Origin: Gulosibacter sediminis
GTDB lineage: Bacteria; Actinomycetota; Actinomycetes; Actinomycetales; Microbacteriaceae
DNA length: 64,000 bases
Assembly: GCF_023370115.1 (NCBI RefSeq)
Contig: NZ_CP097160.1
Location: 496,001-560,000 of the forward strand
Reading direction: 5' to 3'
Both the position numbers and the translations under genes were made by a program. The notes beneath the pieces are model-generated. The model was not told where the DNA came from, did not search any database, and was given only the letters and a program-made list of their open reading frames with translations. Positions 1 through 64,000 of the stretch are shown in pieces (position 1 is the stretch's first letter; each line of letters opens with the position of its first letter).

Positions 1-385
1 CCCGCGTGCCGTCGATCCATTCGTTGTCTTGGCAGAGCACGGCGACGTTACCAGGGCGCACGAGCACGTGAAACTCGTCGAAGTCGATCTCTTCGATGTC
101 GTCAAGGTAGCGGGCCGAGCGCAGTACGAGCAGCAGCACGTCGCCGGCGCGCTCGAGCTTCGGCCGTTGGTTCGCGATGAGGATGTCTTCGAGCATGACC
201 GGGTGCAGCTGCCAGGCGGTGCCGAGCTCGGCGATCTGCTCGGGCGTGGGCTCTGGGTAGAACGACATGGCCATGCGATCGGGCGCGTCACCAACGAAGT
301 CGAGCGCGTCGGCGGGCGTCGTGTCGGCGGGGGCCTTCGAGGGCTGCCCACCAGAGATAAGGCGAATGATCGGGCCATGAGTCAC
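1..385 (-). CDS. CorA-like divalent cation transporter, N-terminal part (cut by window edge)
   Basis: The minus strand encodes the N-terminal cytoplasmic domain of a CorA-family Mg2+/Co2+ channel. The visible ~128 residues contain the family block HPVMLEDILIANQRPKLER followed by a VLLLVLRSARY strand, which matches the CorA domain that precedes the two membrane helices. The rest, including the GMN signature, lies left of the window. The GTG at 385 is the most upstream plausible start; ATGs at 274 and 268 are alternatives but would remove the first strand. The gene diverges from gltX with a 38-nt gap. The family assignment is fairly secure; the exact ion and the start are not. Confidence 0.75.
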   Translation of the reverse strand, partial: MTHGPIIRLISGGQPSKAPADTTPADALDFVGDAPDRMAMSFYPEPTPEQIAELGTAWQLHPVMLEDILIANQRPKLERAGDVLLLVLRSARYLDDIEEIDFDEFHVLVRPGNVAVLCQDNEWIDGTR

Positions 386-408
386 GAGTCGAATGGTCTC
401 ACGAACAC

Positions 409-418
409 TAGGATGGAG
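409..418 (+). promoter_or_regulatory. gltX -10 box and Shine-Dalgarno
   Basis: TAGGAT at 409-414 fits the actinobacterial -10 consensus TANNNT and ends 9 nt before the gltX ATG. GGAG at 415-418 could serve as a Shine-Dalgarno only if transcription began upstream of it. If this -10 is used, the mRNA would be nearly leaderless. No clear -35 is visible. Confidence 0.45.
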
Positions 419-423
419 ACACC

Positions 424-1908
424 ATGACTGCACCATCAGAGATTCGTGTTCGTTTCTGCCCGTCGCCCACCGGCACCCCGCACGTCGGGCTCATCCGAAC
501 CGCCCTGTTCAACTGGGCGTACGCGAAGCACGTCGGCGGCAAGTTCGTGTTCCGCATCGAGGACACCGACGCGCAGCGCGACTCGGAGGAGAGCTACCAG
601 CAGATTCTCGAGGCGCTGAACTGGCTCGGTCTCGACTGGGACGAGGGCATCGGCGTCGGCGGCCCGCACGAACCGTACCGCCAGTCGCAGCGTGGTGACA
701 TCTACCAGGATGTGATTCAGAAGCTGCTCGAGGCCGGTCACCTCTATGAGTCGTTCGCGACGGCCGAGGAGATCGAGGCGCGCAACGTCGCGAACGGTCG
801 CGACCCGCGCCAGGGCTACGACAATTTCGAGCGCGAGCTCACCGACGAGCAGAAGGCGGCGTTCCGCGCCGAGGGCCGCGAGCCGAGCCTGCGTCTGCGC
901 GTGCCCGACACCGACCTCAGCTTCGACGACCTCGTGCGCGGCGAGATCACGTTCAAGGCGGGCTCGTTCCCCGACTTCGTCGTCGTGCGCCCGAACGGCC
1001 AGCCGCTCTACACGCTCGTGAACCCAGTTGATGATGCGCTCATGGAGATCACGCACATCATGCGTGGCGAGGACCTCCTCTCGTCGACGCCACGGCAGAT
1101 CGCGCTGTACCACGCGCTCGTCGAGATCGGCGTCGCGAAGTTCATTCCGCGCTTCGGTCACCTCCCGTACGTCATGGGCGAGGGCAACAAGAAGCTCTCC
1201 AAGCGCGACCCCGAGTCGAACCTGTTCCTGCACCGCGACCGCGGGTTCCTCCCCGAGGGCCTGCTCAACTACCTCGCGCTGCTCGGCTGGTCGATTGCTG
1301 CCGACCGCGACGTGTTCACGATGGAAGAGATGTGCGCGGCGTTCGACGTCGCCGACGTCAACCCGAACCCGGCGCGCTTCGACCTGAAGAAGGCCGAGGC
1401 GATCAACGCCGAGCACGTGCGCCTGCTCGAGCCCGAAGACTTTGCGGCTCGGCTCGTGCCGTACCTGCAGGCGGCCGAGCTCGTGGCGACGCCGGCGACG
1501 GATGCGCAGCTCGAGATCGTGCGCCAGGCCGCGCCGCTCGTGCAGTCGCGCATGCAGCTGCTCGGCGAGACGCCGGGTCTGCTCGGCTTCCTCTTCGTGT
1601 CGACCGACGACCTCGTGTTCGAGGACGACGCGCTCAAGACGCTCAAGGACGGCGCGCTCGACGTGCTCGCGGCAACCGCCGAGTCGCTCGAGGGCGTGAG
1701 CGAGTGGGCGACCGAGCCGATCGAGGCCGCGATGCGCGCGAAGCTCATCGACGAGCTCGGCATCAAGCCGCGGCTCGCGTTTGGCCCGGCCCGCGTGGCC
1801 CTGTCGGGCCGCCGCATCTCGCCGCCGCTGTTTGAGTCGATGGAGCTGCTTGGTCGCGACGCGACGCTGGCGCGCATCCAGAAGCTCCGCGACCACCTGA
1901 GCGCCTAG
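424..1908 (+). CDS. gltX: Glutamyl-tRNA synthetase
   Basis: Class I aminoacyl-tRNA synthetase that charges tRNA-Glu with glutamate in the cytoplasm. The 494-residue length is normal. The ATP-binding HIGH-type motif is read as [10 protein letters not shown] at residues 13-22, and the KMSKS-type loop as KLSKR at 257-261. The block [12 protein letters not shown] is typical of actinobacterial GluRS, which lacks the zinc cysteines of some other bacteria; here ESFATAEE replaces a CxC. The ATG follows a candidate -10 closely. A tRNA-Glu gene lies elsewhere in the window at 47.7 kb. Confidence 0.97.
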
Positions 1909-1917
1909 GAGGCCGCT

Positions 1918-2850
1918 GTGACCATCGCGCCGGAAGACCACTACGAGGTCGTCATCGTCGGTGGCGGCCCCGCCGGGCTGCAGGCCGCGCTGCTGCTCGC
2001 GCGGCAGCTGCGCCGCGTGCTGGTGCTCGACGGCAATCGACCGCGGCACTCGGCGACGATGGAGGCACACGGGTTTCTCTCGCGCGACAACATTCCGCCG
2101 AACGAGCTGCGCGCCGCCGGCCGCGAGTCGGTTGAGGCGTACGAGAACGCCGAGATTCAGTTCGCACAGGTGACGCGGATCTCGCGTGATGGCGAGGGCT
2201 TCCGGGTCGAGGCGAAGGGCGTGCGCGGTTCGCGTGCGCGGCTCGTGCACGGCGAGCGCGTGATTCTCGCGACCGGACTGAAGGAGATCTTCCCCGAACT
2301 GCCGACCCTGCGCGCGTACTACGGCACGCACATCCACTCGTGTGTGGTGTGCGACGCATGGAATAAGCGCGATGCGTCGATCGCGGTGTTCGGCGTGCCG
2401 AGCGCGAAGACGCTCGCGTACCGGGCGGCGCAGCTGTCGCGGATTGGCTCGCACGTCACCCTGTTCGCGAATGAGGAGCAGGTGCACGAGGTCGATGCCG
2501 AGCGGCTGCGCTTGCTCGGTGTGGCCGTCGACCGTCGCGACATCGAGGATGTTGTGGGGGAGCGCGCGACCATGACCGGCGTGCGTACCGTCGATGGCGA
2601 TGTGGTGCCGGTGGAGGCGGCCTTCGTGCTGCCGGCGTTCGAAGCGCAGATCGGTTTTCTCGACGACGATCTGCGGCCCGATCTGGATGCCGAGGGGCTC
2701 ATCGTCGCCGATAATTTCGGTCGCACCCGCGTGCAGAACCTCTACGCGACCGGTGAGCTCACCGCGCCGGGCCCCGAGGTGCTCATCATCTCGGCGGGCA
2801 AGGGTGCGCGTACCGCGATCGCCGCGCACCGCGACGCCATCGGGTTCTAG
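1918..2850 (+). CDS. Thioredoxin-reductase-like FAD-dependent oxidoreductase
   Basis: A 310-residue two-dinucleotide-fold flavoprotein of the thioredoxin reductase superfamily. The FAD site is GGGPAG at residues 15-20, a redox-type CVVCD motif sits at 142-146, and a C-terminal TGELTAPGP segment matches the second FAD contact. The expected NADPH Rossmann motif is degenerate: GVPSAK from about 159 instead of GxGxSA. The partner and electron donor are therefore uncertain, and this is not a canonical TrxB. The GTG start at 1918 is preceded by AGGAGG at 1907-1912, which overlaps the gltX stop. Its stop overlaps the stop of the convergent HNH gene. Confidence 0.85.
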   Translation: MTIAPEDHYEVVIVGGGPAGLQAALLLARQLRRVLVLDGNRPRHSATMEAHGFLSRDNIPPNELRAAGRESVEAYENAEIQFAQVTRISRDGEGFRVEAKGVRGSRARLVHGERVILATGLKEIFPELPTLRAYYGTHIHSCVVCDAWNKRDASIAVFGVPSAKTLAYRAAQLSRIGSHVTLFANEEQVHEVDAERLRLLGVAVDRRDIEDVVGERATMTGVRTVDGDVVPVEAAFVLPAFEAQIGFLDDDLRPDLDAEGLIVADNFGRTRVQNLYATGELTAPGPEVLIISAGKGARTAIAAHRDAIGF

Positions 2851-4253
2851 AACGGCGCCGGGTCGTCGGCGTACTTGAACTCTGGGCCCAACACCGGGCC
2901 CATCGGTTCTGGGTAATCGATGAACACATGTCCGAGTGGCGAGGTCCACTCGAGCACGCCGCCGCCGAGATGTCGTACTCTCCATGGCTTCCGGTGTTTC
3001 TGTATGTGGTGGCATTTGCAGAGGTATTGCAGGTTTTCGGGCACGGTCTTGCCGCCGATTTCCCATGGAACCGTGTGATCGAGTTCGCATTTGGCCGCGG
3101 GCCGGCGACAACCGGGGTGCCGGCAAGTTTGGTCTCGTGCACGTAGGTAGTGAGTGAGCGAAGCAGTCGCGACGCGCGTGTCGGCGGTGATGACGTGGCC
3201 GTTGATGGGGTCGGTGAGGATGCGCTCGATCGAGGGCACGTCGCCGAACCAGTCGCGAGCCTCATCGACGCTCATCGGCTGTGTTCCGTTGAGTGTCGCG
3301 ATGTCGCGCGGCGTCTCAGGGTCGCGAAGTGCGAGCACAGGCACGACGATGCTGATGTTGGCCTCCACTCGCCGCTTACCGGCGGACTTGCTCTCGAGAA
3401 TGCCTTGCGGGGTGGAGGTGAGCAGGGTGTCGAGGAGGAGGTCTGCACGGATCTGCTCGATCGTGCGTTCGTCGGGCAGGAACTCGGCAGAATCAGTGTC
3501 GGCTGCATCTTCGTCGTTCGAAGCCCTGAGCTCGGCGATCTCGCGCTTGTTCTCGTCACGCAGGATCTTGGCCTCGGTGGTCAGGAGGTCGAAAGCGGCG
3601 TTCGCGAAGCTGGAGGGAAGGTACGCCGAGAGCCAAGACATGCCGTTCTCGACATCTTGGATGACGACGCGGCGTTCTTTCACCTCTCGTGCATGATTCG
3701 CTTCGAACTCGCTTGCCGCATGTCGTGCGGCTAGGCATTCGGCGTATTTCTCGGTCTTGCCGGGGAGGTGGTTCTTGGCATAGTTGAGCACCTGCTCGCC
3801 GAAAGAATCGATGACTTCGTCGGGCAGGTCTTTCGAATGCCGCAGCACGGAGTCGACTTGTTGCTTCGACACCTCGCCAGCGCGCAACGGCTCGAGCCAA
3901 GAGGGGAACTTCGAAGTGAGTCGGTGTGCGGCGTGCGCGCGTGTGATCAGCGCGGTGTCGCTGAGGTTGAGGAGGGCGCCGTAGGAGCCCATGATCGAGC
4001 GCAAATTGTAGCGAAACAGCTCGGCATATGCCCCGCGCCCTGGGTGTTCCGCACGCTCGGCGTGTGACCGCTGCTCGGTGATAAGGAATGCGGCGGAGAG
4101 TGCCTGTGCCTCGGCGGCGTCTGCCTTCCCGCGTGCTGCCTTCACTTCTACGAGGAAGTCGCCGATCTGCTGCAGTGGCTCGTTAAGTCCATCAGTCTCG
4201 GGAGGAGGCGTGGCAGCGCCGAAGTAGTCGTCGGCTGGTGGAGTAGATGACAT
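2847..4253 (-). CDS. DUF222 / HNH endonuclease domain protein (13E12 type)
   Basis: A 468-residue protein with an N-terminal DUF222-like region and a C-terminal HNH nuclease domain at about residues 373-425. The zinc/catalytic elements CRHPGC, CELDHTVPWEIGG and CKCHHIQKH are all present. Such genes occur in many copies in actinobacterial genomes; their role (DNA cleavage, perhaps selfish or defensive) is unproven. The ATG at 4253 is chosen because AAGGAGGT lies at 4262-4269; a longer frame from 4292 would put that ribosome-binding site inside the gene. The upstream 4293-4498 stretch is AT-rich and holds no gene that I can see. Confidence 0.9.
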   Translation of the reverse strand: MSSTPPADDYFGAATPPPETDGLNEPLQQIGDFLVEVKAARGKADAAEAQALSAAFLITEQRSHAERAEHPGRGAYAELFRYNLRSIMGSYGALLNLSDTALITRAHAAHRLTSKFPSWLEPLRAGEVSKQQVDSVLRHSKDLPDEVIDSFGEQVLNYAKNHLPGKTEKYAECLAARHAASEFEANHAREVKERRVVIQDVENGMSWLSAYLPSSFANAAFDLLTTEAKILRDENKREIAELRASNDEDAADTDSAEFLPDERTIEQIRADLLLDTLLTSTPQGILESKSAGKRRVEANISIVVPVLALRDPETPRDIATLNGTQPMSVDEARDWFGDVPSIERILTDPINGHVITADTRVATASLTHYLRARDQTCRHPGCRRPAAKCELDHTVPWEIGGKTVPENLQYLCKCHHIQKHRKPWRVRHLGGGVLEWTSPLGHVFIDYPEPMGPVLGPEFKYADDPAPF

Positions 4254-4498
4254 CGAACTGTACCTCCTTCGCGGGTGACTCAATTCTCGCACTATTAGAA
4301 CGTAAATGCAAGAGAGAATTTCATGTGATTAGAACAAACATGCTAATTAAGGTCAGGTGCTTTAGCGTGCATCCTCTCGTCGTGCGAGCCGAAGTCATGT
4401 GGTGCTGAAGCAAGCACACCACGGGCCTACGACATGGAGTCAGTGTGGCTGAAGCTCGACATGCTGCTGCCTGGCTCGGCGCAGCGTCTTCATGCTGC

Positions 4499-5137
4499 CT
4501 AGTCGAGCTTGCCGAGTTCGAGCATGGTGTCGGCAAGGATGCGCAGTTGATTTGTGCGCACGCGTTGCGAGTTCGCGGATGCGCTGATGCCGATGGCCTC
4601 GGCGGCACGCTGGTTGTCGAGGCCGTCGAGCAGGAGGCGGAGGCTGTGGCGCGCGCCGACGCGGAGCCGCGCGAGCTGCGCATCCACGAGCTGCGCGGTC
4701 GCCGGTGCCAGTGAATTACTTTCGGAGCGACCGTCGACGATGCCGGTGCGGATGCCGGGGTATTGCGGGTCGGATTCGAGGGTTTCGACGGCCTCGATCG
4801 CTTCGCGAGCGCGCCACCAGGCGCTGCCATCCTGGATGTTGCGCTGTTCGTCGATGACGCGCACCTCGCCGCCGCCGAGCCCGAAGCGTAGCTCGACCGC
4901 GCCGTCGAGCAACAGGCGCAGGTGGTAGCTCGCGGTGAGGGCGGCGCCGAGCGTGCGGAAGATGCCCTGCAGTTCGTCGCCAACGGTGGGGTGCACTGGC
5001 TCGAGTGCCGCCTCGGAGTCGAGCTCCGGCAGCGCTGCCAAGATCGCCGCGTGTGTCGTCGAGCGGTCAGAGCCGCGCGAGTCGACGATGTCGACGAGCA
5101 GCGCCACACATGAAGAATTTGCCTTCATTTTGCTCAT
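4499..5137 (-). CDS. SatD family protein
   Basis: A 212-residue protein resembling the SatD family, named after a gene of the stress-inducible sat locus of Streptococcus mutans; its biochemical function is unknown. The N-terminal VALLVDIVDSRGSD block and the C-terminal helix-turn-helix-like stretch (RAAEAIGISASANSQRVR) fit the family. The start is uncertain: ATG 5137, ATG 5128 and GTG 5107 are all possible, and the upstream ones lie inside a repeated ATGAAG motif. It diverges from the membrane-protein/HD-hydrolase pair at 5422-6404, which may share its regulation. Confidence 0.7.
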   Translation of the reverse strand: MSKMKANSSCVALLVDIVDSRGSDRSTTHAAILAALPELDSEAALEPVHPTVGDELQGIFRTLGAALTASYHLRLLLDGAVELRFGLGGGEVRVIDEQRNIQDGSAWWRAREAIEAVETLESDPQYPGIRTGIVDGRSESNSLAPATAQLVDAQLARLRVGARHSLRLLLDGLDNQRAAEAIGISASANSQRVRTNQLRILADTMLELGKLD

Positions 5138-5153
5138 ATGAAGACTTTACCTT
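5106..5153. repeat. Direct repeat over the satD start (two 19-bp copies)
   Basis: CACATGAAGAATTTGCCTT at 5107-5125 and CATATGAAGACTTTACCTT at 5135-5153 match at 16 of 19 positions with a 28-bp period. In between, CTTCAT at 5123-5128 also forms an inverted pair with ATGAAG at 5138-5143. The segment is much more AT-rich than its surroundings and covers the satD start, so it may be an operator. This is inference from position only. Confidence 0.45.
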
Positions 5154-5340
5154 TATTTCGCCGAAATTTGAAGGACTGGCGTGCTGGCGCGAGGTTTCGG
5201 GGCCCACGTTTGGTCGTCGATGTCGGGGGCGTCTGATTCACTTGAGGAAGCTGCAGTGAGCTGGCGCACCTCAATGTGTGTCGGGTGAAACTGCAAGAAT
5301 CAATAAGTCGGTGCACCCGCCTGTACGTGATGCGCGGCAA

Positions 5341-5365
5341 TCCTTCATCTTTCAAGAATGAAGGA
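5341..5365. promoter_or_regulatory. Inverted repeat upstream of the membrane protein gene
   Basis: TCCTTCAT (5341-5348) and ATGAAGGA (5358-5365) form a perfect 8-bp inverted repeat with a 9-bp spacer, 56 bp before the gene at 5422. Its core ATGAAG is the same as in the repeats at the satD start, so one regulator could act on both divergent units. Confidence 0.4.
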
Positions 5366-5421
5366 AACACCTGCACGCCCTCACCGTGCTTCAGCCCTGA
5401 AAACCGCACCAAGGAGGCGAC

Positions 5422-5820
5422 ATGGACCCCCTCGAGCTCCTGCTCAAGGCCCTCATCATCGCCGCTCTTGGCGTGGTCGCGCTGCTTGGCAACCCGGTCG
5501 TGCGTCTCCTGCTGCGCCGCATCGACGCGCCGCAACCGTCGGCCGAGGCGGGCCTACCGCTGCTCGAGACCGGCCGCGTGCTGCGCGGCGGCCGCTGGAT
5601 CGGCATCCTCGAGCGCGCCGCGGTCTACGCGACGCTCGTCGCCGGCTTCCCCGCGGGCCTCGCGATGATCATCGCGATCAAGGGCCTCGGGCGATACCCC
5701 GAGCTGCGCGCACAGGCCGACTCTCGCGTGGGCGAGCTCTTCATTATTGGAACGTTCGCGAGCATGCTCTGGGCGGCCGCGTTCGCTGGAATCGCGTATG
5801 GAGTGGTGCGACTGTGGTGA
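5422..5820 (+). CDS. Small integral membrane protein, unknown function
   Basis: A 132-residue protein with about three hydrophobic segments: residues ~7-25, ~65-85 and ~108-128. Between the first two is a soluble stretch with an acidic/arginine mix (LERA at the start of the second helix). A good AGGAGG lies 5-6 nt before the ATG. I recognise no named domain with certainty. It overlaps the next gene by GTGA, so the two are translationally coupled, and it diverges from satD. A membrane partner for the HD protein or SatD is possible but not shown. Confidence 0.75.
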   Translation: MDPLELLLKALIIAALGVVALLGNPVVRLLLRRIDAPQPSAEAGLPLLETGRVLRGGRWIGILERAAVYATLVAGFPAGLAMIIAIKGLGRYPELRAQADSRVGELFIIGTFASMLWAAAFAGIAYGVVRLW

Positions 5821-6404
5821 CCTATGACGGCAGCAACCTCGACGCGGCGGGGCTGCCCGACTCGGTGCAGCACCGACTGCTCGAGCTCTGGCAGGAGCCC
5901 CACCGCGACTATCACGGCGTGACCCACCTCGAGTCGGGCCTCGCGGCGCTCGACACGCTCGGCGGCACGCAGCTCGAGAAGATCGCCTTCTGGTGCCACG
6001 ACGCGGTGCACACGAACACCTCGCCCGACGACGAACACGCCTCGGTCGACATCGCCGAGCAACTGCTCTGGGGCAACCTCACCGACAGCGAACTCGACGA
6101 GGTGACCCGGCTCATCCTCATCACCATCAACCACCGGCCGGATGCGCAGGACGCGGCGGGCGCGCGGGTGTCCGACGCCGACCTGGTCGGCCTCGCGCTC
6201 GACTGGGACGCGTACGAGGAAAACATCGAGGGTATCCGCGTCGAACTGCCGGAACTCAGCGGTCGAGCCTGGCGTGCCCGCCGCCGCAAGCAGGTCGAGG
6301 GCCTGGTCGCGCGGCCGCAGATCTTCTTCACCGACTATGGCCGCGAACACTGGGAGGACCGGGCCCGCGTGAACCTGCTGCGCGAACTCGACGATCTTCG
6401 CTAG
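5817..6404 (+). CDS. HD-superfamily metal-dependent hydrolase (predicted)
   Basis: A 195-residue protein resembling predicted metal-dependent phosphohydrolases of the HD superfamily (COG4339-like). The metal ligands are visible as RDYHGVTH near residue 30 and the HD pair in WCHDAVH near residue 60. The substrate is unknown; the family is expected to cleave phosphate esters or nucleotides. GTG 5817 is taken as the start because its GTGA overlaps the stop of the membrane protein gene; GTG 5814 is the alternative. Confidence 0.75.
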   Translation: MTYDGSNLDAAGLPDSVQHRLLELWQEPHRDYHGVTHLESGLAALDTLGGTQLEKIAFWCHDAVHTNTSPDDEHASVDIAEQLLWGNLTDSELDEVTRLILITINHRPDAQDAAGARVSDADLVGLALDWDAYEENIEGIRVELPELSGRAWRARRRKQVEGLVARPQIFFTDYGREHWEDRARVNLLRELDDLR

Positions 6405-6491
6405 CCCCAATCGCCCAACTCGTCACACACCGTAATAGCTGTAACTCGGGGTCACCGCGGTTCGCTTCGGCAGGCCATCACCCACAAGATG

Positions 6492-6524
6492 AATTGGTCG
6501 CGCCACTCGTGCGCGCGGCCAATT
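6492..6524. promoter_or_regulatory. Inverted repeat before the monooxygenase operon
   Basis: AATTGGTCGCGC (6492-6503) pairs with GCGCGGCCAATT (6513-6524), 11 of 12 positions plus one G-U, with a 9-nt spacer. It lies 23 nt before the first gene of the five-gene operon. It could be a repressor operator or an RNA hairpin. There is no T-run after it, so a terminator is less likely. Confidence 0.45.
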
Positions 6525-6547
6525 GACCTCGAGAGAACGGAACGCCG

Positions 6548-7960
6548 ATGACGAAACGCATTATTCTCAACGCGTTCGATATGACCACGACGACGCACCA
6601 AAGCTCGGGCACGTGGCGCCACCCTGACAGCCAGGCTCACCGCTATAAAGACCTCGACTACTGGACGAACCTCGCTCAGACGCTCGAGCGCGGCCGCTTC
6701 GACAGCATCTTCATCGCCGACGTGCTCGGCACCTACGACGTCTTCCGCGGCTCGGCCGCAGCGGCCCTCCGCGACGGCGCCCAGACGCCGGTCAACGACC
6801 CGTTCCTGCAGGTGCCGGCCATGGCCGCCGTCACGAAGCACCTCGGCTTCGGCGTCACCGCTGCAGTCACCTACGATCAGCCGTTCCCGTTCGCGCGCCG
6901 CATCGCGACCCTCGACCACCTCACGAAGGGCCGCGTGGCCTGGAACGTCGTGACCTCATACCTCAACTCGGCCGCCCTCAACCACGGCTTCACGAAGCAG
7001 CTCGGTCACGACGACCGCTACAAGCTCGCCGAGGAGTTCCTCGACGTCGTCTACAAGCTTCTCGAAGGCTCGTGGGACGACGACGCGGTCGTGTTCGACC
7101 AGGAGAACGGCGTCTTCACCAACCCCGCCAAGGTGCACCCGATCAAGCACGAAGGCAGGCACTTTTCGGTGCCCGGCTTCGCGATCACCGAGCCGTCGCC
7201 GCAGCGCACGCCCGTGATCTTCCAGGCCGGCGCCTCGCCCCGCGGCCGCACCTTCGCCGCTTCGCACGGCGAGGGCGTGTTCATCTCGCCGGCGACGCCC
7301 GAGGGCGCCCGCGTCATCACCGACGACATCCGCGACCGCGCCGAGGCGCAGGGCCGCTCGCGTGACGACGTGAAGATCTTCGCCCTCGTCACCGTCGTCA
7401 CCGACGAGACCGACGCGAAGGCGGTCGAGAAGCTCAAGGACTACCTGAGCTACGCCAGCCCCGAGGGCGTGCTCGCGCTCTACGGCGGATGGACGGGCAT
7501 CGACTACTCGAAGTTCGACAGCGACCAGCCGCTCGAGGCCGTCGACAATGACAGCCTGCGCTCGGTGCTCGCATCGCTCGCCTCGTCGGACAACACCGTG
7601 CAGTGGACGGTCAACGACATCGTCGAGCGCCGCGGCATCGGCGGCATGGGCCCCGTGATCGTCGGTGGCCCCGAAACCGTCGCCGACGAGCTTGAGCGCT
7701 GGGTCGAGGTCGGCGGGCTCGACGGCTTCAACTTCGCTTACGCGGTGACGCCGGGTACGTTCGAAGACCTCGTCGACTACGTGGTGCCCGAGCTGCAGCG
7801 CCGCGGCCGCGCCCAGACCGAGTACACCGGTTCGACCCTCCGCGAGGGGCTCTACGGTGAAGGCCAGTCGCGCGTGCTCGACTCGCACCCGGCCGCCCGC
7901 TATCGGGGCGCATTCACTGAGACGGTGGAAGATGCAGAGGATCGGGAGTTCGCACTATGA
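6548..7960 (+). CDS. NtaA/SnaA/DszA-family FMN-dependent monooxygenase
   Basis: A 470-residue luciferase-like (bacterial LLM) monooxygenase of the NtaA/SnaA/DszA subfamily, which uses FMNH2 and O2 to oxidise small organic compounds such as aminopolycarboxylates or sulfur heterocycles. Family features include GTWRHPDSQAHRYKDLDYW near the N-terminus, VTYDQPFPFARRIATLDHLT, GRVAWNVVTSYLNSAA and FQAGASPRGRTFAA. It needs reduced flavin, supplied by the next gene, which it overlaps by ATGA. The substrate cannot be read from the sequence; the operon's MetY and second monooxygenase suggest an organosulfur compound. Confidence 0.9.
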   Translation: MTKRIILNAFDMTTTTHQSSGTWRHPDSQAHRYKDLDYWTNLAQTLERGRFDSIFIADVLGTYDVFRGSAAAALRDGAQTPVNDPFLQVPAMAAVTKHLGFGVTAAVTYDQPFPFARRIATLDHLTKGRVAWNVVTSYLNSAALNHGFTKQLGHDDRYKLAEEFLDVVYKLLEGSWDDDAVVFDQENGVFTNPAKVHPIKHEGRHFSVPGFAITEPSPQRTPVIFQAGASPRGRTFAASHGEGVFISPATPEGARVITDDIRDRAEAQGRSRDDVKIFALVTVVTDETDAKAVEKLKDYLSYASPEGVLALYGGWTGIDYSKFDSDQPLEAVDNDSLRSVLASLASSDNTVQWTVNDIVERRGIGGMGPVIVGGPETVADELERWVEVGGLDGFNFAYAVTPGTFEDLVDYVVPELQRRGRAQTEYTGSTLREGLYGEGQSRVLDSHPAARYRGAFTETVEDAEDREFAL

Positions 7961-8478
7961 CAGACACCAACACCACCACGCACACGCAGTTCGACGCGCT
8001 GACCGAAGCCGAGTTTAAGAACGTCGTTGGCCACTTCGCCTCGGGCGTCACGGTCGTCACGACCGCGTTCGGCGACAAGCTCTACGGCTCGACGGCATCG
8101 GCCTTCTCGTCGCTGTCGATGGACCCGCTGTCGGTGCTCGTCTGCCTCAACAAGACGAGTACGACCAACCCGGCCGTGACCGGCTCGGGCTATTTCGCGG
8201 TGAACATCCTCGGCGAGCAGAACGCCGAACTCGCGAAGCACTTCTCGCGCAAGAACGACGACAAGTTCGCCACCGTGAATTACAGCCGCTCGCAGTTCGG
8301 CGGCGTGCCGACGCTCGACGACGCCCTCGCGACCATCGTCTGCGAGGTCATGGACACGCCGGTCGGCGGTACCCACACGGTGTACTTCGGCCGCGCGCTC
8401 GAGGCGACCGCCGCATCCGGCGGACCGCTCGCGTACTACCGCGGCCGCTTCGGCCGCTTCGAGGAGTTCGAGATTTAG
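7957..8478 (+). CDS. Flavin reductase (NtaB/HpaC-like)
   Basis: A 173-residue flavin reductase-like protein with the split-barrel FMN-binding fold. Hallmarks are FKNVVGHFASGVTVVTT near the N-terminus, GSTASAFSSLSMDPLSVLVCLNK and the C-terminal PLAYYRGRFGRF. It would use NAD(P)H to produce FMNH2 for the monooxygenases of the operon. Its ATG overlaps the upstream stop (ATGA) and its TAG shares one base with the next gene's GTG. Confidence 0.92.
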   Translation: MTDTNTTTHTQFDALTEAEFKNVVGHFASGVTVVTTAFGDKLYGSTASAFSSLSMDPLSVLVCLNKTSTTNPAVTGSGYFAVNILGEQNAELAKHFSRKNDDKFATVNYSRSQFGGVPTLDDALATIVCEVMDTPVGGTHTVYFGRALEATAASGGPLAYYRGRFGRFEEFEI

Positions 8479-9509
8479 TGAGCGACTTCACCCGGCAGGC
8501 TGAGCCTGCCGTCTACGTGCTGCACGAGAACGAGGACTGGCTGCCGCCGCTGCGCGAGGCGTTCGCCGCGCCGGGTGTGCCGCTGCGCGAGATCGAACTC
8601 ACCGCCGGGTCGATCGACCTCGCGGCCGAGCCGCCGCAGGGCGTCTTCTGGTCGCGGCTCAGCGCGTCGTCGCACACGCGCGACCACGGCCACGCCAAGG
8701 AGTACGCCCGCGCCGTGCTGCGCTGGCTCGAGGCGCACGGCCGCCGGGTCGTGAATGGCTCGCACGTGATCGAGTTCGAGGTGTCGAAGGTTGCGCAGAC
8801 CGCGGCGCTCGCGGCGGCCGGGTTCGACGTGCCGCACACCGTCGCGGTGTTCGGCAAGGATGAGCTGGTCGCCCGCGCGGCCGAGCTCGCGACGCCATTC
8901 ATCACGAAGCACAACCAGGGCGGCAAGGGCCTCGGCGTGCGCCGCTTCGACAGCCTCGAGGAGTTCGTCGCGTACGTCGACGGGCCCGACTTCGAGGAGC
9001 CGATCGACGGCATCACGCTGCTGCAGGAGTACCTCGTCGGCGCCGAGGCGTTCATCACTCGCGCCGAGTTCGTCGACGGCGAGTTCGTCTACGCCGTGCG
9101 CGTCGACACGTCGGCCGGCAGCTTCGAGCTCTGCCCAGCCGAGGCGTGCGCCGTGCCCGTCGGCGCCGGTGGCGTCGAGGCGGAGGGCCTCGCGGCCGCG
9201 CCGATTCAACTCGGTGACTTCGCGCCGGCCGCCGCCGCGTGCGAGGTCGGCGCCGACAGCCTATTCAGCATCCGCGAGTCGGTGACGGTCGACGACGAGC
9301 TCATCGTGCGCCTGCGCGACTTCCTCGCCGCGAACCGCATCGAGATCGCCGGCATCGAGTTCATGGAGACGGTCGACGGCCGCCGCGTCGTCTACGACAT
9401 CAACACGAACACGAACTACAACCCCGACGTCGAGGCCATCGCCCCCGCGTCGGCCGCCGCATCCCTCGTTCGTGCCCTCGGCCGCGAACTCGACCAGCTC
9501 CGAAAGTAA
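8478..9509 (+). CDS. ATP-grasp family ligase-like protein
   Basis: A 343-residue protein with an ATP-grasp fold of the RimK/glutathione-synthase-like kind. The central ATP-binding part shows FITKHNQGGKGLGVRRF around residues 138-155, and the C-terminal metal-binding part shows IAGIEFMETVDGRRVVYDINTNTNYNP. ATP-grasp enzymes join a carboxylate to an amine or thiol through an acyl-phosphate. The substrate is unknown, and finding one in a flavin-monooxygenase operon is unusual. The GTG start overlaps the flavin reductase TAG by one base. Confidence 0.82.
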   Translation: MSDFTRQAEPAVYVLHENEDWLPPLREAFAAPGVPLREIELTAGSIDLAAEPPQGVFWSRLSASSHTRDHGHAKEYARAVLRWLEAHGRRVVNGSHVIEFEVSKVAQTAALAAAGFDVPHTVAVFGKDELVARAAELATPFITKHNQGGKGLGVRRFDSLEEFVAYVDGPDFEEPIDGITLLQEYLVGAEAFITRAEFVDGEFVYAVRVDTSAGSFELCPAEACAVPVGAGGVEAEGLAAAPIQLGDFAPAAAACEVGADSLFSIRESVTVDDELIVRLRDFLAANRIEIAGIEFMETVDGRRVVYDINTNTNYNPDVEAIAPASAAASLVRALGRELDQLRK

Positions 9510-9523
9510 GAAACCTTCCCCCG

Positions 9524-10576
9524 ATGCGCTTTGGCTACTGGACGCCGACGATGGATCGTTGGCTTCGCAACGTTGATGAGACCTTCCCGATCGACCTCGC
9601 GGCGCAGCAGCGCATCGCGCGCGCGGCCGAGCGGGTCGGCTTCGACATCACGCTGATTCTCGAACTCAACCTCAGCGACATCGGCGGGGCGGATGGGCCG
9701 GTGCTCGACGCCTGGTCGCTCGCCTCGGCGCTCGGGGCTTCGACTGAGAGGCTCGAGATCCTCGCGGCGATTCGCCCGATCTATCACCAGCCGGTGCAGC
9801 TCGCCGCGAAGCAGGCGGCGACGCTGCAGTACCTCACCGGCGGCCGATTCAGCCTCAACGTTGTGTCGGGTTGGTGGGCCGAAGAGGCGCGCCAGTACGG
9901 CATCGAGTTTGCCGCGCACGACGACCGCTACGCGTTCACGCGCGAGTACGTGGACGCGCTGACGACGCTCTGGCGCGACGACGTCGCGAACTTCGACGGC
10001 GAGTTCATCAAGTTTGAGGGCACGCACCTGCAGCCGAAGCCGAGCCCGGCCCCGCACATCTTCGCGGGCGGTGAGTCGCCGGCAGGCCGCGAATCCATCT
10101 CGCAGTACGCCGACTCATACCTGACCCACGGCGGCACCGTCGAAGAGCTGGGCGAGAAGATCGCCGACATGCGCGTGCGCCGCGAGGCGACCGGTCTCGC
10201 GCCGTTCAAGCACTTCGGCATGGCGGCCTTCGCGATCGTGCGTGACACCGAAGCCGAGGCCCTCGCCGAGCGCGAGCGCATTACGAACGTCGCCGAGGGC
10301 TCGCCGGGCTTCGAGTCGTACCAGGACTTCATCTCGAAGTCGGAGCTCAACGTCAACGTCTCACCCGAGGATTACTCGGTTTCGAATCGTGGCCTGCGCC
10401 CGAACTTCGTCGGCACGCCCGAACAGGTGGCCCGGCGCATCCTCGAGTTTGAGCGCGTCGGTCTCGACGTGCTGCTGTTCCAATTCGCCGACCCCGAGGG
10501 CGAGCTGATTCGCTTCGGCGAGCAGGTGATTCCGCTCGTCGAGCAGCTGCGGGCGGCCGAACTGGTCGGCCAATGA
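9524..10576 (+). CDS. LLM-class flavin monooxygenase, alkanesulfonate/SfnG-like
   Basis: A 350-residue FMN-dependent luciferase-like monooxygenase of the SsuD/SfnG type, which releases sulfite or sulfinate from sulfonates or sulfones. Features are MRFGYWTPTMDRWLRN at the start, ILELNLSDIGG, GGRFSLNVVSGWWAEEARQYG and the C-terminal FVGTPEQVARRI. SfnG (dimethyl sulfone) is my best guess, but substrate choice within the family cannot be read by eye. The ATG at 9524 fits the family N-terminus; the open frame extends upstream only as a shadow of the ATP-grasp gene. Confidence 0.85.
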   Translation: MRFGYWTPTMDRWLRNVDETFPIDLAAQQRIARAAERVGFDITLILELNLSDIGGADGPVLDAWSLASALGASTERLEILAAIRPIYHQPVQLAAKQAATLQYLTGGRFSLNVVSGWWAEEARQYGIEFAAHDDRYAFTREYVDALTTLWRDDVANFDGEFIKFEGTHLQPKPSPAPHIFAGGESPAGRESISQYADSYLTHGGTVEELGEKIADMRVRREATGLAPFKHFGMAAFAIVRDTEAEALAERERITNVAEGSPGFESYQDFISKSELNVNVSPEDYSVSNRGLRPNFVGTPEQVARRILEFERVGLDVLLFQFADPEGELIRFGEQVIPLVEQLRAAELVGQ

Positions 10577-11883
10577 CGACGCCCGGCGACGGCGTCGTGC
10601 CGCCGAACTACGACTGGGATGCGTTCGGTTTCGACACGCGCCAGGTGCACGCGGGCGAGCGGCCGAACGCCGATCACGGCGACCGAGTCGTGCCGATTCA
10701 CGTGAGCAATGCGTTTCGTTTCGACTCGTTTCAGGACACCTGGGATCGCTTCGCCGGTGTCGAAGATGGCCAACTCTATTCGCGGCACCTCAACCCGACG
10801 GTCGAGGTCGCCGAGCAGCGCATCGCCTCGCTCGAGGGCGGCTCGGGCGCGGTTGCGTTTGCCTCGGGCAGTGCGGCGATCATGGCGACGATTCTCGCGC
10901 TCTGCGGCCAGGGCGAGCATTTCGTTTCGACCGCGAGCATCTACAGCGGCACGATCGCCGGGTTCGAGCGCACGCTGAGCCGGCTCGGCATCTCGGTGTC
11001 GTTCGTCGCCGACTGGCGCGATGCCGACGAGTGGCGCGCGGCGCTGCGACCCGAGACCCGCGCGGTCTTCACCGAGACGATTCCGAACCCGAAGAACGAC
11101 ATTGTCGACGTCGCCGCGGTGGCGAAGGTGGCACGCGGGGCCGGCGTGCCGCTCATCGTCGACAACACCATAGGCACGCCCGCGCTGATCCGCCCGATCG
11201 AGCACGGTGCTGACATTGTCGTGCACTCGTCGACGAAGTTTCTCGGCGGCCACGGCGCGACGCTCTCGGGCGTCGTCGTCGACGGCAGCACGTTCGACTG
11301 GGCGGCGAATGCCGACCGTTACCCGCAGCTCGCCGACGCGGTGACGCGTTGGGGCGAGCGCCAGGCGTTTGCGCAGTTCATGCGCTTCAACCAGCTCTAC
11401 GACTTCGGCGCGACGCTTTCGCCGTTCAACGCCTTCCTGCTACAGCAGGGCCTCGAGACGCTGTCGCTCCGCCTCGAGCGGCACGCCGCGAACGCGCACG
11501 AACTCGCGCTCTGGCTCGCCGAACAGCCGGGCGTCGAGTCGGTCGACTACGCCGGGCTGCCTGGCAGCCGCGACTTCGAGCTCGCGCAGCGGCTCTATGA
11601 CGGACGCAGCGGCTCGGTGTTTTCGGTGACGGTTGCGGGCGGGCTCGAGGGCGCGCGCACCTTTATCGATCACCTACGGGTGTTCTCGCGCATGACGAAC
11701 ATCGGTGACACCCGCTCGCTCGTGATTCATCCCGGCACGACAACCCACGTGAACTTCACGCCCGAGCGCCGCGCCGCGCTCGGCATTCATGAGGGGCTCG
11801 TGCGGCTTTCGATCGGCATCGAGTCGGTCGACGACCTGCGCGCCGACCTTGCCGGCGCGCTCGCGGCGGTCGTGGCGCGGTAA
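10573..11883 (+). CDS. metY: O-acetylhomoserine sulfhydrylase (MetY-type PLP enzyme)
   Basis: A 436-residue Cys/Met-metabolism PLP enzyme that adds sulfide (or a thiol) to O-acetylhomoserine to make homocysteine. The family opening FDTRQVHAGERP, the phosphate-binding block YSRHLNPTVEVAEQRIASLEGG, SGSAAIMATILAL and the lysine motif HSSTKFLGGHG are present; the ~430-residue length matches MetY rather than MetB/MetC. It overlaps the upstream monooxygenase by ATGA. In this operon it would capture the reduced sulfur released from organosulfur compounds. Confidence 0.9.
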   Translation: MTTPGDGVVPPNYDWDAFGFDTRQVHAGERPNADHGDRVVPIHVSNAFRFDSFQDTWDRFAGVEDGQLYSRHLNPTVEVAEQRIASLEGGSGAVAFASGSAAIMATILALCGQGEHFVSTASIYSGTIAGFERTLSRLGISVSFVADWRDADEWRAALRPETRAVFTETIPNPKNDIVDVAAVAKVARGAGVPLIVDNTIGTPALIRPIEHGADIVVHSSTKFLGGHGATLSGVVVDGSTFDWAANADRYPQLADAVTRWGERQAFAQFMRFNQLYDFGATLSPFNAFLLQQGLETLSLRLERHAANAHELALWLAEQPGVESVDYAGLPGSRDFELAQRLYDGRSGSVFSVTVAGGLEGARTFIDHLRVFSRMTNIGDTRSLVIHPGTTTHVNFTPERRAALGIHEGLVRLSIGIESVDDLRADLAGALAAVVAR

Positions 11884-11918
11884 CTTTGCGCCTTTGGGGC
11901 GGGTGCGGCCCGGAAACG

Positions 11919-11993
11919 TGGACGAAGGCCGAGATTTCGGGTGTTTGAACGGGCTCAGCCCGTTCAAACCGCCAAAATCTCGGCCTTCGTCCA
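11919..11993. repeat. 75-bp nested palindrome between convergent genes
   Basis: Outer arms 11919-11937 and 11975-11993 are perfect 19-bp complements (core GGACGAAGGCCGAGATTT). Inner arms 11943-11954 and 11958-11969 are perfect 12-bp complements (core TTTGAACGGGC) around a 3-nt loop. Five mostly unpaired bases separate the two on each side. It lies 35 nt after metY and could end transcription from that side. Its size and two-part build also look like a palindromic repeat element that may recur in the genome. Confidence 0.8.
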
Positions 11994-11997
11994 ATCA

Positions 11998-12017
11998 CGT
12001 CGCGGCGAACCGCGACG
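11998..12017 (-). terminator. Hairpin after the DEAD-box helicase
   Basis: CGTCGCGG and CCGCGACG pair perfectly around a CGAA tetraloop, 10 nt past the helicase stop. No T-run follows on the minus strand, so its strength as an intrinsic terminator is uncertain. Confidence 0.5.
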
Positions 12018-12026
12018 AACGGCTAG

Positions 12027-13685
12027 CTAGCGGGTGCTCCCGCCGGGGCTCTGCGCGCGGCGGCCGCCGCGACGCTGGCCCGAACCCTGCGTCGGGAACT
12101 GGCTCGCGAACTTGCCCGAGGTTGAGCCCGAGCGCTGGCCCGAGCCGGAGCGCTGGCCGTTGCCCGACGTCGAACCCGAGCGCTGGCCCGAACCCGAGCG
12201 CTGGCCGGAGCCGGCGCGCTCGCCCGCGGGGCGGTGCCCGCCGGTGTTCTGCCGCGGGCTGTCGCCGCGCGACTGCGAGTCCTGACGACCCTGGCTCTGT
12301 CCCTGACCCGAACCGTTGCCACGACCGCGGCCACCGCGTGAACGCTTGCGCTTCGCGTTGGCGCCCTGCGAGCGGCCCTCGCCGGCGGGAGCCTGGCCGT
12401 TCGCGCGCTGCTGGGCGGCCTGCGCGTCGGCGCGCTTGCGCTCGGTGACCTTCGGGTCGACGCGCTGGGCGACCTCGCCCACGAGGGGCGCGACCGACGG
12501 GCTCGTCGCGGTGACCTGCTCGGGCGTGACGCGAATCTTCGCGGCGCGCAGCAGCTGCTTCATCTCGCCGCGCTGCTCGGGCAGCACGATGGTGACGACG
12601 TCACCCTCGTTGCCGGCACGCGCGGTGCGGCCCGAGCGGTGCAGGTAGGCCTTGTGCTCGACGGGCGGGTCGATGTGCACCACGAGGGTGACGCCATCGA
12701 CGTGCACGCCGCGCGCAGCGACGTCGGTCGCGACGAGCACCTTGGCCTCGCCACTCACGAACTCGGCGAGGTTGCGGTCGCGGGCGTTCTGCGAGAGGTT
12801 GCCCTGCAGCTCGACGGCGGGGATGCCCCGGGCCGTGAGGTGGCGCGCGAGCTTCTTCGCCTGGTGCTTCATGCGCGTGAAGAAGATGCGGCGGTCGGTG
12901 CCCGACGCGAGCGCCTCGATGAGCGCATCCTTCTCGGCCTTGCCCGCGACGTCGAACACGTGGTGGGTGAGCTGCGGCACGGGCGACTCGGCGCTGTCGA
13001 CCGAGTGGAGCACGGGGGAGTGGAGGTACTTCTTCACGACGCCGTCGACGCCACCGTCGAGGGTCGCGCTGAACAGCAGGCGCTGGCCGCGCTTCGGCGT
13101 GGCGTTGAGGATGCGGGTGACGACGGGCAGGAAGCCCATGTCGGCCATGTGGTCGGCCTCGTCGAGCACGGTGATCTCGACCGAGTCGAGGCTCACGACG
13201 CCCTGGCGCATGAGGTCGTCGAGACGACCCGGCGCGGCCACGACGATGTCGACGCCGCGGTTGAGTGCGTCTTCCTGGCGCTTCTGTGAGACGCCGCCGA
13301 AGATCGTGGTGACGCGCACGCCCATCGGGGTGCCGAGCATCTCGATGGTCTCGGCGATCTGCGTGACGAGCTCACGCGTCGGCGCGAGCACGAGGCCGCG
13401 CGGGTGCGCCTGCTTGCGCTTGGCCTGCGCATCCGTCGCGAGGTTCGCGACAAGCGGGATCCCGAAGGCGATGGTCTTGCCTGAGCCGGTGCGGCCGCGG
13501 CCGAGCACGTCGCGGCCGGCGAGCGAGTCGGGGAGAGTGTCGCGCTGGATGGGGAAGGCGGTGGTCTTGCCGTTCTGCTCGAGGGCGGCGGCCATTGGGG
13601 CCGGAACGCCGAGCTCGGCGAAGGTAGGTGAAGTCAAGTTGTGCTTTCGGTGTGCAGCCACGGGCTCCAGCGCGACGGATTGCAT
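12027..13685 (-). CDS. DEAD-box ATP-dependent RNA helicase
   Basis: A 552-residue RNA helicase. The core has the Q-motif region TFAELGVPAPM, Walker A GRTGSGKT (residues 64-71), PTRELVTQI, APGRLDDLM, DEAD in VLDEADHMADMGF, SAT (LFSATLDG) and the C-terminal VATDVAARGVHVDGV and HRSGRTARAG motifs. The last ~130 residues are a disordered, Gly/Ser/Arg/Gln-rich tail with repeated SGSGQRSG-type units, probably for RNA contact. ATG 13685 is chosen because a -10 TACATT (13693-13698 on the minus strand) lies 7 nt upstream, which suggests a leaderless mRNA. The frame runs on to 13736. Confidence 0.93.
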   Translation of the reverse strand: MQSVALEPVAAHRKHNLTSPTFAELGVPAPMAAALEQNGKTTAFPIQRDTLPDSLAGRDVLGRGRTGSGKTIAFGIPLVANLATDAQAKRKQAHPRGLVLAPTRELVTQIAETIEMLGTPMGVRVTTIFGGVSQKRQEDALNRGVDIVVAAPGRLDDLMRQGVVSLDSVEITVLDEADHMADMGFLPVVTRILNATPKRGQRLLFSATLDGGVDGVVKKYLHSPVLHSVDSAESPVPQLTHHVFDVAGKAEKDALIEALASGTDRRIFFTRMKHQAKKLARHLTARGIPAVELQGNLSQNARDRNLAEFVSGEAKVLVATDVAARGVHVDGVTLVVHIDPPVEHKAYLHRSGRTARAGNEGDVVTIVLPEQRGEMKQLLRAAKIRVTPEQVTATSPSVAPLVGEVAQRVDPKVTERKRADAQAAQQRANGQAPAGEGRSQGANAKRKRSRGGRGRGNGSGQGQSQGRQDSQSRGDSPRQNTGGHRPAGERAGSGQRSGSGQRSGSTSGNGQRSGSGQRSGSTSGKFASQFPTQGSGQRRGGRRAQSPGGSTR

Positions 13686-13692
13686 CGCGCAG

Positions 13693-13698
13693 AATGTA
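13693..13698 (-). promoter_or_regulatory. -10 box of the helicase gene
   Basis: TACATT on the minus strand ends 7 nt before the ATG at 13685. This spacing recurs at many starts in the window and suggests that transcription begins at or next to the start codon. Confidence 0.45.
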
Positions 13699-13931
13699 TC
13701 GTGACTTAGTCGGCGAGTGCGCAGGATGTTGCGCATCGGTTCGCCGCGGAAGAGTGCCGCACGGTGCTGGAATGCCCGGGCAAGTTACGTCAGCGACGAT
13801 GGGCCTCAAAGAGGACCGACTGCCTAGTCTACAGGCGCTTGGGATGCGCGGCCAGAGTCGGCGCCCCGGGCGCACGCAGAAATATGCCGCCGAACGCGAA
13901 CGCCCGGCGGCACGTAGCCGGCACGCTGCGG

Positions 13932-14112
13932 TTAGCCGCGTCGCCAGAGTGTCAGGTGGATGACGCCGCTCGGCGAAGTGACGGACTCGATGTTGAAGGT
14001 GCTCACCGGCGTGGCCGAACGGCGACTCGTGGGTTTGCTCAGCGCCGGTGCCGAAGCCGTCGAGCGAAATCGTGAAGTTGTGCACGCGAACGCGTGAGGT
14101 GGTGGAGGACAT
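13932..14112 (-). pseudogene. Remnant of a RibD/dihydrofolate-reductase-family gene
   Basis: The N-terminal ~36 codons from ATG 14112 read SSTTSRVRVHNFTISLDGFG and then EQTHESPFGHAGEH, the usual opening of a RibD-C/DHFR-like protein. Directly after it, in the +1-shifted frame, VSTFNIESVTSPSGVIHLTL ends in WRRG and a TAA at 13932; this is the family's C-terminus. The middle (roughly 120-150 residues) is missing and the joint is out of frame, so an internal deletion has destroyed the gene. It sits 26 nt downstream of the glyoxalase gene, as if once in the same operon. Confidence 0.78.
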
Positions 14113-14138
14113 CGTGGGTTCCTCTCGAATTTGGTGGG

Positions 14139-14519
14139 CTACGCGACCTGCTTGACCGCGAACCAGTTGCCTTCGGGGTCGGCGAAATTGAAGGTGGTCA
14201 TGCCACCCGCCTCGACGATGTCGCCGACCGTGGTGCCTGCCGCGGCGAGGCTGTCGCGCATCGCCGTGATGTCGGGGCTCTTGAAGAGGATGGACGGGGT
14301 CGCGAGGTCGAGCTCGGGCGAGGATTGCGCGACGACGTTGCGGTCGAACAGGGTGATGTGGGCGTCGGATGCGGCGGTCGGCGTGAGCTCGACGAAGAGG
14401 GTGGCGCCGTCGACCTGCTGGGCGTCGACCTCGGTGAAGCCGACGGTGTCGACCCAGAAGTCCGCGACATCGCGGGGGTTCTCGACGTAAATCATGACGT
14501 TGCCGAACTTGGTGATCAT
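14139..14519 (-). CDS. VOC/glyoxalase-fold protein
   Basis: A 126-residue vicinal-oxygen-chelate (glyoxalase/bleomycin-resistance type) protein. It shows the paired beta-alpha-beta-beta-beta modules: VMIYVENPRDVADFWVDTVGF early and ADPEGNWFAVKQ at the end. These proteins bind a metal or small ligand, and the function is not predictable. The ATG at 14519 has GGAGGC upstream. It heads a two-gene unit whose second gene is the broken RibD-family remnant. Confidence 0.85.
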   Translation of the reverse strand: MITKFGNVMIYVENPRDVADFWVDTVGFTEVDAQQVDGATLFVELTPTAASDAHITLFDRNVVAQSSPELDLATPSILFKSPDITAMRDSLAAAGTTVGDIVEAGGMTTFNFADPEGNWFAVKQVA

Positions 14520-14611
14520 GGCTGCCTCCGTGGCCTTGGCTTCGGTGTGGGGATGCTGGGCTCGGTCAGTATTGCGTGCGGAGGTGTGTGGTTGCCGAAG
14601 CCTGGCCCGTT

Positions 14612-14639
14612 TTGCGTTTCGCTCGAAACCCTGTAAAGT
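14612..14639 (+). promoter_or_regulatory. tRNA-Gln promoter
   Basis: TTGCGT at 14612-14617 and TAAAGT at 14634-14639 are separated by 16 bp, a good sigma-70-type arrangement. Transcription would start about 40 nt before the tRNA. Confidence 0.55.
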
Positions 14640-14685
14640 AATCCGTTGTGCCGCGGCCTCTTCCACGGGTCGGCGGGCGCACCAA

Positions 14686-14760
14686 TGGGGTATGGTGTAA
14701 TTGGCAACACGACGGTTTCTGGTACCGTTATTCTTGGTTCGAGTCCAGGTACCCCAGCCA
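14686..14760 (+). tRNA. tRNA-Gln (anticodon CTG)
   Basis: The acceptor arms TGGGGTA and TACCCCA, the D arm containing GGTGTAATTGGCAAC and the T arm GGTTCGAGTCC fold into a cloverleaf. The anticodon stem ACGGT/ACCGT encloses the loop TTCTGGT, giving CTG, which reads CAG codons. The discriminator G (14757) is followed by an encoded CCA at 14758-14760. Confidence 0.95.
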
Positions 14761-14767
14761 ATCGAAG

Positions 14768-14796
14768 CCCTCGCGAGAGCGAGGGTTTGTTCGTTT
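14768..14796 (+). terminator. Terminator of tRNA-Gln
   Basis: CCCTCGC and GCGAGGG form a 7-bp stem with a GAGA loop, followed by TTTGTTCGTTT. It begins 7 nt after the tRNA. Confidence 0.7.
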
Positions 14797-14817
14797 CCGG
14801 TGGATGTTTGCCGGAAG

Positions 14818-14867
14818 CAACAAGGGGCGTGCGCCGACCGAAGTCGGCGCACGCCCCTTGTTGTGGC
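14818..14867 (-). terminator. Strong terminator of the F420-reductase-type gene
   Basis: A perfect 21-bp inverted repeat (14818-14838 and 14843-14863) with a CGAA tetraloop. It starts 13 nt past the stop of the minus-strand gene at 14876 and can also stop readthrough from the tRNA side (TTGTTG follows on the plus strand). Confidence 0.8.
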
Positions 14868-14875
14868 TGCGAAAA

Positions 14876-15454
14876 CTACGCGACGACCGCGAAACCGCTC
14901 GTCCACTGAATCTTCTCGCCTGCAGCGAGCGTGAGCTGCAGGAAGCCGAGGGCCTCGAGCTCGTGCGCGCGCTTGAGCGAACCGGCGTCAATGGCCTTGA
15001 GGCCGCCCGCAACCACGGCGTTCACGAGCTGCGACTTGGCGTCGGTGTCGTCGCCCGCGACGAGCACGGTGGTGGCGTTCTCGCCGACCTTGCCCGAGGC
15101 AAGCGTCGCGGCGAAGTTCGTGTTGAAGGCCTTGAGTACGCGAGCGCCCGGCAGCTGCTTCTGCAGCTCAGCCGCGGCGGAGCTGCCCTCGGGCACGACG
15201 AGCGAGTCGAAGGTCTCGAAGTTGAGCGGGTTGGTGATGTCGACGACAACCTTGCCACTGAGCTGCTCGCCGTAGTTCGCGACGATTTCGGCGAGGGCGG
15301 GGTAGGGCACTGCGAGCACGACGACGTCGCCCGAGATGGTGGCGCCCGCACCCTGTTCGTGCGTGATGTGGTCGACCGAAGCGCCGCCGGCAGCGAGGAC
15401 GCCGCCGATCGCGTTGGCCATGTTGCCAGTGCCGAAGATCGTGAAGGTGGTCAT
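14876..15454 (-). CDS. F420H2:NADP+ oxidoreductase-type NAD(P)-binding protein
   Basis: A 192-residue, single-Rossmann-domain protein of the NADPH-dependent F420 reductase (Fno/Npd-like) family. It opens with TIFGTGNMANAIG (dinucleotide-binding loop), and has VVVLAVPYPALAEIV, VVVDITNPLN and AFNTNFAATLASG blocks typical of the family. Members shuttle hydride between NADPH and F420 or act on unknown substrates; F420 use here is inferred from similarity only. The upstream region has an operator-like inverted repeat over a good promoter. Confidence 0.85.
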   Translation of the reverse strand: MTTFTIFGTGNMANAIGGVLAAGGASVDHITHEQGAGATISGDVVVLAVPYPALAEIVANYGEQLSGKVVVDITNPLNFETFDSLVVPEGSSAAAELQKQLPGARVLKAFNTNFAATLASGKVGENATTVLVAGDDTDAKSQLVNAVVAGGLKAIDAGSLKRAHELEALGFLQLTLAAGEKIQWTSGFAVVA

Positions 15455-15485
15455 GATTGAACTCCTTTTCGTGCCGCAGCTCTTT

Positions 15486-15532
15486 GTTGCAGCTTCAAGT
15501 AAATAGAAGCACGATTCACTTCAAGGTGCAAC
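15486..15532 (-). promoter_or_regulatory. Promoter and operator-like inverted repeat of the F420-reductase-type gene
   Basis: GTTGCAGCTTCAAGT (15486-15500) and ACTTCAAGGTGCAAC (15518-15532) are inverted repeats with 13 of 15 matches and a 17-bp spacer. On the minus strand the -35 TTGCAC (15526-15531) and -10 TCTATT (15502-15507) are 18 bp apart and lie within the repeat, so a bound dimer would cover the promoter. The size and symmetry suit an HxlR- or MarR-like regulator, which is a guess. Confidence 0.55.
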
Positions 15533-15590
15533 TAATTGGGGAGATGTGGAGGGAACTTCAAGCTCGCGTCACGGATGCGTCGGGAAACGA

Positions 15591-15628
15591 GAGTGGGGTG
15601 CCGACCAATACTGGCCAGCACCCCACTC
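15591..15628 (-). terminator. Hairpin after the aldolase gene
   Basis: GAGTGGGGTGC and GCACCCCACTC pair perfectly over 11 bp with a 16-nt loop. It begins about 23 nt beyond the stop of the minus-strand operon ending at 15651, and is best read as its terminator, though no clear T-run follows. Confidence 0.55.
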
Positions 15629-15650
15629 GGCACAACTATGTCGTCGAACC

Positions 15651-16439
15651 CTAGTAGCTCATCCCCTCGCGCTCGGCAGGCTCGGCCCGCTTTGCGGCCG
15701 CGAGCTGTCGCTGAGCATCGGCACGCAGCGATGAGATGTCGGTCGCCGCGGTGATAAACGTGAAACCCTGCTCCACCCGCTGCGCGGCCTGCTCGCCGTC
15801 GGCGCAGTGCACGCCCGCGATCTTGCCCCGCGAGGTCGCGGCCTGCGCGACCCGCTCGAGCTCCGCATCCAGCCGAGGCAGGATCTCGTCCTCGAACGGC
15901 ACCTTCGCGCCGAGGGCCAGTGACAAGTCGTAGGGACCGACGTACACGCCGTCGACACCATCGACCTCAAGGATTGCCTCGAGATCGGCAAGCCCCGCGG
16001 CGGTCTCAATCATCACGAGCACGGTCACCGAAGCATCCGTCTCTCCCGGGGTGTTCTCGAAATGCGAGCCAAGTCGCATCGGTCCATACGAGCGGTCGCC
16101 ACCCGAAGTTGGGTAGCGGGCCGCACGGGCCGCGCTCGCCGCCTCGGCCGCGGAATTCACGAGCGGCACGATCACGCCGTGCGCGCCAGCGTCCAGCACA
16201 CGGCCGATCTCGGCGGGTGAGTTCGTCGAGACTCGCGCAAACGGGGTCGCGCCGCCCGCAGTGATCGCGAGAAGTGCACGCACCTGCGCGTCGTAGCCGA
16301 CGAGTCCGTGCTGACCATCCACGCAGACGTAGTCGAAACCGCTGCGCGCGATTTGTTCGGTGCCCACCGGCGAATCGAGCGTGACCCAGGCGCCGAAGCT
16401 CGGCGCATCCTGCTGTCGTCCGATCGTTGCGTTAGGCAT
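15651..16439 (-). CDS. HpcH/HpaI-family aldolase
   Basis: A 262-residue class II (metal-dependent) 2-oxo acid aldolase of the HpcH/HpaI family, which cleaves hydroxylated 2-oxo acids to pyruvate and an aldehyde. The barrel blocks FDYVCVDGQHG, FARVSTNSPAEIGRVLDAGAHGVIVP (metal/substrate site), VMIETAAGLADLEAIL and GVYVGPYDLSLALG are all visible. It is last in the IclR/ADH/MFS/aldolase run and overlaps the transporter by 8 nt. The substrate is probably a sugar acid or aromatic-ring cleavage product brought in by the MFS carrier; this is inference. Confidence 0.9.
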   Translation of the reverse strand: MPNATIGRQQDAPSFGAWVTLDSPVGTEQIARSGFDYVCVDGQHGLVGYDAQVRALLAITAGGATPFARVSTNSPAEIGRVLDAGAHGVIVPLVNSAAEAASAARAARYPTSGGDRSYGPMRLGSHFENTPGETDASVTVLVMIETAAGLADLEAILEVDGVDGVYVGPYDLSLALGAKVPFEDEILPRLDAELERVAQAATSRGKIAGVHCADGEQAAQRVEQGFTFITAATDISSLRADAQRQLAAAKRAEPAEREGMSY

Positions 16440-17754
16440 CGAGATCCTCGTTGTGGCGCACCTTCACAAACGACACTGAGATGAAACTCACGACGGCACA
16501 GAAGACGACGAACAGCGCGACCGGAATCCAGCTGCCCGAGAACGTGGTGAGCAGAGCGGTGGCGATGAGCGGGGCCGGGCCACCGACAAGCGCAGCGCCG
16601 ATCTGGTAGCCCAGGGATGCGCCGGTGTAGCGGATCTCGGGCGCGAAGTTCTCGGCGAGCACGGTGCCGATGAGCGAACCGTAGGTCGGCCAGATGATCG
16701 CGAACGAGACGATGATCGCGATGCCGGCGAGCGCGAGGCTGCCGCTCGAGAGCATGGCGAGGTAGGGGAACACGAAAACTGCGACCGCGACGCTACCGCC
16801 GAGGAACACCTTCTTGCGCCCGATGCGGTCGGAGAGGCCGCCGTAAAACAGCATGCCGCCGACGCCGATGATCGAACCGGCGAGCACGAAGCCGAGGATG
16901 GCGGTGAAGTCGTAGCCGAAGCCGGTGGCGTAAGAGATCGAGAACGTCGCGAAGATGAAGAACGTGCTCGTCTCGATGAACTTCGCGCCGGTCGAGATGA
17001 GGACCTCGCGCCAGTAGTGCTTGAAGACGGTCGCGATCGGGAGCTTCTCGGTGGTGCCCTCAGCCTTGACCTTACGGAACGACGGGGTCTCGTCGATCTT
17101 CGACCGGATCCAGAGGCCGACCGCGAGCAGCACGCCCGAGAGGAGGAACGGGATGCGCCAGCCGAACTCGGCGAAGGCATCCTCAGGGAAGATCGCGCGG
17201 GCGACGATCGTCACGATGTTGCCGAGCGCGAGGCCGGTGAGGGCGCCGATCTGCGGCACAGCGCCGTAGAAGCCGCGCTTGTTCTTCGGCGCGTACTCGA
17301 CGGCGAGCAGCAGGCCGCCGCCCCACTCGCCACCGAGGGCGAGTCCCTGGACGAGGCGTAGGAGCGTCAGAAGAATCGGCGCCGCAACGCCGATCGCGGC
17401 GTAGTCGGGCAGCACTCCCATGAGCATGGTCGCGACACCCATCAGCGTCAGGGTGATCACGAGGGTCTTCTTGCGGCCAATGCGGTCACCGATGTGGCTA
17501 AAGACCACGCCACCGAGCGGGCGCACGACGAAGGCGAGCGCGAACGATGCGAACGCAAGCATCGAGCTCACGGTGGCGTCGTCGCTCGGGAAGAAGTGCA
17601 CGTTAAAGACGGCGGTCGCCATCGTGCCGTAGAGGAAGTAGTCGTACCACTCGATCGTGGAGCCGACGGCGCTGCCCCAGAGGGCACGACGTCGATCCCG
17701 CGCGCTGACCTGAATGTCAGTCGCGGGCGACACGTTGGAATTTGTAGCAGTCAT
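16432..17754 (-). CDS. MFS transporter, metabolite:H+ symporter (MHS) family
   Basis: A 440-residue, twelve-helix major facilitator of the MHS family (ShiA/KgtP/PcaT relatives), which imports organic acids with protons. The family signature WGSAVGSTIEWYDYFLYGT is near the N-terminus, followed by GGVVFSHIGDRIGRKKTL and GGEWGGGLLLAVEYAP. It lies between the alcohol dehydrogenase and aldolase genes and overlaps the latter, so it is likely the uptake system for that pathway. Confidence 0.92.
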   Translation of the reverse strand: MTATNSNVSPATDIQVSARDRRRALWGSAVGSTIEWYDYFLYGTMATAVFNVHFFPSDDATVSSMLAFASFALAFVVRPLGGVVFSHIGDRIGRKKTLVITLTLMGVATMLMGVLPDYAAIGVAAPILLTLLRLVQGLALGGEWGGGLLLAVEYAPKNKRGFYGAVPQIGALTGLALGNIVTIVARAIFPEDAFAEFGWRIPFLLSGVLLAVGLWIRSKIDETPSFRKVKAEGTTEKLPIATVFKHYWREVLISTGAKFIETSTFFIFATFSISYATGFGYDFTAILGFVLAGSIIGVGGMLFYGGLSDRIGRKKVFLGGSVAVAVFVFPYLAMLSSGSLALAGIAIIVSFAIIWPTYGSLIGTVLAENFAPEIRYTGASLGYQIGAALVGGPAPLIATALLTTFSGSWIPVALFVVFCAVVSFISVSFVKVRHNEDLDA

Positions 17755-17786
17755 GCTGTCTCCTTTGATAGCCGTGAGTTGCGTTG

Positions 17787-18899
17787 CTACGCGGATGCGG
17801 GGGTGTTCGGAGTCAAGATGGGTCGGCCGATCGCGCCCGTGCGGAGGTGGGCGATCGCGGCGTTTGCCTCGTCGAGCGGGAAGCTCTCGTCGAGCAGCGC
17901 TTCGAGCTGAAGCTTGCCGGACTTATAGAGGCCGAGGATCTCGGGGATCTGGATGGGGCTGTTCGCGGTGCCGTAGAGCGAGCCGACGAGGCGTCGGTCG
18001 CCCTGCACGAGCACGTTGACAGGCAGCGCGACCTCGTCGCCGACCGCGCCGAGACCCACGACGACCTCGGTGCCGCCGGGCTGCAGCGACTCGAAGCCGG
18101 CACGGATAGTCTGCGAGCGACCGATGGCCTCGAGCACGTAGTGCGCGCCGCCGCCGGTGATTTCACGCACGCGCTCGACGAAGTCTTCCTTGCTCGAGTC
18201 GATCGTGTGGGTCGCGCCGAGCTCGACGGCCTTTTCGAGGCGTGAGGGCACGAGGTCAGACACGATGATCTGCGCCGCGCCGACGAGTTCTGCCGCCATG
18301 ATCGCGGAGAGGCCGACGCCACCGGCGCCGATGACGACGACCGACTTGCCCGCCAGGTCGGGCATGTGGTTGAGGATCGCGCCCATGCCGGTGATGACGG
18401 CGCAGCCGACGATCGCGGCAACCTCGGAAGGGATGCTCGGATCGATTGCGATCAGCGATTCCTGCGAGACGACGGCGCGCTCGGCGAAGACGGAGTCGCC
18501 CATGAGGTGGTGGTAGCGCACGCCATCTTTGCTCAGGCGGGTGCCGCCACGGAGGAGCTCGTTGGTCTGCCCATGAATCTTGCCGAGCTCGCACTGGCCG
18601 GGCATGCCCTTGAGGCAGTATTGGCACTCGCCGCAGCGCGGACGCCACAGCATGATGACCTTGTCGCCGGGAGCGACGCGGGTGACGCCCTCGCCGACCG
18701 ATTCGACGATGCCGGCGCCTTCGTGGCCGAGCACGATCGGCGTCTTCGCATTCAAGCCACCGGTTAGGTAGTGAACGTCGCTGTGGCAGACGCCCGCAGC
18801 CTCGATGCGTACCTGGACTTCGCCGGGGCCTGGCGCATCCAGGTCCAAGTCCTCAAGTACGAGCGGGGAACCCGCCTCATGCATCACCATCGCCCTCAT
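17787..18899 (-). CDS. Zinc-dependent alcohol dehydrogenase
   Basis: A 370-residue medium-chain, zinc-dependent alcohol dehydrogenase related to class III and NDMA-type actinobacterial enzymes. The catalytic zinc region is CHSDVHYLTGG with GHEGAG; the structural zinc cysteines are in CGECQYCLKGMPGQC; the nucleotide loop is VIGAGGVGLSAI. ATG 18899 is chosen because GAGGAGG lies 7 nt upstream; the frame extends to 18923. It is the first structural gene after the iclR gene in the catabolic run. Confidence 0.92.
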   Translation of the reverse strand: MRAMVMHEAGSPLVLEDLDLDAPGPGEVQVRIEAAGVCHSDVHYLTGGLNAKTPIVLGHEGAGIVESVGEGVTRVAPGDKVIMLWRPRCGECQYCLKGMPGQCELGKIHGQTNELLRGGTRLSKDGVRYHHLMGDSVFAERAVVSQESLIAIDPSIPSEVAAIVGCAVITGMGAILNHMPDLAGKSVVVIGAGGVGLSAIMAAELVGAAQIIVSDLVPSRLEKAVELGATHTIDSSKEDFVERVREITGGGAHYVLEAIGRSQTIRAGFESLQPGGTEVVVGLGAVGDEVALPVNVLVQGDRRLVGSLYGTANSPIQIPEILGLYKSGKLQLEALLDESFPLDEANAAIAHLRTGAIGRPILTPNTPASA

Positions 18900-18969
18900 C
18901 TGAGCGCCTCCTCGTTGAATCAATGTGGCGCAGCAACGGCGCTGGCGTCATCGCCACGCGAGCGTTGCT

Positions 18970-18991
18970 GCGGCAGTGCGGTATCTGCCGC
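18970..18991. promoter_or_regulatory. Candidate IclR operator
   Basis: GCGGCAG (18970-18976) and CTGCCGC (18985-18991) form a perfect 7-bp inverted repeat with an 8-bp spacer in the 152-bp gap between iclR and the alcohol dehydrogenase gene. The place and size fit an IclR-type site; no direct evidence exists. Confidence 0.35.
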
Positions 18992-19051
18992 CGGTCACAC
19001 TATTTCGACGCCGAGTGAGGCGGGTAAGAGTAGTTCCGGTGAGCGGGACGC

Positions 19052-19828
19052 TTAAAGAGTGCTGAATGCCGAGTTCGCGCGAATGCGCCGGCTGAGTCCG
19101 AGGGCTGTGATGCGCACTGCGGTGGCGTGCTGGAGCACATTGATTCGGCCGGCAGGCCCGGTCACCGAGATCGCCGCGATCGGGGTGCCGTCGGCTCGCA
19201 GGAGGGGGCATGCCACGCACTCGACGCCCGGGTTCGATTCCTCGACCTCGTGGGAGTAGCCGTTGACGCGCACGAGCTCGAGTTGCTTGCGGAACGACCG
19301 CTCGTCGGCGACGGTGCCGGGGCCGAGCAGCTCGAACTTTTCGGGGATGGCGAGCTGCACCGCCGCCTCAGTGGAGTGCGCGAGTACGGCCTTGCCGCCG
19401 GCGGTTGCGTAGGCGGGAACTCGCCCGCCAATGCGGGAGCGGATGTTCATGTCGGAGTCGCGCCCGCGGAGGATTTCGACGTAGACCTGGTCGGCCCCCT
19501 TGAGCACGCTGAGCTGCACGGTGATGCCGGTCGCCTGTCGGAGGTCGGCCATGGCGCCGAGGGCCAGCTGACGGAGCTCCTTCGATCGCTGGGCGAGTTC
19601 GCCGAGTTCGAAGAGGCGGATGCCTACCCGGACCCCGGAGTCGGCCCGCTCGAGAAAATCGACCTCGATGAGTTCGCTCACGATGCGCGACACGACCGAT
19701 TTCGCGAGCCCGCTGCTGCGCGCAATTTCGTTAACGCCGATGACCGGTCGCTCGCCGGAAAAGGCACCGAGCACGGCGGCAACTCGGCCAATCATCGAAC
19801 GCGGCGTGATCCGCTCATCGGAACTCAT
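19052..19828 (-). CDS. IclR-family transcriptional regulator
   Basis: A 258-residue IclR regulator with an N-terminal winged helix-turn-helix (VNEIARSSGLAKSVVSRIVSEL, ~residues 25-46) and a C-terminal effector domain with TGITVQLSVLKGADQVYVE and GVECVACPLLRADGTPIAAISVTGPAGR. It very likely senses the substrate of, and controls, the alcohol dehydrogenase/MFS/aldolase genes just downstream on the same strand. A -10 TAAACT lies 6 nt before the ATG, suggesting a leaderless mRNA. Confidence 0.93.
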   Translation of the reverse strand: MSSDERITPRSMIGRVAAVLGAFSGERPVIGVNEIARSSGLAKSVVSRIVSELIEVDFLERADSGVRVGIRLFELGELAQRSKELRQLALGAMADLRQATGITVQLSVLKGADQVYVEILRGRDSDMNIRSRIGGRVPAYATAGGKAVLAHSTEAAVQLAIPEKFELLGPGTVADERSFRKQLELVRVNGYSHEVEESNPGVECVACPLLRADGTPIAAISVTGPAGRINVLQHATAVRITALGLSRRIRANSAFSTL

Positions 19829-19837
19829 GCGGTCAGT

Positions 19838-20059
19838 TTATGCGACTCCTGTCGTCGCCCGCGCGAAGAACGGACGCAGATATTCGCGGAGCGCCTCGTC
19901 GCAGACATAGACGTAGGTGCCGCGGATGCCGCGGGTGAGGAGCACCGAGTAGATGTTCTTCACATACTCGAGGAGGTCGGCGTCGGAACAGGTGATGCCG
20001 AGTTTCGGGTTGTTCTCTCGGCCCTTCTTGTCGTGATACTCGCCACGATCAAACACCAG
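19838..20059 (-). pseudogene. C-terminal fragment of a DUF2075 helicase-like gene
   Basis: About 73 codons with no start. The fragment reads LVFDRGEYHDKKGRENN, then LLEYVKNIYSVLLTRGIRGT and YVYVCDEALREYL, the characteristic end of DUF2075 (superfamily-I-like ATPase/helicase) proteins. All ATPase motifs are missing. Its upstream end runs straight into the truncated MazG-like gene in another frame. The DNA is less GC-rich than its neighbours. Confidence 0.75.
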
Positions 20060-20192
20060 GTGCTGCGTCGCCGAGCAGTTCACCAGCCTCGATGGTGATG
20101 CTCTTCGCGAGGTTTTCTGGCGAGTGGAACTGTGCCCCGTCTCGCTCCGCGACGAATGCGCGCAGCCGCTCACGGACGACATCTTCAGCCAT
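20049..20192 (-). pseudogene. 5' fragment of a MazG-like pyrophosphohydrolase gene
   Basis: From ATG 20192 the frame reads ERLRAFVAERDGAQFHSPEN and LAKSITIEAGELL, the opening of small all-alpha NTP pyrophosphohydrolases (MazG-like/dCTPase type). It then diverges and stops at 20049 after about 47 codons, instead of the usual ~110. The second helix pair with the remaining metal ligands is lost. The break point coincides with the start of the DUF2075 fragment, so one deletion probably removed the 3' part of this gene and most of its neighbour. Confidence 0.72.
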
Positions 20193-20234
20193 GACCTCAA
20201 GCTCGCAGTCGTCCAGGAGATCGCCGCACTGGTG

Positions 20235-21113
20235 TCAGTTATGGGTGCCCGCCGGGTTGACGGTGTCGCCTTCCCAAGACAGATCTGAGTGTTCGTCAAC
20301 CTCGAATGCCTCGAACGTGGGGTCGGCCAGCACCGCGTCGACGAGCCCGCGGCTACCAGCGACGATGGTCGAGTCCCAGTCGATCTCGCTAGCGACGACC
20401 CACGATTGGTCGGCCGGCCAGAGCAGCTGTGGTGTGACCCCGTCGTCATCGTTCGTTGCGCCGAGGCCGGCACCGCGCATCCAGCCCGGGTCGCTGAGCT
20501 CGGCGAGGCTCGTGTCGAACAGCAGGAACTCGCGGCCGGGCCACTCGAGCCAGGGGCCCCGGCGCACGGCCTCGCGCACCTCGGGCGCCACGGACGCGCG
20601 TGCCTCGGCCTCCAGTCGTGCCCGCTCGCGCTTCGCCTCGGCCTCGTCGGTGCCGAAGGCAATGTAGGCGCTCGAGCCGCCATCGTGGAGTTCGCCCCAG
20701 CCGTTCCAGACGCCGACGGTGACCTCGTCAGGCGTGGTCGTCGCGGCGCTGAGGTGCGCCGTGAGCGCGGCGAGCAAGCGGGGGTCAAGGCGGCCCTCGT
20801 CACCTTGTGAGACTTCCCAGCCGTCGTTGAACGAGAGCGACGTCTCGTCGTCGGTGAGCCGGCGCCACTGCACGAGCGGATGCATGACGCGGCCGTTGCG
20901 CTCGGCGATGCGCGCCCATCCCCAGCGCCCATCTTCGGTCATGCGGGGCGAGCCCCACTCATCGATCTCGGGGCCGAAGCGCCACGCGTTGGCGGGGTGG
21001 AGGATGCGCGCGTAGGCCTCGAAGCCCGTGCCGGCGACGCCGCCGACGTGGGCCCAATCTCCGACGCGGTGGCGCAGCCAGTCGCCACGCTGCGTGTCGC
21101 GAGTGAACTTCAT
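20235..21113 (-). CDS. Hypothetical protein, tryptophan-rich
   Basis: A 292-residue soluble protein without a domain I can name. It is rich in tryptophan (GDWLRHRVGDWAHVGG, WGSPRMTEDGRWGWARI, VWNGWGE), with a central charged helical stretch (EAEAKRERARLEAEARAS). There is no signal peptide or membrane segment. ATG 21113 is taken as the start; there is no Shine-Dalgarno, but it lies 13 nt after the cycA stop and may be translated by reinitiation. Similar unknown proteins are, from memory, common in Microbacteriaceae. Confidence 0.7.
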   Translation of the reverse strand: MKFTRDTQRGDWLRHRVGDWAHVGGVAGTGFEAYARILHPANAWRFGPEIDEWGSPRMTEDGRWGWARIAERNGRVMHPLVQWRRLTDDETSLSFNDGWEVSQGDEGRLDPRLLAALTAHLSAATTTPDEVTVGVWNGWGELHDGGSSAYIAFGTDEAEAKRERARLEAEARASVAPEVREAVRRGPWLEWPGREFLLFDTSLAELSDPGWMRGAGLGATNDDDGVTPQLLWPADQSWVVASEIDWDSTIVAGSRGLVDAVLADPTFEAFEVDEHSDLSWEGDTVNPAGTHN

Positions 21114-21126
21114 GCCAAATACCGCG

Positions 21127-22641
21127 CTAGCGATCGGTGCCCTGGCGCCACCGCTCGGCGAGCTCACGCTCGCGAGCCGCGACGGCGCGGTGCTCGTCGC
21201 GGGCGCGACGATGGGCGGATGTGCGGCGCAGTCCGAGGTAGCCAATACCGAGCAGCGCGAACCACACCGGCGTCGCGACGAGCCCGACTCTCGTGTCGGC
21301 GTCACCCGTGAACGCCCAGAGGAGGAACACGAAGAACGCGAGCACGACCCATGGCATGACCCGACCAAAGGGCATGCGGAACTTGCTCACCGCGTGCTCC
21401 TGCGGCCGGCGCTTGCGGTAGACGAGGTAGCTGATGAGGATCATGCTCCACACGAACATGAAGCAGAGCGACGACACGGTGGTGACGATTGCGAAGCCGG
21501 TTGACTCGCCGAGTCCGAATGCGAGCATCACCACAGCTGAAAGCAGCACGACACCGGTGAGGAACAGCGCGTTCTGCGGCACGTTGCGCCGCGACAGGCG
21601 CGCGAACAGCGACGGCGCATCCCGCTCGGTCGCGAGGCCGTAGACCATGCGCGAGGTCGAGTAGATACCCGAGTTCGCCGACGACATGGCCGAGGTGAGC
21701 ACGACGAGGTTGACGATCGCGGCGGCCGCCGGCAGCCCCGCCGCGTCGAACACCTGAATGAAGGGGGAGTTGTCGGCGTCGTAGGCAGTCCACGGCATCA
21801 CCGACATGAGCACGACGAGCGAGCCGATGTAGAAGAGCAGGATGCGCACCGGAATCGAGTTGACGGCCTTCGGCAGATTGCGATCCGGGTCTTGTGTCTC
21901 GGCCGCGGTCGTGCCGACGAGCTCGATGCCGACGAAGGCGAACGTTGCGATCTGGAACGCGGCGACGAAGCCCATGAACCCCGTCGAGAAGAAGCCGCCG
22001 TCGGCCCAGAGGTGCGCGAAGCTCGCGCGGCCGTGCTCGCCCTCGTAGCCGAGCAGAATGAGGGCGAGGCCGGCGATGATGAGGGCGACGATCGCGACGA
22101 TTTTCACCATCGCGAACCAGAACTCGGTCTCGCCGAAGGCCCGCACGGTTGGCAGGTTCAAGCCGATGAGAATGAGGATGACGACGAACGCGATGACCGG
22201 CAGCGACCACTCGGGCAGCGCCGGCGCGAGGTGGACGACGTAGACCGACGCGATGACGATGACGTCGGCGACGGCGGTTACGACCCAACAGAACCAGTAC
22301 GTCCAGCCAGTGAAGTAGGCGGCCCACGGGCCGAGCAGGTCGCCGGTCATGTCGGCGAAGTTGCGGTACGACTTCCGCGAGAGCAGTAACTCACCCATCG
22401 CGCGCATGACGAAGTAGAGCATGCCGCCGATGATGAGATAGACGAGCAGCACCGAGGGGCCCGCGACCGAGATCGTCTTGCCCGAGCCCATAAATAGGCC
22501 CGTGCCGATCGCGCCGCCGATGGCGATGAGCTGAATGTGGCGGCTCTGCAGCGCCCGCTTGAGGTGCGGTTGCTCGCCGTGCGGCGAGGCGGCTGCGCTG
22601 ACGGTCGGCGTGGGTGCGGTCGGGTTCGTCTGCGGGCTCAT
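21127..22641 (-). CDS. cycA: D-serine/D-alanine/glycine:H+ symporter, CycA-like
   Basis: A 504-residue amino-acid permease of the APC superfamily with about twelve helices. It closely follows Escherichia coli CycA over long stretches: SRHIQLIAIGGAIGTGLFMG, YFTGWTYWFCWVVT, FAFVGIELVGTTAAET and VVLTSAMSSANSG. It should import glycine, D-alanine and D-serine. The N-terminus carries a Pro/Thr-rich extension. A -10 TACCGT (22650-22655, minus strand) ends 8 nt before the ATG. Confidence 0.92.
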   Translation of the reverse strand: MSPQTNPTAPTPTVSAAASPHGEQPHLKRALQSRHIQLIAIGGAIGTGLFMGSGKTISVAGPSVLLVYLIIGGMLYFVMRAMGELLLSRKSYRNFADMTGDLLGPWAAYFTGWTYWFCWVVTAVADVIVIASVYVVHLAPALPEWSLPVIAFVVILILIGLNLPTVRAFGETEFWFAMVKIVAIVALIIAGLALILLGYEGEHGRASFAHLWADGGFFSTGFMGFVAAFQIATFAFVGIELVGTTAAETQDPDRNLPKAVNSIPVRILLFYIGSLVVLMSVMPWTAYDADNSPFIQVFDAAGLPAAAAIVNLVVLTSAMSSANSGIYSTSRMVYGLATERDAPSLFARLSRRNVPQNALFLTGVVLLSAVVMLAFGLGESTGFAIVTTVSSLCFMFVWSMILISYLVYRKRRPQEHAVSKFRMPFGRVMPWVVLAFFVFLLWAFTGDADTRVGLVATPVWFALLGIGYLGLRRTSAHRRARDEHRAVAARERELAERWRQGTDR

Positions 22642-22724
22642 GGGGGTCTACGGTACTCGCGCGCGGCGCCAGTCGAAATCGGCGATGAGGATGAACAGGC
22701 ATCGCTGGCCCGGCGGCGGTGACG

Positions 22725-22756
22725 CCCGGGGCGGTCTGAACAGCGACCACCCCGGG
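22725..22756 (-). terminator. Weak hairpin between the small ORF and cycA
   Basis: CCCGGGG (22725-22731) and CCCCGGG (22750-22756) can pair over 7 bp with an 18-nt loop, 42 nt past the stop of the small gene at 22798. There is no T-run. Confidence 0.3.
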
Positions 22757-22797
22757 TCCCACCTCCGGTGATGTCGGCGGTGCCATGACACACGCGC

Positions 22798-23079
22798 CTA
22801 GAACATGCGGCGCTGCAGGCCAGGAACCGCAAACTTGCGTTCGTGCTCGGCCTTCATACGCTCGGCCTCGTGCTGTAGGCGGTGCCGCAGCAGCAGGGTC
22901 TCGCGCTCGTGTGCCTCCTCGACGCGTCGGCGTTCGGCGCGCAGCACGAGCCAGACGCCCATGCGGAGTGACACGCGGTCGAAGAAACTGAGCCCTTCGA
23001 ATTGTTCTTGAACGGGTAATTGAACGGACAGTTGTTGGTGATTGCGGTCGGTGGATATGAGTTGAACGCTATTGTTCAC
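22798..23079 (-). CDS. Small basic hypothetical protein
   Basis: About 93 residues from GTG 23079, a plausible but weakly supported start (the frame is open to 23217). The N-terminal half holds an amphipathic stretch SFFDRVSLRMGVWLVLRAERR; the C-terminal half is a charged, probably helical segment (EEAHERETLLLRHRLQHEAERM). This layout, one short hydrophobic helix followed by Arg/Glu-rich coil, is common in small actinobacterial proteins of unknown role. Its DNA is richer in A and T than the neighbouring genes. Confidence 0.5.
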   Translation of the reverse strand: MNNSVQLISTDRNHQQLSVQLPVQEQFEGLSFFDRVSLRMGVWLVLRAERRRVEEAHERETLLLRHRLQHEAERMKAEHERKFAVPGLQRRMF

Positions 23080-23620
23080 GAGAAAGACTTTCGAGTCACA
23101 AAGAAGTAATTGCGCACGCCAAAGAATTGGCGGTGGGGAATTGCGGCGGTGCGTGAGTTCCTGGCTCGAGAATGATCGAGGGGATGCACGGCGGCAGTGC
23201 AGCGACGTCTCCCGCATCGAGCCCAGCGATGCTGATTCGCGCAGATCAAGCGGGCGGAGGCCCAGCTTCGTGCCTAGTGGAGGGCTACTCCTGGGGCGCA
23301 GCGAAGGAAAATCGGCGTGCCAGCAAAGACGTTGCCTGACGTGATGTACCGAGTTGAATTAATCATCTTCCTGCCCCCTTTCTTTGAGACCTCTTCAACG
23401 TACGCACCCAAATGCGCGCGAGTCAAGTCAATTCGCGAAATATCTTGAAAATTGTCTGTGGTGCTCGCGCTCGTGCAAGTTTCGCGCGTGGTGTATCCGA
23501 ATTCAACGAACGACCGGGGTTCGAATTGATGCACAACTCGGAGCGACTCGGAGGCTAGGAATTGGGTGGGAGCATCCAAATTCTGGTTCGGCGGTTGAGC
23601 CCCGCTCTAGGCTCCTCGAC
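23080..23620. other. Less GC-rich intergenic stretch with no recognisable gene family
   Basis: This 541-bp stretch has visibly more A and T than the rest of the window and contains many AATTG/TTGAA words. The only open frame with a convincing ribosome-binding site is the 30-codon ORF at 23274-23366. I see no IS end, tRNA, integrase or terminator. The last ~20 bp (TTGAGC then TAGGCT at 23608-23613) look like the promoter of the alpha/beta hydrolase gene. Confidence 0.5.
23274..23366 (-). CDS. Possible 30-residue peptide
   Basis: An ATG at 23366 follows a purine-rich AAAGGGGGCAGGAAG tract, an unusually good ribosome-binding site. The peptide begins MINSTRYITSGNVFAG and contains one Cys and several hydrophobic residues before ending ALH. 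It matches no family I know. Support is limited to the start signal; it could be a chance ORF. Confidence 0.3.
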   Translation of the reverse strand: MINSTRYITSGNVFAGTPIFLRCAPGVALH

Positions 23621-24493
23621 ATGTCTTCAGCCTCAACGTCGAGCACCGAACGACTCGCCATCTCGGTCGGTGGCGACACGATTGCCGGCACGGTCTGGCT
23701 CCCCGCAGCGGAGCCGAGCGGCGTCGTGATCGTCAATCCGGCCACCGCGACACCCGAACGCTTCTACTCGACCTTCGCCGAGTACCTCACGAGCCGCGGC
23801 CTCGCCGCCGTGACCTACGACTATCGCGGCATCGGCGCATCCGGCTCGCCTCGCGACCACAAGCAACTGCGCATGCGTGACTGGATGCAGGTCGACGTGC
23901 CGTCCGTCGCAGGGTGGGCGCGCTCGCGATTCCCGCAGGTGCCGATCACGGCGGTCGGCCACAGCATTGGCGGGCACGCGATGGTGCTCGGCTATGGCAT
24001 CGACGAGCTCGACCGCTTCGCGATCGTCGCCTCGCACGCCGCCTACACACGGTCGATCGAGCCGCGGGGCGAGCGACTGCGCGTCGGCGCCATCCTCAGC
24101 GTGATCGGCCCGACGCTGAGCCGCGGACTCGGGTACATGCCCGGCAAGCGCCTCGGCATCGGCGAAGATATCCCGGCCGCCGCGATGATCGAGTGGGGCC
24201 GCTGGGCCCGCAAGCCGGGCTACTTCTTCGACGACCCGAGCATGGGCGCCATCGAGCGGGCCGCCGCGGTCGATCGTGACGTCTATGCAATCGGCGCGGT
24301 CGATGACCCGTGGGCCTCGCCGCGGCAGATGGATGCGCTCACCTCGCGGCTCACCTCGGCCCGCGTCGAGCGGCGCACCTACTCACCCGCGGAACTCGGC
24401 GTCGCGAAGCTCGGACACCACGGCCTCCTGCGTCGAAAGGTGGGCGAAGCGGCCTGGCCCGAACTCGTCGACTGGCTCACCGCATCCGCGTGA
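23621..24493 (+). CDS. Alpha/beta hydrolase
   Basis: A 290-residue alpha/beta hydrolase of the COG4757-like group. The nucleophile elbow is GHSIGGHA, preceded by the strand VPITAVG; YDYRGIGASG and the C-terminal KLGHHGLLRR with the catalytic His are present. The substrate is unknown (esterase/lipase type). The ATG at 23621 follows TAGGCT by 7 nt, suggesting a leaderless mRNA. Its stop overlaps the next small gene by GTGA. Confidence 0.88.
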   Translation: MSSASTSSTERLAISVGGDTIAGTVWLPAAEPSGVVIVNPATATPERFYSTFAEYLTSRGLAAVTYDYRGIGASGSPRDHKQLRMRDWMQVDVPSVAGWARSRFPQVPITAVGHSIGGHAMVLGYGIDELDRFAIVASHAAYTRSIEPRGERLRVGAILSVIGPTLSRGLGYMPGKRLGIGEDIPAAAMIEWGRWARKPGYFFDDPSMGAIERAAAVDRDVYAIGAVDDPWASPRQMDALTSRLTSARVERRTYSPAELGVAKLGHHGLLRRKVGEAAWPELVDWLTASA

Positions 24494-24645
24494 TTGCCGC
24501 TGAGGGCACGATCGTGCTGGTCGTCATCGCGGTCGCGCTGCCGATGATTGGCTACTTCTCGCTGTTCCTGCTCATGGCCACCGGGCGGCTCTCGTCGCTG
24601 TACGTAAAGCTCCGGGCGCGCCGAGCAGGTGCTGGGGCACGATAG
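24490..24645 (+). CDS. 51-residue membrane protein
   Basis: Starts at GTG 24490, overlapping the hydrolase stop (GTGA), and encodes one long hydrophobic segment ([20 protein letters not shown]), a short loop, and a basic C-terminal tail ([12 protein letters not shown]). It is probably a single-pass or hairpin inner-membrane peptide, co-translated with the hydrolase. No function is known. Confidence 0.6.
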
Positions 24646-24799
24646 GGTTGCAGAAGGATTCCGTGCCGTACGCAGTGCGCACGCGAATAGTGCGGTCACG
24701 TGTGTCCTCGGATGCGCGCCCGTACGACCTACCCGCGGCGGTGCCATCGTCGCGGTATCAGGGATCACCACCGGTCCACGACAAAGAAAGTATGACGTC

Positions 24800-25006
24800 A
24801 TGGCCACAGGCACCGTCAAATGGTTCAACTCGGAAAAGGGCTACGGCTTCATCGCGCCCGACGATGGTTCGGCTGACCTGTTCGCGCACTTCAGCGCGAT
24901 CAACGGCACCGGCTTCCGCGGTCTCGAAGAGGGCCAGAAGGTCGAGTTCGACGCAGAGCAGGGCCCCAAGGGCATGCAGGCGGCGAACATCACCGTTATC
25001 TCGTAG
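24800..25006 (+). CDS. Cold-shock protein (CspA family)
   Basis: A 68-residue single cold-shock domain that binds single-stranded RNA/DNA and acts as an RNA chaperone. RNP1 is KGYGFI near residue 16 and the RNP2-like strand is DLFAHFSAI, where Leu-Phe-Ala replaces the common Val-Phe-Val. [11 protein letters not shown] opens the domain as usual. The purine run AAAGAAAG precedes the start. The preceding 154 bp may be a long regulatory 5' leader; no fold is evident to me. Confidence 0.95.
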
Positions 25007-25020
25007 TACGACTACGTAGG

Positions 25021-25063
25021 GCGCCTCGCCCGGGCTTCATCGCTCGGGCGGGGCGCTCTTGTC
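25021..25063 (+). terminator. Terminator of the cold-shock gene
   Basis: GCGCCTCGCCCG (25021-25032) pairs with CGGGCGGGGCGC (25045-25056), with one G-U pair, followed by TCTTGTCGTTT. It starts 14 nt after the stop codon. Confidence 0.75.
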
Positions 25064-25122
25064 GTTTCCGCGCGACGCCGCGGCATCGGCGCGAGTGCGA
25101 GATCTGGTGGTGGGATGAACAC

Positions 25123-26181
25123 ATGGACACGCAACGGCGCATGGCACAGGAGACTCGGGCGGTCTGGGCAACCGCCGTCTGCTTCGTCGCCGGCCTGCTC
25201 GGGGGAGTGCTCGTGCTCTGGGGCAACCCCCGCCCGGTCGCCGGCGACGGCTCGGTCGCGATGCCGATGGCGCTCGTCGCGGGGTTCGTCGCGGCCGCGG
25301 CCTTCGTCGTGAGCACGGGGATGCACCGCCGCGGCGACCACGCGAGCATGCCCGGCTGGCAGGTCGCGATCTCGTCGCTCTCGGCCGTCGCACTCACGAT
25401 CGCGTTCGCGGGCGTGACCGCGCTCGCGGTGCTGCTCGCGAGCGAGGTGTTCGCCGTTGGGTTGCAGGGGCTCGAACTGCCGGCGGTCGGCGGCGGGATC
25501 CTCACGGGCGTCGCGAGCGCGGTGGGTGGACGCCTCACGTTCGAAGCCGGCATCGAGCTGCGCACAACCGACCTCGCAAACCTGCTGTTCGTCTATCTCA
25601 TCGTCGGCACGCTGTTCGCGATGATTACGGCCGCCGACCCGCGCTGGTGGGAGCTCAATTTTTCGCAGCTCGGCATCGGGGCCGGCGCGTGGGCGTTCAA
25701 CGGCACGCTCGTCGTCGCGGGACTCCTCATCGCAACCGTCGGCTCGTATATCGGCCGCGACCTGCACCGCATCCTCGGCGATGCGGCGCTCGGGCGGATC
25801 GCGTGGGTCGTCGTGCTCTGGGCCGCGACGGGCGTCGCGCTCGCGGGCGTCGGCATGGTGCCGCTCGAACGCAACCTGCTCGGCCACAACCTCTTCGCGT
25901 TGTCGGCGCTCGTGTTGTTCACGGTGGCGGGCGTCGTCACGACGATCGTGATGCCCGGCCCACCGCGGCCGCTCGTGGTGACGTCGGTCGCGATCGCCGC
26001 GCTCATCGTCCTCGCGGCCGTGCTCGCGTTCGGCTTCGACCTCTATTCGGTGACGGCGCTCGAGGCGATCGTGATCGGCCTCGGCCTGCTCTGGCTCACG
26101 ACGCAGGTGCGGATGCTCGCGGTGCTGACACCGCAGGTGACCCGCCCGGCGCGGCGCACGACGATCTTCATCGTTCGGTGA
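25123..26181 (+). CDS. DUF998-like multi-pass membrane protein
   Basis: A 352-residue membrane protein with eight or nine hydrophobic segments, arranged like DUF998 (frag-like) proteins. An internal LANLLFVYLIVGTLFAMITA helix is followed by a short loop with DPRWWELNFSQLG, and another helix has GHNLFALSALVLFTVAG. Function unknown. The start at 25123 has only a weak GGGATG-type signal, so it is not certain. Confidence 0.7.
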   Translation: MDTQRRMAQETRAVWATAVCFVAGLLGGVLVLWGNPRPVAGDGSVAMPMALVAGFVAAAAFVVSTGMHRRGDHASMPGWQVAISSLSAVALTIAFAGVTALAVLLASEVFAVGLQGLELPAVGGGILTGVASAVGGRLTFEAGIELRTTDLANLLFVYLIVGTLFAMITAADPRWWELNFSQLGIGAGAWAFNGTLVVAGLLIATVGSYIGRDLHRILGDAALGRIAWVVVLWAATGVALAGVGMVPLERNLLGHNLFALSALVLFTVAGVVTTIVMPGPPRPLVVTSVAIAALIVLAAVLAFGFDLYSVTALEAIVIGLGLLWLTTQVRMLAVLTPQVTRPARRTTIFIVR

Positions 26182-26340
26182 GTCGCGCGCGCACCAAGGC
26201 TGCCCGCCAAAGTAAACAACCGGCGAAGTTCGCCGAACTGGCGCCGATGCGGGGCCGCCGGTGTCGCTGGCTGGTGTGAGAATAGAGGTTGTCGCATTGA
26301 TCCGACTTCCGCGGATCCCGAAGAAGGAGCACCGGAGAAC

Positions 26341-29300
26341 TTGGATACAGCCCTGCCCCCAGCGCAGTCCTCCCCGAACGCGCAAGAGGTGCTGCGGCGC
26401 GCCAGCCATGCCCCGGCGCCCCGCACGCTGATCGATATTCTGCGGGCCACGGCGGCGGAGCATCCCGACGCCTCGGCGATTGACGACGGCTCGGCGGCGC
26501 TGAGCTACGGCCAGCTGCTCGAGGAGGTCGAGGCGATGGCCGACACCCTGCGTGCCGCGGGCGTTCGGCCCGGTGACCGCGTCGGCGTGCGCGTCGACTC
26601 GGGTTCGCAGCAGCTCTACATCGCGATTCTCGCGATCATGCGCGCCCGCGCGGCCTACGTGCCGGTCGACGCCGATGACACCGAGGAGCGCGCGAACCTC
26701 GTGTTCGGCGAAGCGCACGTCGCCGGCATTATCGGCAACGACGGCTACGTGTCGAGCGAGCGCGAACTCGGCGGCGTTGAGCCGCCCGAGGCGCCGATCG
26801 ACTCGGCCGACCCGGCCCTCGAAGAGGACGCCTGGATTATCTTTACCTCGGGCTCGACCGGCGTGCCGAAGGGCGTTGCCGTGACGCACCGCTCGGCGGC
26901 CGCGTTCGTCGACGCCGAGGCGAACATGTTCCTCCAGCAGGATCCGCTCGGCCCCGGCGACCGCGTGCTCGCGGGCCTCTCGGTCGCGTTCGACGCGTCG
27001 TGCGAGGAGATGTGGCTCGCGTGGCGCCACGGGGCCTGCCTCGTGCCCGCCCCGCGCGCGCTCGTGCGCTCGGGCGAGGACCTCGCGCAGTGGCTCGTGC
27101 GCCAGAGCATCTCGGTGGTCTCGACCGTGCCGACACTCGCCGCGATGTGGCCCGCCGAGTCGATTGAGAACGTGCGCCTGCTCATCTTCGGCGGCGAGGC
27201 CTGCCCGCCCGAGCTTGCCGCCCGCCTCGTCGAGGAGGACCGCGAGGTCTGGAACACCTACGGCCCGACCGAGGCCACCGTCGTCTCGTGCGGCTGCCAG
27301 CTCGACGGCGTCTCGCCGATCAGCATCGGCCTGCCACTCGATGGCTGGGACCTCGCCGTCGTCGACGCCGAGGGCAACCGTGTCGCCCCGGGCGAGCAGG
27401 GTGAGCTCATCATCGGCGGCGTCGGCCTCGCCCACTACCTCGACCCCGCGAAGGACGCCGAAAAGTACGCGCCGATGCCGTCGCTCGGGTGGGAGCGCGC
27501 GTACCGCTCGGGCGATCTCGTGCGCTTCGAAGAGACCGGCCTGATGTTCCTCGGCCGCGCCGACGACCAGGTCAAGGTCGGTGGTCGCCGCATCGAGCTC
27601 GGTGAGGTCGAAAATGCGCTGCAGGATCTGCCCGGCGTGACCGCGGCCGCGGCCGCCGTGCGCAAGAGCGAGGCCGGCGTTGCCGTGCTCGTCGGCTACC
27701 TCGTTGTCGAGGGCAACGGTGGCGAACTCGACCGAGCGCACGCCCGTGACTACCTCGCTTCGCGCCTCGCGGCCGGCGTCATGCCGCTGCTCGCGGTCGT
27801 TGACGAGCTGCCCATCCGCACCTCGGGCAAGGTCGACCGCGCCGCACTGCCGTGGCCGATTCCGGGCGCCGGCGCGGGGGAGGGGCTCGACGCGAATCCC
27901 GATCTCACCGATGCCGAACGCTGGCTCGGCGAGCAGTGGCAGGCCGTGCTCGGCGTGCCGGTGCCGTCGGTGACCGCCGACTTCTTCGACCTTGGTGGCG
28001 GCTCGCTCGCCGCGGCGCAGCTCGTGTCGCGCATCCGCACCCGCGTGCCCGAGTTCACGGTGGCTGACATCTACGACGTGCCGCGCCTCGCCGCCATGGC
28101 GAAGGCCGTCGCGGCGACCGACGCGAACGCCGACCCCGACAGCTACCACCAGCCCCGGCCGACGCCGAAGCGCACGCAGTGGGCGCAGACCCTCGCGGGC
28201 ATCCCGCTGTTTATTGCGAGCGGCGTGCGCTGGCTGCTCTACCTGCTCACCGCGAGCACGATTTTGCACGCGATCGACCCGGTCGCGTTTGCCGTGCTGC
28301 CCGAGGTCTCGTGGGTGGCGCTCATCATTGGTCTCGTCATCGTTTCGACGCCGTTTGGTCGCATGTCGATCGCGGTGCTCGTCTCGCGTCTGCTGCTCGC
28401 GGGCGTGAAGCCCGGCGACTACTCGCGCGGCGGCGGCGTGCACATGCGCCTCTGGCTCGCGGAACAGTTCGCGACGCAGATCGACGCGGTCGGCCTCGCC
28501 GGCGCCCCCTGGGTCTCGGTGTACGCCCGGCTGCTCGGCGCGAAGGTCGATAAGGAGGTCAGCCTCCACTCGCTGCCGCCGATCACCGGCATGCTCGAGG
28601 TCGGCCGCGGCAGCGCGATCGAGCCCGAGGTCGACCTTACCGGCTACTGGATCGACGGCGACCTGCTGCGCCTCGGCGGTGTGCAGATTGGCAACAACGT
28701 CACGGTCGGCGCGCGCTCGACGCTCGCACCGGGCACCCGCGTCGACGACGGCGCCGAGATCGCGCCCGGCTCGGCTGTGTTCGGCCGCGTGAAGTCGGAG
28801 CAGCTCTGGGCGGGCTCGCCCGCGGTGCGCATCGGCGGCGCGAAGGACTCGAAGAAGCGCAAGGCGCTCGAGGGCTGGCCGAGGGGCGTCGCCCCGCAGC
28901 GCCCCGTCTGGAAGCTCGCCTACGGCATCTCATCGGTCGGCCTCGCGCTATTGCCGTTCGTCGCCTTTACGGTCGGCGCGCTGGTGCTCGCACCGGGCAT
29001 CCGCGGCGCCGAGACGCTGCTCGGCGCGTTCGGTGGCGTGATGGCCTGGCTCGTGCCGGCCGTGCTCGCCGCCGGCATCGTCTACGCCGGCGCGGTCGTC
29101 GTGCTCGTGCGCCTGCTGTCGATTGGGATGCGCGAGGGCACCTACCCGGTGCACAGCCGCCAGGGCTGGGCGGCCTGGACCACGGAGCGCCTGCTCGACG
29201 CGGCCCGCAACTTCCTCTTCCCCCTCTACTCGAGCCTGTTCACGCCGATCTGGCTGCGGATGCTCGGGGCCAAGGTCGGCAAGAACGTCGAGGCCTCGAC

Positions 29301-30318
29301 CGTGCTGCTGCTGCCGAAGATGGCACGCATCGACGACGGCGCGTTCCTCGCCGACGACACGATGGTCGCTTCGTACGAGCTGCACCGCGGTTGGCTGCGC
29401 ATTGGCCAGGTGCGCATCGGCAAGAAGGCGTTCCTCGGCAACTCCGGCATGGCCGGCCCCGGCCACAAGGTGCCAAAGAACTCGCTCGTCGCGGTGCTCT
29501 CGGTTGCCCCGTCGAAGGCGAAGTCGGGCTCGTCGTGGCTCGGCTCGCCGGCCACCCGCCTGCGTCGCGTGACGCAGGACGGTGACGACGAGCGCACATA
29601 CAACCCCGGCGGTCGCCTGCGCATCGCGCGCACGCTCTGGGAGCTCTGCCGCATCGTGCCCGTGTTCGTCACCTGCGGCCTCGGGGTCGCGGTGCTGTTC
29701 ACCTTCGCGTGGCTGTGGGACGCGACAGGCCCGCTGTGGACCCTGCTGCTCTCGGGCGTCGTCATGCTCGTCGCCGGTGGCATCGCCGCGCTCATCACGA
29801 CCATCGCGAAGTGGACGATCGTCGGCCCGATCCGCGTTGGCGAGCATCCGCTCTGGTCGAGCTTCGTGTGGCGCACCGAGGTGAGCGACACGTTCACCGA
29901 GATGCTCGCCGCGCCCTGGTTTGCCCGCTCGGCCATCGGCACGCCAGCGATGGCGGTGTGGCTGCGCTCGCTCGGCGTGAAGGTCGGCCACGGCGTCTGG
30001 TGCGACACCTACTGGCTGCCCGAGCCCGACCTCGTCACGCTCGGCGACGGCTCGACCGTGAACCGCGGTTGCGTCGTGCAGACGCACCTGTTCCACGACC
30101 GCATCATGAGCATCGACACCGTCGAGCTCGGCGCAGGCGCGACGCTCGGCCCACACAGCGTGGTGCTGCCCGCCGCGAGCATCGGCGACCACGCGACGGT
30201 CGGCCCCGCGTCGCTCGTCATGCGCGGCGAATCGGTGCCCGTCGGCTCGCGCTGGAGCGGCAACCCCATCGGCCCGTGGCGCGCCGTGAAGGTGCGCGCC
30301 TACCAATCCACCAACTAA
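26341..30318 (+). CDS. Pls/PosA-type membrane NRPS (epsilon-poly-amino-acid synthetase-like)
   Basis: A 1325-residue single-module nonribosomal peptide synthetase. Residues ~25-510 form an adenylation domain (A3 IIFTSGSTG at 166-174; FDASCEEMW near 217; NTYGPTEATV; GRADDQVKVGGRRIELGEVE; catalytic Lys497 in RTSGKVDR). Residues ~520-590 are a carrier domain with the phosphopantetheine Ser555 in LGGGS. There is no condensation or thioesterase domain. Three repeats of a transmembrane pair plus a left-handed beta-helix acyltransferase-like domain follow (TM ~614-693, 860-930, 1094-1154; beta-helix ~754-835, 977-1073, 1207-1320). This is the epsilon-poly-L-lysine synthetase layout. The start is TTG 26341 with AAGGAG upstream. 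A phosphopantetheinyl transferase gene lies nearby. Confidence 0.9.
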   Translation: MDTALPPAQSSPNAQEVLRRASHAPAPRTLIDILRATAAEHPDASAIDDGSAALSYGQLLEEVEAMADTLRAAGVRPGDRVGVRVDSGSQQLYIAILAIMRARAAYVPVDADDTEERANLVFGEAHVAGIIGNDGYVSSERELGGVEPPEAPIDSADPALEEDAWIIFTSGSTGVPKGVAVTHRSAAAFVDAEANMFLQQDPLGPGDRVLAGLSVAFDASCEEMWLAWRHGACLVPAPRALVRSGEDLAQWLVRQSISVVSTVPTLAAMWPAESIENVRLLIFGGEACPPELAARLVEEDREVWNTYGPTEATVVSCGCQLDGVSPISIGLPLDGWDLAVVDAEGNRVAPGEQGELIIGGVGLAHYLDPAKDAEKYAPMPSLGWERAYRSGDLVRFEETGLMFLGRADDQVKVGGRRIELGEVENALQDLPGVTAAAAAVRKSEAGVAVLVGYLVVEGNGGELDRAHARDYLASRLAAGVMPLLAVVDELPIRTSGKVDRAALPWPIPGAGAGEGLDANPDLTDAERWLGEQWQAVLGVPVPSVTADFFDLGGGSLAAAQLVSRIRTRVPEFTVADIYDVPRLAAMAKAVAATDANADPDSYHQPRPTPKRTQWAQTLAGIPLFIASGVRWLLYLLTASTILHAIDPVAFAVLPEVSWVALIIGLVIVSTPFGRMSIAVLVSRLLLAGVKPGDYSRGGGVHMRLWLAEQFATQIDAVGLAGAPWVSVYARLLGAKVDKEVSLHSLPPITGMLEVGRGSAIEPEVDLTGYWIDGDLLRLGGVQIGNNVTVGARSTLAPGTRVDDGAEIAPGSAVFGRVKSEQLWAGSPAVRIGGAKDSKKRKALEGWPRGVAPQRPVWKLAYGISSVGLALLPFVAFTVGALVLAPGIRGAETLLGAFGGVMAWLVPAVLAAGIVYAGAVVVLVRLLSIGMREGTYPVHSRQGWAAWTTERLLDAARNFLFPLYSSLFTPIWLRMLGAKVGKNVEASTVLLLPKMARIDDGAFLADDTMVASYELHRGWLRIGQVRIGKKAFLGNSGMAGPGHKVPKNSLVAVLSVAPSKAKSGSSWLGSPATRLRRVTQDGDDERTYNPGGRLRIARTLWELCRIVPVFVTCGLGVAVLFTFAWLWDATGPLWTLLLSGVVMLVAGGIAALITTIAKWTIVGPIRVGEHPLWSSFVWRTEVSDTFTEMLAAPWFARSAIGTPAMAVWLRSLGVKVGHGVWCDTYWLPEPDLVTLGDGSTVNRGCVVQTHLFHDRIMSIDTVELGAGATLGPHSVVLPAASIGDHATVGPASLVMRGESVPVGSRWSGNPIGPWRAVKVRAYQSTN

Positions 30319-30346
30319 CCGCGCACACGCGCTGAGATACTCCCGA

Positions 30347-31666
30347 ATGAAGTCACTTTCCACGCTGCCCACTGCCTTTCCGCACCCCTATATGCCCGAC
30401 TCGGGCGACGGCCGGTACTCGGTAGAGCACTACGAGCTCGAGCTCGACTACACGCCGCGCACGAATCGGCTCGAGGGCACCGCGACCCTGCGCGTCCTCG
30501 TGCTCGAGGCGACGAAGTCGCTGCGGGTCGACCTGCACGCGCTCAAGGCGTCGAAGATGAAGGTGCGCGGCAAGGTGCACAAACAGTTCTCGCAGGATCG
30601 CCGCAGCGTGCAGCTCAAGTTTGGCGATCGGCTCGAGGCCGGCGCGCGCTTCGAGGTCGAGATCGAGTACGCGGGCCGACCAGGGCCAACCCGTTCGAAG
30701 TGGGGGCAAATCGGTTGGGAGGAGCTCGAGAACGGCGCCCTCGTCGCCTCGCAGCCGACCGGCGCGCCGACCTGGTTTCCGTGCAACGACCGCGTCGACG
30801 ACCGCGCGACCTACGACATCACCTTCACCTGCGACAAGGACTTCTTTGTCGCGGCGACCGGCAAGCCGGGGCGCGTGTCGTCGCGCGGCGGCAAGCGCAC
30901 GTGGCGCTTCGCGAGCTCGGTGCCGACGGCGACCTACCTCGTCGCCGTGCACGTCGGTGAGTACCGCGAGTACAAGCTCGGCACCGGGCGCATCGTCACG
31001 CCGCCCGCCCAGTGGTCGCGGGTGCGCCAGGCGTTCTCGCCGATGCCGAAGATGGTCGAGGTGTTCGAAGACTGGTTCGGCGAGTACCCGCAGGTCGACC
31101 TCACGACGGTCGTGACCGAGGAGGAACTCGAGATTCCGCTCGAGGCCCAGGGCATGGCGACCTTTGGCGTGAACCACTGCGCGCCCGACGAGCAGCGACT
31201 CATCGCGCACGAGCTCGCCCACCAGTGGTTTGGCAACAGCGTCGACATTCGCCAGTGGGCCGACATCTGGCTCAACGAGGGCTTCGCCTGCTACGCCGAA
31301 TGGGTGTGGTCGGAGGCGGCTGGCGGCCGGACGATCGCCGAGTGCGCGCAGCACCACTACGGGCGGCTCGTGCGCGAGCGGCAAGACCTCGTGCTCGCCG
31401 ACCCGGGCGAGAAGCAGCTGTTCGACGACCGCGTCTACAAGCGCGGCGCCCTGCTGCTCGAGTCGCTGCGTCGCACGGTCGGCAACGACGTGTTCCGGGC
31501 CGTGCTGCACCGCTGGGTGACCGAGTACCGCCACCGCCTCGTCGGCACCGAGGACTTCCTCGCGGTGGTCGAGGAGGTCGCGGGCATTCCGCCGCAGGCC
31601 GACCTCTGGAAGGCATGGCTCTACGAAAAGCCCGTGCCCCCGCTGCCACCGGTCACCTCGGCGTAG
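30347..31666 (+). CDS. M1-family zinc metallopeptidase
   Basis: A 439-residue member of the M1 aminopeptidase family, shorter than PepN because only the N-terminal saddle and the catalytic domain are present. The zinc site is H288-E-L-A-H292 with the third ligand E311 in WLNEGFA; QGMATFG sits where GAMEN-type exopeptidase motifs occur. It removes N-terminal residues from peptides. It lies 28 nt after the Pls-like gene and could process the product or confer self-protection; this is inference. Its 3' end overlaps the convergent gene by 14 nt. Confidence 0.9.
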   Translation: MKSLSTLPTAFPHPYMPDSGDGRYSVEHYELELDYTPRTNRLEGTATLRVLVLEATKSLRVDLHALKASKMKVRGKVHKQFSQDRRSVQLKFGDRLEAGARFEVEIEYAGRPGPTRSKWGQIGWEELENGALVASQPTGAPTWFPCNDRVDDRATYDITFTCDKDFFVAATGKPGRVSSRGGKRTWRFASSVPTATYLVAVHVGEYREYKLGTGRIVTPPAQWSRVRQAFSPMPKMVEVFEDWFGEYPQVDLTTVVTEEELEIPLEAQGMATFGVNHCAPDEQRLIAHELAHQWFGNSVDIRQWADIWLNEGFACYAEWVWSEAAGGRTIAECAQHHYGRLVRERQDLVLADPGEKQLFDDRVYKRGALLLESLRRTVGNDVFRAVLHRWVTEYRHRLVGTEDFLAVVEEVAGIPPQADLWKAWLYEKPVPPLPPVTSA

Positions 31667-32216
31667 CGTCGCGCGTTCGCGCGGCGAGGGCCACGACGAT
31701 CGGCCAGCGGTCAGCGTCGGGCCTGCCCGGGCCCACGGGCAGCGTGACGTGCTCGACGGTGAACCCCCGTGCATCCGCTCGCTGCCAGTCGCCGCGCAGG
31801 CCGATGCCGCGCGCCTTTGCGACGGCCTCGAGCGCCGTCCACGTTTGGATGCTCGGTTCGGGCGAGTCGGGCAGCGCCTCGGCGATCGCGGCGCGGGTGC
31901 GCGGCGAGTCGGTCTCGGCATCGATGCCGAACTCCGTAACGCCGAGCGGCGCGACCGCGACGACCGCGACCGGTCCGGCGTAGCTCACGCTCACGCTGAC
32001 CCGCGCGACGCTCGCGCCCGCCGGAGTGACGACCCGCAGCGGGCCGTGCTCGCGGCTGCCGCAGACCGCGCACTCCTGCTCGAAGGCGACGTCGCCGAAT
32101 TCGGGAACGAGCAGCTCTCGCAGCACGCCGCGGGCGACCTCGCGGCGTGACGCGACCGCCGGTCGCGCCCATGCGAGGCGGGCCCCGCCGGGGGTCTCGA
32201 GTTGCTGGGTTTCCAC
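31653..32216 (-). CDS. 4'-phosphopantetheinyl transferase superfamily protein
   Basis: A 187-residue Sfp/AcpT-like enzyme that moves the phosphopantetheine arm from CoA to a carrier-protein serine. The two family motifs are visible: GIDAETDS (Mg2+ ligands) and WTALEAVAKARGIGL (the W-x-x-K/L-E-A-x-x-K-A motif). Its closeness to the Pls-like NRPS suggests that Ser555 of that protein is its substrate. GTG 32216 is the chosen start, 16 nt after the yeiH-like stop; an upstream TTG at 32258 would overlap that gene and is less likely. Confidence 0.85.
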   Translation of the reverse strand: METQQLETPGGARLAWARPAVASRREVARGVLRELLVPEFGDVAFEQECAVCGSREHGPLRVVTPAGASVARVSVSVSYAGPVAVVAVAPLGVTEFGIDAETDSPRTRAAIAEALPDSPEPSIQTWTALEAVAKARGIGLRGDWQRADARGFTVEHVTLPVGPGRPDADRWPIVVALAARTRDATPR

Positions 32217-32232
32217 GCGAGCATCGTACGCG

Positions 32233-33276
32233 TCAGGAGGCGATGAGCACTCCGCCAAAGGCGATGCCAGCGACGACCAAGGTGGAGGCGGCGGCGAGGG
32301 CGAATGGCCGCGCGCCGACCTTGCGCAGCTGCGCGATGCGCACGCCGCAGCCGAGCCCGAACATCGCGGCCGCGAGCAGCAGGGTCTGGAGTTGGCCCGC
32401 GATGTCGAGGGCCAGAGCCGGCAGCGGCACGAACGAGCGCAGCAGCACGGTGGCGAGGAACCCGACTACGAACAGCGGCATGATCGGCGGCAGCTTCGGC
32501 GCCGACTGCCCGGCACTCGCCGCGGCATTGCGGCGTGCCCGGATGCTCAGCACGGCCATGACCGGCGCCAGCATGAGCACGCGGGCAAGCTTCACGAGCA
32601 CGGCTGCCGTGAGCGCGCCGCCGCCGAGGACGCCGCCGATCGCCACGACCTGCGCGATCTCGTGGGTTGCGCCGCCGCCCCACATGCCGGCCGTGCGCGC
32701 ATCCAGGCCCATCAGTGTCGCGATGCCGGGCACCGCGAAGATCATGATCGTGCCGAAGATGACGACGAGCGCGACCGCGGTGACGGTGTCGTGTTCGTGC
32801 TTGTCGTCGGGGTCGGTGACGCCGGCCGCGCCCGCGACCGCCGCGGCGCCGCAGATCGAGAAGCCGCAGGCGATGAGCAGCCGCAACTGCCGCGGCACGC
32901 CGAAGAGGCGGCCGAGCGCGAGGGTGCCGAAGATACCGCCGGTCACAATCGCAAGCACCACGAGCAGCATGGGTGCCCCCAGCGCGACGATGTCGCCGAG
33001 TACGAGCTGCAGGCCGAGCAGCACGATGCCCGCCCGCAGCAGGTGCTTCGCGGCGAAGCTGATGCCGGGCGTGAGCGGTGCCCGAACGAGGCCGGTGTTT
33101 GCCGCGACGACGCCGAGGATGATCGCGACGAGCATCGCGCTGAGGCCGGGCACGAGCAACCCGACTCCCATCGACGCCACCGCGGCCGCGAGCGCCACTG
33201 CGACGCCGGGCATCGTCGAACGGATGCGCGGGGTGCGAGTGGTCGGGGCAGGTGTGTCAACGGTGGTGGAGGCCAT
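32233..33276 (-). CDS. YeiH-family putative exporter (UPF0324)
   Basis: A ~347-residue membrane protein with about ten helices, of the YeiH/UPF0324 family, annotated in databases as putative sulfate exporters without firm proof. Typical blocks are SAMLVAIILGVVAANTG, AKHLLRAGIVLLGLQLVLGD, LIACGFSICGAAAVAG and WGGGATHEIAQVVAIGG. ATG 33276 (MASTTVDT) is preferred; ATG 33342 would add 22 polar residues. It precedes the phosphopantetheinyl transferase gene on the same strand. Confidence 0.88.
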   Translation of the reverse strand: MASTTVDTPAPTTRTPRIRSTMPGVAVALAAAVASMGVGLLVPGLSAMLVAIILGVVAANTGLVRAPLTPGISFAAKHLLRAGIVLLGLQLVLGDIVALGAPMLLVVLAIVTGGIFGTLALGRLFGVPRQLRLLIACGFSICGAAAVAGAAGVTDPDDKHEHDTVTAVALVVIFGTIMIFAVPGIATLMGLDARTAGMWGGGATHEIAQVVAIGGVLGGGALTAAVLVKLARVLMLAPVMAVLSIRARRNAAASAGQSAPKLPPIMPLFVVGFLATVLLRSFVPLPALALDIAGQLQTLLLAAAMFGLGCGVRIAQLRKVGARPFALAAASTLVVAGIAFGGVLIAS

Positions 33277-33404
33277 GCCTCGATGCTTCCGCGGCGCGTG
33301 ATCGCTCGGTAGAGGCACCTTTCGGCAGGGGTACCGGGTCATCTTGTAACCGGAACCTCGTGTGCGGTCTGCCCAATGCCGCGCGGATTCGCTAGCGTCA
33401 AACC

Positions 33405-34220
33405 ATGTCGAACGTCGCTAAGTCTGCCGAGGATGCCGCGCACCAGGTGCAACGGCAGCCTGCCTACCGCGCCCTCGTCAAGGTCGGCGTGGTCGCCTAC
33501 GGCCTCATGCACCTCGTCATCGCCTGGCTCGCCCTGCGCGTCGCGTTCGGCGACCACAACGCCGATGCTTCGAACACCGGCGCACTCAAGGAGCTCGCCC
33601 AGACGCCGCTCGGTGGCATGCTGCTCTGGATCGTTGGCGTCGGCTTCATCGCGCTCGTCGTGTGGCAGCTCGTCGCCGGGTTCGTCGGCTACCGCGAGTT
33701 CGATGGCGGCAAGCGCCTGCGCAAGCGACTCGGCGCGTTCGCGCGGGCGGTGCTCTACGCGGTGCTCGCGGCCTCGTCGATCGCCACCGCGATCGGTGGC
33801 GGGTCGGGCGGTGGGGGAGGCGGCGAGGAATCGCTCACCTCGCGGCTCATGTCGATGCCGTTCGGGCCCTGGCTCGTCGTGGCGATCGGGCTCGGCATCG
33901 TCGCCGTCGGTGTTGCGCAGATCGTGAAGGGCGTCTCGGGCAAGTTCAACGAGGAACTCGAGACCGAGCTCACCGGCACGCCCCGCTGGCTGGCCGGCGC
34001 CGGCTGGATCGCGAAGGGCGTCGCGATTTCGCTCATCGGCGGCCTGTTCGTCGCCGCGGCGATCGCCCATGACCCCGAGGAGGCGGGCGGCATGGACGAG
34101 GCGCTCACTGCGCTCACGCAGCAGCCCTTCGGCGTCGCACTGCTCGTCGTCCTCGCGGTCGGCATCGGCTGCTTCGCTTTCTGGTGCTGGCACCTGCTGC
34201 GCCACGCGAAGCACGCGTAA
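33405..34220 (+). CDS. DUF1206 membrane protein
   Basis: A 271-residue protein with six hydrophobic segments in three similar pairs, matching the triple-repeat layout of DUF1206. Each repeat has the pattern K-x-G-x-x-A-Y/A-G-L-M-x-L (for example VKVGVVAYGLMHLVIAWLAL and AGWIAKGVAISLIGGLFVAAA). A Gly-rich loop (GGGSGGGGGGEE) separates repeats one and two. Function unknown. The -10 TAGCGT at 33393-33398 lies 6 nt before the ATG (leaderless). Confidence 0.88.
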   Translation: MSNVAKSAEDAAHQVQRQPAYRALVKVGVVAYGLMHLVIAWLALRVAFGDHNADASNTGALKELAQTPLGGMLLWIVGVGFIALVVWQLVAGFVGYREFDGGKRLRKRLGAFARAVLYAVLAASSIATAIGGGSGGGGGGEESLTSRLMSMPFGPWLVVAIGLGIVAVGVAQIVKGVSGKFNEELETELTGTPRWLAGAGWIAKGVAISLIGGLFVAAAIAHDPEEAGGMDEALTALTQQPFGVALLVVLAVGIGCFAFWCWHLLRHAKHA

Positions 34221-34373
34221 CTCCGTTCGCCTGCCGCGAGCGCACGCTGCGCTTGGGCGGTGAACAAGGGGCGAACAAGCGAGTGGGGGAATAGATGCGC
34301 GCCGTCGCGCATTGCATTCCTTCGGGCCGCAGCGTCGGTCCGACCCTTCCCCCTGACTTTTAGGAGCACATCC

Positions 34374-34931
34374 GTGACCACCATCGGTTACATCGTCGGC
34401 AGCCTCTCGAGCACGTCCATCAACCGCGCCCTCGTCGAGGCGATCGCGAAGCTCGCGCCCGAGGGCGTCGAGTTCCGTGAGATCGAAATCAAGAACCTGC
34501 CGTTCTACTCGGAGGACCTTGAGGCCGACTTCCCGCAGGTCGCAACCGACTTCAAGCAGGCGATTGCTGACGTCGACGGCGTGCTCATCGCGACACCCGA
34601 GTACAGCCGCTCGATTCCCGGTGTGCTGAAGAACGCGTTCGACTGGTCGACCCGCCCCTACGGCAACATGTCGTTCAGCGGCCGCCCCGTCGCGGTCATC
34701 GGTGCCTCGGGCGGCCCCATCTCGACCGCGGCGGCGCAGCAACACCTGCGCGCGATCATGGGCCACTTCAACGCGATCGTCATGGGTCAGCCCGAGGGCA
34801 TGATCCAGATGACTCCAGGCCTCATCAACGAGCACGGCGAGATCACGAACGATGGCACCAAGGAGTTCCTGACCGCCTACCTCGGCGCATTCATCTCGCT
34901 CATCGAGCGCGTGCAGAAGGCGAACGCCTAG
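34374..34931 (+). CDS. NADPH-dependent FMN reductase family protein
   Basis: A 185-residue flavodoxin-fold reductase (ChrR/YieF-like quinone/chromate/azo reductase family). The FMN phosphate loop is GSLSSTSINRAL near residue 9, PEYSRSIPGVLKNAFDW lies at about 75, and GASGGPISTAAAQQHLR follows. It uses NAD(P)H to reduce quinones or flavins. The GTG start has TAGGAGC 5-10 nt upstream. Confidence 0.9.
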   Translation: MTTIGYIVGSLSSTSINRALVEAIAKLAPEGVEFREIEIKNLPFYSEDLEADFPQVATDFKQAIADVDGVLIATPEYSRSIPGVLKNAFDWSTRPYGNMSFSGRPVAVIGASGGPISTAAAQQHLRAIMGHFNAIVMGQPEGMIQMTPGLINEHGEITNDGTKEFLTAYLGAFISLIERVQKANA

Positions 34932-34946
34932 GCGCCTCCTCGACAC

Positions 34947-34986
34947 GGCGACGGCCCGCGGTGATTCGCGGGCCGTCGCCGTTTTC
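34947..34986 (+). terminator. Terminator of the FMN reductase gene
   Basis: GGCGACGGCCCGCG and CGCGGGCCGTCGCC pair perfectly over 14 bp around GTGATT, followed by GTTTT. It starts 15 nt past the stop. Confidence 0.85.
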
Positions 34987-35050
34987 GGTGCATTCTGGTT
35001 GGACTTGTGGGTGCACGACGGGAATACTGGTCGGAGTCGACAGGAGCCCC

Positions 35051-37237
35051 ATGAGCCACGCGAATTCGTCTGCGACGACCGCCGCCATCCCGCGCTGGCT
35101 GAGGGTGATCCTTCCCGCCGCGATCATCCTGCTCTGGTTACTCGGGGCGAGCATCGGAGGCCCGTACTTCGGCAAAGTGAGCGAGGTCTCGTCGAACGAC
35201 CAAACCGCCTACCTACCCGACTCAGCCGACGCAACGCGGGTGCAGCAGCTTGCGAGCGGCTTCACCGACGACGACGTGCTGCCGGCGGTGGTCGTGTTCA
35301 CGTCGTCCACCGAGTTGGATGCGCAGCAGCTCGACACTCTTGAGGCCGCGGTGGCCGACTTGTCGCAGCTCGACGCGGTGCCCGACGACATTTCGCCGCT
35401 GATACCCTCCGACGACGGCCTCGCGGCGCAGGCATTCGTACCGATCTCGGCCGACGCCGAGATCGGTGACGTCGTGGCCGAACTCTCCGAGCGGCTCGAG
35501 GCCGCCGCGCCCGCGGGAGTCACGGCCTACGTCACCGGCCCGGCCGGGTTTACAGCCGACCTCAGCGCGGCGTTCTCGGGCATCGACGGCGTGCTGCTGC
35601 TCGTGGCGCTCCTCGCCGTCTTCGTGATCCTCATCGTCGTCTACCGCTCGCTCCTGCTGCCGATCGCGGTGCTTGCGACGAGCGTGTTTGCGCTCACGGT
35701 CGCCCTGCTCACCGTCTGGTGGCTCGCGAAGGCAGGCGTGCTGCTGCTGAGCGGCCAGACCCAGGGCATCCTGTTCATCCTCGTCATCGGCGCCGCGACC
35801 GACTATTCGCTGCTCTATGTCTCGCGCTTCCGCGAAGAGCTGCGCCACACGAACGACAAATGGCGGGCCACCAAGAACTCGCTGCGCGGCGCGTTCGAGC
35901 CGATCCTGGCCTCGGGTGGCACCGTCATCGCGGGCCTGCTCTGCCTGCTGCTCAGCGACCTCAAGTCGAACAGCACGCTCGGCCCGGTTGCCGCGATCGG
36001 CATCGCCTTCGCCATGCTCGCAGCGCTCACGCTGCTGCCGGCCGTGCTCTACGCGTTCGGGCGCGCGGCATTCTGGCCGCGCCGACCGAAGTACGAGCCG
36101 GTGCACGCCGCGGGCGCCGACGCCGCGGCGAGCGAGGCCGTGACCGGCGGGTGGGCCGGCCTCGGCCGCCGCATCCAGCGCCGACCGCGGGCGGTCTGGA
36201 TCGTCACCTCGCTCGTGCTGCTCGCCGGCGCGCTCGGCGTGACCCAGCTGCAGGCGCACGGCGTGCCGCAGTCCGACCTCGTGCTCGTGAGCTCGGATGC
36301 GCGCGACGGCCAGACCGCGCTCGGCGAGCACTTCCCGGGTGGTTCGGGCAGCCCCGTGAACGTCATCGTCGACGCCGACTCGCTGCAGCAGGCAGCCGAC
36401 GTGCTGCTCGACCGCGACGGCATCGCGAGCGTCACCGTCGCGAGCGGCGACAGCGCATCCGGCTCGGCGACCGTGACGGCCGACGGCATCTCCGCAGCGG
36501 GCCCACCCGGCACCCCAACGCCCGAGCCGACGGTCGTCGACGGCCACGTGCTGCTCCAGGGCACGCTCACCGACGCGCCCGACTCGGCCGCCGCCGAGAC
36601 CACCGTGACCGAGGTGCGCGCCGCCTACGCCGACGCGGGCCTCGACGCGCTCGTCGGCGGCGTCACCGCGACGGCCATCGACACGAACGCCGCATCGATT
36701 CACGACCGCAACCTCATCATCCCCGCGGTGCTCGTGGTGATCCTGCTCATCCTCATGCTGCTGCTGCGGTCAGTGCTCGCGCCGGTGTTGCTCGTGCTCA
36801 CGACCGTGCTGTCGTTCTTCGCCGCGCTCGGCGTCGCGGCGCTCGTGTTTAACGGGGTGTTCCAGTTCCCGGGTGCCGACGCCGCCGTGCCGCTTTACGG
36901 CTTCGTGTTCCTCGTCGCGCTCGGCATCGACTACAACATCTTCCTCATGACGCGCGTGCGCGAGGAGACGCTGCGGGTCGGCACCCGCGCGGGCATCCTG
37001 CGGGGACTCGCGGCCACGGGCGGCGTCATCACCTCGGCTGGCCTCGTGCTCGCGGCGACGTTCGCGGCGCTCGCCGTCATCCCCATCCTCTTCCTCGCCC
37101 AAATCGCGTTCATCGTGGCGTTCGGAGTTCTGCTCGATACCTTCTTGGTACGCGCCGTGCTCGTGCCTGCGCTCTTCACTGACGTAGGCCGCGCCATCTG
37201 GTGGCCCTCGAAACTCGCTCGGAAGGAAGACCAATGA
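35051..37237 (+). CDS. MMPL-family RND transporter
   Basis: A 728-residue RND-superfamily exporter of the MMPL type with twelve predicted helices in two halves, each preceded by a large periplasmic-side loop. Visible features include a first helix at ~15-35, YRSLLLPIAVLATSVFALTVA, IGAATDYSLLYVSRFREEL (proton-relay Asp-Tyr pair), and in the second half ALGIDYNIFLMTRVREE. Related proteins export lipids or act in efflux. The cargo is unknown. GGAGC precedes ATG 35051. It overlaps the next gene by ATGA. Confidence 0.92.
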   Translation: MSHANSSATTAAIPRWLRVILPAAIILLWLLGASIGGPYFGKVSEVSSNDQTAYLPDSADATRVQQLASGFTDDDVLPAVVVFTSSTELDAQQLDTLEAAVADLSQLDAVPDDISPLIPSDDGLAAQAFVPISADAEIGDVVAELSERLEAAAPAGVTAYVTGPAGFTADLSAAFSGIDGVLLLVALLAVFVILIVVYRSLLLPIAVLATSVFALTVALLTVWWLAKAGVLLLSGQTQGILFILVIGAATDYSLLYVSRFREELRHTNDKWRATKNSLRGAFEPILASGGTVIAGLLCLLLSDLKSNSTLGPVAAIGIAFAMLAALTLLPAVLYAFGRAAFWPRRPKYEPVHAAGADAAASEAVTGGWAGLGRRIQRRPRAVWIVTSLVLLAGALGVTQLQAHGVPQSDLVLVSSDARDGQTALGEHFPGGSGSPVNVIVDADSLQQAADVLLDRDGIASVTVASGDSASGSATVTADGISAAGPPGTPTPEPTVVDGHVLLQGTLTDAPDSAAAETTVTEVRAAYADAGLDALVGGVTATAIDTNAASIHDRNLIIPAVLVVILLILMLLLRSVLAPVLLVLTTVLSFFAALGVAALVFNGVFQFPGADAAVPLYGFVFLVALGIDYNIFLMTRVREETLRVGTRAGILRGLAATGGVITSAGLVLAATFAALAVIPILFLAQIAFIVAFGVLLDTFLVRAVLVPALFTDVGRAIWWPSKLARKEDQ

Positions 37238-38136
37238 TGGATCGGTACGTAATCGCGGGCGCATCCGGGCTGATCGGGCGGGCGCTCACCGAGTCGCTGC
37301 AGCGCGACGGCGCAACCGTCGTTCGGCTCGTGCGCCGGCCGACCGAGTCGCCCGACGAGGTGCAGTGGCTGGCGAACTTCGAGCCACTCGACCCGAGCAT
37401 TCTGGCCGGCAGCAAGGCCGTCATTAACCTCTGCGGCGCGAGCATCGGCCGCCTGCCATGGACGCCGGCCTACGCGACCGAACTGCGGCGCTCGCGGCTG
37501 CGCCCGACCCGCGTGCTTGCCGACGCGCTGCGCGCCCTCGGTAAGGAGGCGCCGGCGTTCGTCTCATCCTCGGCCGTCGGCTTCTACGGCGACCAGCCGG
37601 GCGCCACCCTCGACGAACGGGGCGCGCCCGGTGACACGTACCTCGCGCGGCTCTGCGCGCAGTGGGAGGCGGCGGCCCTGCTCGCGGGGCCGGATGCGCG
37701 GGTCGCGCTGCTGCGCACGGCGCCGCTCGTGCACGCCGACGGCGTGCTCAAGCCGCTGCTCACGCTGACGAAGCTCGGGGTGAGCGGGCCGCTCGGCGGC
37801 GGGCATCAGGTCATGCCGTGGATCTCGCTCGACGACGAGGTGCGGGCGATTCGCCACATCATCGACGAGGGGCTCACCGGCCCCGTGAATCTCACCGGCC
37901 CGACCCTGGCGACCTCGAACGACCTCGGGCGCGCCCTCGCGCAGCGGCTGCGGCGACCCTACTTGCTGCCGGTGCCGAAGTGGGGCCTGCGGACGGCACT
38001 CGGGCGCCGGGCCGCGGACTCGCTGCTGCTTGCCGACGCGGCCGTGCAGCCAACCCGGCTTGTCGAGAGTGGGTTCGAGTTCGAGCATCCGACGGTGGCG
38101 GATGCGGTGGCCGCGGCGGTGCCCGCGCGCGGCTAG
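37234..38136 (+). CDS. TIGR01777-family NAD-dependent epimerase-like protein
   Basis: A 300-residue extended-SDR protein of the TIGR01777 (YfcH/SulA-type) family. It has the N-terminal nucleotide loop VIAGASGLIGRAL, the family block VINLCGASIGRLPW, SSSAVGFYGDQPG and VMPWISLDDEVRAI. The substrate is unknown. ATG 37234 overlaps the MMPL stop; the adjacent ATG at 37237 is an equal alternative. Confidence 0.9.
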   Translation: MMDRYVIAGASGLIGRALTESLQRDGATVVRLVRRPTESPDEVQWLANFEPLDPSILAGSKAVINLCGASIGRLPWTPAYATELRRSRLRPTRVLADALRALGKEAPAFVSSSAVGFYGDQPGATLDERGAPGDTYLARLCAQWEAAALLAGPDARVALLRTAPLVHADGVLKPLLTLTKLGVSGPLGGGHQVMPWISLDDEVRAIRHIIDEGLTGPVNLTGPTLATSNDLGRALAQRLRRPYLLPVPKWGLRTALGRRAADSLLLADAAVQPTRLVESGFEFEHPTVADAVAAAVPARG

Positions 38137-38140
38137 GTCG

Positions 38141-39343
38141 CTACTCGCGCGTGCGGCCGTCGAGCGCCCACGCCGTCGCCATCACGACGAGCCCCGCGAG
38201 CGGGACGACGAGCAGGGCGAGCCGGAGCGAGGCATGGTCGGCGACGAAGCCGACGAGCGGCGGCGAGAGCAGGAAGCCGAGGCGCAGCAGCCACGACACG
38301 AGCGTGAGGCCGGTGCCGGGGCGGAAGCCGGGCAGCTCATCCGCCCGGTGCATCGCCGCCGGGATGAGCGTGGCGACGCCGAAGCCGGCCGCCGCGAAGC
38401 CCGCGATCGTGCCGGGCACGCTCGGGAACCAGAGCGCGAGGCCCATGCCGACGAACGCGACGGCGCCGCCCGCGAAGGCGACGGTGCGCTGCCCGAAGCG
38501 GTCGGTGAGGGGGTCGCCGATGATGCGGCCGACGAACTGCGCGCCGACGAGCGCGATGAAGCCGAGCGCGGCCAGCGACTCGGGCGCCCCGAGCGAGTCC
38601 GAGAGGTAGAGCGCGGCCCACGACGAACCCGCGTCCTCGACCGTCGCACCGGCGATCGCAATGAGTACGAGCATGAGCAGCGTCACGTAGATGCGCGGGC
38701 CCGGGCGGGCCGCAGGCGCGGGAACGACCTCGACGCCCTGCGTATCCAGTTCAACCTCGGTGTCACGGCCCGGTAAGAGATAGCGGTAGGCGATGAGCGC
38801 GACGGTTGCGAACAGCACCACTGAGATGCCGAGGTGCAGCGCGAGCGGTACGTGCAGCGCGATCGCGGCGGCCGACATCGCGCCGCCGATCACCGAGCCG
38901 ATCGACCAGATCGCGTGGAAGCTGTTGATGATCGACTTGCCGTAGCGGCGCTGCACCCGCAGACCGTGTGTGTTCTGCGCAACGTCGGTGACCGCATCCA
39001 TCGCTCCGCCGAAGGCGAGCGCCGCGACGAACAGCGCGAGCGTCGGCGACGCGCCGGCGGCGAGCACGCCGAGCCCCGTCGCGACCGTGCCAGCGACCGC
39101 GAGCTTGCCCGAGCCGAAGCGGCGGATGAGCGCGCCCGCCGCGAGGCCCGCGAGGATCGCGCCGAGGGGATACGCGATGACCGCGAGGCCGTAGACCGCA
39201 TTGTCGAGGCCGAGCTGCGCCTTGATCTCGGGGAAGCGGGGCACGATGTTCGCGAAGATCGCTCCGTTCGTGAGGAAAAGGGCGCCGACCGCGCGCCGGG
39301 CTCGAGCGTCCTCGGGGAGCGGGGCGGCGGGGCTCAACGACAT
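38141..39343 (-). CDS. MFS transporter
   Basis: A 400-residue, twelve-helix major facilitator. Helix 1 holds ALFLTNGAIFANIVPRFPEIK, which resembles the YfcJ/inner-membrane-protein-like MFS group; GGAMDAVTDVAQNTHGLRVQ and GRIIGDPLTDRFGQR are typical loop and helix motifs. The substrate is unknown. ATG 39343 lies 7 nt after TACGAT (minus strand, 39351-39356), again a leaderless arrangement. The longer open frame to 39439 runs into the promoter of the divergent small gene. Confidence 0.88.
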   Translation of the reverse strand: MSLSPAAPLPEDARARRAVGALFLTNGAIFANIVPRFPEIKAQLGLDNAVYGLAVIAYPLGAILAGLAAGALIRRFGSGKLAVAGTVATGLGVLAAGASPTLALFVAALAFGGAMDAVTDVAQNTHGLRVQRRYGKSIINSFHAIWSIGSVIGGAMSAAAIALHVPLALHLGISVVLFATVALIAYRYLLPGRDTEVELDTQGVEVVPAPAARPGPRIYVTLLMLVLIAIAGATVEDAGSSWAALYLSDSLGAPESLAALGFIALVGAQFVGRIIGDPLTDRFGQRTVAFAGGAVAFVGMGLALWFPSVPGTIAGFAAAGFGVATLIPAAMHRADELPGFRPGTGLTLVSWLLRLGFLLSPPLVGFVADHASLRLALLVVPLAGLVVMATAWALDGRTRE

Positions 39344-39465
39344 GCTCGCGATCGTATCGTTCGGGAGTTTCGGTGCGCCCCCGGTGGGCTCGAAAACGTT
39401 GAGGCAACATCGACCCAGGCGGCGTACCCTGACGCCCAAATCCCTGACGAGAGAAAGGTACGACC

Positions 39466-39618
39466 ATGTCTATCGACCCCATCTCCGTGCCACTGCCGAA
39501 CGTCGACGTGCCGACGCACGTGCCCGATGTCGTCAGCGACCCCGCCGAGAACATCGAGCCGGGCTCCGACTGGGCCGACGAGGGCGGCGCCGTCGAGAAG
39601 GGCCACGACGACGACTGA
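39466..39618 (+). CDS. 50-residue acidic hypothetical protein
   Basis: A small, very acidic, Pro/Val-rich protein starting MSIDPISVPLPNVDVP and ending in KGHDDD. A GAGAAAGGTACGACC tract before the ATG gives a good ribosome-binding site, and codon usage matches the neighbouring real genes. It has no Cys and no membrane segment, and is probably unstructured. It diverges from the MFS gene and converges on the luciferase-like gene. I know no family for it. Confidence 0.55.
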   Translation: MSIDPISVPLPNVDVPTHVPDVVSDPAENIEPGSDWADEGGAVEKGHDDD

Positions 39619-39637
39619 GCTGGGCTGCGGTTGACGC

Positions 39638-40603
39638 TTAGGTGAGCAGCGTCGCGAGCGCCTCATCGGTGGCGGCGACGGCCTCGCGGTCGAAGGTGCT
39701 CGAGCTCACGAGCAGGCCCTCGGCGCCGGTGCGCGCGACGATTTCCTTGAGCCGCTCGGCGACCTCGTCGGCCGTGCCCGCGATGCCGCGCCGCACCTGT
39801 TGGGCGATTTCCTGTTGCTGCTTCGCGCCGGCGGCCGCGCGTCGGCGGTGCACCTCGTCGACCGGTTGCAGGGCGCGGAACTCGCCGACGTTGCGCGAGT
39901 CGGCGAGCGCCCACGCCTCCGGGAGGAGCAGCTCGCGGGCGCGCTCGCGGGTTACGGCCACCATGACGTCGACGTTCGCGACCAGCCGCGGCTCGGGCGC
40001 CGCTTCGCTCGGTACATAGCTGTTGCGGTAGCGCTCGAGCGCCTCGGCGTTGTTGAGCAGCGAACCGCCGACGATGGCGGGCAGGCCGAGTTCAGCCGCG
40101 AGCTTGAGGCCGCCGCGAATCGCGAGCAGATAGATCGGCGGGGCGGCGACCCGCGGCATCGTGCGCACCGGCCCCTCGTCGCGGAGGAAGCCGCGCACCT
40201 GCGCGATCTCGTCGCGATACTCTTCGTCGCTCACGCGCATCCGGCCGAGCGCCTCGCGCACCGCGGGGATGAAGCCGAGCGAGCCGCCGAGCCCGAGGTC
40301 GACGCGGCCCGGATGCAGGGCTTCGAGCAGCGCCGCGTGCTCGGCGATGAGGAGCGGGCGGTGGTTCGGCACCATGATGCCGCCGGTGCCGAGGCGGATG
40401 CGCCGGGTGCGCGCGCCGATTGATGCGAGTAGCAGGCCCGGGGTCGCGCTCGCGATGCCGGGCACGCTGTGATGTTCGGCGACCCAGAAACCGTGAAACC
40501 CGAGCTCGTCGGCGCGCACGGCCCGCTCGACCGTGGCCGCGACGGCCTGCGCATCCGTTTCGCCGACGCGCGTGCGCGTGCGGTCGAGCAGCGAGATCTG
40601 CAT
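39638..40603 (-). CDS. LLM-class flavin-dependent oxidoreductase (MsnO8-like)
   Basis: A 321-residue luciferase-like protein without the large insertions of NtaA or SsuD, closest by eye to the MsnO8 subgroup. ISLLDRTRTRVGE opens the barrel, and RADELGFHGFWVAEHHSVPG, GGIMVPNHRPLLIAEHAALLEALHPGRVDLGLGGS and GTADEVAERL follow. It would use FMN or F420; which one is not decidable here. The substrate is unknown. Confidence 0.88.
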   Translation of the reverse strand: MQISLLDRTRTRVGETDAQAVAATVERAVRADELGFHGFWVAEHHSVPGIASATPGLLLASIGARTRRIRLGTGGIMVPNHRPLLIAEHAALLEALHPGRVDLGLGGSLGFIPAVREALGRMRVSDEEYRDEIAQVRGFLRDEGPVRTMPRVAAPPIYLLAIRGGLKLAAELGLPAIVGGSLLNNAEALERYRNSYVPSEAAPEPRLVANVDVMVAVTRERARELLLPEAWALADSRNVGEFRALQPVDEVHRRRAAAGAKQQQEIAQQVRRGIAGTADEVAERLKEIVARTGAEGLLVSSSTFDREAVAATDEALATLLT

Positions 40604-40756
40604 GGGTTCCTTTCGCCGAGCTCCTCAGATGACAACGGAGATGGAGCGGTGAAATTCCGCATGGCGTCGCGCCAGTTTGGGCGTCGAGGCTCCGTGTCGG
40701 ATGCTCGTCGTATGTTGGCACGGCAGCATCCAGCGAACACGAGAGGGCATGTGCGT

Positions 40757-41701
40757 ATGTCGAACTCTGCAGCGCCGCGAACCCAAGTCATTGTCGTCGG
40801 CAGCGTCAACGTCGACCTCACCGCGACGGGCACGCCGGTGCCGAGCGCGGGCGAGACCCGCACCGGCGACCACTTCGCCATGGGGCTTGGCGGCAAGGGG
40901 GCGAACCAGGCCGTCGCGGCCGCACGGGCGGGGGCGTCGACGAAGTTCGTCGGCTGCGTCGGCGACGACACCTTCGCCGTCGTCGCGATCCACGCACTGC
41001 GCGAGGCGGGCGTCTCCCTCGGCGAGCTGCACGAGGTCGACGGCACGACCGGCGTCGCGCACATTCGCGTCGACGCGGCGAGCGGCGACAACTCGATCTT
41101 TGTGATTCCAGGGGCGAACGCCGCCCTCACCCCCGAGCGGGCGGTCGCGAGTCTGCGGGCGGTCGCCAGCGAGGCTGTCGTCGTGCTGCTGCAGCTCGAG
41201 GTGCCGCTCGAGACGGTCGTCGCCGTTGCGGCCGCGGCCGGCGAGCTCGGCCTACGGGTCGTGCTCGACCCCGCGCCCGCGCGCGAGCTGCCCGCGTCGC
41301 TCTGGCACGACGTCGAGGTGGTCACCCCGAACGAGCACGAGGCCGGCCTGCTCTCGGGCATTGAGGTGACCGACGACGCCTCGGCCGAGCGCGCGGGGCG
41401 CTGGTTCCTCGAGCGGGGTGCCAGTGTCGCCCTCATTACGCGCGGGGCGGCCGGCGCGAGTCTCGTCACGAGCGTCGAGGTCGGGCACCTCCGCGCGGCC
41501 GCAGTCGACGCCGTCGACACGACCGCGGCCGGCGACTCGTTCGCGGGCCACCTCGGCGCCGCGCTCGCGGCGGGCGCCGAACTGCGCGTGGCCGTCACGC
41601 GAGCACTCGCGGCCGGTTCGCTCGCGGCGACGCGACCCGGCGCATCCGAGTCGATTCCGACGCGCGACGAGGTCGATCGCGAACTCGCGGCGCGACGCTA
41701 G
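40757..41701 (+). CDS. rbsK: Ribokinase (PfkB family)
   Basis: A 314-residue PfkB-family sugar kinase most like ribokinase. It has [16 protein letters not shown] near the N-terminus, [26 protein letters not shown] and the catalytic anion hole [17 protein letters not shown]. It phosphorylates D-ribose or a similar sugar at O5 with ATP. No ribose transport genes are adjacent. ATG 40757 is used; GTG 40751, closer to a GAGAGG, is an alternative. Confidence 0.88.
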
Positions 41702-41762
41702 CGGCCATCCAGGCTGCGCGTACTCGCCGCTCCTACACTGGCCCCGAGCGATGGGAGGCCGA

Positions 41763-44009
41763 ATGGTCGAGCAGAATTCCAACGAACCCAAGGGCCGCGG
41801 ACGCCCCCGCCTGAGCCTCGGCATCAGCCGCATCCAGCGCACGTTCGCCGACCCCCGCCGGGCCGACGCGTCGAACCCCTCGTACGTCGAGTGGCTCAAG
41901 CGGCACTCGATGCTCGGCGACGCGAACGTCATGGCGCGCGGGCTGTCGGGCCAGGCGAGCATGTGGCGCAACGCCTACGCCGTGCCCGACGCGCGCCGCG
42001 CACTCGACCAGGCGTCGGTGTGGTTCACGACCTACCCGAGCGCGATGATCACGAAGCCGGGGGAGTCGTTCCTCGCGACCCTCGGCAACGAGGAGCTGTG
42101 GCAGGCGTTCGCGCGCATCGGCATCGGCGCGATTCACACGGGCCCGACGAAGATCGCCGGCGGCATCGTCGGCTGGCAGACGAGCCCGAGCGTCGACGGT
42201 CAGTTCGACCGCATCTCGACCCGCGTCGACGGCGCGTTCGGCACCGAGGCCGAGTTCCAGCGCCTCACCGACCGGGCCGAGGAGTACGGCGGCATCGTCA
42301 TCGACGACATCGTTCCCGGCCACACCGGCAAGGGCGCCGACTTCCGCCTCGCCGAGATGGGGTACAAGGAGTACCCGGGCATCTTCCACATGGTGAACAT
42401 CCCCGAGGAGTTCTGGCACCTGCTGCCCGAGGTGTCCGAGGGGGAGGACTCGGCGAACCTCAGCCCCTCGGCCGAGGCCTCGCTCGCGCGCGAGGGCCTC
42501 ATCATCGGCTCGCTGCAGCGCGTCATCTTCTACCAGCCCGGCGTAAAAGAGACGAACTGGAGCGCGACGGGCGAGGTGCTCGGCGTCGACGGCGTCACGC
42601 GCCGCTGGGTCTACCTGCACTACTTCAAGGCCGGGCAGCCCACCATCAACTGGCTCGACCCCACGTTTGCCGGCATGCGCCTCGTCATCGGCGACGCGCT
42701 GCACTCGCTCGGCGACCTCGGGGCGACCGCCCTGCGTCTCGACGCGAACGGCTTCCTCGCCGCCGAGCGCTCGGTCGACGGGCGGCCGGCGTGGTCAGAG
42801 GGGCACCCGCTCTCGCACGCCGCGAACCAGTTCATCGGCAGCATGATTCGCAAGGTCGGCGGCTTCTCGTTTCAGGAGCTCAACCTCACGGTCGAAGACA
42901 TCCGCGACTCGGGCGCGGCCGGCGCCGACCTCTCGTACGACTTCATCACCCGGCCCGCGTACCAGCACGCGCTGCTCACCGGCGACACCGAGTTCCTGCG
43001 CCTGACGCTGCGCACCTCGCTCGAGTACGGCGTCGAGCCCGCGAGCCTGATTCACGGCATGCAGAACCACGACGAGCTCACCTACGAGCTCGTGCACTGG
43101 ACCTCACGCCACGGCGCCGACACCTACATCTTCCGCGACCAGGAGGTCGCGGGTGCCTCGATCGCGGCGACCGTGCGGCACGAGCTCACCGAGAAGCTCA
43201 CCGGCGGCGAAATCGACTACAACCTCGTGTTCACGACGAATGGCATCGCTTGCACGAGCGCGACCGTCGTCGCCGCGGCCCTCGGCGTGCAGCGGCTCGA
43301 CGACATCGACGACGAGCTCGCGGCGCGCATCCGCAAGGGTCATCTGCTGCTCGCGAAGTACAACGCGTGGCAGCCGGGCGCGTTCGCGCTCTCGGCGTGG
43401 GATGTGCTCGGCGCGCTCACCGTGCCGCAGCAGGCGGTCGACGAGCTGATCGCGGGCGGCGACACCCGCTGGATCGAGCGCGGCGCCGTCGACATCATGA
43501 ACTCGAACCCCGAGGCCAAGGCGTCCGACGCGGGGCTGCCGCGCGCCCGCACGCTCTACGATTCGATCCCCGATCAGCTCGACGACGACGCGTCGTTCCT
43601 CAGCGAACTCGCGCGGGTCATCCACGTGCGCGAGCAGCACCGCCTGCCCCAGGCGAGCCAGGTCGATGTGCCCGAGGTGTCGCATCCGGGCCTGCTGGTG
43701 CTCGTGCACCGGCTCGACGAGGGCAACCCGAACCAGCTCGACGCGCAGATGCAGGTGACGGTGCTCAACTTCTCGAACGAGCCGGTGTTCGGCATCGTGC
43801 GCTCGGACGAGCTGCCGGCACGACGGCTGGTGACGGATGCGGTGAGCCGTGAGGTCATCGGCCGCGTCGACGACCTGCAGAGTTTCCCGGTGCAGATCGG
43901 GCCGATGGAGGGCCTGTTCCTGCTCATCGGTGGCGACGAGACGCCGACGTCAGCGATTCCGGTCGTGACGTCGGCGATGCTCGCCGAGCGGGGTGGGCAG
44001 GCTGGCTGA
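41763..44009 (+). CDS. Trehalose-synthase-like GH13 alpha-glucosyltransferase
   Basis: A 748-residue GH13 alpha-amylase-superfamily enzyme. The catalytic triad can be placed: nucleophile Asp327 in LRLDANGF, acid/base Glu372 in FQELNL, and transition-state residues His436-Asp437-Glu438 in [16 protein letters not shown] is typical of trehalose synthase (maltose alpha-D-glucosyltransferase). The N-terminal ~80 residues and several loops differ from ordinary TreS, and it is longer than most unfused TreS proteins, so maltose/trehalose interconversion is a guess. GGGAGG precedes the ATG. Confidence 0.82.
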
Positions 44010-44011
44010 GG

Positions 44012-45064
44012 CTAGGCCTGGTGCGGCACGACGACGGCGCGGCCCGAGAGCTTGCCGTCGTGGAGATCGTGGTAGGCCTGCAGCGCGTCGGCCATCGCAT
44101 AGCGCGTCACCTCGGGCTTGATCTGGCCGTTGCGGTAGAGCTCGGCCACCTCATAGAGCTCCTCGATCGTGCCCCAGTAGGTGTTCGTGAGCTCGGCCTC
44201 GTAGGGGTTCGAGTAGAACGACCAGCTCACCTCGCCGCCGGCGATGCCGACGATCGTGATGCGGCCGCGGCGCGCGACGACCTGCTGGGCCGTCTCGATA
44301 GTCGGCTTGACACCGACGAAGTCGAACACCGCATCCACGCCCTTGCCGCCGGTGAGATCGCGGATGCGCTCGACCTGCCCCTCGCCGCCGGGCACCGTGA
44401 CGGCGCCGTTGTGCTCGGCCTCGGCCATCGCCTCGGGCTTCATGTCGGTCGCGATGACGGTGGCGCCGGTGATGGCGCGGAGGATCTGCACGGCCACCTG
44501 ACCGAGGCCGCCGAGGCCGATGACGAGCGCGGTCTTGCCGCCGCCCGCGAGCTTCGGGAGCGCGAGCTTGATGGCGTGGTACGGGGTGAGGCCGGCGTCC
44601 GAGAGCGGCGCGGCGTCGATGGGGTCGGCGTCGCCGAGCGGCACGAGGTTGCGGGCCGGCACGACGAGGTATTCGGCCATGCCGCCGTCGCGACCGAGGC
44701 CCGACGCGAGGTAGGGCATCGTGGCGACGTTGTCGCAGTATGTGTCTTGCCCGCGGCTGCACGCGGCGCAGTGGCCGCAGCCGATGGGGCCGTAGACGAG
44801 GTAGGCGTCGCCCTTCGTGAAGCCGGTGACGCCCTCGCCGACCTCTTCGACCCAGCCGGAGTTCTCGTGGCCGAGCGTGAATTCGGGCTGCATCATGCGG
44901 GCGACGGGGAAGTCGGCGTCGTAGTCGCTGAAGACGGCGACGTCGGAGTGGCAGGCGCCCGCGCCGGCCACCTTGAGCAGCACCTCGCCGGGGCCGGGCG
45001 TCGGCTTCTCGATGTCCTTGAGTTCGGGGAATGTTTTCCAGTTCGTGAAGCGAACTGCCTTCAT
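44012..45064 (-). CDS. Zinc-dependent alcohol dehydrogenase
   Basis: A 350-residue medium-chain dehydrogenase with the catalytic zinc motif CHSDVAVF and GHENSGWVEEVGEG, structural zinc cysteines in GCGHCAACSRGQDTYC, and a nucleotide loop LVIGLGGLGQVA. It oxidises primary or secondary alcohols with NAD(P). It differs clearly from the class-III-like enzyme at 17.8 kb. It converges on the GH13 gene and diverges from the siderophore-interacting protein gene. The leader before the ATG carries GGAGG (AGGAGGAAATC). Confidence 0.92.
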   Translation of the reverse strand: MKAVRFTNWKTFPELKDIEKPTPGPGEVLLKVAGAGACHSDVAVFSDYDADFPVARMMQPEFTLGHENSGWVEEVGEGVTGFTKGDAYLVYGPIGCGHCAACSRGQDTYCDNVATMPYLASGLGRDGGMAEYLVVPARNLVPLGDADPIDAAPLSDAGLTPYHAIKLALPKLAGGGKTALVIGLGGLGQVAVQILRAITGATVIATDMKPEAMAEAEHNGAVTVPGGEGQVERIRDLTGGKGVDAVFDFVGVKPTIETAQQVVARRGRITIVGIAGGEVSWSFYSNPYEAELTNTYWGTIEELYEVAELYRNGQIKPEVTRYAMADALQAYHDLHDGKLSGRAVVVPHQA

Positions 45065-45172
45065 GATTTCCTCCTGGGGGACCGCGCCGGGTTCCCGCCT
45101 GGAACCGCGTGGGCGTGGCGTTCACGACAAGTGTAGGTCTCGGAATCTGAATGATTTCGCACGGTCAGGGTT

Positions 45173-45191
45173 GCAAGTTAGGCTTACCTAA
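45173..45191 (+). promoter_or_regulatory. DtxR/IdeR iron box over the promoter
   Basis: GCAAGTTAGGCTTACCTAA matches the DtxR/IdeR consensus TTAGGTTAGSCTAACCTAA at 14 of 19 positions. It contains the -10 TAGGCT (45179-45184) and ends 1 nt before the start codon, so iron-loaded repressor would block transcription directly. Confidence 0.8.
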
Positions 45192-45192
45192 T

Positions 45193-46023
45193 ATGACTAC
45201 CGCGAACACACAGCAACCCCGCAAGGCCAAGCCGCAGACGGTGCTCGAGGTGGTGCGCACCACCCGGCTCAACGACTGGATGCAGCGGGTCACGGTCGGC
45301 GGCCCGGGCTTCGCCGACTTCGTGCCGAATGACTCGACCGACGCCTACGTGAAGCTTGTGTTCGTGAAGCCCGAGCTCGGCCTCACGCCGCCGTACGACA
45401 TGGCGGTGCTGCGCGAAGAACTCGACCCTGACGACCGCCCGATCACACGCACCTACACGATCCGCTCGATCGACGCCGAAGCGGGCACACTCGACATCGA
45501 CTTCGTCATCCACGGGGAGGAGGGCTACGCCGGCCCGTGGGCGGCGAAGGCCCAGCCCGGCGACCAGCTCGTCTTGCTCGGCCCCGGCGGTGGCTACGCG
45601 CCAGACGCAGCGGCCGACTTCCACCTGCTCGTCGGTGACTCGTCGGCGTTGCCCGCCATCGCGGCGGCGCTCGAGAGCCTGCCGGCCGACGCCCGCGGCC
45701 TCGCGATCGTCGCGCTCGACCACGAGGCGGAGCGCCAGGAGGTCGCGCATCCGGCCGGGGTCGAGCTCGTCTGGCACGTTGAGGCGGGCACCGCGGCCGA
45801 CACTGAGCGCCTTGCCGGTCTCGTGACCGCGCGCGAGTGGCCCGAGGGCGACGTGCAGGTGTTCGCGCACGGCGAGCGCGAGACGATCAAGGCGCTACGC
45901 CGCGTGTTCCGCGAGCGCGAGGTGCCGCGCGAGCGCCTCTCGATCTCGGGCTACTGGGCCCTCGGCCGCACCGAGGATCGCTTCCAAGCCGAGAAGCGCG
46001 AGCCGATCGGGAAGATCGACTAG
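45193..46023 (+). CDS. Siderophore-interacting protein (FAD-dependent ferric reductase)
   Basis: A 276-residue protein of the ViuB/SIP family, which binds FAD and reduces Fe(III)-siderophore complexes in the cytoplasm. The FAD contacts are in RTYTIRSIDAEAGTLDIDFVIHG and AGPWAAKAQPGDQLVLLGPGG; the C-terminal part has VFAHGERETIKALRR and LSISGYWALGRTEDRF, typical of the family. An iron box overlaps the promoter, and the mRNA appears leaderless, so the gene should be derepressed under iron limitation. No siderophore transporter genes are adjacent. Confidence 0.93.
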   Translation: MTTANTQQPRKAKPQTVLEVVRTTRLNDWMQRVTVGGPGFADFVPNDSTDAYVKLVFVKPELGLTPPYDMAVLREELDPDDRPITRTYTIRSIDAEAGTLDIDFVIHGEEGYAGPWAAKAQPGDQLVLLGPGGGYAPDAAADFHLLVGDSSALPAIAAALESLPADARGLAIVALDHEAERQEVAHPAGVELVWHVEAGTAADTERLAGLVTAREWPEGDVQVFAHGERETIKALRRVFREREVPRERLSISGYWALGRTEDRFQAEKREPIGKID

Positions 46024-46084
46024 CGGGCTGGTGGGTGGCCACCGCATCCGGCCGCGGCTCAGCCTGCGGGCATAGCGTTTGGCC

Positions 46085-46885
46085 ATGACCGACAACGCAC
46101 TTCAGCAGCAGACCATTGGATTCGGTACCTGGCCTTTCCAGGACGACGAGGCGACCGCCGCGGTCGTGAGCGCGATCGGTGTCGGCTATCGCCTCATCGA
46201 CACCGCGTCGCGCTACGGCAACGAGGCGGCGGTCGGCCGGGGGATTGCGCGCAGCGGGGTGCCGCGGGAGCAGTTGTTTGTGCAGACGAAGCTGCGCGGC
46301 GATGATCACGAGCGCGTCGGCGACGCCCTGAAGTCGAGCCTCGAGCTGCTTGGCGTCGACTATCTCGATTCGTGGCTTATCCACTGGCCGCTGCCGATGC
46401 TCGGCAAGTACGTCGACGCGTTCGAGCAGATGCTGCAGGCGCGCGACGAGGGGCTCGTGCGCCAGATTGGCGTCTCGAACTTCCTGCCCGAGCACCTCGA
46501 CGCGCTCGAGGAGCGCACGGGGGAGCGGCCGTGGACGAACCAGATTCAGCTCGACCCGGGCCTGCGCCGCGACGACCTCGTCGCCGAGCTGCGGGCGCGC
46601 GACATCAACATCCAGGCTTGGTCGCCGCTCGCGCGCGGCGATGTTGGGCAGGATGCGGTGAGCAAGATCGCGAGCGACCGCGGCCTTGCGCCGGCGCAGG
46701 TGATGCTCGCGTGGCACGCCGCGATCGGCAGCGTGCCGATTGTTCGCTCGTCGAATCCCGACCGCCAGCTGCAGAACCTCGAGGCCATCAGCATCCACCT
46801 CAGCGACGACGAACTCGCCGCGATCGCGCAGCAGCCGCAGCGCGAGCTCGGCGACTTCGACCCGCGCACCCATGACGAGCGCTAA
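46085..46885 (+). CDS. Aldo/keto reductase
   Basis: A 266-residue (alpha/beta)8 NADPH-dependent aldo/keto reductase. The catalytic tetrad region is visible as RLIDTASRYGNEAAVG (Asp, Tyr), FVQTKLRGDD (Lys) and YLDSWLIHWPLP (His). The cofactor-binding end has VPIVRSSNPDRQLQNL. It resembles 2,5-diketo-D-gluconate reductases, but substrates are broad in this family. The -10 TAGCGT (46073-46078) is 6 nt before the ATG. Confidence 0.92.
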   Translation: MTDNALQQQTIGFGTWPFQDDEATAAVVSAIGVGYRLIDTASRYGNEAAVGRGIARSGVPREQLFVQTKLRGDDHERVGDALKSSLELLGVDYLDSWLIHWPLPMLGKYVDAFEQMLQARDEGLVRQIGVSNFLPEHLDALEERTGERPWTNQIQLDPGLRRDDLVAELRARDINIQAWSPLARGDVGQDAVSKIASDRGLAPAQVMLAWHAAIGSVPIVRSSNPDRQLQNLEAISIHLSDDELAAIAQQPQRELGDFDPRTHDER

Positions 46886-46963
46886 CAGGGCGGGTGCGCG
46901 GCAGCCACGATTGCCGCGGTTGCCGTGACTCTCGCTGCGCCCGATGACGGATGCGCGCGGCGG

Positions 46964-47617
46964 CTAGAGCTCGAAGGAGTCGTAGGGCGCGAGGTCGAGG
47001 TATTTCGCGCCGACCGACTCGGCGATCTCGCTGAAGCGCGCCGTCGCGAGCTGTTTGCCCGGCAGTGCGAGCAGCATTTCGTGCACGCCGAAGGCCTTCT
47101 TGGGGCGCACCTGCGCGAGGTAATCCATCGACTCGGCCATGCGCATCCACGGCCCGTACTTCGGCACGGCGAGCGCCTCGACGGGCAGCGGCGGCAGGTC
47201 GTAGGCATCGCCGCCGTAGGCGAGCTTGCCGTTGATGACGACGCCGAGGTTGTCGATGATCGGAATCGATGAGTGGATCTCGGCGTGCTTGCCGCCGAAG
47301 CACGAGATTTTGAACTCGCCGATCTCGTACGTCGCGCCCGGCTTGCCGACGATGACGTTGCGCAGGCCCTCGATGCCGGCGTCGCGGATGCGCTCGGCCG
47401 TCGCCGCGGTGGTCACGACCGTCAGTCCGGGGGAGCGCTCGGCGAGCCGCGCGAGCTGCTCGGGCGTCCAGTGGTCGTCGTGCTCGTGGGTGATGGCGAC
47501 GAGATCGACGAGCGCCGCCTCGGTGATCGGGGTCGTGAACTTGCCCGGGTCGATGAAACACTTGCGGCCGCCCGCCTCGATGACGATGCAGGAGTGCTCA
47601 AGCTTGGTGACGCGCAC
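46964..47617 (-). CDS. Metallo-beta-lactamase-fold hydrolase
   Basis: A 217-residue MBL-fold protein related to the UlaG/YtkL-type hydrolases. It has the metal motif THEHDDHW (H-x-H-x-D-H) at about residues 43-50, a further GGKHAEIH site and YGGDAYDLP near the end. The substrate is unknown. GTG 47617 is preceded by AAAGGAAG. Confidence 0.88.
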   Translation of the reverse strand: MRVTKLEHSCIVIEAGGRKCFIDPGKFTTPITEAALVDLVAITHEHDDHWTPEQLARLAERSPGLTVVTTAATAERIRDAGIEGLRNVIVGKPGATYEIGEFKISCFGGKHAEIHSSIPIIDNLGVVINGKLAYGGDAYDLPPLPVEALAVPKYGPWMRMAESMDYLAQVRPKKAFGVHEMLLALPGKQLATARFSEIAESVGAKYLDLAPYDSFEL

Positions 47618-47698
47618 GGAGTCTTCCTTTCGGATCGCTCGGACTGGCCCGACTTTGGGCCCGAAAAATGGGCAACCTCAGAATTTTCGCACGCCGAT

Positions 47699-47728
47699 TT
47701 GACCATGCGCTGAATCATGTGCCAAGAT
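47699..47728 (+). promoter_or_regulatory. tRNA-Glu promoter
   Basis: TTGACC (47699-47704) and CAAGAT (47723-47728) are 18 bp apart, placing the transcription start about 10 nt before the mature tRNA. Confidence 0.55.
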
Positions 47729-47745
47729 AGACGAGTTGTCAGCGC

Positions 47746-47821
47746 GGCCCCATCGTTTAGCGGCCTAGGACACCGCCCTCTCACGGCGGCAGCGCGGGTT
47801 CAAATCCCGCTGGGGTCACCA
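47746..47821 (+). tRNA. tRNA-Glu (anticodon CTC)
   Basis: Acceptor arms GGCCCCA and TGGGGTC pair with one G-U. The anticodon stem CCGCC/GGCGG encloses loop CTCTCAC, giving CTC for GAG codons; the T arm is GCGGGTTCAAATCCCGC. The discriminator A and CCA are encoded at 47818-47821. Confidence 0.96.
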
Positions 47822-47826
47822 ACCTG

Positions 47827-47864
47827 ACAAAGCCCGGATCGCAAGGTCCGGGCTTTGTTGGTTT
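47827..47864 (+). terminator. Terminator of tRNA-Glu
   Basis: ACAAAGCCCGGA (47827-47838) and TCCGGGCTTTGT (47847-47858) form a perfect 12-bp stem with an 8-nt loop, followed by TGGTTT. It begins 5 nt after the tRNA. Confidence 0.85.
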
Positions 47865-47924
47865 CCCCGGCATGCCTCGAACCCGCTAAGGTTTTTGGGC
47901 AGGCAGAACGCATAGGGGTGAAAG

Positions 47925-48779
47925 TTGGCCGAAGAGCTGATTACGACGCTCGCGACACGCAGCGGCAATATCGAACTCCGCGCCGTCGCCGCGACCGACG
48001 TCGGGGCGGTGCGCGCCGTCAACGAGGACTCCGTATACACCCGTGCCCCGATCTTCTTCGTTGCCGATGGTATGGGCGGCCACCACTACGGTGACCGGGC
48101 CAGCCAAGCCATCGGCGCTGCGTTCGACGAGCTGTTGCCCACAGATGAGCCTTCCACCCCCGCCGAAGTGCTCGCGGTGATCGACGCCGCGAACGACCGC
48201 ATCCAAGACCTCATCACCGAGGCCGACGGCCCAGGTGCGGTCGCCGGCACGACCCTCACCGGCGTCGCGCTCGTCGAGGTCGCGACTGGCGACGGCAGCG
48301 AGATTCTGCCGCACTGGATGATCTTCAACGTCGGCGACTCGCGCGTCTACAGCTGGAACGGCCGCGAGGTCGTGCAGATCACCGTCGACCACTCGGCCGT
48401 GCAAGAGCTCGTGGCGCTCGGCGTCATCACACCCGAGGAAGCCCTCGTACACCCCGACCGCAACGTCATCACCCGCGCGGTCGGCTCGGACAGCTTCGTC
48501 GACACCGACCTCTGGCTCATGCCGGTGCAGGGCCATCAGGTGTTCATCATCTGCTCCGACGGCCTCACGAAGGAGCTCGAGGACGAGCAGATCTCGGCGA
48601 CGATTCGCCACCACATCGAGAACACCCACGACCAGGACACCCTCGCGCAGGCGCTGGTAGCGGATGCGCTGCGGCACGGCGGCCGCGACAACGTGAGTGT
48701 CGTCGTGGTCGAGTCGACCGTGGTCGCGCCCGAGGGCGTCGAAGCTCCCCCGAGCGCCCCCGCCGAGCCGGGCGCGTGA
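47925..48779 (+). CDS. PP2C-family serine/threonine protein phosphatase
   Basis: A 284-residue PPM/PP2C metal-dependent phosphatase that removes phosphate from Ser/Thr residues. The metal-binding motifs are DVGAVRAVNEDS (~residues 25-36), FFVADGMGGHHYGDRAS, a central NVGDSRVYSWNG, and CSDGLTKELEDEQ and GGRDNVSVVVV near the C-terminus. It has no membrane segment, unlike PstP, so it is a cytoplasmic relative. The start is TTG 47925 after GGGGTGAAAG. It lies alone between tRNA-Glu and the leu genes. Confidence 0.92.
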   Translation: MAEELITTLATRSGNIELRAVAATDVGAVRAVNEDSVYTRAPIFFVADGMGGHHYGDRASQAIGAAFDELLPTDEPSTPAEVLAVIDAANDRIQDLITEADGPGAVAGTTLTGVALVEVATGDGSEILPHWMIFNVGDSRVYSWNGREVVQITVDHSAVQELVALGVITPEEALVHPDRNVITRAVGSDSFVDTDLWLMPVQGHQVFIICSDGLTKELEDEQISATIRHHIENTHDQDTLAQALVADALRHGGRDNVSVVVVESTVVAPEGVEAPPSAPAEPGA

Positions 48780-48836
48780 CACTACGTTCTCAGCGAACGG
48801 CGAAAACGGTCACTCGGTCGAATTCGGGCCGGTTGC

Positions 48837-48842
48837 TACGAT
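48837..48842 (+). promoter_or_regulatory. -10 box of the leuCD transcript
   Basis: TACGAT ends 7 nt before the leader-peptide ATG at 48850, the same spacing as at other leaderless starts in this window. Transcription would then start at or near that ATG. Confidence 0.5.
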
Positions 48843-48849
48843 GACCTGC

Positions 48850-48891
48850 ATGCGTGTTCTGCGGCTCCTTCTGTGCCGCGACGGGATTTAG
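48850..48891 (+). CDS. Leucine-rich leader peptide of leuCD
   Basis: A 13-residue ORF, MRVLRLLLCRDGI, with four Leu codons (CTG, CTC, CTT, CTG), ending 65 nt before leuC. An in-frame ATG at 48841 would add MTC at the front. Leucine shortage should stall the ribosome on the Leu run just before the hairpin at 48876-48912. Leader-peptide control of leu genes is known in actinobacteria. This ORF is too short for ordinary gene finders. Confidence 0.75.
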   Translation: MRVLRLLLCRDGI

Positions 48892-48912
48892 CCACAGGCA
48901 ACCCCGTCGCGG
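48876..48912 (+). promoter_or_regulatory. leuCD attenuator hairpin
   Basis: CCGCGACGGG (48876-48885) and CCCGTCGCGG (48903-48912) form a perfect 10-bp stem. The left arm overlaps the last codons of the leader peptide, directly after the Leu codons, so a ribosome stalled on those codons would cover it and prevent the stem. No T-run follows, so the stem may act by Rho or by a structural effect, not as a classic terminator. Confidence 0.7.
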
Positions 48913-48956
48913 AGTCAGTCATCGCCTGAACCGCTGAACCAGGAGAAATTGGAACC

Positions 48957-50417
48957 ATGAGCACAGAAGCCGCACAGGCGCCCAAGACGCTGCCCGAGAA
49001 GGTGTGGGACGCCCACATCGTGAAGCGCGGCGAGGACGGCGCGCCCGACCTCATCTACATCGACCTGCACATCATGCACGAGGTCACGAGCCCGCAGGCC
49101 TTCGACGGCCTGCGCCAGGCCGGCCGCCCGGTGCGCCGCCCCGACCTCACGATCGCGACCGAGGACCACAACACCCCGACGGTGAACATCCTCGACCGCA
49201 TCGCCGACGACACGTCGCGCACGCAGATCGACACCCTGCGCCACAACGCCAAGGAATTCGGCGTTCGCCTGCACTCGCTCGGCGATCGCGAGCAGGGCAT
49301 CGTGCACGTCGTCGGCCCGCAGCTCGGCCTGACGATGCCCGGCGTCACCGTCGTGTGCGGCGACTCGCACACCTCGACGCACGGCGCGTTCGGCGCGATG
49401 GCCTTCGGCATCGGTACCTCCGAGGTCGAGCACGTGCTCGCCACGCAGACCCTGCCGCTCAAGCCGTTCAAGACCATGGCGATCAACGTCGAGGGCACCC
49501 TGCGCCCCGGCGTCACGGCGAAGGACATCATCCTCGCCGTCATCGCGAAGATCGGCACCGGCGGCGGCGCGGGCTACGTGCTCGAGTACCGCGGCTCGGC
49601 GATCCGCGAGCTCTCGATGGAGGGCCGCATGACGATCTGCAACATGTCGATCGAGGCGGGTGCCCGCGCGGGCCTCGTCGCCCCCGACGACACGACGTTT
49701 GACTACCTCAAGGGCCGCCCGCACGCACCGGCTGGCGCCGACTGGGATGCGGCGGTCGAGTACTGGCGCACGCTGCGCACCGACGAGGGTGCCACGTTCG
49801 ACGCCGAGGTGTTCATCGACGCGAACGAGCTCGAGCCCTTCGTGACCTGGGGCACGAACCCCGGCCAGGGCGCCCCGCTGTCGGAGACCGTGCCGAACCC
49901 GGCCGACATCGCCGACCCGAACGAGCGCACCGCCGCCGAGCGCGCGCTCGAGTACATGGACCTCAAGGCCGGCACGCCGCTCAAGGACGTCAAGGTCGAC
50001 ACGGTGTTCATGGGCTCGTGCACGAACTCGCGCATCGAAGACCTCCGCGCCTTCGCGAGCATCATCGAGGGCCGCCAGAAGGCCGACGGCGTGCGCGTCA
50101 TGGTCGTGCCGGGCTCGGCCCGCGTGCGCCTGCAGGCCGAGGCCGAGGGCATCGACCGCATCGTCAAGGACTTCGGCGCCGAATGGCGTTTCGCCGGCTG
50201 CTCGATGTGCCTCGGCATGAACCCCGACCAGCTCGCCCCGGGCGAACGCTGCGCGTCGACCTCGAACCGCAACTTCGAGGGCCGCCAGGGCAAGGGCGGC
50301 CGCACCCACCTCGTCTCGCCGCTCGTTGCCGGCGCGACCGCGGTGCGCGGAACGCTCTCAAGCCCATCCGACCTGGAGCCCGTCGTGGCGCCGGCACACG
50401 CGGGGGAGGCCGCCTAA
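48957..50417 (+). CDS. leuC: 3-isopropylmalate dehydratase large subunit
   Basis: A 486-residue aconitase-family subunit that, with LeuD, isomerises 2- to 3-isopropylmalate in leucine synthesis. Substrate and cluster motifs are all present: [40 protein letters not shown] and [12 protein letters not shown], which give the 4Fe-4S cysteines. GGAGAA precedes the ATG. Its TAA shares a base with the leuD ATG. Expression is likely controlled by the leucine leader just upstream. Confidence 0.98.
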
Positions 50418-51070
50418 TGGACAAGATCTCGCAGATCAACGGCACCGGCGTTCCGCTGCGCCGCTCGAACGTTGACACCGACCAGATCATCCCGGCCGTG
50501 TTCCTCAAGCGGGTCACCAAGACCGGCTTCGACGATGCGCTGTTCGCCAACTGGCGGCAGGATCCGGAGTTCATTCTCAACCAGCCGGCGTATGCGAACC
50601 CCGGCGTGCTCGTCGTCGGCCCCGACTTCGGCACCGGCTCGAGCCGCGAGCACGCCGTGTGGGCGCTCAAGGACTACGGCTTCCAGGCCGTCATTGGCTC
50701 GCGCTTCGGCGAGATTTTCCGCGGCAACGCGGGCAAGCAGGGCCTGCTCGTGGCGATCATCGAGGAGCCCCAGGTCGAGCAGATCTGGGAGTACCTCGAG
50801 GCCGAACCCGGCGCCGCGGTGACTGTTGATCTTGAGGCGCAGCTTGTGCGCGCGGGCGAACTCGAGTTTGGTTTCGAGATCGACCCGTACATGCGCTGGC
50901 GCCTCCTCGAGGGGCTCGACGACATCGGGCTGACCCTCCGCGACGAATCCGCGATCGACGAGTTTGAGAAGACTCGCCCGAGCTGGATGCCGCGGACCCT
51001 GCCCGCGCTGGGCGAAACTGAGCCGGGAATCCCGGCAATTACCGAAGCAACTGGAGGGAATCGCGCGTGA
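50417..51070 (+). CDS. leuD: 3-isopropylmalate dehydratase small subunit
   Basis: A 217-residue swivel-domain partner of Leu[36 protein letters not shown] and [17 protein letters not shown] are the family motifs for substrate recognition. The C-terminus is slightly extended. It is coupled to leuC (TAATG) and overlaps the murA GTG by 4 nt (GTGA). Confidence 0.97.
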
Positions 51071-52443
51071 GCACACTGACTGAGGACGCTGCACGTTTCG
51101 CAAAGTTCTCGGGACTCGACGCCGACACCATCACTTTCCACGGGGGTCAGCCCCTCAACGGACGTGTCCACGTACGTGGTGCCAAGAATCTCGTAACCAA
51201 GGCTATGGTCGCGGCCCTGCTCGCCGATACGCCGAGCGTGCTGCGCAATGTGCCCGACATCTCTGACGTGCGCATCGTCTCGGGCTTGCTCGGCGTGCAC
51301 GGCGTCGAGATCGACCGCGACGTCGAGGGCGGCGAGATTCGCCTCGACCCGTCGAACGTGAAGCGCGCGCACTCGGCAGAGATCAACGCGCACGCTGGCT
51401 CGAGCCGCATCCCGATCCTGTTCTGCGGCCCGCTGCTGCACCAGCTCGGCGAGGCGTTCATTCCCGACCTCGGCGGCTGCCGCATCGGCGACCGCCCGAT
51501 CGACTTCCACCTCTCGGCGCTGCGCTCGTTCGGTGCCGTCGTCGACAAGCTGCCCGAGGGCATCCGCCTCACGGCGCCGAACGGCCTCACGGGCGCGAAG
51601 ATCCACCTCGACTACCCGTCGGTCGGCGCGACCGAGCAGGTGCTGCTCACCGCCGTGCGCGCTCAGGGCCTCACCGAGCTGTCGAACGCCGCCATCGAGC
51701 CCGAGATCATGGATCTCATCAACGTGCTCCAGAAGATGGGCGCCGTCATTTCGGTGGACGCCGACCGTGTGATCCGCATCGAGGGCGTCTCGACGATGCA
51801 CGGCTACGACCACAAGTCGCTGTTCGACCGCAACGAGGCCGCGAGCTGGGCCGCCGCCGCGCTCGCGACCAAGGGCGACATCTTCGTCGAGGGCGCGACC
51901 CAGAGCGAGATGCTTACCTTCCTCAACGTCTTCCGCAAGGCGGGCGGGCGCTTCGAGGTGCAGGACGACGGCATTCGCTTCACGCACCCCGGCGACGAGC
52001 ACCCGCTGCGCCCCGTCGTGATCGAGACGGATGTGCACCCCGGCTTCATGACCGACTGGCAGCAGCCGCTCGTGGTCGCGCTGACCCAGGCACCCGGCGT
52101 CTCGATCGTGCACGAGACCGTGTACGAGCAGCGCTTCGGCTTCACCGAGGCGCTCTCGGCGATGGGCGCGACGATCGAGCTGCACCGCGAGTGCCTCGGC
52201 GGCCAGAAGTGCCGCTTCGGCCAGCGCAACTTCGTGCACTCCGCCGTCATCTCGGGCCCGTCGCAGCTGCACGGCGCCGACATTCAGGTGCCCGACCTGC
52301 GCGGTGGCTTCAGTCACCTCATCGCCGCGCTCATGGCGGAGGGCGAATCGCGCGTCTCGAACGTTGGCATCATCGCGCGTGGCTACGAGAACTTCCTCTC
52401 GAAGCTGCGCGACCTCGGCGCCGACTTCGAGATCGAGAACTAG
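51067..52443 (+). CDS. murA: UDP-N-acetylglucosamine 1-carboxyvinyltransferase
   Basis: A 458-residue enolpyruvyl transferase that adds PEP to UDP-GlcNAc, the first committed step of peptidoglycan synthesis. [16 protein letters not shown] holds the N-terminal Lys-Asn pair. The active-site Cys138 is in [11 protein letters not shown], at the position of Cys115 in E. coli MurA; mycobacteria carry Asp there. A normal fosfomycin target is therefore expected. It starts at GTG overlapping the leuD stop, so cell-wall and leucine genes are coupled. Confidence 0.97.
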
Positions 52444-52446
52444 ACG

Positions 52447-53262
52447 ATGGTGCGAGGCGGGCGCTACCCGGAACGGCGCAAACCGTCGCTGTTTTGGGTG
52501 ATGGCGGGCATCGTGGTGCCGCCGTGGTCGCTGCTGACGAAGTACGAGATTCGCGGGAGCCTGCCGCCCACCGGGGCGGCGGTGCTCGCGCCGAATCACT
52601 ACTCCGACATCGACCCCATCTCGAACGGCGTCGCGGTGTGGAAGCTCGGCCGCAAGCCGCGCTATATGGCGAAGGCCTCGCTGTTCAAGGTGCCCGTCGT
52701 CGGCTGGTTTCTGCGCAAGTCCGGGCAGATTCCGGTCGAGCGCGCCCGCGCCGCGAACCGCAGCGGCAGCATGTCGGCCGCGCGCGAGCTCGTGACGCAG
52801 CAGGGCATCGTCATCGTGTACCCCGAGGGCACGCTCACCCGAGAGCCCGACTCGTGGCCCATGCGCGGTAAGTCGGGCGCGGTGCGCCTCGCCCTCGAAT
52901 CGAACGTGCCGCTAATCCCCATGGCCTCGTGGGGCGCGCAGGCGCTCATGCCGCGCTTCGAGAAGAAGTTCAAGTTTCGCTGGCGCACGCCGATCATCAT
53001 CAACGTCGGCGAGCCCCTCGACCTGAGCGAGTTCGCCGGCAAGCACACCTCGCGCAGCGCGGTCGAAGAAGCGACGCGCCGGGTCATGGCCGAGATCACC
53101 CGCCTGCTCGAAGAGATTCGCGAGGGCGAGGCCCCCGCCGAGGTCTACGACCCCGCGAACCACGGCGAGACCGAGTTCGGTCTGCCGACGAAGGTGCGGG
53201 AGGAACGCGCCGCGGCGAAGCTGCGTCGCCGCCGCGGCAAGAACGAGGGGGCGGCGCAATGA
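52447..53262 (+). CDS. plsC: 1-acyl-sn-glycerol-3-phosphate acyltransferase
   Basis: A 271-residue membrane-associated acyltransferase that makes phosphatidic acid from lysophosphatidic acid. The H-x4-D motif is in PNHYSDIDP (~residue 48), the glycerophosphate site is VYPEGTLTRE, and KSGAVRLAL follows. A hydrophobic segment (VMAGIVVPPWSLL) precedes the first motif. The C-terminus is basic and disordered. It overlaps gpsA by ATGA. Confidence 0.94.
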   Translation: MVRGGRYPERRKPSLFWVMAGIVVPPWSLLTKYEIRGSLPPTGAAVLAPNHYSDIDPISNGVAVWKLGRKPRYMAKASLFKVPVVGWFLRKSGQIPVERARAANRSGSMSAARELVTQQGIVIVYPEGTLTREPDSWPMRGKSGAVRLALESNVPLIPMASWGAQALMPRFEKKFKFRWRTPIIINVGEPLDLSEFAGKHTSRSAVEEATRRVMAEITRLLEEIREGEAPAEVYDPANHGETEFGLPTKVREERAAAKLRRRRGKNEGAAQ

Positions 53263-54344
53263 GCGAGTGGTACCCGCTCACCCAACCGCTGACGCTGCCC
53301 GCGTTCGCGGAAAGCGATCGGCAGCCCGCTGAGCAGGAGCGCGTCGTCGTGGTCGGCGGCGGCAACTGGGGCACGACCTTCGCGAAGGTCGTCGCCGACG
53401 GCGGCCGCGATGTCACGCTCGTCGTGCGGCGCCCCGAGCTCGCCGCCGAGATTAACGAGGCGCACCGCAACACGCTCTACCTGCCGGGTGTGAACCTGCC
53501 CGCGCGCATCCATGCCACCTGCGACACCCGCGCGGCCGTTGCCGACGGCTCGATCATCTTCCTCTCGGTGCCCGCGCAGTCGGCCCGCGAGAACCTCGAA
53601 GAGTTCGCCTCGGCGCTGTCGCCCGACGCGGCGATCGTGAGCCTCATGAAGGGTGTCGAGCGCTCGACCGGCAAGCGCATGAGCGAGGTCATCGCCGAGG
53701 TCGCGCACCTCGGCGGCGAACGCGTCGCGGCGGCGAGCGGCCCGAACATCGCGCTCGAGATCGCGCGCGAGCAGCCGACCGCGATCGTCGTCGCAAGCCA
53801 GTCGCGCGAGCTCGCGGTGCGCGTCGCGCAGGTCGCGCGCAACGGCTACCTGCGCAGCTACGTCAATGAGGACGTCATCGGCACCGAGTTCGGCGGCGTG
53901 CTCAAGAACCTCATCGCTATCGCGATCGGCATCTGCGACGGCGTCGGCTTCGGCGAGAACACGAAGGCGTCGATCATGACCCGCGGCCTCGCCGAGATCA
54001 CCGATTTCGCGGTCGCCCTCGGCGCCTCGCGCGACACGATGATGGGCCTCGCCGGCATGGGCGACCTCATCGCGACGTGCATGTCGCCGCTCTCGCGCAA
54101 CTTCACCGCCGGCCGCCTGCTCGGCCAGGGCTACAGCTACCAAGACGTCAACTCGCGCATGGAACAGACGGCCGAGGGCCTGCGCTCGGTATCGTCGATT
54201 CTCCAGATTGCGAATTCGCGCCGCGTGCCGATGCCGATCGTGCAGCAGATCGCCGATGTGCTGCAGGGCAAGATGCATCCCTCCGACCTCGCGCCGCACC
54301 TCGCCACCGAACACGACGAACAACCGCAGGGAGAAACCGCATGA
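53259..54344 (+). CDS. gpsA: Glycerol-3-phosphate dehydrogenase [NAD(P)+]
   Basis: A 361-residue enzyme that reduces dihydroxyacetone phosphate to sn-glycerol-3-phosphate, the backbone for phospholipids. It has VVVVGGGNWGTTFAKVVAD, ASGPNIALEIAREQPTA, GTEFGGVLKNLIAIAIGI and GLAGMGDLIATC. A ~27-residue N-terminal extension precedes the Rossmann fold. It sits between plsC and ddl with 4-nt overlaps on both sides. Confidence 0.97.
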   Translation: MSEWYPLTQPLTLPAFAESDRQPAEQERVVVVGGGNWGTTFAKVVADGGRDVTLVVRRPELAAEINEAHRNTLYLPGVNLPARIHATCDTRAAVADGSIIFLSVPAQSARENLEEFASALSPDAAIVSLMKGVERSTGKRMSEVIAEVAHLGGERVAAASGPNIALEIAREQPTAIVVASQSRELAVRVAQVARNGYLRSYVNEDVIGTEFGGVLKNLIAIAIGICDGVGFGENTKASIMTRGLAEITDFAVALGASRDTMMGLAGMGDLIATCMSPLSRNFTAGRLLGQGYSYQDVNSRMEQTAEGLRSVSSILQIANSRRVPMPIVQQIADVLQGKMHPSDLAPHLATEHDEQPQGETA

Positions 54345-55450
54345 CCGACACCGCCGCACCGCTCACGACCGTGATGCTCGTCTTCGGCGGCCGTTCGAGC
54401 GAGCACGAGATCTCGTGCGCCACGGCGTCGGGCGTGCTCGGGGCGATCGATCGTGACCGCTACCGCGTGATTCCCGTCGGCATTACCCGCCAGGGCGCGT
54501 GGGTGCTCGAGGACGACGACGCCGAGAAGTTCCGCCTCGACCCCGAGCACCTGCCGGAGGTCGTCGACAACGGCACACGCATCCTGCTGCCCGACTCGGC
54601 CGACACCCGCGAGCTGCGCGTGCTGCGCGACGGCGTCATCTCGTCGCTCGGCGACATCGACCTCGTGTTCCCGGTGCTGCATGGCCCGTTCGGCGAGGAC
54701 GGCACCCTGCAGGGCGCGCTCGAACTCGTCGGCCTGCCGTTCGTTGGCTCGTCGGTGCTCGCGAGCGCCGTGGGCATGGACAAGCACTACACGAAGCTCG
54801 TGCTCGAGGCCGCGGGCATCCGCACCGCCCCCGGCATCACGGTGCACGCGCAGGAGTGGGCGCAGGCGGGCGACATCGTCACGTCGCGCGTCAGCGATGA
54901 GCTCGGCTACCCGGCCTTCGTGAAGCCCGCGCGCGCCGGCTCGTCGGTGGGGGTGTCGAAGGTGGATGTGCCCGAGGCGCTTGCCGAGGCGATGCGCGTC
55001 GCGCTCGCCGAAGACGACCACGTGCTCATCGAGCGCGGCATCTCGGGCCGCGAGGTCGAGATTGCGGTGCTCGCGTCGCGGCCGGGGGAGCGCGCCCGCG
55101 CCTCGGTGGCCGGCGAGATCGTTATCTCGAACGGCGGCTTTTACGACTTCGCGTCGAAGTACCTCGACGACTCGGCGGCGCAGCTCGTGTGCCCAGCCGA
55201 GCTGACGGATGCGCAGCTCGCGGCCGCGCAGGACCTCGCGGTGCGCGCGTTCGAAGCGCTCGGCTGCGACGGCCTCGCGCGCGTCGACTTCTTCCTTGAT
55301 GACGAGGGCTTCCTCATCAACGAGGTGAACACGCTGCCCGGCTTCACGCCGATCTCGATGTTCCCGCGCTGCTGGCAGGAATCGGGTGTGAGCTACCCCG
55401 AGCTCATCACCGAGCTCATTGAGGTCGCGCTCTCGCGCCACACGAAGTAG
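54341..55450 (+). CDS. ddl: D-alanine--D-alanine ligase
   Basis: A 369-residue ATP-grasp ligase that makes D-Ala-D-Ala for peptidoglycan. VFGGRSSEHEIS opens the protein. HGPFGEDGTLQGALEL, FVKPARAGSSVGVSKV and INEVNTLPGFTPISMFPR are the characteristic blocks, and the usual YDFASKY omega-loop motif is present. Nothing suggests D-Ala-D-Lac specificity. It overlaps gpsA by ATGA. Confidence 0.97.
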   Translation: MTDTAAPLTTVMLVFGGRSSEHEISCATASGVLGAIDRDRYRVIPVGITRQGAWVLEDDDAEKFRLDPEHLPEVVDNGTRILLPDSADTRELRVLRDGVISSLGDIDLVFPVLHGPFGEDGTLQGALELVGLPFVGSSVLASAVGMDKHYTKLVLEAAGIRTAPGITVHAQEWAQAGDIVTSRVSDELGYPAFVKPARAGSSVGVSKVDVPEALAEAMRVALAEDDHVLIERGISGREVEIAVLASRPGERARASVAGEIVISNGGFYDFASKYLDDSAAQLVCPAELTDAQLAAAQDLAVRAFEALGCDGLARVDFFLDDEGFLINEVNTLPGFTPISMFPRCWQESGVSYPELITELIEVALSRHTK

Positions 55451-55486
55451 CGAGCGTGGGCTCGTCCGCGCCGCGGGTGGGCCCGG

Positions 55487-55975
55487 CTACGGGGTGTTGA
55501 GCAGGTCGTCGGGGCCGACGCACTCGCCGGTCTGCGGCAGCATGCCCACCGCATCCTGCAGGTCGATCAGGGCGTTCGTGCCCGAGACACCGGTGCTCGA
55601 ATCGATCGCGACCTCGACGGCCGGCGTGCGGCCGTAACTCGTGTAGCGGTAGGTCGGCGCCTCGGAGGCGTCTTCGATCCAGTCGATGCCGTTGAGCGAG
55701 ATGCAGCGGTCGCTCGTCGGCCCGGGCGAGGGCACACCGCAGCGCAGCAGCACCGATGCCGGATTGCCCCAGGCGCCGGTGGCCTGTGCGTTCGTCTCGC
55801 GCTTCTCGAGGCCGTCGACGGTGTCGGGCAGCCGCACCGTCACGTCGGCGCACTCGGGCGCGGCGGCGGACTCTGCGGGCTGCATCGCCACCGAGGGGCC
55901 GCTGCAGCCTGACAACAACACGGCAATTCCGGCGATGGTGAGCGCCGCAAGGGGGCGCAGCGAGAAGCGAGACAT
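55487..55975 (-). CDS. DUF3515-family lipoprotein
   Basis: A 162-residue secreted lipoprotein. A signal peptide (RPLAALTIAGIAVLLSGC) with a lipobox ends in Cys24; the mature part has CGVPSPGPTSDRC and WIEDASEAPTYRYTSYGRTPAVEV, the core of DUF3515. Such genes regularly lie between ddl and thiL in actinobacteria. Function unknown. The lipid-anchored protein should sit outside the cytoplasmic membrane. Confidence 0.9.
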   Translation of the reverse strand: MSRFSLRPLAALTIAGIAVLLSGCSGPSVAMQPAESAAAPECADVTVRLPDTVDGLEKRETNAQATGAWGNPASVLLRCGVPSPGPTSDRCISLNGIDWIEDASEAPTYRYTSYGRTPAVEVAIDSSTGVSGTNALIDLQDAVGMLPQTGECVGPDDLLNTP

Positions 55976-56033
55976 TGTGCCCCAAGCTTATCCGCCCGCG
56001 GCCGAGGGCCGCTCGGCGCGGTATGGTGGCGCG

Positions 56034-57062
56034 GTGACCGAACCCATCGCTGCCGCGGCCGAGACCGTTGCCGAGCTTGGCGAGCGCGAGCTGCTCGCGC
56101 GCATCCTGCGCCGCCTGCCCGACGTCGAGCTGCCGCTTGGGCCGGGCGACGATTCGGCGATTCTCGCCGCGCCCGACGGCCAGGTGGTCGTGACGAGCGA
56201 CACGATGATCGAGGGCCCCGACTTTCGCCTCGAGTGGTCGTCACCGCAGCAGCTCGGCCACAAGGCCATGGTGTCGAACCTGTCGGACATCGCCGCGATG
56301 GGCGCCCGGCCCACCGGGCTCGTCGTCGCGCTCGCGGTGCCGGGCTCGACGCCCGCCGCGTTCGTCGAGGGCCTCGCCGAGGGCATGGCCGAAGCCCTGC
56401 GCCGGCACGCGCCCGGCTGCGGTATCGCCGGCGGCGACCTCGCGACCGCGCCGCAGGTACTCATCGCCGTCACCGCCTTTGGGTCGCTTGACGGCCAGGC
56501 GCCGGTGCTCCGCTCGGGCGCGAAGCCGGGGGATGTGCTGGCCGTCTCGGGCGCGCTCGGTCAGGCCGCCGCCGGCCTGAAGCTGCTCTTTGCCGGGCTG
56601 CGCGAGAGTCGCGACGCCGAGGCGCAGCGGCTCATCACTGCGCAGCTCGCGCCCGAGCCCGAGCTCTCGGCGGGCATCCACGCGGCCCGGGCCGGCGCAT
56701 CCGCCATGATGGACCTCTCGGACGGCCCGTTGCTCGACGCCGACCGGCTGGCGAAGGCCTCGGGCGTGCGCGTCGACCTCGAGCCGGCCCGCTTCGCGCA
56801 CCTGAGCGACCGACTCGCCTCGCACCTCGCGCGGCTGCTCGGCCTCAAGCCGCTCGCGAGCGCGGAGCTCGCGCTCGAGCTGCAACTCACGGGCGGCGAG
56901 GAGCACACGATGCTCGCGACGTTCCCCGAGGGCGTCGCCTTGCCCGACGGCTTCACGCGCATCGGCACGGTGCGCGAGGGCATGTCCGGCGTCACGGTCG
57001 GGGGCCGACCGGCGGCGGTGGCGCGGGGCTGGGACCCCTACCGCGACGCGAGCTCGAAGTAG
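56034..57062 (+). CDS. thiL: Thiamine-monophosphate kinase
   Basis: A 342-residue kinase that converts thiamine phosphate to thiamine diphosphate. It has the family motifs GPGDDSAIL, SDTMIEGPDF, KAMVSNLSDIAAMGARP, GGDLATAP and MMDLSDGPLLDADRL. GTG 56034 follows TATGGT (56022-56027) by 6 nt, a leaderless arrangement. Its 3' end overlaps the convergent rsmD by 25 nt. Confidence 0.95.
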   Translation: MTEPIAAAAETVAELGERELLARILRRLPDVELPLGPGDDSAILAAPDGQVVVTSDTMIEGPDFRLEWSSPQQLGHKAMVSNLSDIAAMGARPTGLVVALAVPGSTPAAFVEGLAEGMAEALRRHAPGCGIAGGDLATAPQVLIAVTAFGSLDGQAPVLRSGAKPGDVLAVSGALGQAAAGLKLLFAGLRESRDAEAQRLITAQLAPEPELSAGIHAARAGASAMMDLSDGPLLDADRLAKASGVRVDLEPARFAHLSDRLASHLARLLGLKPLASAELALELQLTGGEEHTMLATFPEGVALPDGFTRIGTVREGMSGVTVGGRPAAVARGWDPYRDASSK

Positions 57063-57601
57063 CGCAGCACCGTCTCGCCGTAGTCCTTCTGCCGCCACAG
57101 GGCATACCCCTCGGGCGCCTCGATCGCGTCGCTGCGGCTCGACCGTTCAACGACGACGAGGGCGTCGGGGGAGAGCAGGGGCAGCAGCAGCTCGAGCTCG
57201 GCGTGCACGGTCGCGGTGGCGACGTCATACGGCGGGTCGATGAACACGAGGTCGAACTCGCCGATGCCGCGCGCAAGCCAGCGGGCGACGGCCGAGGTCT
57301 CGACCGAGGCGGATGCGCGGGGCAGCTGCCGGGAGACAGCCCGCGCGTTCGCGCGCAGCAGCCGCGACGCCTGCTCGGACTTCTCGACGAGCACGACCGA
57401 TTCGGCGCCGCGGGAGAGCGCCTCGAGCCCGAGCGCGCCGGTGCCGGCATAGAGATCGAGCACCCGGGCGCCGTCGAGCTCGAACGCCGAGTCGAGCGTC
57501 GAGAACATCGCCTCGCGCACCTTGTCGCTCGTCGGCCTGGTGCCGCGCGGGGGCACCTCGAGGCGCACCGCGGCCGCCTGGCCACCAATAATCCGGGTCA
57601 C
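57038..57601 (-). CDS. rsmD: 16S rRNA (guanine966-N2)-methyltransferase
   Basis: A 187-residue SAM-dependent methyltransferase for G966 of 16S rRNA. RIIGGQAAAVRLEVPP, RPTSDKVREAMFSTL, VLDLYAGTGALGLEALSRGA and the catalytic FIDPPYD are all visible. It starts at GTG 57601 and runs convergently into thiL, overlapping by 25 nt. Confidence 0.95.
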   Translation of the reverse strand: MTRIIGGQAAAVRLEVPPRGTRPTSDKVREAMFSTLDSAFELDGARVLDLYAGTGALGLEALSRGAESVVLVEKSEQASRLLRANARAVSRQLPRASASVETSAVARWLARGIGEFDLVFIDPPYDVATATVHAELELLLPLLSPDALVVVERSSRSDAIEAPEGYALWRQKDYGETVLRYFELASR

Positions 57602-57672
57602 GCACCGATCCTAGGCCCCAGGATGCCCGGTCGATGCGGGATTTGTCGCCGGGTCGTGGAAAGATAGCGCGC

Positions 57673-58641
<969 letters not shown>

Positions 58642-58647
58642 CCACCG

Positions 58648-59910
58648 GTGTCGGTTCTCGAGAACTCCGGCATCCGCGCGACCCCGCTGCGCCCCACCGC
58701 GCGGGCGTGGTGGCTCCTTGGCGCCGGCGTCGTGATCGCCGTGCTCGGCGATCTGCTCGACGTGCCGCCGATGCGCTGGTCGGGCATCGCGCTCGCGGTG
58801 CTGCCGGTGCTCATGCTCCTCGCGCGGTTCATCGTGCGGCCCCGACTCGAGGTCGAACGCACGGTCTACCCGACCACGGTTGCCGCGGGCGACCGCCTGC
58901 GCGTCGTCGCCGAGGTGCAGAATCAATCGATCTTCGGGGTCGAGCCGGGTTCATACCTCGACGTCGTCACGGGTGCCGACCGCGCCCACGTCGGTGGCGT
59001 GCTGCCGGCGATCGCGAGCCGACTGCATCCGCGCGAGGGGCGCCGCCGGCGCCGCATCGCGTACGGCCTCGACCGGATGCGCCGCGGCATTCGCCAGGTT
59101 GGCCCGCTGCTGCTTGAGAACACCGACGGACTCGGCCTGACGCGCCGGGTCGTGCGCGTCGGTGACGTGCAGGAGATCGAGGTCTGGCCGCACGTTCACG
59201 ACGTGTCGCAGTTCGACGTGCCGGTTCTGCGTAGCGGCGAGGAGGTCGAGGTCACCCTCGGCCGCGGCGGTGAGGCCGACGACGTGATCACGCGCGAGTA
59301 CCGCCGCGGCGACCCGCTGCGGCGCGTGCACTGGAAGGCGAGCGCCCGTGCTGGCGAGCTGCGCGTGCGGCAGGAGGAACACCACTCCGAGGCCGTCGGC
59401 ATGGTCGTGCTCGGCACGGCGCCGTCGAAAGACGAATGGTTCGACGACTCCTTTGACCTCGCCGTGTCGGTCGCGGCGTCGGTGGTCGTGCGCCTGCACG
59501 AGCTTGGCTTCGACACCGAGACGTCGGCCACGCATCCCGCCCCCGACGCCGAGGGCGTCGAACTCGACCGGCTGCAGACCGCGGCGAGCGACGCGCTGCA
59601 TCCGCTCATGCGCCGGCTCATGCTTATCCAGCCCGCGCCCGCCGGTACCCCGGCCGAGGTCGAGGCGCTCGCCGACGTCATCGCCCGGGTCGGCAGCGGG
59701 CCCCTCATCTACGTCGGCAAGGTGAACGACACGGCCGCCGTGCCGCTCTGCGAGGTCGGCGAGCCAGCCATCGCCATTCTCGTGAACGGCCCCGGCGAGC
59801 GACCCGAGGGCGTCGCCGAGTTCCTGCGCGCCGGCTGGCGCGTCGCGCTCATGCAGGCGGGCGCCCGCGACCCCTGGCAGAGCGTGCGAGTGCTGGGAGC
59901 CGCCGCATGA
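58648..59910 (+). CDS. DUF58 domain protein
   Basis: A 420-residue protein with two N-terminal hydrophobic segments (residues ~18-60) and a C-terminal DUF58/von Willebrand-like part marked by YRRGDPLRRVHWKASARAGELRVRQEE. Such proteins act with MoxR ATPases in an unclear membrane or envelope role. It starts at GTG 58648 and overlaps the next gene by ATGA. Confidence 0.92.
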   Translation: MSVLENSGIRATPLRPTARAWWLLGAGVVIAVLGDLLDVPPMRWSGIALAVLPVLMLLARFIVRPRLEVERTVYPTTVAAGDRLRVVAEVQNQSIFGVEPGSYLDVVTGADRAHVGGVLPAIASRLHPREGRRRRRIAYGLDRMRRGIRQVGPLLLENTDGLGLTRRVVRVGDVQEIEVWPHVHDVSQFDVPVLRSGEEVEVTLGRGGEADDVITREYRRGDPLRRVHWKASARAGELRVRQEEHHSEAVGMVVLGTAPSKDEWFDDSFDLAVSVAASVVVRLHELGFDTETSATHPAPDAEGVELDRLQTAASDALHPLMRRLMLIQPAPAGTPAEVEALADVIARVGSGPLIYVGKVNDTAAVPLCEVGEPAIAILVNGPGERPEGVAEFLRAGWRVALMQAGARDPWQSVRVLGAAA

Positions 59911-62348
59911 GTGTGCAGTCAACCCTGAACCCCCGCCGCAACTCGGCGATGCGCGAGCGCGCGGCCGCAGCGACGCAGCGCGGCTCGTGGTTCGTCACGA
60001 CCGGGCTCGTGCTGCTCATGCTCGCGGCCCTGACGCTCGTCGCGCCGATCGTGAACGGCTTCGGCTGGTACCTGCCCGTTGCGGTGGCCGTCGTGGTCTC
60101 GCTCGTCGCGGTGCAGGCCGCCCGCCAGTTCACCGGCCAAATGTGGGTGAGCGCGGTCGTCGCGTTCCTGCTCGTCGTGCTCACGATCGTCGTGCTCTCG
60201 ACCCCGAGCGACCCGCTGAGCATCCTCTCGGCCCCGTTCCAACGCTTCCGCGAGTTCTCCGAGCAGGTCGCGAGCGATACGCCGCCGATCCGCGAGAGCC
60301 AGCCGGTCACGCTGATGATCGGCACCGTCGCGGTCGCCCTCGCGGCGCTCGCCGATATCATCGCGCAGTCCCTGCGCGCCCCGGCCTTCGCCCCGATCAC
60401 GCTGCTGCCGCTCATCATCGTGCCCGTGACGGTCGGCGTCGAGCCGGCGGCCTGGTACTTCTGGGCGCTCACGCTGCTCGCGCTCGTGCTCTTCTTCTAC
60501 GTCGGCCACCGTTGGCTGCAGCAGGGCGACGACGAAGCCCGCGCCGCGGTTGGCTTCACGGCGGATGGTCGTGGCAGCGGTGGCATCGTCAGTGCACTGG
60601 TCGGTGGGGTCGCGGCCATCGCGGTCGCCGCCCTCATCGCCGTGCTGCTGCCGCCGACCAGCGGCGCCTGGTGGGGGATCTTCAACGGCAACGCCTCGCT
60701 CGCGACGAACCGCGTCAACCCGATCATCGACCTCGGCGACGACCTGCGGCGCGACGACCCCGTCGATATCCTCCGCTACGCGACCTCGCAGTCGCAGGGG
60801 CAGCTGCCGTACCTCTCGCTAACGACGCTGACGCAGCTCAGCAGCGACACCGAATGGGTGCCCGGAGAGTTTGACCAGACGAGCGACGTGACGAACGGCG
60901 AACAGCCTGCCGACGGCGCCCTCGCCTCGGGCGCGAACGTGCTGCAGGTGAATTCGAACATCGTGCTCGAGCAGGGCGTGAGCGCCTACCTGCCGCACAT
61001 CGGCACCCTCAATGAGATCAGCGACCTCGAGGGCGACTACCTGCGCGACGAAGAGACGGGCGACCTGCGCGAGGCGAACGACGAGCCGCTCGCGCAGAGC
61101 TACCAGGGCAACAGCACCGTGCCGCGGCCCACCGAGGAGCAGATCTCGACCGCGCCGCTCAACGTTGCGTCGCAGCTCGAGCCCTACACCGAGCTGCCCG
61201 ACGACAGCGCGGCGCTCGACGAGATCCGCGCGCAGCTCGAGCAGGTCGTCGACGCGAACGCGACCCCGTACCAGCAGGCGCTGCAGCTGCAGGCCTGGTT
61301 CACGGGCGGCGCCTTCGACTACTCCGAGCAGGCACCGGTCGAGAACGACTACGACGGCACGAGCCTCGACGTCATCACCGAGTTCCTGCAGGTGCGCAGC
61401 GGCTACTGCGTGCACTTCTCGAGCGCGATGGCGGTCATGGGTCGCCTGCTCGGCATCCCCACGCGCATCCAGGTCGGCTTCACGCCGGGCACCGAAGAGA
61501 GCGTCAACGCCATCGGCCAGTCGGTCTACGTCGTCACGACCGACGACCTCCACGCGTGGGCCGAGTTCTGGCTGCCCGGCTATGGCTGGGTGCCGTTCGA
61601 GACCACGCCGTCGGACGGCCTCAACCAGCCGACGCTCGACCAAGAGACGCCCGAGCAGACGGCGGCCCCGACCGAGGTGCCGACGCCGACGACCGAGGCA
61701 CCCACACCCACCCCAACGCCGACCGACGCCGAGGCGACGCCCGACGCGACCGACGACAACGGCGGCGGCGGCAGCAGCAACGACAGTGAGCGCGACGCCG
61801 GCGGGCTCGACATCGAGGCGGTGTTCCGCTGGATCGGCATCGCGCTCGCCGTGCTCGTGCCGCTCGCACTCATCGCGTTGCTGCTCCTGCTGCCGAAGCT
61901 GCTGCGACAGCAGCGCACGGCCACACGACGCCGCCAGGTACGCGCCGAGGGCTCGACCGCGATCGCGGTGAGCGAGGCCGCGTGGCAAGAAGTGCTCGAC
62001 ACGGCGCGCGACTACGGCATCGAGATTTCGCGCTCGGCCACGACGGGGGCGCAGCGCTCGCGACTCGCGCGCGAGCTGCGCGGCCACGATGCGGCGCTCG
62101 CGGCGGCCAGCCGCCTCACCGACGCCCACAACGCCGCGCACTTCGCCGACCCCGAGCGCCCCGACTACCGGGTCGCGGCGTGGGACGACGTCGCGACGAT
62201 CCGCGCTGCCCTGCACGAGCGGGCCGGCAAGGATGCGCGCCGCGCGGCCCGCACCGTGCCCCTGTCGGCGCTGCCCACCGGCCTGCGCGGCTGGCTGCTG
62301 CGCCGCCGCCGGTCGCGGGCCGCGAAGCAGCGTCGAAAGGAGTCGTAA
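59907..62348 (+). CDS. Transglutaminase-like membrane protein (TgpA/DUF3488 type)
   Basis: An 813-residue protein. About six N-terminal membrane helices (DUF3488/TgpA_N) lead to a periplasmic-side transglutaminase core with the catalytic Cys in SGYCVHFSSAMAVMGRLLGIPTR and His/Asp in DDLHAWAEFWLPGYGWVPFETTP. A Thr/Pro/Glu-rich linker then leads to another helix (~residue 640) and a basic cytoplasmic tail. It probably cleaves or cross-links peptides at the envelope. It shares a base with the recG start (TAATG). Confidence 0.93.
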   Translation: MSVQSTLNPRRNSAMRERAAAATQRGSWFVTTGLVLLMLAALTLVAPIVNGFGWYLPVAVAVVVSLVAVQAARQFTGQMWVSAVVAFLLVVLTIVVLSTPSDPLSILSAPFQRFREFSEQVASDTPPIRESQPVTLMIGTVAVALAALADIIAQSLRAPAFAPITLLPLIIVPVTVGVEPAAWYFWALTLLALVLFFYVGHRWLQQGDDEARAAVGFTADGRGSGGIVSALVGGVAAIAVAALIAVLLPPTSGAWWGIFNGNASLATNRVNPIIDLGDDLRRDDPVDILRYATSQSQGQLPYLSLTTLTQLSSDTEWVPGEFDQTSDVTNGEQPADGALASGANVLQVNSNIVLEQGVSAYLPHIGTLNEISDLEGDYLRDEETGDLREANDEPLAQSYQGNSTVPRPTEEQISTAPLNVASQLEPYTELPDDSAALDEIRAQLEQVVDANATPYQQALQLQAWFTGGAFDYSEQAPVENDYDGTSLDVITEFLQVRSGYCVHFSSAMAVMGRLLGIPTRIQVGFTPGTEESVNAIGQSVYVVTTDDLHAWAEFWLPGYGWVPFETTPSDGLNQPTLDQETPEQTAAPTEVPTPTTEAPTPTPTPTDAEATPDATDDNGGGGSSNDSERDAGGLDIEAVFRWIGIALAVLVPLALIALLLLLPKLLRQQRTATRRRQVRAEGSTAIAVSEAAWQEVLDTARDYGIEISRSATTGAQRSRLARELRGHDAALAAASRLTDAHNAAHFADPERPDYRVAAWDDVATIRAALHERAGKDARRAARTVPLSALPTGLRGWLLRRRRSRAAKQRRKES

Positions 62349-64000
62349 TGGTCGCGATGCCGACGTCACCGCTGATGGCACCGCTGACGTCAATCGTGGA
62401 GGCGAAGGAAGCGAAGGCGCTCAAGAAGGCCTTCGAGATGGAGACGGTTGGCGACTTCGTTGGGCACCTGCCGCGGCGCCACGCCCGCCGGGGCGAACTC
62501 ACCCGCATCGCCAACCTCGAGCGGGATGAATACGTCACGCTCGTCGCGCAGGTGACGAAGGTGAATCTGCGGCGCATGCAGAACCGCAACGGCAGCATCC
62601 TCACCGTCACGATCACCGACGGGCACGGCAGCATCGACATGCTCTGGTTCAACCAGCACTACCGAGAGGGGCAGCTGCATGTCGGCACGACGGGCCTGTT
62701 CTCGGGAAAGGTGACGTTCTACAACGGCACGCCGCAGCTCTCGCACCCCGAGTACCAGCTGTTTGGCGACGCCCAAGACGCGGCGAGTGCGGCCGACGAC
62801 TGGGCGAGCCGACCCATCCCGATCTATCCCGCGACCGCGAGCTACCAGAGTTGGCGGTTCGCGCGGCTCATGCAGTCGACGCTGCCGAAGCTGCCCGAGC
62901 TGCCCGACCCCGTGCCCGGCGTCGTTCGCGCCGATCGGGGCGAGTTGAGCTTCGACGAGGCGATCCGCGCCTTCCACCTCGCGAAGATCGACACCGATCT
63001 CGACGCCGCGCGCGAGGCGCTCAAGTTCACCGAGGCGTTCGAACTGCAGGCGGCGCTCGCGCAGAAGCGGGCGCGCGCGACGCTGGTCGGGGCCCTCGCC
63101 CGACCTCTTCATCTCGGAGGCCTGCGCGAGCGCTTCGACGCCGCCCTGCCGTTCGAACTCACGGCGGACCAGGCCGAGGTGGGCAAGCAGTTCGAGGCCG
63201 AGCTCGCGACCACAACGCCGATGTACCGGCTGCTGCAGGGCGAGGTTGGCTCGGGCAAGACGCTCGTCGCGGTACGGGCGATGCTGCAGGTCGCCGAAAC
63301 GGGCGGCCAATCGGTGCTGCTGGCGCCCACCGAGGTGCTCGCGACGCAGCACCTGCGCTCGATCACGCGGTCGCTCGGCCCCGAGCTCGCCGGAGAGCTC
63401 ATGCCGACCCTGCTCACGGGCTCGCTGAGCAAGGGGGAGCGGCAGCGGGCGCTGCTGCGCATGGTCACGGGCGACGCGAAGATCGTCGTCGGCACGCACG
63501 CCCTGCTCACCGAGGGCGTCGAATTCGAGGATCTCGGGCTGCTCGTGATCGACGAGCAGCACCGCTTCGGCGTTGAGCAGCGCGAGCGCCTGCGCCGCCG
63601 CGGCCTTCACCCGCCCCACCAGCTCGTGCTCACGGCAACGCCGATTCCACGCACCGTCGCCATGACCGTCTTCGGCGACCTCGAAGTGTCGACGCTGCGC
63701 ACGCTGCCGTCGGGGCGCGCGGGCATCGAGTCGTTCATGGTCGGCCTCTCCGAGCATCCGCAGTGGATCGCCCGCGTCTGGCAGCGCACCGCCGAGGAGC
63801 TCGAGCGGGGGCGGCAGGCGTTCATCGTCTGCGCCGCGATCGAGCCGGGCGAGGAAGAGGGCACGCAGCCCGCCGAGGACGACGACGCGCGACCGATCGC
63901 GAACGTGCTCGAGGTGACGACGCAGCTGCGGCAGCTGCCCGAGTTCGCGGGCCGACGCATCGAATCGCTCCACGGGCGCATGCACGCCGACGACAAGGAC
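62348..64000 (+). CDS. recG: ATP-dependent DNA helicase RecG (cut by window end)
   Basis: The first 551 residues of RecG, which remodels stalled forks and Holliday junctions. The N-terminal wedge/OB domain has [20 protein letters not shown]; the helicase core has Walker A GEVGSGKT (Lys304), [20 protein letters not shown], the DEQH box at 402-405, and TATPIPRT. The C-terminal helicase half and stop lie beyond the window. The ATG shares a base with the upstream TAA. Confidence 0.97.

What the first reader, a model, noticed from the sequence alone, without database searches (positions are those of the whole stretch)
26341..32216. Possible cationic homopoly(amino acid) locus: Pls-type NRPS, M1 peptidase and phosphopantetheinyl transferase
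The 1325-residue protein has the adenylation-carrier-(TM plus beta-helix)x3 layout of epsilon-poly-L-lysine synthetase and has no condensation or thioesterase domain. Aligning its adenylation core to GrsA by eye gives the pocket residues D-A-E-S-I-G-T-V-V-K, which differ at two positions from the lysine code DAESIGSVCK as I remember it for bacitracin synthetase. A phosphopantetheinyl transferase gene lies two genes away and could prime Ser555. The M1 peptidase between them might process the product. Together they predict a membrane-bound system making a polymer of lysine or a similar diamino acid.
Basis: partly seen in the sequence, partly recalled or inferred. Interest (0 to 1): 0.75.

Follow-up and report, generated by a model that had tools for sequence, protein, structure and literature searches.

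The report
Epsilon-polylysine synthetase, peptidase and activating enzyme
This locus encodes the known kind of enzyme pair that makes and breaks down the natural antimicrobial epsilon-poly-lysine, plus a neighbouring activating enzyme that tends to come and go with it across related bacteria, so it is a further member of a known system with one or two features that look new.

Summary
26341-30318 encodes a 1325-aa Pls/PosA-family synthetase (698 bits), followed by an M1 peptidase and a convergent phosphopantetheinyl transferase (PPTase). Its pocket, DAESIGTVVK, is identical to solved Streptomyces albulus epsilon-poly-L-lysine synthase (7wew) and to all 112 similarity-chosen sequences aligned. 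The M1 peptidase follows pls in 80 of 80 related loci; in the S. albulus-like locus L121 it overlaps pls by 4 bp, as published for PldII, the epsilon-PL-degrading peptidase. The pls-peptidase pair in coryneforms, Microbacterium homologues included, is in print (PMC8117764). Two points I did not see in print: (1) the PPTase tracks Pls: among 249 genomes of the window's family it is in 97 of 99 with Pls and 11 of 150 without; within 20 mixed genera, 35 of 35 versus 6 of 39; (2) the window peptidase and its 80 relatives show no hydrophobic export-like N terminus, which the L121 enzyme has. The PPTase was not found near pls in Mycobacteriales (0 of 37) or in 8 other loci. Most likely: an epsilon-poly-L-lysine synthetase, its degrading peptidase and a largely dedicated PPTase. 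Production is untested.

The parts
26341..30318 (+). pls-type NRPS-like synthetase, 1325 aa: adenylation (about 30-505), carrier (528-590, S555), membrane condensation region (615-1310) of three helix-pair plus beta-helix units
26325..26330 (+). AAGGAG ribosome-binding-like site 10 nt before the TTG start
   Evidence: read from the sequence
30347..31666 (+). M1 zinc metallopeptidase (PldII-like), HELAH-x18-E zinc site (H288 E289 H292 E311), no hydrophobic segment found
31653..32216 (-). Sfp-type 4'-phosphopantetheinyl transferase, 187 aa, convergent with the operon; D99-x-E101 and W126-x3-E130-x3-K134 present in this copy

Best explanation
It is an epsilon-poly-L-lysine synthetase operon. The PPTase puts the phosphopantetheine arm on S555 of the carrier domain. 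The adenylation domain activates L-lysine and loads it on that arm. The membrane region of three beta-helix acyltransferase-like units lets the epsilon-amine of another lysine (or chain) attack the thioester repeatedly, giving an isopeptide polymer. The M1 peptidase cleaves the polymer and limits self-harm; here it lacks an export-like N terminus, so it more likely acts inside the cell. Shown here: domain layout, pocket identity, gene linkage, PPTase co-occurrence. Inferred from characterised relatives: lysine activation, polymer formation, degradation by the M1 enzyme. Inferred from co-occurrence only: that this PPTase primes this carrier. Inferred from hydropathy only: where the peptidase acts.
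For: TIGR02353 698 bits. Best solved match: S. albulus epsilon-poly-L-lysine synthase 7wew, E 2.6e-185, 297 of 472 identical. Pocket identical in 112 of 112. Published: alanine at pocket position 2 marks lysine, methionine ornithine, phenylalanine diaminopropionate/diaminobutyrate (PMC10522769, passages); [quoted passage not shown] coelicolor (PMC8117764, parts 1-2 of 4); pldII lies beside pls in S. albulus with a 4-bp overlap (PMC4361855, passages). In L121, whose adenylation domain is 78% identical to 7wew, the pls stop and the M1 start share ATGA, a 4-bp overlap, so the M1 gene stands where pldII is described. M1 beside pls in 80 of 80 loci and 8 of 8 further loci. PPTase: 97 of 99 Pls+ versus 11 of 150 Pls- genomes; control with the general PF01648 model, two or more matches in 85 of 99 versus 19 of 150; mixed genera 35 of 35 versus 6 of 39. 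Own genome: two PF00550 carriers, Pls and an ACP beside a FabH-like ORF, and two PF01648 matches (places not printed). PosA, a family member, was treated with Sfp and CoA in vitro (PMC10522769 methods passage).
Against: No product or enzyme activity was measured. C. variabile made no detectable epsilon-PL, nor did its gene in C. glutamicum (PMC8117764). The A1 PPTase model was built from PPTases beside pls and so favours such copies; the PF01648 contrast is weaker. The PPTase is absent from the flanks held in 37 of 37 Mycobacteriales loci, in 5 of 43 others (L059 ends soon after the peptidase) and in 8 of 8 further loci, one of them from the window's own order, so it is not a general part of the system. 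The D-x-E glutamate is replaced in 7 of 38 PPTases of A1, and the lysine before E130, present in 18 of 38, is L in the window. Of 11 PPTase+/Pls- genomes, 5 have no adenylation domain near the PPTase at the limits used. Fisher values ignore phylogeny. PldII: a homology model in PMC9223678 puts two zinc ions at residues that are not an HExxH site (passages), which does not fit the M1 motif; I did not have the S. albulus PldII sequence itself. Reports on PldII conflict: repression changed polymer length in PMC9223678, inactivation had no effect according to PMC8506220 (passages).
Confidence: 0.8

Rival explanations
1. The synthetase makes a polymer of another diamino acid (ornithine, diaminobutyrate, diaminopropionate or beta-lysine).
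For: All are made by the same architecture; some pocket letters are shared across the family (PMC10522769, passages).
Against: Pocket identical at ten of ten positions to 7wew; position 2 is A, not M or F; the published beta-lysine code DGESISVVNK differs. No diamino-acid or aminomutase gene was recognised among the neighbouring ORFs scanned (10, 8, some in both), though not every ORF was scanned.
Confidence: 0.05
2. Lysine is activated but transferred to an envelope component or kept as short or intracellular chains, so the product is not a free secreted antimicrobial polymer.
For: C. variabile gave no detectable free epsilon-PL in culture (PMC8117764); the enzyme is widespread, in 99 of 249 family genomes and, with the S. 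albulus adenylation domain as query, 95 of 394 class genomes; the peptidase has no export-like hydrophobic N terminus in 81 of 81 cases.
Against: The C. variabile enzyme made free epsilon-PL of 26-35 residues in S. coelicolor; the peptidase linkage (80 of 80) fits a peptide-bonded product.
Confidence: 0.1
3. The PPTase is a general NRPS/PKS activator whose place beside pls is incidental.
For: Of 11 PPTase+/Pls- genomes, 6 have another adenylation domain within about 8 kb of the PPTase (5 over the TIGR01733 cut-off, 1 below, beside a PPTase match with a stop), so the family serves other synthetases too. Some Pls+ genomes hold more than one PPTase match.
Against: Presence tracks Pls within genera (35 of 35 versus 6 of 39); in the window's genome no other NRPS-type carrier was found and Pls is the only TIGR01733 match at E<=1e-60.
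Confidence: 0.15

Closest known systems
Epsilon-poly-L-lysine synthetase Pls and PldII of Streptomyces albulus
   Same: Adenylation-carrier-membrane condensation layout; identical ten-residue pocket (7wew); metallopeptidase gene directly downstream
   Different: Window adenylation domain is 63% identical to 7wew (297 of 472); pls and peptidase are 28 nt apart here, overlapping by 4 bp in S. albulus (PMC4361855) and in L121; the L121 peptidase begins with an export-like (twin-arginine plus hydrophobic) N terminus, the window one does not; no PPTase found in the L121 stretch
Pls of Corynebacterium variabile and coryneform homologues (PMC8117764)
   Same: Same architecture and peptidase linkage; the survey already lists Microbacterium among genera with homologues
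   Different: A PPTase gene beside the pair is not mentioned in that text (word search; figures not held)
PosA, delta-poly-L-ornithine synthetase of Acinetobacter baumannii (PMC10522769)
   Same: Same family name and modelled condensation region of three beta-helices
   Different: Methionine at pocket position 2, single-gene operon, ornithine substrate
M1 zinc metalloprotease of PDB entries 6a8z/6iff
   Same: Closest solved match of the peptidase (E 7e-48, residues 16-436 of 439)
   Different: Nothing read here says that it acts on epsilon-PL
Sfp-type PPTases (Sfp, PptT)
   Same: Predicted fold; D-x-E and WxxxExxxK motifs (motifs recalled) present in the window copy
   Different: 187 aa, strongly diverged; in this family of bacteria its gene tracks pls

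Membership tests
Pls/PosA cationic homopoly(amino acid) synthetases (TIGR02353) | A-T followed by the ~700-residue terminal domain; no C or TE domain | tested here: met
   698 bits over cut-off 423, positions 2-695 of 695; no C/TE family in the Pfam scan
Pls/PosA cationic homopoly(amino acid) synthetases (TIGR02353) | Six TM helices in three pairs with three acyltransferase-like beta-helices | tested here: met
   model pLDDT 82.0, pTM 0.87, first beta-helix weak; hydropathy; best Foldseek matches are hexapeptide acyltransferases, query TM at most 0.17 in the 50 rows listed
Epsilon-poly-L-lysine synthetase (Pls) | Lysine pocket of Pls | tested here: met
   DAESIGTVVK identical to 7wew
Epsilon-poly-L-lysine synthetase (Pls) | L-lysine activation and epsilon-PL product | not testable with these tools
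   needs enzyme assay and mass spectrometry
PldII epsilon-PL-degrading peptidase | Metallopeptidase gene directly downstream of pls | tested here: met
   80 of 80; in L121 an M1 gene overlapping pls by 4 bp, 37% identical to the window's
PldII epsilon-PL-degrading peptidase | Located at the exterior of the membrane (PMC9223678, passage) | tested here: inconclusive
   no hydrophobic N-terminal stretch in the window or 80 loci by a simple hydropathy measure; present in L121. No signal-peptide predictor was run
PldII epsilon-PL-degrading peptidase | Hydrolysis of epsilon-PL | not testable with these tools
   needs an assay; the S. albulus PldII sequence itself was not in hand
Sfp-type PPTase | Fold and metal/CoA motifs | tested here: met
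   profile to Sfp E 7e-10; the eight Foldseek matches at E<=0.001 are Sfp-type PPTases; D99, W126, E130, K134 invariant in 38 of 38, E at position 101 in 31 of 38
Sfp-type PPTase | PF01648 over curated cut-off for the window copy | tested here: not met
   20.5 bits versus 25; 24 of 38 members match at E<=0.001. I read this as divergence, given

The most novel reading that the evidence does not exclude
In Micrococcales the epsilon-poly-lysine system carries its own activator: a PPTase whose main or only client is Pls, so that priming of S555 is the on-switch, and the linked peptidase works inside the cell rather than outside. This would help explain why a pls gene can be silent and why a transplanted pls (as in C. 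glutamicum) can be expressed yet inactive, and would point to an intracellular or envelope role of the polymer besides secretion. Joint presence and absence of pls and PPTase across many genera supports the pairing; the switch and the location have no direct test.
Probability: 0.2. Interest if true: 0.5.

Novelty: new member of a known kind. Interest (0 to 1): 0.33.

Why it matters
Epsilon-poly-lysine is a commercial food preservative, and C. variabile, the coryneform tested in PMC8117764, was silent in culture. If the linked PPTase is needed to prime Pls in these bacteria, supplying it is a simple, testable reason why native or transplanted pls genes fail, and the pls-peptidase-PPTase trio may mark functional loci better than pls alone.

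Tried and rejected
My first pocket extraction took the wrong residue for the third position and left minus-strand loci unturned; repeated correctly.

Wider operon: of 16 window genes compared with the 80 loci by tblastn, only pls and the M1 gene recur in all; an alcohol dehydrogenase homologue occurs in 14 of 43 (masking on, E<=1e-8; repeated without masking at E<=1e-5 with much the same picture). tblastn with the diverged window PPTase finds only 0 of 43 and 10 of 43; the iterated profile, which was trained on what it found, gives 38 of 43 and is the one used. A weak homologue of another neighbour could be missed in the same way. A lysine permease beside pls was considered: the permease at 21127-22641 is closest to D-serine/D-alanine/glycine transporters, below that model's cut-off, and was not seen near pls elsewhere.

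Exceptions to the Pls-PPTase pairing: G225 is 82% complete with Pls matched only over 2-496 of 695; G254 has two PF01648 matches. Of the 11 PPTase+/Pls- genomes, G026, G141, G150 and G246 had no TIGR01733 match at E<=1e-60 and G088 only a weak distant one. The 20 Pls-/PPTase- control genomes were picked by hand, not at random; 0 of 20 passed the TIGR01733 cut-off, 2 had weaker matches. The 8 loci were picked by hand from the 30.

Not done: species naming, trees of the three genes, an M1 search over whole genomes, a signal-peptide predictor, inspection of model coordinates.

Full report
What is there. The window lies at 496001-560000 of a single 2.75 Mb contig, 64-73% G+C in 2-kb steps. The closest named loci are Microbacterium (best segments up to 74% identity), so I take the organism for a member of Microbacteriaceae; I could not name it.

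The synthetase. It matches TIGR02353, the Pls/PosA family, at 698 bits over the full model. The best solved structure by sequence is 7wew, the adenylation domain of S. albulus epsilon-poly-L-lysine synthase (E 2.6e-185); 297 of 472 aligned residues are identical. These were chosen by similarity, so the uniformity is partly selection; the identity with 7wew is the point. In the PosA paper (passages and section 13 read) alanine at position 2 goes with lysine, methionine with ornithine, phenylalanine with diaminopropionate and diaminobutyrate. So lysine is the predicted substrate.

The membrane region. A model of residues 598-1325 on a 38-sequence alignment has pLDDT 82.0 and pTM 0.87, with the first beta-helix region weak: three units, each with two long helices, a further helix and a beta-helix, much as already modelled for PosA. 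Foldseek's best matches are hexapeptide acyltransferases (best E 3.2e-4, query TM-scores at most 0.17 in the 50 rows listed), so no listed structure covers the whole. The third unit holds an invariant run Q1247-T-H-L-F-H-D-R1254 in the 84 sequences longer than 1250 residues; that a histidine there is catalytic is my inference.

The peptidase. An M1 peptidase gene follows pls on the same strand in 80 of 80 loci, its earliest possible start within 250 nt of the pls stop in 76, and in the 8 further loci fetched. One of these, L121, has an adenylation domain 78% identical to 7wew; there the pls stop and the peptidase start share ATGA, the 4-bp overlap reported for pls and pldII in S. albulus (PMC4361855, passages). 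The zinc motif is kept. PldII degrades epsilon-PL and is described as needed for self-protection (PMC9223678, passages). Against this: that paper's homology model has two zinc ions at residues that are not an HExxH site, a review says that inactivating Pld and PldII changed neither production nor polymer length (PMC8506220, passages), and I did not hold the S. albulus PldII sequence. A difference: L121's peptidase begins with an arginine pair and a hydrophobic stretch, like an export signal, while a simple hydropathy measure finds no such stretch in the window peptidase, in any of the 80 loci, or in 7 of the 8 further loci. Jiang and co-workers (PMC8117764, parts 1-2 of 4 read) showed that a C. 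variabile Pls makes epsilon-PL in S. coelicolor, that it sits with a peptidase gene, and that homologues occur in Microbacterium among others. The core of the finding is therefore known.

The PPTase. It is a diverged Sfp-type enzyme: PF01648 below cut-off in the window copy (20.5 versus 25), but the family profile hits Sfp (E 7e-10) and the model (pLDDT 89.3) best matches Sfp with CoA and a carrier protein. D99, W126, E130 and K134 are invariant in the 38 aligned members; E101 is kept in 31 of 38. An iterated profile search of the 80 loci finds it in 38: 38 of 43 outside Mycobacteriales and 0 of 37 inside (grouping by me from the record titles). In 35 of the 38 it lies beyond the peptidase on the other strand; in L041, L077 and L079 it lies upstream of or at the start of pls. 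It was not found in the 8 further loci. In the window's genus 6 of 11 genomes have Pls; all 6 have PPTase matches (one, G007, in pieces with a stop) and one Pls- genome has a weak match.

Co-occurrence. In 249 genomes of the window's family, Pls (TIGR02353, E<=1e-50) is in 99 and the PPTase (alignment A1, E<=1e-5) in 108: both 97, Pls only 2, PPTase only 11, neither 139; in 80 of the 99 the PPTase is convergent 1-3 kb beyond the Pls terminal domain, in 89 within 12 kb. Because A1 was built from PPTases beside pls, I repeated with the general PF01648 model: two or more matches (AcpS plus another, by inference) in 85 of 99 versus 19 of 150. To reduce shared ancestry I looked within the 20 genera that hold both Pls+ and Pls- genomes: PPTase in 35 of 35 Pls+ and 6 of 39 Pls-; the share was higher in Pls+ in 18 genera, lower in none, equal in 2. 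Of the 11 PPTase+/Pls- genomes, 6 have another adenylation domain within about 8 kb of the PPTase (5 over the model cut-off), 5 do not; 0 of 20 hand-picked Pls-/PPTase- genomes passed that cut-off. This fits a PPTase that follows carrier-bearing synthetases, Pls chief among them. In the window's genome PF00550 finds only two carriers, Pls and a small ACP beside a FabH-like ORF.

Reading. The best account is an epsilon-poly-L-lysine synthetase with its degrading peptidase, plus a PPTase that mainly or only serves Pls. PosA was treated with Sfp and CoA in vitro, so a PPTase is expected to matter. I found no mention of a PPTase beside pls: word search of PMC8117764 and listings of library searches, of which I followed PMC4361855 and PMC4668381 by passage. 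Subscription papers and figures are not held, so this is weak evidence of novelty.

Limits. No chemistry was possible. The counts are not corrected for phylogeny beyond the within-genus comparison. C. variabile did not make detectable epsilon-PL in culture and neither did its gene in C. glutamicum, so presence of the operon does not prove production.

Noticed in passing
17787-18923 (-): NDMA/mycothiol-type alcohol dehydrogenase (below model cut-offs); homologues occur in the pls flanks of 14 of 43 non-Mycobacteriales loci, possibly an older shared neighbourhood.
   Followed up: no
21127-22641 (-): Amino acid permease closest to D-serine/D-alanine/glycine transporters, below that model's cut-off; not seen near pls in the 80 loci.
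   Followed up: partly
25123-26181 (+): DUF998 membrane protein directly upstream of pls; no tblastn match in the flanks of the 80 loci at E<=1e-5 without masking.
   Followed up: partly
34961-37237 (+): MMPL family transporter, about 2.7 kb beyond the PPTase; no match near pls in the 80 loci.
   Followed up: partly
30347-31666 (+), residues 264-275 of the peptidase: The exopeptidase motif GxMEN (recalled) of M1 enzymes reads PLEAQGMATFG here, with E266 near-invariant in the 89 aligned peptidases; this may relate to the endo-type action reported for PldII.
   Followed up: no
L121 10528-11934: The S. albulus-like peptidase starts with a twin-arginine, export-like N terminus, which the window peptidase and its 80 relatives lack by hydropathy.
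   Followed up: partly
genomes G080, G142, G194: Three genomes of one genus (g71) carry two TIGR02353 synthetases each.
   Followed up: no
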